Shown: one piece after another, positions 1 through 34,341 of the stretch
Position numbering within the stretch: the first letter of the stretch is position 1
How the letters are laid out: each line of letters starts with the position of its first letter
Source: Candidatus Omnitrophota bacterium
GTDB taxonomy: Bacteria > Omnitrophota > Gorgyraeia > 2-01-FULL-45-10
Length of the DNA stretch: 34,341 nt
Assembly (NCBI GenBank): GCA_016935115.1
Contig: JAFGRN010000060.1
Location: 1-34,341, forward strand
Direction: 5' to 3'
The notes under the pieces: model-generated
Database searches by the model: none
What the model was told of the DNA's origin: nothing
The model's input: the letters and a program-made list of their open reading frames with translations, nothing else
Made by a program: the position numbers and the translations under genes

Positions 1-1
1 T

Positions 2-310
2 AATCCCCCCGGCCCGAGAGGCGGCGCGGGAACCAACTGGGAGAACCCGGCAGGCCCGAGAGGTGGCCCCGGAGCAGGCCCCGACAGAAATTTCAGGCCA
101 AGAGCTGATAGAGATAATAATCCTCCCGGAGCCAGAGGCGGCGCCGGAACTAATTGGGAAAATCCTCGAGGCCCGAAAGGCGGCCCCGGCGCAAGTCCTA
201 ATGTAAGACGCGGAGGCGCTAATCCTCCAGGCCCGAAAGGCGGCGCAGGTGCCGGTAATCCTCCCGGCCCGAAAGGCGGCCGTGGCGCAGGCCCGAAGCG
301 CGGAAGGTAA
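2..310 (+). CDS. 3' end of a Gly/Pro/Arg-rich low-complexity protein (partial at window edge)
   Basis: The frame is open from the first bases of the window to TAA at 308-310 and has no start codon, so it is absent from the ATG-based ORF track. The roughly 102 visible residues are built from variants of 'NPPGPKGGxGAG', with 'GTNWENP' occurring twice and a basic 'GPKRGR' C-terminus. Gly, Pro, Asn and Arg/Lys dominate and no folded domain is visible, so this is probably a disordered tail. The strict repeat periodicity in one frame, the clean stop and the next gene about 20 bases downstream support real coding. The upstream domain lies outside the window, so I cannot name the protein. An RNA-binding RGG-like or surface-exposed tail are both possible. 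Confidence 0.6.
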   Translation, partial: NPPGPRGGAGTNWENPAGPRGGPGAGPDRNFRPRADRDNNPPGARGGAGTNWENPRGPKGGPGASPNVRRGGANPPGPKGGAGAGNPPGPKGGRGAGPKRGR

Positions 311-332
311 AAAAGAAAGATAGGTACAGATA

Positions 333-533
333 ATGGGAATTTCAAGATGCTGGCAGGAAAGCGTTGTTAATGGCTTCGGCAGGAGCAAGACGAGGAAGAC
401 TGTTGCCGAAAGAAAAAAAGCCAAGCGTATGCTGGTGCGCAAAATGGTGAAAGAGCTGAAGGCCGCCGGCAAACATGTAGACCTGCAGGCCATCAATGAG
501 GAAGCTGTATTTAAGTTAGGCCGGAAGAGATAG
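333..533 (+). CDS. small basic protein of unknown function (66 aa)
   Basis: This short protein is very rich in Lys and Arg (for example 'SKTRKTVAERKKAKRML'), with a predicted helical middle and an 'FKLGRKR' end. It has no signal peptide, membrane segment or Cys motif. A weak purine stretch (AGATAGG) precedes the ATG by about 8 bases. It starts 22 bases after the Gly/Pro-rich gene and is followed by a terminator, so it may be the last gene of that operon. Its size and charge would suit a nucleic-acid-binding protein, but that is only a guess from composition. I do not recognise the family. Confidence 0.5.
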   Translation: MGISRCWQESVVNGFGRSKTRKTVAERKKAKRMLVRKMVKELKAAGKHVDLQAINEEAVFKLGRKR

Positions 534-591
534 GTAGTAATTAAGGCATGAAAGCCGCGGTTAAGTAAAACGCATACTTTGTTTACCATAG

Positions 592-628
592 AGCCGTAGG
601 GGAGACTTAGGCCTTCCCTACGGCTTTG
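592..628 (+). terminator. Rho-independent terminator
   Basis: AGCCGTAGGG and CCCTACGGCT form a 10-bp stem around a roughly 14-base loop, followed by a short T-rich tail (TTTGT). It lies after the 66-aa gene and just before a dispersed repeat, and would end the operon that enters from the left edge. Confidence 0.7.
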
Positions 629-710
629 TCATTGCGAGGCGAAGCCGAAGCAATCTAAAGTCAAGATTGCCACGTCGGTCAGAGTGAGACAGTAACCTCC
701 TCGCAATGAC
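628..710. repeat. REP/MITE-like palindromic dispersed repeat
   Basis: The element begins GTCATTGCGAGG and ends CCTCGCAATGAC, a perfect 12-bp terminal inverted repeat. An inner, weaker pairing joins GCAATCT and AGATTGC. This is the common 'TCATTGCGAGG...CCTCGCAATGA' palindrome seen in many uncultured and deltaproteobacterial-type genomes. It is non-coding and sits in the intergenic space. A related fragment (AGATTGCTTC ... TCGCAATGACG) follows the giant gene near 17452-17500. Confidence 0.65.
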
Positions 711-764
711 GCCTTAGTTTCCTCTATTGACGACGATGTATTTTGTGATATACTTATTCATCGG

Positions 765-793
765 TTAAAAATTATTTATGATATTATTATAAT
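765..793 (+). promoter_or_regulatory. putative sigma70-type promoter for the envelope operon
   Basis: TTAAAA (765-770), a 17-base spacer and TATAAT (788-793) lie about 28 bases before the FadL-like start, in a strongly AT-rich stretch. The -35 is only a 4/6 match. The site would drive the long co-directional cluster that begins at 822. Confidence 0.45.
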
Positions 794-821
794 ATTATAA
801 CCAGTAAAAAAAGGGGTATTT

Positions 822-2081
822 ATGATAAGAAAAAGTCATAGCGGCCTGCCTGTCGGGGCCGCTGTTATCGCGGCCTGCCTCATTTTTACCGGAGACGCCT
901 ATGCCTCGAACGGCTCGCGCATGCTCGGTTTTAGCGCGAGAGATTCAGCCATGGCAGGGGCCACCACGGCTTCCAGCGAAGATACGGCGTGTCTTGTAAA
1001 GAACCCGGCAGGGTTGGTAAATATAGGCAATAGGGTGGACCTGGAGTATCAGAATATATTGCCGCATGATGTTACTGTATATACGGAAGGCCCGGGACTT
1101 ACAGCTTTATTAGGGCTGCCGCTGGTAAATCCCCGGTTTAAACAGGAGAGCACAGTCAGCTATATACCCGGGGGCGATTTTGGCGTAAGCTACGGCATCC
1201 CCGGAGAAGGCAAACATCCCGTCGCGATAGGATGCGGCGTATTTAATATCTCAGGGCTGTCCCTGAACCTCAGGTCATCGAGGTTGAATCCGCTTGTCCT
1301 CAATGATTATGATAAGATGATAGATTTAAAGAGCATGAGGATAGCTCCGGGAGCCGCGATAGGGATTACCGATAAATTATCCGTCGGCGCCGCCGCGAAT
1401 ATAGAAGTGCAGGCGCTCCGGACAGATATGGCCACGACGCCTAATTACTTCGAGACCGTCGGCGGAGGCAAGTGGTCCTTCGCGCCGGGCGCGGGGTTCA
1501 CGGTGGGGATGGAATACGAAATAAACAGGATATTTGCTATAGGCGCCTCTTACGAAAGCCATACATGGATGAGAAGGCATTACAGGTATAAGGACTGCCT
1601 GCCTTATATCGACGAGCCGCCTGTTATAAACGCGGGGCTTTCGTTTAAGCCGGCAAAACAGCTGGAGCTCACTTTTGACACGCGTTATATAAACTGGACC
1701 GATGTCAAGATAGCGCGCCTGGCCCCCGATAACGGCGGTTTCGGATGGCGCGACCAGTGGGTATTCGCTACAGGCGCGGAATACGGCTTATTTAAGGACA
1801 GGCTGAAATTGCGCCTCGGATATAATTACGGAAGATCCCAGATCCAGCCGCATGTCGCCTTCGCCAATTCGCTTCTACCGCTTATCATGGAGCATCATCT
1901 TACGAACGGTTTTTCTTACGCGTTGACCAAAAAACTGTCGGTCGATCTTACATGGGAACACCATTTCTTCAATTCCATGGCGGATAAAGGATGGGGAGAT
2001 ATCACCAGCCAGGCCGGCGCCGGTTCCAAGATAAGCGCGGCAGTTGATGTAATCAGCGTCGGGGCATCATACAAATATTAA
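822..2081 (+). CDS. outer-membrane protein, OmpP1/FadL/TodX family
   Basis: A signal peptide (residues about 1-28, ending near 'DAYAS') is followed by the family's N-terminal plug signature: 'GFSARDSAMAGATTASSEDTACLVKNPAGL' matches the FadL pattern of a small-residue-rich segment ending in NPAGL. The rest is alternating beta-strand sequence suited to a 14-strand barrel, ending in aromatic 'GASYKY' as outer-membrane barrels often do. At 419 aa the length is normal for the family. FadL-type barrels take up hydrophobic compounds such as fatty acids across the outer membrane; the substrate here is unknown. An AAGGGG Shine-Dalgarno precedes the ATG. It heads a tight cluster and is followed 9 bases later by a PlsC acyltransferase, which fits lipid handling. 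Confidence 0.85.
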   Translation: MIRKSHSGLPVGAAVIAACLIFTGDAYASNGSRMLGFSARDSAMAGATTASSEDTACLVKNPAGLVNIGNRVDLEYQNILPHDVTVYTEGPGLTALLGLPLVNPRFKQESTVSYIPGGDFGVSYGIPGEGKHPVAIGCGVFNISGLSLNLRSSRLNPLVLNDYDKMIDLKSMRIAPGAAIGITDKLSVGAAANIEVQALRTDMATTPNYFETVGGGKWSFAPGAGFTVGMEYEINRIFAIGASYESHTWMRRHYRYKDCLPYIDEPPVINAGLSFKPAKQLELTFDTRYINWTDVKIARLAPDNGGFGWRDQWVFATGAEYGLFKDRLKLRLGYNYGRSQIQPHVAFANSLLPLIMEHHLTNGFSYALTKKLSVDLTWEHHFFNSMADKGWGDITSQAGAGSKISAAVDVISVGASYKY

Positions 2082-2090
2082 AAGAGGTCC

Positions 2091-2855
2091 ATGAGGTTTA
2101 TACTGTCGGTGTTGATATGGGCGCTCGGTGTGATCATCACCGCGGCCGCCTTCGCCGCAAGTTGGGCCATCAAGGTTTGGCCATTTCCTATAGCCGGAAG
2201 GCAGAGGCTTGTTCACGCGCAATGTTTCTGGTGGTCGGATGCCCTGATGGCGCTGAATCCATTCTGGAAGATAAGGGTGGAAGGGCTCGGGAATATTGAC
2301 TATAACCGCACGTACGTCATAGTAGCCAACCACCAGAGCCTCGCCGATATCATCATAATCTACCGTACGCATATGTACTTCAAATGGGTGGCTAAGGAAG
2401 AGCTTCTGAAAGTTCCTTTCATAGGCGGCCTTCTCCGCGTCAATGACCATGTCCTGCTCTCGAGGGAAGATTTAAGCAGTATTAAAGAAGTATACCGTAA
2501 AGCGGCCGAAAATCTGAGAAGCGGTATATCGATGCTGTTTTTCCCCGAAGGGACCCGTAGCAGCACGGATGAGATGGGAGAATTTAAGAACGGAGCCTTT
2601 AAGCTCGCCATAAAAGAAGGTATACCTGTCCTGCCGGTATTTATAGGCGGCACCAGGGAAGCGATCCCTAAAGGAGGGTTTGTATTCAAGGCCAAAGTAT
2701 CGGGCAGGGTCGTGGTCCTCCCCCCGATCGAGACGTCGGCTCTTAGTACAGCCGATTATTCAGCATTGAAAGACAAGGTCCGCGCGCAGCTTAAGGATGT
2801 TTCGGATTTTTTATTGCGCCGGCGGCACGCTGAGGGTAAAATAAAAAGCATATGA
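2091..2855 (+). CDS. plsC: 1-acyl-sn-glycerol-3-phosphate acyltransferase (PlsC family)
   Basis: The protein transfers an acyl chain to lysophosphatidic acid to make phosphatidic acid at the inner face of the cytoplasmic membrane. The catalytic NHx4D box is 'NHQSLAD' (residues 80-86), and the glycerol-phosphate-binding box is 'FPEGTRS' (151-157), followed by 'GIPVLPVFIGG'. A hydrophobic N-terminal helix (residues about 3-28) anchors it. At 254 aa the length is typical. AGAGGT precedes the ATG, and the end overlaps the next gene by 4 bases. A paralogue acting on other lysolipids cannot be excluded. Confidence 0.92.
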   Translation: MRFILSVLIWALGVIITAAAFAASWAIKVWPFPIAGRQRLVHAQCFWWSDALMALNPFWKIRVEGLGNIDYNRTYVIVANHQSLADIIIIYRTHMYFKWVAKEELLKVPFIGGLLRVNDHVLLSREDLSSIKEVYRKAAENLRSGISMLFFPEGTRSSTDEMGEFKNGAFKLAIKEGIPVLPVFIGGTREAIPKGGFVFKAKVSGRVVVLPPIETSALSTADYSALKDKVRAQLKDVSDFLLRRRHAEGKIKSI

Positions 2856-3778
2856 GAAGAATATTTCTTTTGACCATAATAATAATATTCATAGCGATGG
2901 GCGCTTATGGTTTCGGTGTCATACAGAACTGCTTCAAACCCACCGAGGCTATATCGCCCTGCAAAGTGAATATAATGGTGCGGACCGCCAGGTGGAAAGA
3001 ACTGGAGAAGGAGATAAACAAGACCCTTAAGCGTTTTAACGGAACCGCGGGGGTCGTAATCAATGACCTTGACCTGAACTGGGAGATCGCCATAAATGAA
3101 GATAAGGTGATACCGTCTGCCAGCATGGTGAAGATCCCCATAATGATGGCCTACTACTGCGCTTCCCGCAACGGCCTGGTAGATCTTAATGCCAGGATAC
3201 GCCTGACCGATAAATTAAAAGCGCCCGGGTCCGGAACGCTGAAGAATGCGGCTTCCGGGACGGATCTCTCCGTTGAAGAGATGATGATCCTTATGATCAC
3301 CCAGAGCGACAATACAGCGGCCAATATCCTCATAGACTATCTCGGCATGGATAAGTTGAATTATTATTTCTCCGCTATGGGCCTGAAGAATACCAATCTG
3401 TCGCGAAAGATGATGGATTTTAAGTCGAGAAAAGCCGGGGTAGAGAATTACACTACTGCCCGGGATATCGCGTTTCTTCTTTATAAATTATACCGCAATA
3501 AATTTCTGGATAAGGCTATGTCCCAGAGATGCCTTAAGATACTGGCATGCCAGAAGGTCAATGACCGGATCCCGAAGAAACTGCCGGAGAAGGTCACGGT
3601 GGCGCATAAGACCGGGCTCGAGAGAGGCCTCTGCCACGACGCCGGCATTGTCTATACCGATAAAGGGAACTTTTTGATATGTGTGCTGGTAAACCACAAT
3701 GACAAGACCGCCGCGGCTGCGAAGAGCCTGATCTCCAGGATATCTTTGCTTACATATCTATATCATAACGGGGAGTGA
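2852..3778 (+). CDS. exported serine hydrolase, class A beta-lactamase fold (PF13354-like)
   Basis: An N-terminal hydrophobic segment (residues about 3-22) exports or anchors the protein. The three active-site boxes are present: SxxK as 'SMVK' (91-94), 'SDN' (152-154) and 'KTG' (253-255). The class-A general base (the ExxN omega-loop element) is not obvious: the region reads 'MMDFKSRKAGVENYTT'. True beta-lactam hydrolysis is therefore uncertain, and a DD-peptidase-like or other peptidoglycan-related activity is at least as likely. The start overlaps the plsC end by ATGA, which implies translational coupling. The receiver-domain gene follows after 3 bases. The context is envelope maintenance rather than a resistance cassette. 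Confidence 0.8.
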   Translation: MRRIFLLTIIIIFIAMGAYGFGVIQNCFKPTEAISPCKVNIMVRTARWKELEKEINKTLKRFNGTAGVVINDLDLNWEIAINEDKVIPSASMVKIPIMMAYYCASRNGLVDLNARIRLTDKLKAPGSGTLKNAASGTDLSVEEMMILMITQSDNTAANILIDYLGMDKLNYYFSAMGLKNTNLSRKMMDFKSRKAGVENYTTARDIAFLLYKLYRNKFLDKAMSQRCLKILACQKVNDRIPKKLPEKVTVAHKTGLERGLCHDAGIVYTDKGNFLICVLVNHNDKTAAAAKSLISRISLLTYLYHNGE

Positions 3779-3781
3779 GGA

Positions 3782-4159
3782 TTGAAGACGATACTGGTGG
3801 TGGAAGACAATAAGGACCTGAGGGACATACTCAAGAAGAGGCTGGAATACGAGGGGTATCTTGTAAACCTGGCCGAGGACGGATATGTGCTTCTGGGCAG
3901 CCTGAGGTCCGGCAAAGAACCCGACGCCATCATCCTGGATCTTATGCTCCCCGGGCGCAGCGGCGTGGAGTTATTGGGCACACTCACTTCTACGTGGAAG
4001 ATGACGAAGATATATATATTTTCCGCCCATCCGGAATATCAGGAGCGGCACGGGCTTAAAAATTATGATATCGCCGGGTACTTCCTGAAATCCGACGGTA
4101 TAGATAATCTCATAACAACGATAAAAGAGGATCTCGAGGGGACAGAGTGGGAAAAGTAA
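3782..4159 (+). CDS. stand-alone response-regulator receiver domain protein
   Basis: This is a single CheY-like receiver of 125 aa with no output domain. The acidic pair is E8-D9 ('VVEDN'), the phospho-acceptor is D53 ('IILDLMLPG'), the switch Ser is S81 ('IFSAH') and the conserved Lys is K103 ('YFLKSD'). The start codon is TTG, with GGGGAG about 7 bases upstream. The 3' end overlaps the sensor kinase by 13 bases, so the two are very likely partners. Without a DNA-binding domain it probably acts by protein interaction or in a phosphorelay. Confidence 0.85.
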   Translation: MKTILVVEDNKDLRDILKKRLEYEGYLVNLAEDGYVLLGSLRSGKEPDAIILDLMLPGRSGVELLGTLTSTWKMTKIYIFSAHPEYQERHGLKNYDIAGYFLKSDGIDNLITTIKEDLEGTEWEK

Positions 4160-6033
4160 GGCTCTCGATAAACGTAAAGATAACCCTTCTCTTCCTTATG
4201 CTCTCCGTCCTACTGATCGGCACGATCGGATTTATCAACTATACATACAGCAAAGCCGACCTGGAGGAGAGGATACTGTCGGACCTGGCCGCTATCTCCA
4301 ATTCCAAGGCCACGGCCATAGGAATATTGCTGGAAGAAGACTATGAGGACCTGCTCGATGTCACGGGCAGGTCAATGATTAAGGGCGCATTACAGGCGAT
4401 TGAGGAGGGCTCAGGCGAGACGGCGAAGCTGAGGTCGAGGATCCTGGAGTCGGTCTCGACGGCTAAGGAAGCATCCAAGACCATCGAAGATATAACGATA
4501 ATAGGCATGGACGGAGTCGTGATAGCGTCGACCGATCCGGCGGCGTCGGGCACAGACCTCTCTGAAAGCATTTTTTTCATCAGCGGCAAACAGGGATTTC
4601 ATTTGAGCGCCCCTTATATGCGCAGGGGCGTTTTTGTTTATGAGATGTCAGCGCCGATAACCGGTCCGGGGAAAGGCAGCCGGGATATTGTCGGCGTGGC
4701 AAAGATGATAATAAATGAAACGAGATTATATGATATCCTGCGCGACTACTCCGGGCTGGGCTCTACGGGTGAAACCATACTGGGACAGCGTAAGGGGGGA
4801 GATATAGTATTTCTCGGGCCCATGCGCCACCGGCAAAATATGAGGATAAGGCTGCGTATTCCGTTAAAATCTATGTTTGCCCATCCTATGAAACTGGCCA
4901 TCGGCGGGAAGACCGGCTTTGCTACGGGCAGGGACTACCGCGGACAGGAAGTGTTTGCCGCCTATTACCATATTCCTTTAAGCGATTGGGGGCTTGTGGT
5001 AAAGATCGATAAGCAAGAAGCCTTTCAATCTATATATAACCTTCGCCTCCAGCTGATACTCTTCAGCGGCCTGCTTTTTCTTTTAAGCGCGCTGGCCATT
5101 ATGCAGCTGGCCCGTTATATTACCGATCCAATCGAGGTCCTGCACCAGGGGACGCGCATAATTGCTGACGGCAACCTGGGCTACCGCGTTAAAGTGAGCA
5201 CAAGCGATGAAATAGGCGAGCTGGCTTCGTCTTTTAATGATATGGCCGCGCATTTGCAGAAGATAACCGTTTCGGTAGACAGGCTCAATGAGGAGATAAA
5301 AGAGCGGAAGATCGCGGAAGAGAGACTGAACGAAGCGGTAAAGGTAAAGACAAATTTCATTTCTACAGTATCTCACGAGATCAGAACGCCTCTCGCCGCG
5401 GTAAAAGAAGGAATAAACATAGTCCTAGACGGTATCCTGGGGCCCGTGAATGACGAGCAAAAAGATTTTTTGGCGAGAACCAGGGCCAATGTGGACAGGC
5501 TGACACGGCTTATCAACGAGATACTCGATTTCCAGAAACTGGAGTCCGGCAGGATGGTGCTTTATAAGGAAGAGAACGATATCGTCAGGGTCGCGAAGGA
5601 AGTATATCATGTCATGGCTCCTCTGGCCAGGCAGAAGGGCGTGGCTTTTAAAATAATCCCGGAAGACCACCTGCCGAAGGCGGTTTTTGACAGGGACAGG
5701 ATCGCGCAGGTATTGACCAATCTTATCGATAATGCGGTAAAATTCACGGACAAGGGCGAGATATCCGTAAAGATTTCAAAAGGGCGGGATGACCTGCTCA
5801 TTACAGTAAGCGATACCGGACGCGGCATTTCGCAGGAAGACATGCCGCGCCTCTTCAAAAGTTTTGAGCAGCTGGGTAAGGTGAGGGACAGCAGGGGCGG
5901 CACAGGCCTGGGCCTTGTCATCTCGAGGGATATAGTCGAATTGCATGACGGCAGGATGTGGGCGGAATCCGAGCCCGGCAGAGGCTCGGAGTTCCATTTT
6001 ACATTACCCATTTCCACAGGAAACGTAAATTGA
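4147..6033 (+). CDS. membrane sensor histidine kinase (extracytoplasmic sensor, HAMP, HisKA, HATPase)
   Basis: Order of parts: TM1 (residues about 10-32), a roughly 260-residue extracytoplasmic region resembling a double-CACHE/PAS sensor, TM2 (about 301-320), HAMP (about 320-373), a short coiled linker, HisKA with the phospho-His H410 in 'STVSHEIRTPL', then HATPase_c with N529 in 'NLIDNAVKFT', 'DTGRGIS' and 'GGTGLGLVIS'. All catalytic boxes are intact. The start is GTG preceded by GAGGGG. It overlaps the receiver gene by 13 bases, and its own stop overlaps the downstream TTG start. The ligand is unknown; the neighbours suggest an envelope or lipid cue. Confidence 0.92.
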   Translation: MGKVRLSINVKITLLFLMLSVLLIGTIGFINYTYSKADLEERILSDLAAISNSKATAIGILLEEDYEDLLDVTGRSMIKGALQAIEEGSGETAKLRSRILESVSTAKEASKTIEDITIIGMDGVVIASTDPAASGTDLSESIFFISGKQGFHLSAPYMRRGVFVYEMSAPITGPGKGSRDIVGVAKMIINETRLYDILRDYSGLGSTGETILGQRKGGDIVFLGPMRHRQNMRIRLRIPLKSMFAHPMKLAIGGKTGFATGRDYRGQEVFAAYYHIPLSDWGLVVKIDKQEAFQSIYNLRLQLILFSGLLFLLSALAIMQLARYITDPIEVLHQGTRIIADGNLGYRVKVSTSDEIGELASSFNDMAAHLQKITVSVDRLNEEIKERKIAEERLNEAVKVKTNFISTVSHEIRTPLAAVKEGINIVLDGILGPVNDEQKDFLARTRANVDRLTRLINEILDFQKLESGRMVLYKEENDIVRVAKEVYHVMAPLARQKGVAFKIIPEDHLPKAVFDRDRIAQVLTNLIDNAVKFTDKGEISVKISKGRDDLLITVSDTGRGISQEDMPRLFKSFEQLGKVRDSRGGTGLGLVISRDIVELHDGRMWAESEPGRGSEFHFTLPISTGNVN

Positions 6034-7199
6034 TAATATCGAAGCGCCATAAGAAGGTGCCTCTTAAGACGAGAGTCTTCAGGAGAGTGGAGGACACTCC
6101 GCCGGAGGCCTGGGAAAGGATATATCCCAGCGTATTGGAAGGGTATAATCTATTTAAGACCATAGATGAATCCGGGCTGGAACAATTCTCCCTGTATTAT
6201 ATACTGGCATATGACGGCAGGAAAGTAGTAGGTATCGCGCCGTGCTTCATGCTTAACTACTCGCTCGACACAAGCATCAACGGCCCTCTTCGGCGGTTGT
6301 CGAACGCGGTAAAAAAGATAAGGCCGAATGTTTTCAGCATAAAGGCTTTTACGTGCGGGATGCCCCTTGGCCCGGGCAAATTCGGCATATCCGGCGACAG
6401 GGACAGGGTGTTCCATGTCATATTAAGGCGCATGGAGCAGATCGCCAAAAAAGAGAAGTGCGCGGTCGTGGCATTCAAAGATTTCGACCATTCCTACGCG
6501 CAGGCGCTCGACCCTATCCAGCGGGAGGGTTATGCTAAATTCGACAGCCTGCCGACGACCGAGATGAACATATGGTTTAAGGACTTTGAGGATTATCTCA
6601 GGACGATAAGCGCCGCATCGAGATATGACCTGCGCAGGAAATTCAGGAAGGTGGACGGCCATGTGAAATTTGACATGAAGATCGTAGATACGCTCGATGA
6701 CCATACTCTGCGCGAGGTGTATAAGCTCTATCTCGACATAGTGGACAAGCACGATATGGGATTTGAGCTCCTTCCCATGGCATTCTTCAGGAACCTGTCC
6801 AGGAACATGCCAAAAGAGACTAAGTACTTTCTGTGGCATCTCGACGGGAAACTGGCGGCGTTTGTGCTCTGCCTTATATCGGAAGACCGCCTCATAGATT
6901 ATTATGTAGGCATGGACTATTCCGTAGCGCACAGATACCACCTGTATTTCATAAAGTTCCGAGATGTAATGAACTGGTGCATAAAGCACGGCATAAAGAC
7001 GTATGAGATGGGAGTTACCGGTTATGAGCCGAAAAGAAGGCTCGGTTTTGAATTCATACCCCTGTATATCTACGCCAAGCTGCGTAACAGGTGGATGAGG
7101 CCGATATTCAAATTCTTCTGCCAGTTCCTTAAATTCGAGAATTTCGATCCGGCGCTGAAAGAAGCCAGAAAGAAAATTTCGCAAAGGGGCCTTAAATGA
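6030..7199 (+). CDS. FemAB/GNAT-like acyltransferase (Acetyltransf_6-type)
   Basis: The ORF track begins at 5958 inside the kinase gene. I prefer TTG at 6030, which overlaps the kinase stop and has AGGAAA about 8 bases upstream, giving 389 aa. The protein has the two-part GNAT arrangement of FemAB-like enzymes: an N-terminal half with 'YILAYDGRKVVGIAPCF' and a C-terminal half with 'SAASRYDLRRKFRK', 'FLWHLDGKLAAFVLCL' and 'IKTYEMGVTGYEPKRRLGF'. Such proteins transfer aminoacyl or acyl groups to cell-wall or exopolysaccharide precursors. The exact substrate cannot be read from sequence. It overlaps the following transporter half by ATGA, so an acylated precursor moved by that transporter is a reasonable idea. 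Confidence 0.7.
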   Translation: MIISKRHKKVPLKTRVFRRVEDTPPEAWERIYPSVLEGYNLFKTIDESGLEQFSLYYILAYDGRKVVGIAPCFMLNYSLDTSINGPLRRLSNAVKKIRPNVFSIKAFTCGMPLGPGKFGISGDRDRVFHVILRRMEQIAKKEKCAVVAFKDFDHSYAQALDPIQREGYAKFDSLPTTEMNIWFKDFEDYLRTISAASRYDLRRKFRKVDGHVKFDMKIVDTLDDHTLREVYKLYLDIVDKHDMGFELLPMAFFRNLSRNMPKETKYFLWHLDGKLAAFVLCLISEDRLIDYYVGMDYSVAHRYHLYFIKFRDVMNWCIKHGIKTYEMGVTGYEPKRRLGFEFIPLYIYAKLRNRWMRPIFKFFCQFLKFENFDPALKEARKKISQRGLK

Positions 7200-7612
7200 G
7201 AACCGGCGGCCTTACATTAAAGATATTCCTGCTCATAGTGCTGAATGACATCGGAGATACAGTGGCCCAGCTTCTCATGAAGAAAGGGCTTCTTCATACA
7301 GGAATAGGCGATATTACGCCGGGTAATTTTACCGAGTTTGTGGCCGGTAATGCGGCGTCGCCGCTCGTTTGGGCGGGGATGGCCATATTTATCCTTAACT
7401 TTTTCATATGGATAGTCGTGCTATCCAGGGTGGATTTAAGCATCGCAATGCCCGTCGGAAGCACATCATATATATTCGTGCCTCTGGCGGCCATGTTCTT
7501 TCTGCATGAAGCTGTGAGCCCGTTAAGATGGGCAGGCATCATATTGATAGCAGTGGGCATACATTTCGTGTCGCAGAGCAAGAAGCCCGGGGAAGGGAAG
7601 GCTCCGGCATGA
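7196..7612 (+). CDS. small DMT-superfamily membrane protein (EamA/SMR-like, 4 TM), subunit 1
   Basis: The 138-aa protein has four hydrophobic helices and the DMT/SMR look: 'NDIGDTVAQLLMKKGL' in TM1, 'VVLSRVDLSIAMPVGSTSYIFVPLAA' in TM3 and 'LRWAGIILIAVGIHFV' in TM4. It corresponds to half of a 10-TM EamA transporter, like EmrE or ArnE/ArnF. The start overlaps the acyltransferase stop (ATGA), and the end overlaps subunit 2 by ATGA. A heterodimeric flippase or exporter is likely. ArnE/F-type lipid-carrier flipping is one option, multidrug export another. Confidence 0.75.
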   Translation: MRTGGLTLKIFLLIVLNDIGDTVAQLLMKKGLLHTGIGDITPGNFTEFVAGNAASPLVWAGMAIFILNFFIWIVVLSRVDLSIAMPVGSTSYIFVPLAAMFFLHEAVSPLRWAGIILIAVGIHFVSQSKKPGEGKAPA

Positions 7613-7980
7613 TAAAAGTCCTCGTATTTGTCATAATATCCGAGATCTGGACCGCTATAGGGCAGGTGCTTTTTAAAAAGAGCGTCAATTCGTTAGGAGT
7701 TCACAGCCTTCGCGGGATAAGGAACCAGAAGCGCTTCCTGAAGAACGTGCTCACGCATCCGTCGATATGGATGGGCCTTTCATGCATGGTGGCGGGCATG
7801 CTCGTATGGCTGATGGCGCTGGCGCAGGGAGATCTCAGCCTGGTCTATTCGGCCGGAAGCATTCAGTATGTGATGATACTTTTCCTGGCCCATTATCTCC
7901 TGGGCGAGAAGATCGACAGGATGAAGTTCATCGGAACATTCCTGGTATTCTTCGGCATAATACTCATTACCATAAGCTGA
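7609..7980 (+). CDS. small DMT-superfamily membrane protein (EamA/SMR-like, 4 TM), subunit 2
   Basis: The track ORF starts at 7528. The ATG at 7609 is the natural start because it gives the ATGA overlap with subunit 1 and an immediate TM1, 'VLVFVIISEIWTAIGQVLFKKS'. The 123-aa protein has four TM helices, with 'ALAQGDLSLVYSAGSIQYVMILFLA' matching TM3 of subunit 1 ('LSRVDLSIAMPVGSTSYIFV'). The two proteins are diverged paralogues, which supports a heterodimer in which the halves insert together. Substrate unknown. It is the last gene before a 100-base gap to the AsmA-like gene. Confidence 0.75.
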   Translation: MIKVLVFVIISEIWTAIGQVLFKKSVNSLGVHSLRGIRNQKRFLKNVLTHPSIWMGLSCMVAGMLVWLMALAQGDLSLVYSAGSIQYVMILFLAHYLLGEKIDRMKFIGTFLVFFGIILITIS

Positions 7981-8080
7981 TCCCGCCGCTCAACACAGCG
8001 GGCTTTAACCCGGAGATGGACGAAGCGGGATTTGCTCCGGATGAATGAATACCACCGGCTTTCAGGCCGGGGAGCTTCAT

Positions 8081-10495
8081 ATGACGAAAAAACTGATACA
8101 TGTCCTCATAGCGCTTCTTTTGATCGTGGCAGGCGCCATATCTTATCTTGGCTCTGTTACGCTGCCGATAAAGATCCATACGATAGTTACGGAAGAGATA
8201 GAGAGGGCCACTGGCAAGAGAGTGTTTATCGATTCCGTACATTTCAATATCCTTAAGGGGCTTATACTCGACAGGGTCATCATCTACGACAGCCATTCGA
8301 TACTTATCTGGGCCAAAAGCATATCCTGCGGCGTGCCTTTTTCGGCGATATCCGGGCAGAAATTTGCGATCCCCTCGGTAACGGTCGAATCGCCGGCGGT
8401 ATATCTTGAGCGCCGGGCGGATAATTCATTTAACCTGGGTGAGCTTTTGCCCGGCAGCGGCGCCCATGCGGCGGCCCTCGCATTACACAGGATGGCCGTA
8501 AGGAATGCCCGGGTGATATTCATAGACCGCACAGTTGAGCCGGCTTTCATCGAACGGATCGATGATCTTGATATGAAGGTAAAGTTTTCCCAGCCCGATA
8601 CGGCGGCTCTCGAGCTTACGTGCGAAATCCCGCTGTCTGTCCCGGCCCGCCTGAAATTCTCCGGGGTATATCTGGTATCCCGGGGAAAACTTGCCGGCCG
8701 CGGCGAGGCTGAAAGGCTTTCCCTGAAAGAATTCAGGGACTATTATAAAGAGGCCGGCATCGATTTCCCGTCCGGCACGGTGGATGTCTCCGCGGACCTG
8801 CGCGCAGACGAAAAATGCCTGGAGATCGAACTTGACGGACGGCTTAAGAGCTTTTGTGCCGATATGGACGGATTTAAGGTGAAGATGGAATCCGGCATAA
8901 AAGCGATGGCTTCATATGATTTTAAGGAGAAGGCCCTCGAATACGCCGGTAAACTCGACGTCCGCTCAATGGACCTCGACGGCCTCGAGGCCATAGGGAA
9001 ACTGGAGAACCTTAAGGCGCATATCGAATTTACCGACTCCAGGATGTGGTCCGAAGATATTATCGTTGACGCTTACGGTATCAGATGGGATTCCAAAGTG
9101 AATATCGTTAACTTTGCCCGGCCCATTGTGGATATCTACGCGAGCGCCGGATCGCATTTAGGCGCTGTACAGAAGATGCTGAAGGACGAGTTCGGGATAA
9201 CACTGCCTACGGAGATCTCAGGGAAGGCGGATATCGCTCTCGCCATGCACTCCGAACCGGAAAAACCTTTTAAGATGAACGGATACCTGGCCTTCCGGGG
9301 CGCTACGATGAGCCTTGGCTCCGGGAACTTTCCTCTCGAGGCTTTAAACGGCGAAGCGCAATTCGACTTAAACGGCGCCAGGTGGTCGAAAGTAGCGCTT
9401 AAGTACCGTGAAGTTCCCTATACTGCCTCGGGTCGTTTATCCGATTTTTCGGCCCCTAAGATAGAGCTTGACGTCGCCTCTAAGGATCTCTCTTTTGCTT
9501 CTACCTTCTCTCCGAAGGAAAAGCAGATCACTCTATCCAGCCTCGAGGGGCGTTATTTCAATTCCACATTTTCTATTACGGGAGCCATAGACCTGGTGGA
9601 GCAGAATGCTATCGATGGTGATATTAAAGGTGAACTGAAGCTCCGGATGAGCGACCTGAGAAAGATGGTAAAAAGTTCCGCGGGATTGCAGAAGATGAAA
9701 CCTGAAGGCACGATAACCGCGACATTCGGATTAAAAGGCCAGATAAATGCCCTGAAGACTTGCGATGCCAAAATGAAGATTAAAAGCGACCATCTATCCA
9801 TACACGGGATAACAATGACGGATATGATAATGGATTATTCCCAGCAGGACGGAATGGGGCAGATAAAGTCGCTTAAGGCCGATTTCTACGGGGGCAGCCT
9901 CTTCGCGACCGGAAAGATCGACTGGACCGCCAGGGCCATGCCTTATGCCGTGAGTTTTGACGCCCTCGATGTAAAGCTTGAGGACCTGAAAGCGGACACG
10001 GATTTCAGGGACAGGGAGGTTTCGGGCAGGATGAAGATCCTGGCCCAGCTTTCAGGCACAATAAGGGATGCTTCGAGGTTCTCGGGCACGGGCCGAATAT
10101 CGATCGCCGACGGAAAATTATGGCAGCTAAATCTTTTTCAGGGCATAGGGACCCTGATATATTCGAGCGACTTCAGCGATATTGTCTTTACGCAGGGATC
10201 GCTCGATATGGAGATAGGCGGAAGAGAAATAAAGGTAAAAAATTTCATGCTGAAGAGCGATCTTCTCGATCTCTATGGCGCGGGCGTGATAGGATACGAT
10301 AGGTCCATTAGCGCGATTGTGCGGCCGGAAGTGAAGGAAGATGCCATAGGCGGGACCAAAGAACGCATTGCGAAGGCGGTGAGTGGGAACACCGCCATTA
10401 AGATAACAGGCACTCTCGAGAACCCCGAATACAAGGCCCAGGCCAATTTCGCGGACGTTGTGGGCGGTATCGCCGGCGCCATATTCAATCAGTAG
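8081..10495 (+). CDS. AsmA-like / TamB-YhdP superfamily envelope protein
   Basis: The track start at 8045 is unlikely. ATG 8081 has GGGGAG 7 bases upstream and puts the membrane anchor first ('LIHVLIALLLIVAGAISYL'), giving 804 aa. The rest is periplasmic, repetitive and beta-rich, as in AsmA-like proteins. Typical pieces are 'KRVFIDSVHFNILKGLILDRVIIYD' near the N-terminus and a C-terminal AsmA-like block, 'GTGRISIADGKLWQLNLFQGIG', then 'IKITGTLENPEY'. Members of this superfamily form long hydrophobic grooves that move phospholipids between inner and outer membranes. Next to FadL and PlsC this fits lipid traffic. Its 3' end overlaps the convergent YhcG-like gene by 11 bases. Confidence 0.8.
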   Translation: MTKKLIHVLIALLLIVAGAISYLGSVTLPIKIHTIVTEEIERATGKRVFIDSVHFNILKGLILDRVIIYDSHSILIWAKSISCGVPFSAISGQKFAIPSVTVESPAVYLERRADNSFNLGELLPGSGAHAAALALHRMAVRNARVIFIDRTVEPAFIERIDDLDMKVKFSQPDTAALELTCEIPLSVPARLKFSGVYLVSRGKLAGRGEAERLSLKEFRDYYKEAGIDFPSGTVDVSADLRADEKCLEIELDGRLKSFCADMDGFKVKMESGIKAMASYDFKEKALEYAGKLDVRSMDLDGLEAIGKLENLKAHIEFTDSRMWSEDIIVDAYGIRWDSKVNIVNFARPIVDIYASAGSHLGAVQKMLKDEFGITLPTEISGKADIALAMHSEPEKPFKMNGYLAFRGATMSLGSGNFPLEALNGEAQFDLNGARWSKVALKYREVPYTASGRLSDFSAPKIELDVASKDLSFASTFSPKEKQITLSSLEGRYFNSTFSITGAIDLVEQNAIDGDIKGELKLRMSDLRKMVKSSAGLQKMKPEGTITATFGLKGQINALKTCDAKMKIKSDHLSIHGITMTDMIMDYSQQDGMGQIKSLKADFYGGSLFATGKIDWTARAMPYAVSFDALDVKLEDLKADTDFRDREVSGRMKILAQLSGTIRDASRFSGTGRISIADGKLWQLNLFQGIGTLIYSSDFSDIVFTQGSLDMEIGGREIKVKNFMLKSDLLDLYGAGVIGYDRSISAIVRPEVKEDAIGGTKERIAKAVSGNTAIKITGTLENPEYKAQANFADVVGGIAGAIFNQ

Positions 10496-11513
10496 ATGTG
10501 TTTCTGAACAAATCGGAAATCTGTTCCGGCGAGGGTAGCTCCTTTTTCAGGTCTTTAGGAAGTTTTGTTGTTAACCTGTAAGTTGCCACGCCTATGGGTC
10601 TTCTCATATCTCGAAGCGCGTATTCAACTATCGTTCTATTTTTGTCCTGGCAGAGAATGATACCGATCGATGGATTTTCATCGCGTATTTTTACCAGATC
10701 ATCCAATGCCGCGAGATAGAATTGCATCTTACCGGTATACTCAGGGATAAATTTTCCTGTCTTGAGCTCAATCGCCACGAGACATTTCAGATGGCGGTGG
10801 TATAAAAGAATATCTATAAAAAATTCATTCCCCTCTATTTCTAAACGGAATTGATTGCCCATGAACGCGAATACACCTCCCATCTCAACCAGGAAGCGGT
10901 TTATTTTGGCGAGTAATCCCCGCTCCAATTCGAATTCATTATGATCTTCTCCGAGTTCTAAAAAATCAAAGGCATATTCATCCTTGACTGCCAACTTTGC
11001 CTGATAGCGAATCTTATCCGGAAGAGCCTTATTAAAATTGGTCTGATTCAGAAGGGTCTTTTCGTATGACTGGTTCTCTATTTGAAGAGCAAGGACATTC
11101 TTTGTCCAGCCGAATTTACGGGTCATACGGATGTAAAATTCACGCTCCAAAGGGTCTTTACAGCGCTCCATAATAACGACATTATGAGTCCATCCTATTT
11201 CTGCAACCAGTGGTTGCAGTTTTGTATCCTTGTTGTAGAGCGTAAAGAAGGTACGCATATACCATATATTTCGTGAAGAGAACCCATGCATCCCCGGAAA
11301 TTCCTTTTGCAAGTCCTTAGCAAGATTCTCCACAACTGATTTACCCCAGCCGTATTTTTTTTGCTTTGCCATAATTAACGAGCCGATATCCCAATAGAGA
11401 GCTATCAGTTCCTTATTAACGGCCCTCAGGGCATCGTATTGAGCCTTGTGAATTCTTTCTTTGACTTCCTGCAGCAGGTTCTTATAATTCGTAACGTCCG
11501 AAGCTTTTCCCAT
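10485..11513 (-). CDS. YhcG-family PD-(D/E)xK nuclease domain protein (DUF1016)
   Basis: The N-terminal DUF1016 helical domain (about 1-150) shows 'NKELIALYWDIGSLI', 'GWGKSVVENLAKDLQ' and 'GFSSRNIWYMRTFF'. The C-terminal nuclease domain carries the PD-(D/E)xK residues D234 ('FFIDILLYH') and E249-x-K251 ('VAIELKTG'), followed by 'FYLAALDD'. All core residues are present. The family is patchily distributed, often beside restriction-modification or mobile genes, and its cellular role is poorly known. Here it is alone and inverted between two + strand blocks, overlapping the AsmA-like gene, which suggests late insertion. AAGGAG precedes the ATG. The leader holds a terminator-like hairpin (see separate entries). 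Confidence 0.88.
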   Translation of the reverse strand: MGKASDVTNYKNLLQEVKERIHKAQYDALRAVNKELIALYWDIGSLIMAKQKKYGWGKSVVENLAKDLQKEFPGMHGFSSRNIWYMRTFFTLYNKDTKLQPLVAEIGWTHNVVIMERCKDPLEREFYIRMTRKFGWTKNVLALQIENQSYEKTLLNQTNFNKALPDKIRYQAKLAVKDEYAFDFLELGEDHNEFELERGLLAKINRFLVEMGGVFAFMGNQFRLEIEGNEFFIDILLYHRHLKCLVAIELKTGKFIPEYTGKMQFYLAALDDLVKIRDENPSIGIILCQDKNRTIVEYALRDMRRPIGVATYRLTTKLPKDLKKELPSPEQISDLFRNTSTD

Positions 11514-11540
11514 AGATTTCTCCTTTTTTGTAATATGAGT

Positions 11541-11587
11541 AAAAACAAAAAATCCCGCCCGAATCTTTTTAAAGATTCAAGCAGGAT
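11541..11587 (-). terminator. terminator/attenuator-like hairpin in the YhcG leader
   Basis: On the - strand an interrupted stem (ATCC, GC, GAATCTTT paired with AAAGATTC, GC, GGAT) is followed by TTTTTTGTTTTT, the form of an intrinsic terminator. It lies between the predicted promoter and the YhcG start, so it could attenuate expression. A second inverted pair, TATTACAAA (11597-11605) with TTTGTAATA (11527-11535), encloses it. Confidence 0.6.
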
Positions 11588-11614
11588 ATAGTACCCTATT
11601 ACAAACGCAGACCC

Positions 11615-11642
11615 AATATACCATATTGTATGTTTCTGTCAA
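11615..11642 (-). promoter_or_regulatory. sigma70-type promoter for the YhcG-like gene
   Basis: On the - strand TTGACA (11642-11637), a 16-base spacer and TATATT (11620-11615) give a near-consensus promoter. Transcription would begin near 11608 and yield a leader of roughly 95 bases with the hairpin described above. Confidence 0.65.
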
Positions 11643-11853
11643 GAGGATTCTTCTGGGGGAATAGAATAGGATTGTTAGGCCATAAAAAATTAAGCTAATC
11701 TAGCCTTGTCGCTCATAATATTGATGATATACTTATAATAGGATTGATTCAATGGGGATTTCTTTACGGAGTAATATGCAAGAAACAGGCGGAGGAATTT
11801 TTTTTGATTTGTTAATTTAAGTGCTTAGAAAGATCTCCGAAAGAGATATTAAT
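11643..11853 (+). other. upstream region of the giant gene, with a possible 14-aa leader ORF
   Basis: This gene-free stretch is AT-rich. It holds a TATAAT (11734-11739) without a good -35. It also holds a tiny ORF at 11776-11820: ACGGAG then ATG, 14 codons ('MQETGGGIFFDLLI') and TAA, in frame with and directly abutting the GTG at 11821. This could be a leader peptide or a relic of an older start. Nothing else is recognisable here. Confidence 0.3.
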
Positions 11854-14800
11854 ATGAATATAACCACCAGAGCTAATGGGATCTCGATTAAGAGCAAGCC
11901 ATTCAAGGTGATGGTATCGCTAGTCACCCTGGTGGCTTTTTTATGTAATATGGCATTACCCGACACGGCCCGGGCTATCGAGATACCCTCGCTTCTATCC
12001 GGTGCCGCTCCGGTGCCGGTAAAAGAACTGCGTGTGGATACTTTCACCCTGTCTGAATATCTGGGACATGTCAGCAGCTCGTGGCAGGCGACGGATGACA
12101 GCGGTTTGCCGGTTAACCGGTTAGCCAGTTCGCCGGTTCAAAACCGACAAACCGACAAACTGACAAACCGGCAAACTATCATTCACATTCAGGACGCCCA
12201 CTGCAACTACGCTGCCCAAAAGAGGATTTCCGATATAATCGGGTACCTCAACGAGGAGTATGGCATAGACACTGTAAATCTCGAAGGCGGCGCAAAGGGG
12301 TACGATCTTTCCGTATTCACGGATATAGCCGACAAGGCGGTCCGCGACAAAGTCTCCGACCATTTTGTCAAAGAGGGTCTCGTAAACGGCGCCGAATATT
12401 TCGCCGTGAATAATCCCGGTAAGGTCCGGCTGTGGGGCATAGAAGACGCGAAGCTCTATATGGAGAACCTGAAGATCTACAGAGACTCCCTCATGCATAA
12501 GGAAGAAGTGGACAGGCATCTTAAAACATTAAGCCTCATTCTCTCGAATCTTAAATCGAAGATCTATCCCAAGGATCTCCTCGATTTCGACATGAAGTAT
12601 GGCGCGTACAAGGCCGGCAATCTCGAATTTAAAGAGTACCTTAACTCTCTTATAGATATAGCGAAGGGTAAGGCTATAGACATAAAGGCCCTGCCGAACA
12701 TATATCTTCTGAATCAGACGCTCGAGGAAGAGGGCGGTATCGATTTCAAAAAAGCCAATAGAGAGCGCGACGAGTTGATCGACAGGATCCAGAAGAAACT
12801 CTCCAGGAATGCCCTCGAGGAGTTCGTGAAAAAGACGGTCGACTTCAGGTCCGAAAAACTCTCCCAAAAAGAGTTTTATTCCTATCTCATGGCAAAATTC
12901 GATGAGAGCGAGATTCTTCCCGCGGAATTCCGGGAGCTACGGAAGTACATCTCATACATCTCCATGTACGATGCAATAGGCAAAGATAAAATAATGGGAG
13001 AGATCGAGGCGCTCGAGAGCAAGATACGGGATGCGCTATGTCGCAATGACGAAGAGAGGCAGTTATGCGCGCTATCGAAGAACCTAATCTTATTGAGAAA
13101 AATCTTTGGCATCACTTTAACTAAGAGCGACTACAGTTATTATAAAGCGAACGAAGACGCTTTCGATATCCGCAGTTTCACCGCGTTCATAGACAGGAAT
13201 GCGCCGCTCTACGGCATAACCGCGAAACTCGATAACAATGCCGGCAACCTCGACCAATACCGAAGGGATATCGGGCGTTTCTACGAGTATTCTTTCAAGC
13301 GCGACGACGCGTTTATCAATAACATCACATTCCAAAACCGGCAAACCGGCAAACCGACCAACTGGCAAACTATATTGATAACCGGCGGTTTTCATACGGA
13401 GAATCTGCTGGAGCTCTTCAAGAAGCAGAATATCTCATACATCTCCATAATGCCCAACTTCAAAAATTACGACGGCTACAGCAGCCCGTATTTCAAGATC
13501 TTAAGCGGCGGATCGGTGGACGAGGTAGAGCAGGCCATCAGCCCTTACATATCTGCCATGCAGGTTCCGAGCCACCTGGCCCCCATAGAGGGGGCAGTGG
13601 ACGCGGCCGGGCTTAAGATGTTTGCGGTGAAAGTCGCCATTCAGCGTATTATGGCGGAGAAGAGCATCAATGGTGTCTCCATTGTGAAGGACGGCAAAGT
13701 GCTTGTCAAAGTCGGGGATCCGACGGATGCCGAGAAGAACTCCGTTGAACTGGATGAGCTTCTGAGTATGGCCAGGGCGAAGCCAGTGCCCGCCGCCGCA
13801 CCGGTTGCCGTGCCGGCCGAGCCGGGCAAGTCTGTCTCCGCGCCGGCTGCGTTGAAAGTCACAGATTTTGGAATAGCCAGTGATAATAGCGTAGGGGTGA
13901 CACGAACGCAGCACGTGGCATTTCATGAAGCTGGTCGTTTTCCCGATATTCTAAGCGATATCGCTGCCACTATGGGTGCGAAAACGCGGGCAGACGGAAA
14001 GTTTGACCTGCGAGAAACCGTGAGACAGGCAGGTGGTCGCATAACAACCGTATACGGAGAAGTATACATAACCGACGACGGGATATTGGTAGTAATTGAT
14101 AGCCGTTTTCAAAAAGACCATGCCGGCAGGGGTGAACAGGCTGTTTATGCTAGCACAAACGCGAAGGCGCAACACGAGATTGCCGAGTTACGGTTGTGGA
14201 AAGATTTTGCGCTGCAAAACGGTATTGCTACTTCCGAAGATATACAAAGTGGACTCCTGGGGATGAAATTGAGAGAGTGGATGAATGACAAATCCGTTGG
14301 CAATGCTGTATTGGCTGAAAGAGGGCGACTAATAGGAGAGAGGGCTAATGAGTTCCATAACAGAGGGTTGGCCGTCGAAGTAGAATATAATAAAGTCCTA
14401 CTCGGAAAACTGTACGTAAATAAAGGCGTCGTGGATATGCTCAAGGTTCTTATAGCGGGAGGGCTCCGGAAGGAATTAAGCCGGGAGGCATTGACAAAAT
14501 GGATCGAAGGCATAACCGTTTCATCGGCATCGTATATCTATAAAAATTGGGAAACCGCCGGTATTCTTTACCGTGGTACACTTCCAAATGGTAATGAGAT
14601 ATATATTTTAGTAAGAATGGAAAATGATAAAGTGAAAAGCGTTTCTATCAACATGGACCATATCCGTGGCCCTATGTATGCGGGAGCTCAATATCTGCAA
14701 GTACCCAACGCCTTGGCTGAGTCCGCGGCAAAAGCACTAGCGTCTAAGGGTATCCAGGTTTCCGCTGAGATTCAGGCAACCGGATTTGTAGTAATAAAAC

Positions 14801-17445
14801 CATTTATTGAGTCGGAAGATGACAAGGCGGATTTTGAGAAAGCACTCGACAACTATCCCATCATCAAGGAATTTTTGCTCATCATGATAGAACGAGGCAT
14901 AGGCCCTCACCTGACGCAAAGTTATGCTGTATTTAGGCAAGCAGGGGGCGCACACCAATGGCGCGGAAATATCTATAAAGGCACATATACTTCTCACCAT
15001 ATCAGCGAAATGATACATGAGTATATACATGCCGTTTACGACAAGCTCAGCGAAGACCAAAAAAGAGAGATTGAATTATATTTCAGACAGAATCATCCGG
15101 AGCTGGAAAATATATTTAAGAAGAGGTTATATAAAGGGCAAGACGTTAATTATGCAACAGAGGGCCTGGCCTATTATCTTCAGATGGCTTTGGATGGAAA
15201 GCGGGAAAATGCAGGATTTAAGACTGAAGATGGAAAAGTGTTCAGCCTAGTCCTGGCAAACGAAGATCTGGATTTCTTCGAAAAGCTCGGTCTGATTAAC
15301 GAGGGAATGAAAAATAAGATCAAATATCAACTTGCGGAGAAGCAAGGTGATATTGCTCAGCAGCGGATTATTGCGGAAGCTCTCCCCGAGAAAGTGGAAC
15401 AGGCCGCAGAAGTCGATTTCATCGTCGCCAGCGAAGGGCCTGCCGCCGCGCCTGTTATCGAGGTTACGCCGGCCCCGCTTGATGATTTTGTTAAAAATTC
15501 CACCGTATTTAAAAAGATAGCCGATGCCTTGCTCAAAGAAACCGCCGAGAAGGACAAAGAATTTAGTTTGGTTATAAATCCAGGAGATATAACTAATTCC
15601 GGTGCAGATGAGCTCACATCAAAAATAGTTGAGGGTGACTATAATGGGGCAAGAGGTAATAGAGATGCAAACATGGGAGGACTAGAGATTCATACACATC
15701 CTCTATCAGTATGTGCAATCCCAAGCGACGGCGATATTAATATTATGAAAACAAAAAAAGGTGTTGCACATATGATCCTTTGGAATGATGTCATCGTTTA
15801 TGTTAAAAACGCTGAAAACATTGACTATGACAAATATCTTAGCGGAGATATGATCGAACAGCTTCAAAAGAATGCGGTAACTAAAGTATTCAAGATTAAG
15901 CGCGACAGTAATGGCTCAATTATAGATATAAGCGACATAGCCCCCGAGCACTGGTTCTCTGCGATGTTAGGGATGGATGAAGAACAGGCACCATTACAGA
16001 GTAAAAACAGGCTTAAAGATGCTTCAGAAAGAGAAAGCAATCTTATTAAAGGCTATACCAGAGAAGAACTTTGTAAGGAATTTGAAAATATTACCCACGA
16101 AATAAAAAATGCCCATATAAATTTATCTTTAACTTTCAGGCCTTACAGATCAATGGTGGAAGCGAATGAAGCTCTTAAGCAGTTTATCGGTGGACAAGAA
16201 AACTCACGTCAGCTTCTATCCGCAGCGGAAAAATCTATGAAGCCAGGAGTTAAAAATATATCAGACCTTCAACGTATCACTGAAACGCTTAAAATTCTCC
16301 TTGTGAGGCGGTTAGTTATTGTAAAAAAACTGAAGGAAAATAACATTAGCATACCGACTTCCGAACCGGTAAAGGATGTTGCTACGCTTATCGTTATTGC
16401 ACAAAAAGAATACAACTATTTCCTAAAATACGAGATGGCATTGGCTCAGATTAATAACGATTTGGCTAATAATGATGTAGAATCTGCACTTAAGATTGCT
16501 CGGGAAATACTTGCTCAGCAGATACCAGTTTATATGTATATCTTGGGAGGAGGGTGGCAACATGTCGCATTCGAGCCTGCCGCCGCACCGGCGATACTCG
16601 GCGATATGCCGCAGATTGGCGCGGACCCGAGCCTCGAGGAAAGATTGGCGCTCGCGGCTTATGTGGACGGGAAGGCGAAAGAGGCAGGAGTCCGAAAAAC
16701 GCTCTCAGCGATTAAGTCGTCATTAACTGAGCGAAGTCGCGATGTCGAATTGGCGCTCGGAGCGGCGTTGGAGACAAAAGCCCTGGGTTATGTGACGCCC
16801 GAGGATATGAATGTCGTCACCCAATTTGTCGATCTGCGTAAGAGCAGTCCCGCTAATACCGCGACCAAAGAGATATCAAGCTATTTGCGCAAACCCGCCG
16901 GAAAATATAATGGGGCGAACTGTGAATCCGTAATAGGCAAGATAGGCATAGAAGAGAGTGAAAGTGATGCGGAGGAGATAATAAAGACGATTGATCGAAC
17001 GATAGATACTATGAATTCCGGTAAAGATCCCAGGGCTATATTTGAAGTGCCCTCGTGGATGGAAGATCGTTTTCTCGCTGCATGCCGCGCCAAGGGGCTA
17101 TTAAAAGAGAACACCAAAGGAGTCAGTATAATGCTGAATGATCCCAGGATGAGAGTCCAGATTTTGGCCCAGGAAGGAGACCCCGATGTCAGGACTCAAT
17201 TTAAGTTTGGCATCTCGGCGCTCGAATGGGTTCGCAGGGAAGAAAAAGGCATAGCTAGGGAAGATGCCGATAAAGCGCTATTAGACTTGATTGCATTTAT
17301 GGTTGACGGCGATCTGGGCCCTCGCGATCCCGGCTCAATTCTTAAAGATCTGTTATTCAAAGGTGTTATGAAACTTCGCAAGATAGACTGGAGTATCATG
17401 GACAAGGATCGTAAGGCTTGGGAAGCCGTTGCGCAGGCGCTGTAA
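11854..17445 (+). CDS. giant exported multi-module protein: ChaN/EreA-like region, HExxH zincin-like region, JAMM-like region
   Basis: The track uses GTG 11821. I prefer ATG 11854 because it gives a normal signal sequence ('FKVMVSLVTLVAFLCNMALPDTARA'). The result is about 1863 aa. Three 'PAAAP' linkers (about residues 647, 1197 and 1576) split it into modules. Module I (about 100-560) has 'IHIQDAHCNYAAQ' and ends its core with 'ITGGFHTENLL', resembling the ChaN/EreA/TraB-type hydrolase superfamily. Module II has 'AQHEIAELRLW' and a zinc-peptidase signature HEYIH (1055-1059) with a candidate third ligand E1103 ('TEGLAYY'). Module III has 'EIHTHP...PSDGD', a JAMM/MPN-like HxH-x8-SxxD motif (H1280, H1282). 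Module IV (about 1580-1863) is unrecognised and helical. Two tracts of 8-bp repeats lie inside module I. Module III is visibly richer in A+T than its flanks. The role is unknown: an exported processing enzyme or polymorphic effector are both guesses. Confidence 0.75.
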   Translation: MNITTRANGISIKSKPFKVMVSLVTLVAFLCNMALPDTARAIEIPSLLSGAAPVPVKELRVDTFTLSEYLGHVSSSWQATDDSGLPVNRLASSPVQNRQTDKLTNRQTIIHIQDAHCNYAAQKRISDIIGYLNEEYGIDTVNLEGGAKGYDLSVFTDIADKAVRDKVSDHFVKEGLVNGAEYFAVNNPGKVRLWGIEDAKLYMENLKIYRDSLMHKEEVDRHLKTLSLILSNLKSKIYPKDLLDFDMKYGAYKAGNLEFKEYLNSLIDIAKGKAIDIKALPNIYLLNQTLEEEGGIDFKKANRERDELIDRIQKKLSRNALEEFVKKTVDFRSEKLSQKEFYSYLMAKFDESEILPAEFRELRKYISYISMYDAIGKDKIMGEIEALESKIRDALCRNDEERQLCALSKNLILLRKIFGITLTKSDYSYYKANEDAFDIRSFTAFIDRNAPLYGITAKLDNNAGNLDQYRRDIGRFYEYSFKRDDAFINNITFQNRQTGKPTNWQTILITGGFHTENLLELFKKQNISYISIMPNFKNYDGYSSPYFKILSGGSVDEVEQAISPYISAMQVPSHLAPIEGAVDAAGLKMFAVKVAIQRIMAEKSINGVSIVKDGKVLVKVGDPTDAEKNSVELDELLSMARAKPVPAAAPVAVPAEPGKSVSAPAALKVTDFGIASDNSVGVTRTQHVAFHEAGRFPDILSDIAATMGAKTRADGKFDLRETVRQAGGRITTVYGEVYITDDGILVVIDSRFQKDHAGRGEQAVYASTNAKAQHEIAELRLWKDFALQNGIATSEDIQSGLLGMKLREWMNDKSVGNAVLAERGRLIGERANEFHNRGLAVEVEYNKVLLGKLYVNKGVVDMLKVLIAGGLRKELSREALTKWIEGITVSSASYIYKNWETAGILYRGTLPNGNEIYILVRMENDKVKSVSINMDHIRGPMYAGAQYLQVPNALAESAAKALASKGIQVSAEIQATGFVVIKPFIESEDDKADFEKALDNYPIIKEFLLIMIERGIGPHLTQSYAVFRQAGGAHQWRGNIYKGTYTSHHISEMIHEYIHAVYDKLSEDQKREIELYFRQNHPELENIFKKRLYKGQDVNYATEGLAYYLQMALDGKRENAGFKTEDGKVFSLVLANEDLDFFEKLGLINEGMKNKIKYQLAEKQGDIAQQRIIAEALPEKVEQAAEVDFIVASEGPAAAPVIEVTPAPLDDFVKNSTVFKKIADALLKETAEKDKEFSLVINPGDITNSGADELTSKIVEGDYNGARGNRDANMGGLEIHTHPLSVCAIPSDGDINIMKTKKGVAHMILWNDVIVYVKNAENIDYDKYLSGDMIEQLQKNAVTKVFKIKRDSNGSIIDISDIAPEHWFSAMLGMDEEQAPLQSKNRLKDASERESNLIKGYTREELCKEFENITHEIKNAHINLSLTFRPYRSMVEANEALKQFIGGQENSRQLLSAAEKSMKPGVKNISDLQRITETLKILLVRRLVIVKKLKENNISIPTSEPVKDVATLIVIAQKEYNYFLKYEMALAQINNDLANNDVESALKIAREILAQQIPVYMYILGGGWQHVAFEPAAAPAILGDMPQIGADPSLEERLALAAYVDGKAKEAGVRKTLSAIKSSLTERSRDVELALGAALETKALGYVTPEDMNVVTQFVDLRKSSPANTATKEISSYLRKPAGKYNGANCESVIGKIGIEESESDAEEIIKTIDRTIDTMNSGKDPRAIFEVPSWMEDRFLAACRAKGLLKENTKGVSIMLNDPRMRVQILAQEGDPDVRTQFKFGISALEWVRREEKGIAREDADKALLDLIAFMVDGDLGPRDPGSILKDLLFKGVMKLRKIDWSIMDKDRKAWEAVAQAL
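12104..12176. repeat. palindromic array of 8-bp repeats inside the giant CDS
   Basis: The left arm reads as GTTTGCCG/GTTAACCG/GTTAGCCA/GTTCGCCG. The right arm reads as variants of AACCGACA ending AACCGGCAAAC, which is the inverse complement of the left arm. The whole 73-bp block can fold into a long imperfect hairpin. It is translated in frame as 'LPVNRLASSPVQNRQTDKLT...', low-complexity sequence inserted just before the conserved 'IIHIQDAH' strand. Confidence 0.7.
13334..13370. repeat. second 8-bp tandem repeat tract (right-arm type only)
   Basis: AACCGGCA repeats with variants (AACCGGCA, AACCGACC, AACTGGCA) run in frame and encode 'QNRQTGKPTNWQT'. The tract resembles the right arm of the 12104-12176 palindrome, and it too stands directly before a core strand ('ILITGGFH'). 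No left arm is visible here. Confidence 0.65.
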
Positions 17446-17463
17446 GCTGGGAGAGATTGCTTC

Positions 17464-17503
17464 TCCCGCCATCTGTCAACCGTGGGCGGGATCGCAATGA
17501 CGA
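17464..17503. repeat. hairpin plus fragment of the GCAATGAC dispersed repeat
   Basis: TCCCGCC (17464-17470) pairs with GGCGGGA (17485-17491), and the flanks 'AGATTGCTTC' and 'TCGCAATGACG' match ends of the repeat family seen at 628-710. It lies right after the giant gene's stop and may help end transcription. Confidence 0.45.
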
Positions 17504-17507
17504 TGAG

Positions 17508-17572
17508 ATAAAAAATAGGGACAGTCCCCACCTCGGTAAGATAACCGTCCGGGGACAGTCCCTATTTTTTAT
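17508..17572. repeat. 22-bp perfect inverted repeat (AATAGGGACAGTCCCC type), bidirectional terminator-like
   Basis: ATAAAAAATAGGGACAGTCC (continuing CC) at 17508-17529 is matched exactly in inverse by 17551-17572, with a 21-base loop. The arms end in A/T runs, so either strand would give a strong stem followed by T's. The 'GGGACAGTCCC' core is a common dispersed palindrome in uncultured bacterial genomes. It separates the giant gene from the redox fusion gene. Confidence 0.65.
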
Positions 17573-17606
17573 TGCAAATCCGACCGGGATAAGATATAAC
17601 TATACC

Positions 17607-19148
17607 ATGCTTAAAAAGATACTGGCGTTTACTGCGGTATTATTGGTCCTCGTTGCGGCAGCCGCGCCGGCCAATGCCGGTGAAAAAGATGTTGCCAGGC
17701 TCATTTATTTTTATTCGCCCAGCTGTGAGCATTGCGCAAGGGTCAGGGCCAATGTAATTCCTCTCATAGAGAAGTATTACAGCGACAGCCTTGAAGTAGC
17801 CTACAGTGATATCAGCGAGCCCGAAAGTTACAAAGAGCTATTCGACCTTAAGCACAAGTACAGCGACGACGAGAAGACCGTATTTCCGGTGCTCTTCATG
17901 AACGGCCGTTTTATCGACCAGCGGGATATCGAAAGCGGGGGCGATAAGGCCATATTTTCATTCATAAAAGATTCGATAAATTCCCGCGCCGCCGAGAAGA
18001 AGGGCTTTGTCAAGGCGGACATTATCGAGTATTTCAAAAAGATCAAGCCTCTGGCTATTCTGGGAGCCGGCCTTGTAGACGGCGTAAACCCCTGCTCGTT
18101 TACAGTAATAGTATTTTTCCTGTCATTCCTCGCATTACAAAGATATGACCATAAGACGATAACGTGGGCGGGATCCGCATTCATCCTGGCATGTTTCATA
18201 ACATATGTTGCGATAGGGCTGGGTGTACTGGCGCCGCTCTATGCTTTCAAGGGATTCAGGACCGTTACACAGGCCATCAATTCGACTATCGGTGTTCTCA
18301 GCATTGCGTTAGGGGCCCTGTCTCTGTATGATGCTTTGAAATTTATGAAGACAAAGAATCCGGAGGACAGCATACTCCAGCTTCCCAAGAGGGTAAAAAA
18401 CAGTATCCATAGTATCATCGGCAGTGAATACCGGGTTACAAAAGAAGGGGGAGAACAAAAAATAGCGAGATCCTCATCGAAGATATTCTTCGGCGCGTTG
18501 GCGATAGGTTTTTCCGTATCGATACTCGAGTCGATCTGCACGGGGCAGTTATATCTGCCTACCATAATATTTGTCCTGAAGACATCTCCTTATAAGCTGC
18601 AGGCACTGGGCTATCTTTTTGCCTATAATCTTATGTTTATACTTCCGATCTGTGTAATATTCCTTTTTGCGCTGGCGGGAATGACGTCTCACGGTTTTGC
18701 TTCCATCATGAAAAAGTATTTCATCGTGATCAAACTGGCGATGGCGGCGCTCTTTATAGTGCTGGGCGCCTCGCTGGTATGGGCTGAAGAAGCGGACGCC
18801 CCGGCAGTTAACGCTCCGGCGCGGCAGAAGACCCATTCGAATGTTGTCATAGACCCGAACTCCTATGATTTCGGCAAGGTCAAGCAGGGTGAAGTGTTGA
18901 AACATGACTTTATGCTGAAAAATAATGAATCAGAAACCATCACTATTAAGGAAGTAAATACCTCGTGCGCGTGCGCTTCGCCCAAGGTGGACAAGAAGAC
19001 GATAGCTCCGGGGGAATCGGTGCCTGTAGGGATCGTATTTGATACAAGAGGATATTCCGGAATAAAGAAGCGGCAGTTATTCGTCCACACCGATTCCAAG
19101 AAGAACCCGCTCGTTATATTCGAGGTAGAGGCGGATATACAGTGGTGA
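17607..19148 (+). CDS. thioredoxin / CcdA-DsbD-like membrane / DUF1573 fusion protein
   Basis: The ATG at 17607 (not 17418) starts a signal peptide ending near 'AAAPANAGEK', giving 513 aa. The N-terminal thioredoxin-like domain has C40-E-H-C43 ('SPSCEHC') and a later Pro before the beta-strand ('FPVLFMNGRF'). The middle is a six-helix CcdA/DsbD-type electron carrier with one Cys in each half: C163 ('GVNPCSF') and C311 ('ESICTGQ'). The C-terminal domain is DUF1573-like ('YDFGKVKQGEVLKHDFMLKN', 'SCACASPKVDKKTIAPGE'), an Ig-like fold with a C-x-C motif. It probably passes reducing power from the cytoplasm across the membrane to extracytoplasmic thiols. The very Cys-rich exported proteins just downstream are obvious candidate clients. 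Confidence 0.85.
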   Translation: MLKKILAFTAVLLVLVAAAAPANAGEKDVARLIYFYSPSCEHCARVRANVIPLIEKYYSDSLEVAYSDISEPESYKELFDLKHKYSDDEKTVFPVLFMNGRFIDQRDIESGGDKAIFSFIKDSINSRAAEKKGFVKADIIEYFKKIKPLAILGAGLVDGVNPCSFTVIVFFLSFLALQRYDHKTITWAGSAFILACFITYVAIGLGVLAPLYAFKGFRTVTQAINSTIGVLSIALGALSLYDALKFMKTKNPEDSILQLPKRVKNSIHSIIGSEYRVTKEGGEQKIARSSSKIFFGALAIGFSVSILESICTGQLYLPTIIFVLKTSPYKLQALGYLFAYNLMFILPICVIFLFALAGMTSHGFASIMKKYFIVIKLAMAALFIVLGASLVWAEEADAPAVNAPARQKTHSNVVIDPNSYDFGKVKQGEVLKHDFMLKNNESETITIKEVNTSCACASPKVDKKTIAPGESVPVGIVFDTRGYSGIKKRQLFVHTDSKKNPLVIFEVEADIQW

Positions 19149-19178
19149 TGAGGAGCTAACTTTTTTTAACAGAAAAAC

Positions 19179-19206
19179 TTGACAATTTCAAAATACGAGA
19201 TATATT
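19179..19206 (+). promoter_or_regulatory. sigma70-type promoter for the Cys-rich PKD gene
   Basis: TTGACA (19179-19184), a 16-base spacer and TATATT (19201-19206) lie about 87 bases before the PKD gene start. The perfect -35 and 5/6 -10 suggest strong, independent transcription of the exported Cys-rich genes. Confidence 0.65.
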
Positions 19207-19292
19207 AATATACAGCCTTTGAACACAGGTTTAGGGGCTTGTGATAATATAGGTAATACTATAGATAGTGTAGTGGAATGAAAGGAGGCAGT

Positions 19293-20978
19293 ATGAAGAA
19301 AGCGGTATTATGCATGGCATTGGTCGCGGCATTCGTGACTATGTTGTGCGGCGTCTCGTACTCCGCGTCTGATGCCGAGTGCGGACCGTGTAAAAAATTT
19401 ACAAAATGCATAGGTGAAACGTTCACCTTTGACGCGACAAAGTCCTGCGCCAATACATGCGGGCCTTGTGCTCCGAGACTGTGCTACAGGTGGGATTTTG
19501 GAGACGGTTGCACGGCTGAAGGCGCATGCGTGACTCATTGTTACGAGAATTCGGGTGAATATATGGTGAAACTGACCGTAACCGATGACTCGGGCCTGCC
19601 ATGTGACAGCGACTCCATTACTCAAATGGTAAAAGTAAACTGCCCCCCGAAAGCCATATTTACAGGACCGGATTGCGCTTGCTGTGGAATGGAAGTTACA
19701 TATGATGGTTCCGGTTCTTCAAGTGAGACTTCAAAAGTCTTGAATTATAACTGGTGCTTCAGTGATGGGGCGACTTACGATGGGCCGATTGCGAAGCATA
19801 CCTTTACATGCGGCGGCTGCCAGAAGGTTATGCTTACGGTTGATGACGGCTCATGCAGCAACTGCTGTGTGGATACCGCCTGCATGGACGTAAGGGTAAA
19901 TACCGCTCCTTGCGTGGATGCCGGAAATGATATATGCCTGACCTGCATACCTCAGGGCCAGGATTTCTGCGTAAATCTTAAAGCTTGCGGAAGTGACGCG
20001 GAAGGCGATTGCCTTACCTATATGTGGAATTTCGGCGATGGATCTTCTGCCGAAGGCCAGTGCGTAAGTCACACATATGCCGATCCCGGAAACTACAAAG
20101 TAACGGTGGTTGCCAGCGACGGCTGTAACTCCCCCTGCAGTACCGGTTCGGATTGCTTGACAGTATATTGTTCCAGGCAGCCGTGCGCGGAAGCGGGCGT
20201 AGAGCATGTGATATGCGTCAACACTCAAGCTGAGTTTGACGGCTCGAAGTCTGTAGCCGGTCCCGGAGCTAATTATATATGGGATTTTGGCGATGGCGAA
20301 AAGGCCAACGGCGTAAGGGCCTCGCACGCTTATGATGCGGGCGGACATTATGAAGTCACCCTTACCGTGGAAGACGGCGAATGTTGCTCATATGATTCCA
20401 CCTGCGTAAAGGTGAATGCCGGTCCGGTCGCGGCTCTCTGCGGCCCTGAAGAGGCTTGTACCGGTGAGAACATATCGTTTAATGCCACCGGTTCTTGCGA
20501 TCCTGATGGCGATTGCATAACCTATAATTGGGATTTTGGCGATGGTACGACTTGCGCCAATGGCGGTCCCAAAGTCTGCCATATGTACGAAAAGGGCGGA
20601 AAGTACACCATCACGGTTTCTGTGGATGATGGGATGGGGCTTCCTTGCTCTGCCCACTCGGCAAGCACCAGCGTGACGATAAATGGCCGTCCAACGGCTG
20701 TTATCGCTCCATGTGACGCTTGCTGTGTCGGCAAAGAGATCCTCTGGGATGGTTCGGCTTCGAGCGATCCGGATGGGGATGCGTTGAAGTATTCGTGGGA
20801 TTTCGGAGATGGAGCTACCGCTGAAGGCGCGAAAGCGACCCATGTCTATACCGCGAACGGTAACTACAAGGTCACGCTGAAAGTAGATGACGGCAAAGGC
20901 ACCCCGTGTTCGGTGAATTATTCGATGTATACAGCATGTATACACGAAGGCCCGAAAGCGGATCTTTGCGTTAATTAA
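19293..20978 (+). CDS. exported, extremely Cys-rich six-PKD-domain protein
   Basis: AAAGGAGG lies four bases before ATG 19293, which I prefer over the track's 19278. A signal peptide ('AVLCMALVAAFVTMLCGVSYSA') leads to a mature region made of six PKD repeats. Each carries a form of 'YxWDFGDGxxAEG...H.Y...G.Y.VTLTVDDG'; the second is degenerate ('YNWCFSDGATYDG'). Roughly fifty cysteines (about 9% of residues) are spread over the repeats, often as CC, CxxC or CxCC, where ordinary PKD domains have almost none. There is no sorting tail or TM at the C-terminus ('KADLCVN'), so it is secreted or loosely surface-bound. PKD domains mediate adhesion and carbohydrate or protein binding. The disulfides would make a rigid fibre or coat. 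Cysteine clusters could also bind metal. Confidence 0.85.
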   Translation: MKKAVLCMALVAAFVTMLCGVSYSASDAECGPCKKFTKCIGETFTFDATKSCANTCGPCAPRLCYRWDFGDGCTAEGACVTHCYENSGEYMVKLTVTDDSGLPCDSDSITQMVKVNCPPKAIFTGPDCACCGMEVTYDGSGSSSETSKVLNYNWCFSDGATYDGPIAKHTFTCGGCQKVMLTVDDGSCSNCCVDTACMDVRVNTAPCVDAGNDICLTCIPQGQDFCVNLKACGSDAEGDCLTYMWNFGDGSSAEGQCVSHTYADPGNYKVTVVASDGCNSPCSTGSDCLTVYCSRQPCAEAGVEHVICVNTQAEFDGSKSVAGPGANYIWDFGDGEKANGVRASHAYDAGGHYEVTLTVEDGECCSYDSTCVKVNAGPVAALCGPEEACTGENISFNATGSCDPDGDCITYNWDFGDGTTCANGGPKVCHMYEKGGKYTITVSVDDGMGLPCSAHSASTSVTINGRPTAVIAPCDACCVGKEILWDGSASSDPDGDALKYSWDFGDGATAEGAKATHVYTANGNYKVTLKVDDGKGTPCSVNYSMYTACIHEGPKADLCVN

Positions 20979-20988
20979 GAAGATAATG

Positions 20989-21020
20989 CCCTCAAGGCCT
21001 GCTTATGCCGGCCTTGAGGG
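20989..21020 (+). terminator. intrinsic terminator-like hairpin between PKD and CxxC-repeat genes
   Basis: CCCTCAAGGCC and GGCCTTGAGGG form a perfect 11-bp stem with a 10-base loop, followed by TTGTAATTGTATT. The U-tract is interrupted, so partial read-through into the next gene is likely. This would set the ratio of the two exported proteins. Confidence 0.65.
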
Positions 21021-21052
21021 TTGTAATTGTATTAAAACCATAGGAGGGAAGT

Positions 21053-21412
21053 ATGAGGAAAGTGATATTGACGGTCATGGCTATATTTGTGGCCGCGATG
21101 TTTGCGTCAGTAGCTGTTGCCGCTACTTCGAGTCCGTGTACTACATGCGCGAAACCGTGCAACACATGCGCGAAACCGTGCAACACATGCGCGACGCCAT
21201 GTAAGCCGCTTCCGAAAGTCTGTATCGATTGGAGATGGCCCAAAGTTACTCTTGATAAATGCGCCCCGTGCGCCCCGTGCGGACCGGTGTGCGTAATGTA
21301 TAAGAGAGACGCGCTTGGCCAGAAAGTCCCGGTTCAGTCGATGACAGCTGTCGGCGATGCGAACACGGACACGGCTACAAAGTACGAAAATACGCTTATA
21401 TCGGGGAATTAA
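21053..21412 (+). CDS. small exported protein with tandem CxxCxxx repeats
   Basis: AGGAGG precedes the ATG. A signal peptide (residues about 1-24, 'FVAAMFASVAVAA') is followed by 'SPCTTCAKPCNTCAKPCNTC', a short array with a Cys every three or four residues, then 'CAPCAPCGPVC' and a Cys-free polar tail. The repeat is encoded by near-identical 21-base units (TGCAACACATGCGCGAAACCG). I do not recognise the family. It follows the Cys-rich PKD gene and shares its Cys-x-x-Cys style, so the two may be disulfide-linked partners or a metal-binding pair. Confidence 0.7.
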   Translation: MRKVILTVMAIFVAAMFASVAVAATSSPCTTCAKPCNTCAKPCNTCATPCKPLPKVCIDWRWPKVTLDKCAPCAPCGPVCVMYKRDALGQKVPVQSMTAVGDANTDTATKYENTLISGN

Positions 21413-21441
21413 CATCTCTTAAAGCTAAGCGTTAGCTTACG

Positions 21442-21478
21442 ACGGGCAAGAGGCCTCGAAACCTCTTGCCCGTTGTTA
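21442..21478 (+). terminator. intrinsic terminator after the CxxC-repeat gene
   Basis: ACGGGCAAGAGG pairs with CCTCTTGCCCGT (12 bp, 8-base loop), followed by TGTTATT. A smaller perfect hairpin, AAGCTAA-GCG-TTAGCTT (21422-21438), sits just upstream. Together they close the Cys-rich exported gene group. Confidence 0.7.
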
Positions 21479-21492
21479 TTGCGCGGAAATTC

Positions 21493-23076
21493 ATGAAAAA
21501 CAATTTCTTTATATTCAGGAGCTTCAGGGCGAGGATCACGTTCTTCCTTATACTTGCGATGATACTTGCCGGGGCCACTTCGAACTTTCTGGTATACCGC
21601 TATGCGCTTCATTTCCAGTTCGAACAGCTTCGCGAAAAACTCATGACTATAGCCCAGACGGCCGCCCTTACGGTAGACGCCGATGAACTTCAGGCTATCC
21701 CGCTTGAGAAAGGTGGGGTGGACAGCCTTCAGTTCAAGACGGTCTCCGGGAAATTGGCCAGGATAAGGAAAGCCATCCCTGCCATAAGGCATATCTACAT
21801 TCTCACCAGGACTGAAAAACCAGAAGTATTTAAGTTTATGGCGGATGCCGACGCCGGAAAGAGTAATGAGGGGCCGGTAACTTTTCCGGGAGATGAATAT
21901 GACGCTTCAAAGTTCCCGGAAATGATAAATGCGTTCAATGGGCCTTCGGCGGACAGGAAGCTGGACGAGGATGATTGGGGGGTATTTCTTTCCGGATATT
22001 CGCCTTTATATGACAGAGACGGTGCTGTTATCGCCGTGCTGGGTGTAGATATGAAGGCTCAGGATGTATATGATATGCAGAAGGATGTTCATAACAGGGC
22101 GTTAGCTGTACTTATTCTGGGCATTATCTTCTCGGTATTTTTGGGGGTGCTAATATCCGGAGGCGCTGCCGGGCAGATAAAAGAACTGATGAAGGGTGCA
22201 GAGCGTATCGCGAAAGGGGATCTCGAACACAGGGTGAAGATAAAGGGCGGCGACGAGCTGTCCCGCCTGGGAAACCTTTTTAACAGGATGTCGGTAAGCC
22301 TCAAGCATCATATGAAAGAGCTGGAGAGGACCACCGCGGAAAAAGAAAGGCTGGTGAAGGAGATAGAGATAGCCAGCGGCATCCAGAGGAGTTTTCTCCC
22401 GGATTTCGCTCCTAAGATACCCGGGTTGGAAATAGCGGCCCTAAGCCTGCCCGCGCGCGTTGTAGGCGGGGATTTTTATGATTTTATACCTCTTGCCAGC
22501 GGGAGGTGGGGGTTTGTCGTTGCCGATGTCTCCGGCAAAGGCGTGCCCGCCGCGCTCTTCATGGCCCTATCCAGGACATTGATGCGTTCGACGGCGGCGG
22601 GAGCGCTTACGCCGTCCGATGCGATAAACCATGCCAATAAGCTGATACTGCAGGACAGCAAGGCAAGCATGTTTGTTACGCTCTTCTACGCGATCGTGAA
22701 CGCGGGCACCATGGTATTTCAATATGCCAATGCCGGGCATAATCCGCCGCTTTATGTTACCGACGGAAAAGATAATATAGTGTTTCTTAAGGCGCAGGGC
22801 GTCCCGCTCGGGATATCATCCGATATAGAATCAGCTACAAACGATATAACTCTCAAGAAGGGGGATATGGTCCTCATATATACCGATGGTGTTACTGAGG
22901 CGGTCAACAGCCGTGGCGAGCAATTTGAGATGGAACGGCTGGAGAAGATAGCGAAAGGGGCCAGGCATCTGCCGGCCCAGGGGATCATGGACAGGGTGAT
23001 GGAAGGACTCAAGTCATTTGTAGGAACAGAACAGCAGTATGATGACATAACGATAATGGTATTGAAGGTGATGTGA
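21493..23076 (+). CDS. membrane PP2C-type phosphatase (RsbU/SpoIIE family) with extracytoplasmic sensor and HAMP
   Basis: ATG 21493, with GGAAA upstream, is preferred to the track's TTG inside the terminator; this gives 527 aa. Parts: TM1 ('ITFFLILAMILAGATSNFLV'), an extracytoplasmic CACHE-like sensor with 'YSPLYDRDGAVIAVLGVDMKA', TM2 ('ALAVLILGIIFSVFLGVLIS'), HAMP, a helical linker 'EKERLVKEIEIASGIQRSFLP', then SpoIIE phosphatase. Metal-binding Asp boxes are visible: 'GGDFYDF' (D327), 'VADVSGKG' and 'DDITIMVLK'. Such proteins dephosphorylate anti-sigma-factor antagonists in partner-switching circuits. No RsbV/RsbW-like gene lies nearby in the window. Confidence 0.9.
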   Translation: MKNNFFIFRSFRARITFFLILAMILAGATSNFLVYRYALHFQFEQLREKLMTIAQTAALTVDADELQAIPLEKGGVDSLQFKTVSGKLARIRKAIPAIRHIYILTRTEKPEVFKFMADADAGKSNEGPVTFPGDEYDASKFPEMINAFNGPSADRKLDEDDWGVFLSGYSPLYDRDGAVIAVLGVDMKAQDVYDMQKDVHNRALAVLILGIIFSVFLGVLISGGAAGQIKELMKGAERIAKGDLEHRVKIKGGDELSRLGNLFNRMSVSLKHHMKELERTTAEKERLVKEIEIASGIQRSFLPDFAPKIPGLEIAALSLPARVVGGDFYDFIPLASGRWGFVVADVSGKGVPAALFMALSRTLMRSTAAGALTPSDAINHANKLILQDSKASMFVTLFYAIVNAGTMVFQYANAGHNPPLYVTDGKDNIVFLKAQGVPLGISSDIESATNDITLKKGDMVLIYTDGVTEAVNSRGEQFEMERLEKIAKGARHLPAQGIMDRVMEGLKSFVGTEQQYDDITIMVLKVM

Positions 23077-23615
23077 TGAAGTTTCATATTCTTATAGTAT
23101 TTATTACGCTTTTTGCGCTGGTCATGGGCGTTGAAAGCGGCCTCTCTGTAAATGTGGGGTATGACGAATATGATTACTGGGAAGGTACGAGGACTATAAG
23201 GGTCTGCAGGAAGTATGACAGTGAAGGCCGCCTGAGGCAGAAGATATTTTACTGGGGTGACGGATCGACACTGCAGCAGGACCAGAAGTTTGATGCCAAC
23301 GGAAATAAAGTGGAAGAGGTGCACTATAACGCGTCGGGCGCCCTGCAGGCCAATGTGGACGGGTGGGCGGCGATGAGGGCCCGTTATAATGATGATAAGC
23401 CGGTGCTCGAAAGTTTTTACGGCGATGACGGCCATATAATGGAACGTAAAATTTACAGCAGGTCCGGAAAACTTATTGCCAGGCAGATGATGGGGGATAA
23501 AGATTTCGACCCTTACGAGCAGTTCGAGGCAAGGCCTATATCGAACGAAAGGGTCTTATATTACGACAGGTCAGGGCAGCTTAAAGGCGCGGCAGGCGGG
23601 ACACAGAAAAAATAA
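23076..23615 (+). CDS. small exported protein with YD/MORN-like repeats
   Basis: The ATG at 23076 overlaps the phosphatase stop by one base (TGATG), with GAAGGTG upstream; GTG 23073 is an alternative. A signal peptide or anchor ('ILIVFITLFALVMGVESGLS') is followed by about five short beta-hairpin units of the type 'YDSEGRLRQKIFY', 'FDANGNKVEEVHY', 'YNASGALQANV', 'YGDDGHIMERKIY' and 'YSRSGKLIARQ'. These resemble YD/MORN-variant repeats used for surface contacts. Function unknown. Coupling to the sensor phosphatase suggests an extracytoplasmic partner of it. Confidence 0.7.
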   Translation: MKFHILIVFITLFALVMGVESGLSVNVGYDEYDYWEGTRTIRVCRKYDSEGRLRQKIFYWGDGSTLQQDQKFDANGNKVEEVHYNASGALQANVDGWAAMRARYNDDKPVLESFYGDDGHIMERKIYSRSGKLIARQMMGDKDFDPYEQFEARPISNERVLYYDRSGQLKGAAGGTQKK

Positions 23616-23622
23616 TTTTATT

Positions 23623-24924
23623 ATGTTTAAACATATATTCCGGACGTTGCGTTACCGCAATTTCCGGCTTTTCTTCGCGGGGCAGAACATATCGCTGACA
23701 GGCACATGGATACAGCAGGTAGCCATGGGCTGGCTCGTCTACAGGCTTACCAATTCCGCGCTCCTGCTGGGTATAGTGGGATTCTCCAGCCAGATACCGA
23801 CATTTGTCTTAAGCCCGCTGGGCGGTATAGTTGCCGACAGATTTGACCGGCGCAAGCTTCTGGTAATTACACAATCCTTATCCATGATACAGGCGCTGGT
23901 GCTTGCCGCGCTCGTCTTCAGCGGCATGGTGCGCGCATGGCATATAATAGCCCTGGGTTTTATGCTCGGATGCATAAATTCATTCGACATACCCGTGAGG
24001 CAGTCTTTTCTTATAGAGATGGTAGAGAAGAAAGAGAATATAGGCAATGCCATAGCCCTTAATTCACTTATGTTCAATGTTTCGCGCATGATAGGTCCCT
24101 CCCTAGCTGGCATAATACTGGCGCTTTTCGGCGAAGGAATCTGTTTTTTACTGAACGGCCTAAGTTTTATGGCGGTGATATGGTCGCTGTTAATTATGGA
24201 TATACCCGCATGGAAGAGGAAGGCGGGGCCCGTTGATATAGCGCTCGATATCAAAGAAGGCGTGAAGTACGCGTTCGGTTTTGAGCCGATAAGGTTTATA
24301 CTGATGCTGGTAAGCGTTATCAGTGTGGTAGGAATGTCTTATATAATACTGATGCCTGTATTTGCCAGGGATATCCTGAAGGGCGGGCCGCAGACTCTCG
24401 GCTTCTTGATGGCCGCAGGCGGGATTGGAGCCGCTGTGGCGACGGTCTATCTGGCTTCACGGCAGACTATAGTAGGGCTCGGCAGGTTAATACCGGTATC
24501 ATTAATCGTATTTGCGCTGGCGATAGTCCTGTTTTCGCTATCGCGCGCATTATGGATATCCGTGGCCCTGCTGGCCGCCGGCGGATTCGGGTTTATGGTG
24601 AGCATGGCCGCGTGCAATATAATACTCCAGACTATATCTGATGATGATAAGAGGGGAAGGGTGATGAGTTTTTATACTATGGCGTTCATGGGAATGGCGC
24701 CGATCGGAAGCCTGGCTTCAGGCGCGCTCGCCAACAGGATAGGCGTTACCGGCACTCTGATAATAGGAGCATTGGTGTGTATCATCGCTTCGATCTTATT
24801 TGCAGGGGCTATGCCAATTATCAGGAAGAGGATCCATCCTATATATAGGAAGATGGGCATTATACCCGAAGTTGCTTCCGGTATGAATATGGTCTCGGAG
24901 CTTACTATCCCGCCCGAGGATTGA
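23623..24924 (+). CDS. MFS exporter, MFS_3 / EntS-like family
   Basis: This is a 12-TM major facilitator of 433 aa. The N-terminus 'LRYRNFRLFFAGQNISLTGTWIQQVAMGWLVYRLT' is characteristic of the MFS_3 group that includes the enterobactin exporter EntS. The loop 2-3 motif 'GGIVADRFDRRKLLV' is the MFS signature. The acidic C-terminal end is cytoplasmic. It likely exports a small molecule by proton antiport. No siderophore genes are nearby, so the substrate is open. It begins 7 bases after the previous gene. Confidence 0.88.
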   Translation: MFKHIFRTLRYRNFRLFFAGQNISLTGTWIQQVAMGWLVYRLTNSALLLGIVGFSSQIPTFVLSPLGGIVADRFDRRKLLVITQSLSMIQALVLAALVFSGMVRAWHIIALGFMLGCINSFDIPVRQSFLIEMVEKKENIGNAIALNSLMFNVSRMIGPSLAGIILALFGEGICFLLNGLSFMAVIWSLLIMDIPAWKRKAGPVDIALDIKEGVKYAFGFEPIRFILMLVSVISVVGMSYIILMPVFARDILKGGPQTLGFLMAAGGIGAAVATVYLASRQTIVGLGRLIPVSLIVFALAIVLFSLSRALWISVALLAAGGFGFMVSMAACNIILQTISDDDKRGRVMSFYTMAFMGMAPIGSLASGALANRIGVTGTLIIGALVCIIASILFAGAMPIIRKRIHPIYRKMGIIPEVASGMNMVSELTIPPED

Positions 24925-24945
24925 TTTTCCGGAGATTAATTTCAA

Positions 24946-24974
24946 TTGATTTAACACTTATCGTATGATATCTT
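24946..24974 (+). promoter_or_regulatory. possible dnaX promoter, very close to the start codon
   Basis: TTGATT (24946-24951), a 17-base spacer and TATCTT (24969-24974) would place transcription start only a few bases before the dnaX ATG. No Shine-Dalgarno is visible there, so a nearly leaderless mRNA is possible. The match is moderate. Confidence 0.4.
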
Positions 24975-24984
24975 ATCTCTTGCC

Positions 24985-26667
24985 ATGAGTTACGTAGTCT
25001 TTGCACGCAAATACAGGCCCCGAGATTTCGACGAGATCATCGGACAATCACACATAACCACCACGCTGAAGAACGCGATAGCGCGCAACAGGGTAGCTCA
25101 CGCTTATCTCTTTGCCGGTCCGCGGGGAGTGGGCAAGACTACCACCGCCCGCATACTTGCCAAGGCGCTCAATTGCGAGAAGGGTCCCACTGCCGAACCG
25201 TGCGATAAGTGCGCATCCTGCCTTGAGATAAACTCCGGCTCGAGCCTCGATATTCTGGAGATAGACGGCGCGTCGAATACACATGTCGATAATATCAGAA
25301 ACCTCAGGGAAAATGCCAGGTTCGCTCCCGCAAACGGAAGATTCAAAGTATATATCATCGACGAAGTCCATATGCTGAGTGATTCGGCATTCAATGCGCT
25401 CCTGAAAACGCTTGAGGAGCCGCCGCAGCATGTCAAATTTATATTTGCGACGACCCATGCCCATAAGGTGCCGCCGACTATACTCTCGAGATGCCAAAGA
25501 TTCGATTTCAGGCGTATCCCGACGAAGGAGGTGCTGGATAACCTCAGGCGCATAGCGAAAGAAGAGAAGATCTCCGTTAGTGAAGACGCTCTCGGGCTCA
25601 TCGCGAAGTATGGCGACGGCAGCATGCGCGATTCGCAAGTAATACTCGACCAGATAGCGTCATTTGCGCGGGGCAAGGTGGGGGCTGAGGATGTGGTTAA
25701 GGTCTTAGGGGTAGTAGATGACGATATACTCTTTGCGCTCTCAGATGCGATATCGGGCAAGGATCCTCGCTCCGCTCTGGATACGGTCGATAGGCTGGTC
25801 AATGACGGCAAGGATGTGGCGCAGATCGCATCGGGACTTATAGAGCATTTCCGCAATGTGGTGGTTTCTAAAGTTACGGGAGGCGGCGCAGCTTTGATCG
25901 ATGCCGGGTCCGACAGGATAAAGCGCTATGCCGAAGACGCGGAAAAATACTCGATAGAGCAGGCGCTATATATCATATACACATTGGCAAATACTATGGC
26001 TATTATGAAGAAGACCGGCATGGCGAGGATCCCGTTTGAGGCCGTACTTGTTAAGTTGGCGCGGTGTTCGGAGGTTATGCCGGCAGCGGAGATAATGGAG
26101 AGGCTGAGGGCGTTGGAAGAGTCGAACGTCGGAAAACACGCCGTACTACCTGAGAAGCCATTAGCCGGTAACCCAAAAACCGCGCGGAATGCCACTACAG
26201 AAGTTTCATCGAAGATTTCAGAAGGCGCGCAGCAGCGGCCGCGCAGCCTGCCGGTTCTTGACGAGATACTGAGCTCATGGATGCGAGTGATAGGCTACAT
26301 CAGGAACAGGAAGATGTCAATTGCCTCGTACCTTCAGGAGGGGGATCCTGTAAAGCTTGAGGGTAATGTGCTGACGTTAAGTTTCGAGAAAGAAGTCAGG
26401 TTTCATAAAGAGGCGCTGGAATCTGTTGAAAATATAAAGCTTATCGAGAGCGCCCTGCGCGATACATTTGATGCGGAATTGCGTGTAGCGCTTGTTTTAA
26501 CGGAGACTGCGGCCAACAGAAATCAAGATGGTGGCGGAGATACGGCCGGGGCGGATAGCGAGGTCTCCGGCGCGGCGGCTTCTGATGAGGCCTATCCTAT
26601 AATTAAAAAAGCCCTTGAGATCTTCGGAGGCAAGCTGACCACAGGCGGTAAGGGAGGGTTGATATGA
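24985..26667 (+). CDS. dnaX: DNA polymerase III subunit gamma/tau
   Basis: This is the clamp-loader ATPase of the replisome. 'FARKYRPRDFDEIIGQ' is the classic N-terminus. Walker A is 'GPRGVGKT' (45-52), the zinc site is C64 with C73/C76/C79, Walker B is 'DEVH' (126-129), and the arginine-finger motif 'SRC' is at 168-170. After domain III there is a variable linker and a short tau-like C-terminal region, 560 aa in total. No obvious A-rich frameshift slippery site for a gamma form stands out. The end overlaps recR by ATGA. Confidence 0.95.
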   Translation: MSYVVFARKYRPRDFDEIIGQSHITTTLKNAIARNRVAHAYLFAGPRGVGKTTTARILAKALNCEKGPTAEPCDKCASCLEINSGSSLDILEIDGASNTHVDNIRNLRENARFAPANGRFKVYIIDEVHMLSDSAFNALLKTLEEPPQHVKFIFATTHAHKVPPTILSRCQRFDFRRIPTKEVLDNLRRIAKEEKISVSEDALGLIAKYGDGSMRDSQVILDQIASFARGKVGAEDVVKVLGVVDDDILFALSDAISGKDPRSALDTVDRLVNDGKDVAQIASGLIEHFRNVVVSKVTGGGAALIDAGSDRIKRYAEDAEKYSIEQALYIIYTLANTMAIMKKTGMARIPFEAVLVKLARCSEVMPAAEIMERLRALEESNVGKHAVLPEKPLAGNPKTARNATTEVSSKISEGAQQRPRSLPVLDEILSSWMRVIGYIRNRKMSIASYLQEGDPVKLEGNVLTLSFEKEVRFHKEALESVENIKLIESALRDTFDAELRVALVLTETAANRNQDGGGDTAGADSEVSGAAASDEAYPIIKKALEIFGGKLTTGGKGGLI

Positions 26668-27269
26668 GCGGATTCCCCGTATCGATGATGTCCCTCATAG
26701 AAGAATTTTCAAAGATGCCAGGCATAGGGCCCAAGAGCGCCCAACGCCTGGCCTTTTACATTCTTAGGTCATCAAAAGACGATGCCGGTGCCCTGGCAAG
26801 GTCGATTGTAAAGGTCAAGGAATCGGTCAGGTTTTGCAGGGTCTGTAATAATTTAAGCGACGAGGAAACCTGCGATATATGCAAGAGTCATTCGCGCGAC
26901 AGGTCGCTGCTTTGCGTGGTGGAAGAGCCGAATGATATCATTACCATAGAGCGCGCGGGCAATTTCAGCGGAGTCTATCATGTACTGCTTGGCTCACTAT
27001 CGCCTCTCGACGGGATAGGTCCTTCCGACCTTAAGATAAAAGAGCTTCTTGACAGAGTTAAGAAGGGGAAATTTAGGGAGATAATTATTGCTACGGATTT
27101 CAATACCGAAGGCGAAGCAACATCTCTTTATTTGTCCAAAGTATTAAAAGGATCGGGCGCGCGGCTGACAAGGGTAGCATATGGAATACCTGTTGGCGGG
27201 GATCTCCAATATGCTGATCAAGCGACAATAGTAAAAGCGTTTGAAGGCAGAAGGGAAACAAAAGCCTGA
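26664..27269 (+). CDS. recR: recombination protein RecR
   Basis: RecR works with RecF/RecO to load RecA at gaps. It has the helix-hairpin-helix 'MPGIGPKSAQRLAFYIL', a C4 zinc finger (C58, C61, C70, C73: 'CRVC...CDIC') and a Toprim domain starting 'LCVVEEPNDIITIE' with 'ATDFNTEGEATSLYL'. At 201 aa the length is normal. It is fused operonically to dnaX by a 4-base overlap. The ybaB/ebfC gene that often lies between dnaX and recR is missing here. Confidence 0.95.
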   Translation: MSGFPVSMMSLIEEFSKMPGIGPKSAQRLAFYILRSSKDDAGALARSIVKVKESVRFCRVCNNLSDEETCDICKSHSRDRSLLCVVEEPNDIITIERAGNFSGVYHVLLGSLSPLDGIGPSDLKIKELLDRVKKGKFREIIIATDFNTEGEATSLYLSKVLKGSGARLTRVAYGIPVGGDLQYADQATIVKAFEGRRETKA

Positions 27270-27278
27270 CGATTATTA

Positions 27279-27307
27279 TTGACCGCAGCATTTTATAAAT
27301 GTATAAT
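27279..27307 (+). promoter_or_regulatory. near-consensus sigma70-type promoter
   Basis: TTGACC (27279-27284), a 17-base spacer and perfect TATAAT (27302-27307) lie just after recR. Transcription would start near 27314, about 24 bases before the membrane-protein ATG, leaving room for its AGGGAGG ribosome site. Confidence 0.75.
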
Positions 27308-27337
27308 AGTACAAAATTTAAAATAGGGAGGATATCT

Positions 27338-28123
27338 ATGGGAGTTATAGAAGCGATCAGGAAGGGTTTTAGCGTGGCTGGCAAGGCGATGGCTCTTGTC
27401 GCGGTATTGTTTGTGTTTAATCTTTTGGGCAACCTGGCGAGCCTGCCTTTTGCGCCGGAACCGGGTGCTCCTGCGGCAGCCGAATCAATGCTTCCTCTCT
27501 TACTGGTCAGCATAGTGTTTATAATTCTAAGCGTGTTTATACAGGGTGGGTCGCTGGGCCTTATCAGGGATCTTATCAAAGAGGGTAAGATGAAACTGGC
27601 CGCCATGCTGCAGTATGGCGCCAGATATTTTATCCGCCTTCTGATACTCGGCATATTCATACTGGCCATAGTTTTGGTTGTGGCAATAATTGCCGCGATT
27701 CTCATAGCCCTAACGGCGCCGCTTAACATCCCTGTGATTACAGGTATTGCTGCGGTGATTGCCGTGGCTATCATTGTCGTTTCGGCTCTATATTTCTTCA
27801 TTCCGTTTATTCTTTCTCCATATGCCGTGGTTTGTGATGAGGTGGGTGTTATAGAGGCCCTGAAGAAGAGCATCCTGGTAGGGAGGAAGCCGTTTTCCAG
27901 AGTGTTAGCACTGGTACTCTTGATGCTGGTCCTTATTTTGATAGCGCTGGGAGTAGGTTTTTTAGTCGGACTGGTTATAGGGTTGGTATCTGCGCTGCTT
28001 CCGGCCGGAGCCGGCAGGATATTGATGATAGTGGTGTCGAGTGCTGTTAACAGTTACATAGGCGTAGTCGCGACATCGGCCTTTATGTCTTATTATCTGG
28101 TGAAAAAAGAGAGCGCTGTATAG
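27338..28123 (+). CDS. polytopic membrane protein of unknown function
   Basis: The track start (27299) overlaps the promoter. ATG 27338 has AGGGAGG about 6 bases upstream, giving 261 aa. It has roughly five to six long hydrophobic helices rich in Ile, Val and Ala ('LILGIFILAIVLVVAIIAAILIAL'). The cytoplasmic loop 'SPYAVVCDEVGVIEALKKSILVGRK' is typical of the broad DUF4013/'glycerophosphodiesterase membrane domain'-like family, where the protein precedes 'ALKKS'. No catalytic residues are recognisable. It is followed 7 bases later by the por operon, which it may lead from the promoter above. Confidence 0.7.
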   Translation: MGVIEAIRKGFSVAGKAMALVAVLFVFNLLGNLASLPFAPEPGAPAAAESMLPLLLVSIVFIILSVFIQGGSLGLIRDLIKEGKMKLAAMLQYGARYFIRLLILGIFILAIVLVVAIIAAILIALTAPLNIPVITGIAAVIAVAIIVVSALYFFIPFILSPYAVVCDEVGVIEALKKSILVGRKPFSRVLALVLLMLVLILIALGVGFLVGLVIGLVSALLPAGAGRILMIVVSSAVNSYIGVVATSAFMSYYLVKKESAV

Positions 28124-28130
28124 CAATAAA

Positions 28131-28709
28131 ATGAAAGAAATGACGGAAATTCGCTGGCATGGAAGGGGCGGCCAGGGGGCAAAGACGGCCGCCCTCCTGC
28201 TTGCTGATGCGGCACTCGCATCGGGAAAATATATACAGGCATTCCCGGAATATGGCCCGGAACGCATGGGCGCTCCTGTTACTTCATTTGACAGGATATC
28301 ATCCGGCCCGATAAGCCTGCATTCCGGGGTTATCAATCCGGACGTAGTGATAGTCCTCGATCCTACGCTAATGGACAGTGTGGATGTTACCGAAGGCATG
28401 TCATCAGGCGGCACACTCCTCGTCAATATCGAAAGATCTCCGGAAGAGGTAAAAAAGATATTTAATATCCCGGCGGAAGTCAGGATCTGCACTGTCGATG
28501 CGTCTAAAATTTCGAAAGAAACTATTGGCAGGGAAATCCCAAATACGCCCATGCTCGGCGCGCTGGTAAAAGCCACGGGCATTCTCGATTTCAAGGATAT
28601 GATCGAGGACATGAAGAAGAAACTGGAAAAGAAGTTTAAATCAAAACCGGAAGTGGTCGAAGGTAACCTTAAGGCCATAGAGCGGGCATATAAAGAGGTT
28701 AAATCATAA
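28131..28709 (+). CDS. porG: pyruvate/2-oxoacid:ferredoxin oxidoreductase gamma subunit
   Basis: 'IRWHGRGGQGAKTAALLLADAAL' is the signature of the gamma (POR catalytic) domain, followed by 'FPEYGPERMGAPVTSFDRIS'. At 192 aa it is a free-standing gamma subunit, as in four-subunit POR/VOR enzymes. An internal ATG at 28140 ('MTEIRWHG') is an equally plausible start. The order gamma-delta-alpha-beta downstream matches the archaeal/Thermotoga type. The enzyme decarboxylates a 2-oxoacid to acyl-CoA, reducing ferredoxin. Pyruvate is the likely substrate, but branched 2-oxoacids are not excluded. Confidence 0.92.
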   Translation: MKEMTEIRWHGRGGQGAKTAALLLADAALASGKYIQAFPEYGPERMGAPVTSFDRISSGPISLHSGVINPDVVIVLDPTLMDSVDVTEGMSSGGTLLVNIERSPEEVKKIFNIPAEVRICTVDASKISKETIGREIPNTPMLGALVKATGILDFKDMIEDMKKKLEKKFKSKPEVVEGNLKAIERAYKEVKS

Positions 28710-29036
28710 ATGTCAGCCCAGAAGAAAGCGGCAAAGCCAGGATGGAAAGAGCTTCCCGAAGGTGATTTGATAATAGGCGGCGGCACAGCGGCCGAATTTA
28801 AGACCGGTGACTGGAGGTCGATGAGGCCGATCCTGCTCAAGGATAAGTGCATCAACTGCCTGACTTGCTGGGTATATTGTCCGGATTCAGCGGTTATCGT
28901 GCAGGATGGGAAAGTGGTCGGTTATGATTATGAGCATTGCAAGGGTTGCGGCATCTGTTACAATGAGTGCCCTGTAAAAGGGAAAGCTATAGAGATGGTT
29001 TCAGAGAAAGCCGCAAAGGCCAAAGAGAAGAAGTAG
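28710..29036 (+). CDS. porD: 2-oxoacid:ferredoxin oxidoreductase delta subunit (2x[4Fe-4S])
   Basis: This 108-aa ferredoxin-like subunit has two complete cluster motifs: C47-x2-C50-x2-C53-x3-C57 ('CINCLTCWVYC') and C77-x2-C80-x2-C83-x3-C87 ('CKGCGICYNEC'). It carries electrons from the catalytic subunits to external ferredoxin. The ATG directly follows the gamma stop. The tail is Lys/Ala-rich ('SEKAAKAKEKK'). Confidence 0.93.
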   Translation: MSAQKKAAKPGWKELPEGDLIIGGGTAAEFKTGDWRSMRPILLKDKCINCLTCWVYCPDSAVIVQDGKVVGYDYEHCKGCGICYNECPVKGKAIEMVSEKAAKAKEKK

Positions 29037-29042
29037 GATATA

Positions 29043-30221
29043 ATGGTAAATTCCAATATAGTAGCGAGGACGGGCAATGAGGCGATGGCAGAGGCCATGC
29101 GCCAGATCAATCCCGACGTAGTTGCGGCATATCCGATCACGCCGGCGACTGAGGTCGTCCAGATATTCGCCAGCTATGTGGCCGACGGTCTGGTGGATAC
29201 AGAGTTTGTGCCAGTCGAGAGCGAACACTCGGCGATGTCGGCATGCATCGGTTCTGCGGCCGCGGGCGGCAGGACGATGACAGGTACCTCCAGCCAGGGG
29301 CTCGCGCTCATGGCGGAGATGCTCTACATAGCGGCGGGCCTGAGGCTTCCTATAGTACTGGCTGATGTTAACAGGGCGTTGTCCAGCCCGATCAATATAC
29401 ACTGCGACCATTCCGACACCATGATGGTGAAGGAATCCGGCTGGGTGCAGATATTCTCGGAAAATTGCCAGGAAGCGTACGATAATATGCTACAGGCCAT
29501 CCGGATAGCGGAGACCGCGAAGATACCTGTCGTCGTCACTACCGATGGATTCATAATAAGCCACGGCATGGAGCGCATGGAGATGTTATCCGATGCCGAT
29601 GTCAAAAAATTTGTGGGTGAATACAAGCCGGAGAATTACCTTCTGAACCTGGAGAAGCCTATTACCATAGGGGCTCTCGACCTTACAGATTACTATTTCG
29701 AGCATAAGAGACAGCAGATAGAGGCGATTAGGAATTCGAAGAAAGTCATTCTCGATGTTGCCAAGGATTTTGCGGCAAAGACCGGGCGCTCGTACGGGCT
29801 TTTCGAGCAGTATAAGATGGACGGCGCCGAGATTGCCGTAATAGCGATGGGATCGACCGCGGGTACGGCTAAAGTCGTGGTCAACGCCCTTAGGAAGAAA
29901 GGCGTAAAGGCCGGGCTCATCAAACCGAGGGTATTCAGGCCCTTTCCGAAAGAAGAGCTCGCGGATGCGCTTGCCGGGCTCAAAGCCGTAGCGGTAATGG
30001 ACAGGTCCGATTCTATGAATGCGCATGAAGGGCCTCTCTGCGTGGAGATAAAGGCCGCGCTCTTCGATAAGGGTGTAAGCAAGACGGTGCTGAACTATGT
30101 GTATGGCCTGGGCGGGCGCGAGATAAAGCTCGAGGACATCGAGTTTGTTTTTGGCGAGCTTGCCGATGCGGCGAAGGGCAAGCCCGTATCCAGAGTATCG
30201 TACCTGGGCGTGAGGGAATAA
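29043..30221 (+). CDS. porA: 2-oxoacid:ferredoxin oxidoreductase alpha subunit
   Basis: The 392-aa protein begins with the pyrimidine-binding domain: 'TGNEAMAEAMRQINPDVVAAYPITPATEVVQ', followed by 'VESEHSAMSACIGSAAAGGRTMTGTSSQGL'. The transketolase C-like domain II follows ('IAVIAMGSTAGTAKVVVNAL', 'PRVFRPFPKEEL'). It pairs with the beta subunit to bind thiamine diphosphate. TAGGA stands 5 bases before the ATG. All family landmarks are present. Confidence 0.95.
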   Translation: MVNSNIVARTGNEAMAEAMRQINPDVVAAYPITPATEVVQIFASYVADGLVDTEFVPVESEHSAMSACIGSAAAGGRTMTGTSSQGLALMAEMLYIAAGLRLPIVLADVNRALSSPINIHCDHSDTMMVKESGWVQIFSENCQEAYDNMLQAIRIAETAKIPVVVTTDGFIISHGMERMEMLSDADVKKFVGEYKPENYLLNLEKPITIGALDLTDYYFEHKRQQIEAIRNSKKVILDVAKDFAAKTGRSYGLFEQYKMDGAEIAVIAMGSTAGTAKVVVNALRKKGVKAGLIKPRVFRPFPKEELADALAGLKAVAVMDRSDSMNAHEGPLCVEIKAALFDKGVSKTVLNYVYGLGGREIKLEDIEFVFGELADAAKGKPVSRVSYLGVRE

Positions 30222-30222
30222 G

Positions 30223-31170
30223 ATGGCGAACCTGAAAGACCTATCCAAACAGAAAGTACTGTTCACCGGCGGGCACAGGGCATGCGCCGGATGCGGCGCG
30301 GCTATCGTAGCGCGCCAGGTTATGATGGCGGCGGGGCCTAATACCGTGGTAGTGAGCGCGACGGGATGCCTCGAAGTGGTCTCAACGATATTCCCTTATA
30401 CAGCGTGGGCAGGGCCATTTCTGCACAGCGCGTTCGAGAATGCCGCGGCGACCGTAAGCGGCGTAGAAGCTCTTTATAAATCATGGATCAGGCAGGGCAA
30501 ATATAATAAGAAGCTGAACTTCATAGCGTTTGGCGGTGACGGCGGCACTTATGATATCGGGCTGCAGTCCCTTTCGGGCGCGATGGAGCGCGGCCACAAT
30601 ATACTTTATGTCTGTTACAATAACGAAGCTTACATGAATACCGGGGTACAGCGCTCGGGCGCGACTCCGAAGGGAGCGGATACCACCACCGCCCCGGTGG
30701 GAAAGGTCAAGAAGGGTAAAGAGCAGTACAGGAAGGACCTCACCGCCATAATGGCGGCGCACAATATACCCTATGCTGCCCAGTCGGTAGTAGGCAACTG
30801 GCGCGACCTGACTTCCAAAGTAGAAAAGGCTCTGTCAATCGAAGGGCCGAAGTTTATAAATGTCTTCCAGCCTTGCAGGCTGGGCTGGTCGTACGATCCG
30901 GCCAAGACCTGTGAGATCGGTAGGCTGGCGGTAGAGACTTGCTCATGGCCGCTCTATGAAGTGATAGACGGGCAGTACAAAGTCTCGAAACCCAAAGAGA
31001 AGAAACCCGTGACGGAGTTTATTAAGATGCAGGGTAGATTCAGGCACCTGCTAAAGCCTGAGAATAAAGCGCTGCTTGACGATATACAGGCGATTATTGA
31101 TAAGAACTGGGAAAGCCTTCTGAAGAAAGAGACCTGTTTCGCGCAGGTTGTCTCGCCGAAACCGGCTTAA
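30223..31170 (+). CDS. porB: 2-oxoacid:ferredoxin oxidoreductase beta subunit (TPP-binding)
   Basis: The 315-aa subunit carries Cys ligands for a [4Fe-4S] cluster ('CAGCGAAI', C21 and C24, then 'TGCLEV' and a later 'QPCRLGW'). The thiamine-diphosphate motif starts 'GGDGGTYDIGLQSLSGAM' and ends 'CYNNEAYMNTG' (GDG...NN). GAGGGA precedes the ATG. Its TAA overlaps the TTA (stop) of the convergent MetH-activation-like gene, so the two genes share bases at their ends with no terminator between them. Confidence 0.95.
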   Translation: MANLKDLSKQKVLFTGGHRACAGCGAAIVARQVMMAAGPNTVVVSATGCLEVVSTIFPYTAWAGPFLHSAFENAAATVSGVEALYKSWIRQGKYNKKLNFIAFGGDGGTYDIGLQSLSGAMERGHNILYVCYNNEAYMNTGVQRSGATPKGADTTTAPVGKVKKGKEQYRKDLTAIMAAHNIPYAAQSVVGNWRDLTSKVEKALSIEGPKFINVFQPCRLGWSYDPAKTCEIGRLAVETCSWPLYEVIDGQYKVSKPKEKKPVTEFIKMQGRFRHLLKPENKALLDDIQAIIDKNWESLLKKETCFAQVVSPKPA

Positions 31171-31841
31171 ATCCTGCGATAGCCGCAATCCTTACTGTTG
31201 CAAATTGCGCATTGAGATCCTGCCTTAGAGAACAATCCTTTAGGACCGATCCCGACAAGCCCCGAAATCGATTTTTTCGGCACCATCATTAGGCTTTCGG
31301 TAAGGCGTACGTTTATTTTGGAAAAATCGATTAATTTATCCAGTATTGATTGCTCCTGTATGGGCCAATCACAGTATCCGGGACTGAAGCGCATCGATAC
31401 GCTTTTGTTTTTTGCCCCGTATTCCTTCCTTAGGCGATCCTCCAGGTTTTCCGCAAGCGACTCGACGGCGAACGACCCCGTCCTGTCGAGCATATATCCT
31501 GACAGGGTATCGCCGCCGGCCATAAGGACGGAGGCTTCTTTTTCTATTGCCGGGCCTATTGTTACAAGAAAGAGAGAGATATATTCCGCTCCGTTGAGAA
31601 ATGCCGCGAGAGAGGAACCGCTTAAGGTTGCGCCGCCCTCGACTTTTATCGAACCATTGCCTATGGATACGATTTTTTTCAGTAATGTCATAGCTATAGG
31701 CAAGGCTATTTTACGGGCTTTCTTTATGGATGCTCCGGCTGCGGAAACGATCTCACTCCCGGAAGAGGGAAGTATCCTCTCTTTTTCGAGGACAGAATTT
31801 CTGACCCATGCCCAGTCGACGGTTAAATCGCGGATTATCAA
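31167..31841 (-). CDS. stand-alone MetH-type (vitamin B12) activation-domain protein
   Basis: The protein resembles the C-terminal reactivation domain of cobalamin-dependent methionine synthase. Its key strip is 'RFSPGYCDWPIQEQ', then 'VRLTESLMMVPKKSISGLVGIG', matching the SAM-binding RxSPGY and the 'LTES..M.P..S.SG' motif. It is only 224 aa, with no B12 or methyltransferase domain. The C-terminus adds a Cys cluster, 'CAICNSKDCGYRR', which could bind metal or Fe-S. Such stand-alone forms probably re-reduce or reactivate corrinoid proteins acting elsewhere. Its start overlaps the upstream DUF900 stop (ATGA-like). It lies tail-to-tail with porB. Confidence 0.85.
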   Translation of the reverse strand: MIIRDLTVDWAWVRNSVLEKERILPSSGSEIVSAAGASIKKARKIALPIAMTLLKKIVSIGNGSIKVEGGATLSGSSLAAFLNGAEYISLFLVTIGPAIEKEASVLMAGGDTLSGYMLDRTGSFAVESLAENLEDRLRKEYGAKNKSVSMRFSPGYCDWPIQEQSILDKLIDFSKINVRLTESLMMVPKKSISGLVGIGPKGLFSKAGSQCAICNSKDCGYRRI

Positions 31842-33001
31842 CGGAGTACCCAGTAATCGGTGCCGTCCTTGAACTTCAATAAATAAAGACGGCGATTTGC
31901 GTTAGGGGATTTTCCGAGGATGCGCATGTAAAAGTCGTCATAGAATTCGGGGCTTTCGAGGTAGTAGCCATGGCCGTAAGATGCTTTGTTTATCGGAGTT
32001 ACATCGACCAGCGTTATCCTGTCGGGCTCAAGAGACTTTAGGTACAGGATATCTTTGGTTTCATCCATCTGATCCTGCTTTTTTTCTCTATGCCGGCCGA
32101 GCCTCTTTTCGCCGTTTATGAAACCGCTCATGAGCAGCGCGCCGTCGTTTGCCGATACGTATGTGGTAAGTTTCTTAGATAACGCGGCCAGTTCGTGCTT
32201 GAATTGCTCATCAAATTCTTTCTGGCCCACATCCGGGGCGGCGAGCACTACGTGATCTATCTCCGCCTCCGTGTCGGCGAGATCGGGGTCCTTATGCATG
32301 TGATCGAAGGCGTCACAGACGACCTGGCAGCCAAGACTCGACGCTACGACCCAGATCTTTTCTGGCTTTACCTGTTTGGCCACTTTAGTCAGCAGCTCTC
32401 CTAGATATGGGCCGGAGCTTTTGGCGTAATCGTGAGCCTTCTTATAGCCGCCAATGCTTACGGATTGGTCACCGGGCCAGTCAAATAGGAGGACCGGCGT
32501 ATTTACGTCCAGTAAATACGCGAAGTAGGAGGCCTTGATCGCCGTCGCTTCGAAGTTGTCCTTATATCCGAAGACCATTACGAGGAGGGACTTGTGCGGA
32601 GATGCCGCCACTGTTTCGGACAATTTTTTAATGAATTCCCCGTCATTCAATTTGCCGACTTCCTGTACGCCTATAGTGCCGCGTCTTTTGAGCCTATTGG
32701 GCAGCATCTTGCCGATGGTGACGTCGGGGTCGATCCTGACATTCAGCGTGCCGAACGTCATCTTATCCGCCAGCGCCCTGCCAAACGCCGGCGATTCTGC
32801 CGCCGCGTCTTCGATGTTCCTGTCGGTCGCGTAGAAGATGTCGATGACTCTGTAATGGCCTTCAGTTTTATACGGGATCCGCTTGTAGAGATCGGCGAAG
32901 TATGTCCTGGCGCTCTGTAATGGGAGAGAGGCGCATCCGGAAAGCAGGAATATGGCGCATGCGCACCCCGCAAGCCTTATATATGGGGATCGGTTCTTCA
33001 T
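31838..33001 (-). CDS. DUF900 alpha/beta-hydrolase lipoprotein
   Basis: The lipobox 'LLSGC' (C23) after a short signal peptide marks an envelope lipoprotein. 'YRVIDIFYATDRNIED' and 'FGTLNVRID' are typical N-terminal strips of DUF900 hydrolases; 'LLFDWPGDQSV' follows. The nucleophile elbow is 'ASSLG' (S222) instead of GxSxG with Gly first. The acid/His part lies toward 'DVTPINKASYGHGYY', with H in 'GHGYY' a candidate. The substrate is unknown; esterase or lipase activity is likely. At 387 aa the length is usual. It starts a two-gene - strand unit with the MetH-activation-like gene. Confidence 0.82.
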   Translation of the reverse strand: MKNRSPYIRLAGCACAIFLLSGCASLPLQSARTYFADLYKRIPYKTEGHYRVIDIFYATDRNIEDAAAESPAFGRALADKMTFGTLNVRIDPDVTIGKMLPNRLKRRGTIGVQEVGKLNDGEFIKKLSETVAASPHKSLLVMVFGYKDNFEATAIKASYFAYLLDVNTPVLLFDWPGDQSVSIGGYKKAHDYAKSSGPYLGELLTKVAKQVKPEKIWVVASSLGCQVVCDAFDHMHKDPDLADTEAEIDHVVLAAPDVGQKEFDEQFKHELAALSKKLTTYVSANDGALLMSGFINGEKRLGRHREKKQDQMDETKDILYLKSLEPDRITLVDVTPINKASYGHGYYLESPEFYDDFYMRILGKSPNANRRLYLLKFKDGTDYWVLR

Positions 33002-33010
33002 GGTGACGAG

Positions 33011-33019
33011 ATTATACCA
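33011..33019 (-). promoter_or_regulatory. extended -10 promoter of the DUF900 gene
   Basis: On the - strand TGGTATAAT is an extended -10 (TGn + TATAAT) without a good -35. The predicted start of transcription is about 3 bases before the ATG at 33001. No Shine-Dalgarno is visible, so a leaderless mRNA is possible. Confidence 0.4.
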
Positions 33020-33026
33020 TGAAGCG

Positions 33027-33839
33027 CTATTTGAGTGTTGTTAAAAACCAATCGGTCAATAATTTCTTCATCCGGTCGGGATCCCGCTGGACCAGCCTCT
33101 CCGCGTGGAGGCCGCCTTTTATGATTTCGAGCTTCTTATTGCCGTGAAAGGCATCGTAAAGCTTCTTTGAATGGCAGTCTTTTATGATCCAGTCATTATC
33201 GCCATGGACAAAGAGGATAGAGGTATTTTTTACCTCTCCTATGGTATCGATCGGGTCGTTCTTCTTTAGCAGGATGCTGCCCGCCCTGGCGCCTTTTCCT
33301 TCCCAGCCGCACGCGATATTGTCGAAGAGATCCGCCAGCATCCCCGGCTCCCAGAAGTGAAAGTTTATATTGTCGAATCTCGATGGACAGCTTATGAGGA
33401 CCATGCTTTCGATACCTCCCTGTTTCGCAGCGACATTTATGGCCGCTTCCGCGCCCATGGAGTAGGCTACTATGCCGAGATGTTTGTAGCCTTTGGATAA
33501 GGCGTAGTCGATGGCAGCCTCGAGGTCCATGGGCTCTTTGAGCGACCACGTGAATTTTCCGCCGCTCTCTCCGTGGCCCCTGAAGTCGAATATAAGGACA
33601 TCGTAGGTAGGGGTGAGGAGACGGACGGTTTTGCGCATCCAGCGGTTTTCCTTGCTGTTGTAGTAACCGGGGCAGACTATGACGCAGGTGTCGGAGCCAT
33701 TTTTGTAGCGGTCGTACGCGATCTCGACGCCGTCGGCGGTTCGTAATGTGCCGGACTCGATCTCTTCGGAGATGGCAAGCGCCGCCCGGATCGCCAGAAA
33801 CGCGAGGATCATGAATGCGGCAGGCATAAGTCTTTTCAT
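33027..33839 (-). CDS. exported alpha/beta hydrolase (serine hydrolase, Hydrolase_4-like)
   Basis: The signal peptide is 'MPAAFMILAFLAIRAALA'. The fold's signposts are all present: oxyanion strand 'CVIVCPGYYNSKENRW', 'VLIFDFRGHGESGG', nucleophile elbow 'AYSMG' (S127), acid D216 ('VHGDNDWI') and His H245 ('GGLHAE'). At 270 aa it is a typical single-domain esterase/lysophospholipase-like enzyme. It lies 25 bases upstream of the DUF900 hydrolase on the same strand, but that gene has its own promoter. Substrate unknown. Confidence 0.85.
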   Translation of the reverse strand: MKRLMPAAFMILAFLAIRAALAISEEIESGTLRTADGVEIAYDRYKNGSDTCVIVCPGYYNSKENRWMRKTVRLLTPTYDVLIFDFRGHGESGGKFTWSLKEPMDLEAAIDYALSKGYKHLGIVAYSMGAEAAINVAAKQGGIESMVLISCPSRFDNINFHFWEPGMLADLFDNIACGWEGKGARAGSILLKKNDPIDTIGEVKNTSILFVHGDNDWIIKDCHSKKLYDAFHGNKKLEIIKGGLHAERLVQRDPDRMKKLLTDWFLTTLK

Positions 33840-33918
33840 ATGCTAACTTCGGATTTTACCCTAAAGATCCTCTCTTCGCAATCGGAAAAACAAGGGACGT
33901 TTGTACCCATATTTAACC

Positions 33919-33947
33919 TTGAAACTGTCCCCGGCATGTGCTATATT
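33919..33947 (+). promoter_or_regulatory. promoter of the tRNA-Asn gene
   Basis: TTGAAA (33919-33924), a 17-base spacer and TATATT (33942-33947) place transcription start near 33954, about 29 bases before the mature tRNA 5' end. Confidence 0.6.
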
Positions 33948-33982
33948 CACTATCGCGCGATTTTGTTCTTTGAACATTCCGC

Positions 33983-34341
33983 TCCCCTGTAGCTCAGTCG
34001 GTAGAGCATCTGGCTGTGCACGAGGCGCGAAGCGCCGAGTGCAAGACTCGGCGCACAGCGTCTAAAGTTAGCAGCCTCCGGTGGAAATGCCGGAGTGAAA
34101 AGCGAGTAAATTCAGGGAACGCCCGAAGAAGCTCCATCGGGTCAATCCTGAGCCAAGTCCCGAGCAAAGCCGTAAGGCCGCGCCGAGGGAAAGGTGCAGA
34201 GACTAGAGACTCGCTGCCTAAGGTCTATGGTTCGACAGACTCACCATTAAGACTATGGCAATGGTATAGTCCGACTCTCCGAGTAATCGGAGTCAGATCG
34301 TAACCAGAGTGTCCGAGGTTCGAGTCCTCGCGGGGGAGCCA
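33983..34341 (+). tRNA. tRNA-Asn(GUU), split by a group I intron in the anticodon
   Basis: Exon 1 is 33983-34017 (35 nt) and exon 2 is 34301-34341 (41 nt, CCA encoded). Spliced, they give a 76-nt tRNA. The acceptor TCCCCTG pairs with CGGGGGA, the D arm is GCTC/GAGC, the anticodon stem is TCTGG/CCAGA with loop CTGTTAA, the T arm is CGAGG/CCTCG with TTCGAGT, and the discriminator is G. The anticodon is GUU, and the acceptor with G73 resembles bacterial tRNA-Asn. The intron separates anticodon bases 35 and 36. Read without splicing, the 5' half would mimic a GTG (His) anticodon. Confidence 0.93.
34018..34300 (+). ncRNA. group I self-splicing intron (283 nt, no homing endonuclease)
   Basis: Exon GGCUGU pairs with the guide GCAGCC (34071-34076), leaving the required U-G pair at the 5' splice site. 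The adjoining GUUA (34067-34070) pairs with the start of exon 2, UAAC (P10). P2 is UCCGGUG-GAAA-UGCCGGA. P3 is GCGAGU/ACUCGC (34102-34107 and 34209-34214). P4 is UUCAGGGA with UCCUGA, P5 is CCCGA/UCGGG, and P7 is GACUA/UAGUC. P9 is CUCCGA-GUAA-UCGGAG, and the last base is the omega G (34300). The first 50 bases form an unusually large P1 loop with two hairpins. The 95-aa ORF in the track is an accident of this RNA. Confidence 0.92.

Follow-up and report, generated by a model that had tools for sequence, protein, structure and literature searches.

Coupled cysteines point to interdomain disulfide staples in tandem PKD proteins, with a cysteine-rich extreme in Omnitrophota

Results

A cysteine-rich PKD gene and its neighbours

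The window (the whole stretch of 34,341 nucleotides that was analysed) comes from a 1.4 Mb Omnitrophota genome that is 82% complete and whose two nearest named relatives carry the label Candidatus Omnitrophota. Bacteria of this group are considered small and, in many cases, dependent on a host (PMC10066038). The gene under study, gene 2 (Table 1), encodes a protein that is 9.4% cysteine, with two of its Cys residues in a putative signal peptide (MKKAVLCMALVAAFVTMLCGVSYSA) and the other 51 in the mature chain; because most other proteins of the window contain 0–3% Cys, this density is exceptional. The signal peptide would place the protein at the cell surface. The mechanically called open reading frame (ORF) opens at 19278, where the ATG overlaps the Shine-Dalgarno sequence (AAAGGAGG), and 19293 is therefore the likely start.

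Table 1. Coordinates of the PKD gene, its domains and the neighbouring features in the window.
Feature	Position	Strand	Description
Gene 1, thioredoxin-like/membrane/DUF1573 protein	17607..19148	+	signal/TM helix; CEHC thioredoxin-like part; multi-helix membrane domain (NPC, CTGQ); C-terminal DUF1573 beta-sandwich with CxC
Promoter match, sigma-70-like	19179..19206	+	TTGACA-16-TATATT, 11/12; upstream of PKD gene
Gene 2, secreted six-PKD protein	19293..20978	+	561 aa, 53 Cys
Signal peptide of gene 2 (predicted from composition)	19293..19367	+	approximately residues 1–25
PKD 1	19407..19625	+	PF18911 match (alignment); A-B Cys C39 at 19407, F-G Cys C104 at 19602
PKD 2	19641..19886	+	PF18911 match (alignment); A-B Cys C130 at 19680, F-G Cys C191 at 19863
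PKD 3	19899..20165	+	PF18911 match (alignment); A-B Cys C218 at 19944, F-G Cys C282 at 20136
PKD 4	20175..20390	+	PF18911 match (alignment); A-B Cys C308 at 20214, F-G Cys C365 at 20385
PKD 5	20415..20669	+	PF18911 match (alignment); A-B Cys C389 at 20457, F-G Cys C452 at 20646
PKD 6	20682..20918	+	PF18911 match (alignment); A-B Cys C477/C478 at 20721–20726, F-G Cys C539 at 20907
Gene 3, small secreted Cys-rich protein	21053..21412	+	119 aa, 12 Cys; CxKPCxxC repeats; conserved tail YKRDxLGxxVP...LISG
SpoIIE-type phosphatase with HAMP/sensor part	21466..23076	+	next same-strand gene after cassette; putative cassette member

The first-pass annotation had credited gene 2 with a strong dedicated promoter as support for abundance, a claim that proved weak. 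The best same-strand upstream promoter sites of the orthologues reach only 10/12 and 9/12, and a scan of the region returned 5 sites vs 3.0 ± 2.0 in shuffled sequence, so the match at this locus is no demonstration of high expression. Elsewhere in the window, an exported-looking protein of 1874 amino acids with few Cys (11821–17445) has no significant Pfam or NCBIfam family, and an exported Beta-lactamase2-type (serine hydrolase/PBP-like) protein is encoded at 2852–3778 (Pfam E 5e-65).

PKD domains and the ancestral cysteine pattern

The six PKD units with a WDFGDG core described in the first-pass annotation were recovered as six matches to Pfam PF18911 (PKD_4), all above the gathering score, with a whole-protein E of 1e-125. 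An alignment of 69 proteins places the protein in an Omnitrophota six-PKD family, in which the six domains are in register and Cys residues occur at common positions in the A-B and F-G turns. Each domain thus described has two ancestral Cys sites, one in the A-B turn (Cx(G/V)xxxxFDAS) and one in the F-G turn (DDxSGTxC). Contrary to the first-pass annotation, Cys is a normal component of PKD domains in this family: about two are conserved in each PKD of the relatives, and the same holds for many Bacteroidota PKD arrays.

Orthologues of gene 2 (64–66% identity; 49 and 44 Cys) were found in only 2 of 26 genomes of the same family, and a class-wide search of 384 genomes gave strong matches in 59. 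The remaining relatives (37–53% identity) mostly have about 13 Cys; six-PKD proteins outside the three Cys-rich ones mostly carry 10–17, usually with 13 inside the PKD part, and two loci of one genome (G168) encode six-PKD proteins with 16 and 22. Cys makes up 7.8–9.4% of the window protein and its two orthologues, which belong to three genera. As ordinary relatives stand at about 13 Cys and these three proteins at 44–53, the enrichment is recent and is laid over an older arrangement with about two Cys in each domain; judged from these counts, the ∼38 extra Cys of the window protein are a lineage-specific addition. A Cys-rich ORF at a contig end (locus L222, 3–221, G240:C48; KQKTAYEIYQCDWSSDVCSSDL) was also seen, which we take to resemble translated sequencing-adapter contamination.

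Coupled cysteines in neighbouring domains

Among 58 complete relatives from Omnitrophota, all of the ordinary, non-Cys-rich kind, the A-B Cys of domain i and the F-G Cys of domain i+1, AB(i) and FG(i+1), were both present in 276 cases, both missing in 13 and discordant in 1 (p = 1e-21, a value that kinship among the relatives inflates, as it does the other coupling p values). Within single domains of the same 58 proteins there was no coupling: AB(i) and FG(i) were never missing together and were discordant in 31 cases (p = 1), which rules out intradomain pairing of the ancestral Cys. Pairing of FG(i) with AB(i+1), or of AB(i) with FG(i+2), was likewise ruled out by zero co-absence in this set. 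Across all 66 pairs of Cys sites, the only co-absent ones were AB5-FG6, AB3-FG4 and AB6-FG1.

The same relation was found in an independent set of nine distant, long multi-PKD proteins from KSB1, Ignavibacteria, Melioribacteraceae and other lineages, where AB(i) and FG(i+1) were both present in 23 cases and both missing in 22, with 0 discordant (p = 2e-13). When independent pairs were drawn from a tree, AB3-FG4 co-changed in two of three supported pairs and AB5-FG6 in two of two, with none in the opposite direction; these supported losses are too few for a sign test, and every informative one agrees with coupling. The FG4 Cys is present in two relatives (L195 and L197), offset by alignment shifts.

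Bacteroidota domains have a shorter B-C loop, and AB(i)/FG(i+1) sites were scored there with wide windows, giving 190 cases with both Cys, 1 and 9 discordant and 2 with neither (p = 0.008). Because the sites are nearly saturated, only a test of the first domain is informative in this group. Four of 29 first domains lack the F-G Cys vs 1 of 127 other domains (p = 0.004), and in all four proteins concerned (L065, L083, L091, L103) the array begins near the N-terminus. Under an AB(i)-FG(i+1) rule the F-G Cys of the first domain has no partner, so these exceptions follow the rule, which suggests that it holds widely in Bacteroidota surface proteins.

Structure prediction for the window protein offers a reason for this pattern. 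Within one domain, the A-B Cys and the F-G Cys have five strands between them (in domain 2 of the model, residues 110–114, 127–132, 137–139, 142–146 and 151–160), so that in an antiparallel sandwich the two Cys would face opposite ends of the bead; the placement of domains relative to one another is of low confidence in this model (pTM 0.46). In a tandem chain of Ig-like domains, the lower end of each bead contacts the upper end of the one that follows. Cys at opposite ends, together with this bead-to-bead contact, predict bonding of AB(i) to FG(i+1), with which the loss patterns agree.

Coupled presence and absence thus strongly supports AB(i)-FG(i+1) pairing of the ancestral Cys. A disulfide is the natural, well-supported reading of such pairs, which would act as staples between domains, with a chemistry and geometry that we infer from these patterns. 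None of the open-licence papers searched reports disulfides between the domains of a PKD array; such bonds could already be on record in subscription papers and structure deposits.

The extra cysteines

Conservation divides the 51 mature Cys of the window protein unevenly. Both orthologues keep 31 of them, comprising the 13 ancestral residues and 18 of the 38 extra ones; a further 11 are kept in one orthologue and 9 are unique. Pairing and conservation, on which the first-pass annotation had staked its proposal, therefore apply to the ancestral set, all 13 of which are conserved and ten paired. The ∼38 additions are conserved no better than the rest of the chain: both orthologues keep 18 of 38, and 53% of the non-Cys residues are identical in all three proteins. 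As a group, the extra Cys are, by this comparison, retained in number and not especially in place.

The extra Cys that are conserved three ways lie largely near domain junctions, in A-B turns, F-G turns and linkers. Counts of Cys kept in all three proteins match across each junction (AB1 3/FG2 3, AB2 2/FG3 2, AB3 2/FG4 2, AB4 1/FG5 1, AB5 1/FG6 1), read after the fact and with regions defined post hoc. This suggests bonds added at the first three junctions together with a drifting remainder, an arrangement that fits cross-linking better than fixed metal sites. The mature proteins have 51, 47 and 42 Cys; with odd numbers in two of the three orthologues, at least one thiol in each of those two would be free or intermolecular.

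The CC, CxxC and CxCC groups singled out in the first-pass annotation are real in that CC, CxC and CxxC occur (4, 1 and 7 times) and the overall density is high, but the grouping is what composition predicts (means of 4.7, 4.8 and 4.8 in 2000 composition shuffles), and CC and CxxC are ruled out as special motifs. The CxxCH haem motif is absent from the window protein, which rules out binding of haem c. With no motif enrichment, no CxxCH and positions that turn over, the earlier suggestion of metal loading found no positive support.

Redox-related genes at PKD loci

Gene 1 ends in a domain that matches the DUF1573/OS_HP2 family (PF07610, E 7e-20, 71 bits vs a gathering cut-off of 26), here fused to thioredoxin-like and membrane domains. 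A Thioredoxin_2 match was found in 7 of 9 members of the gene 1 family (best E 4e-6), that of the window protein being weak and below cut-offs; across the nine aligned homologues the CxxC is invariant, and the invariant Cys of the alignment are C40, C43, C163 and C311. An AlphaFold2 model (pLDDT 71) shows a helix, a thioredoxin-type domain, a helical domain and a sandwich in that order, and Foldseek returned matches to the DUF1573 sandwich only. Selenoprotein members of DUF1573 have a UxC motif (PMC2398784, PMC9312934), which points to a redox site where gene 1 has CxC.

Assignment of the gene 1 membrane domain to DsbD/CcdA found no firm support: PF02683 (DsbD_TM) has no match in gene 1, a whole-genome search with it gives other loci, and hhalign comparison with genuine CcdA proteins is weak (probability 17%), aligned at the NPC/TPC cysteine. 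CcdA-type proteins are encoded elsewhere in the source genome. No VKOR, DsbA or Thioredoxin_4 match scored above cut-off in the source genome (82% complete) or in five close relatives, and gene 1 may thus belong to a small number of extracytoplasmic thiol-redox proteins.

Gene 3 matched no Pfam or NCBIfam family. It was found in 3 of 57 genomes searched, exactly those with the Cys-rich rod, and at all three loci the order gene 1, Cys-rich PKD rod, gene 3 is conserved. An orthologue-bearing genome (G016) also encodes two tandem gene 3 paralogues with 20 and 16 Cys, away from the cassette (L162, 4467–4877 and 5023–5277, G016:C77). The SpoIIE-type phosphatase with HAMP also lies downstream of the cassette at the two orthologous loci, L037 (11098–12690) and L038 (10941–12533).

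The association of PKD genes with redox genes extends beyond the Cys-rich proteins. At 23 of 64 PKD loci, from relatives not selected for a redox neighbour, a homologue of the thioredoxin/membrane protein or of DUF1573 lies on the same strand within 700 bases of the PKD gene, and these 64 loci hold only 25 such ORFs among roughly a thousand.

Several loci carry variants of this arrangement. At L159, a truncated PKD protein of 274 amino acids, 18 of them Cys (3–824, G048:C20), is directly followed by an 1113-residue protein with thioredoxin-like matches and a gene 1-type membrane domain (996–4334), a pair that is, from its sequences, a second, separate coupling of a Cys-rich protein with a redox protein. 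In one Omnitrophota family, the PKD-adjacent redox gene carries an additional N-terminal part that weakly matches metallophosphoesterases, to give a fusion protein of about 700 amino acids (L154, 5077–7203; similar at L213, L216, L218, L222–L224, L227, L229, L235 and L237). At L155 (7447–8577, G055:C30), the gene immediately before the PKD gene encodes a DUF1573-rhodanese fusion, another sulfur-redox enzyme in this position.

Discussion

We consider it rather probable that gene 2 encodes a disulfide-stapled rod, cross-linked by its extra thiols into a layer or fibre and served by dedicated thiol-disulfide handling. The exported rod would consist of six Ig-like PKD beads in which ten of the 13 ancestral Cys form five interdomain staples, each joining the lower end of bead i (A-B turn) to the upper end of bead i+1 (F-G turn) and so stiffening the chain. 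In a small lineage, about 38 Cys would later have been added along the full length of the rod, and the gene for a small secreted protein, also rich in Cys, would have joined the locus. The extra thiols would cross-link rods to each other and to the gene 3 protein in a surface layer or fibre. The gene 1 protein would carry electrons or disulfides through the membrane and thereby secure the formation or repair of correct bonds, in cells for which the searches gave no DsbA, Thioredoxin_4-type or VKOR enzyme. The six-PKD protein with its signal peptide, the coupling of AB(i) with FG(i+1), the gain of Cys in this lineage and the conserved cassette are observations; bonding by disulfides, a stiffened rod, a place on the surface, cross-links to the gene 3 protein and the direction in which gene 1 passes electrons are inferred from them. 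The disulfide-linked fibres of the first-pass annotation thus survive in part: disulfide use is supported for the ancestral Cys, as interdomain staples, by their coupling and by a conserved redox cassette that fits, but not in the form then claimed.

It is fairly unlikely that only the ancestral staples are functional, with the extra Cys pairing locally at junctions to rigidify a single rod and forming no intermolecular network. Many conserved extra Cys do lie beside ancestral ones, with counts that match across junctions; those regions were chosen post hoc, however, and both the odd mature Cys numbers and the co-inherited gene 3 protein, which suggests a partner, count against this reading. 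An improbable alternative holds that the gene 1 protein keeps the extra thiols reduced and that they bind metal, as a surface metal sponge or metal-thiolate coat. The high Cys density would suit such a role, a thioredoxin/membrane protein could hold extracytoplasmic thiols reduced, and the oxidases DsbA, Thioredoxin_4 and VKOR were not found in the source genome and five relatives. Against this, CC, CxC and CxxC are no more frequent than in shuffles, about half of the extra positions are not conserved, unlike typical metal sites, the cassette has no recognised metal-transport gene, and disulfides account better than metal for how strictly the ancestral Cys are coupled in pairs.

Least credible, to the point of being very improbable, is a neutral or compositional drift towards Cys that serves no dedicated function, in a lineage of strict anaerobes. 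Turnover of the extra positions at the background rate is what drift predicts, but three genera hold Cys contents of 7.8–9.4% with a second Cys-rich gene adjacent, while most window proteins stay at 0–3%.

A doubtful but possible extension is that the staple rule also operates between molecules, AB6 of one rod bonding FG1 of the next to give a head-to-tail covalent disulfide filament. The partnerless F-G Cys of the first domain is sometimes lost in Bacteroidota, yet Omnitrophota rods retain the Cys at both ends, FG1 (C104) and the AB6 pair (C477/C478), and it is this retention on which the head-to-tail reading is based. FG1 and both AB6 Cys were lost together in one relative (L236); two others lost FG1 and kept AB6. 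If such filaments form, those of the Cys-rich lineage would be linked side by side by the extra thiols and the gene 3 protein, under the control of the neighbouring redox protein.

Comparison with known systems separates the common from the unusual. The window protein shares its domain family, tandem layout, two Cys per domain and AB(i)-FG(i+1) coupling with PKD_4 arrays of Omnitrophota, Ignavibacteria, KSB1 and Bacteroidota. It has three to four times the Cys of the usual Omnitrophota member and, unlike ordinary Omnitrophota PKD relatives, is accompanied by a small Cys-rich partner.

The best Foldseek matches of the modelled rod are to GhpA, the grappling-hook protein of Aureispira (PDB 9flw, 9flp, 9fly; E 5e-20, TM 0.43), a likeness of Ig-like beads in one line that extends to the rod-like fold only (17–19% identity); a sequence-profile search of the PDB at 1e-10 gave no GhpA match. 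GhpA is a heptamer of a 5,898-residue protein (PMC13319060), against 561 residues here. In Chlamydia, the Cys-rich envelope proteins OmcA and OmcB (COMC) are heavily disulfide cross-linked with the involvement of redox enzymes (PMC6752827). Their likeness to the Cys-rich rod is functional, by analogy, with no claim of homology, and the DsbA/DsbB pair of Chlamydia is missing from the PKD cassette.

The interdomain rule is the more general result, and the Cys-rich protein its extreme case. Bonding the A-B turn of one bead to the F-G turn of the next would be a simple rule for locking tandem PKD beads into stiff rods; such beads are very common on bacterial surfaces, and the rule, which spans several phyla, needs nothing beyond sequence to be recognised. 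The link between rods and redox genes offers a hypothesis for the function of DUF1573, and a cross-linked surface fibre or coat in Omnitrophota would bear on attachment or protection.
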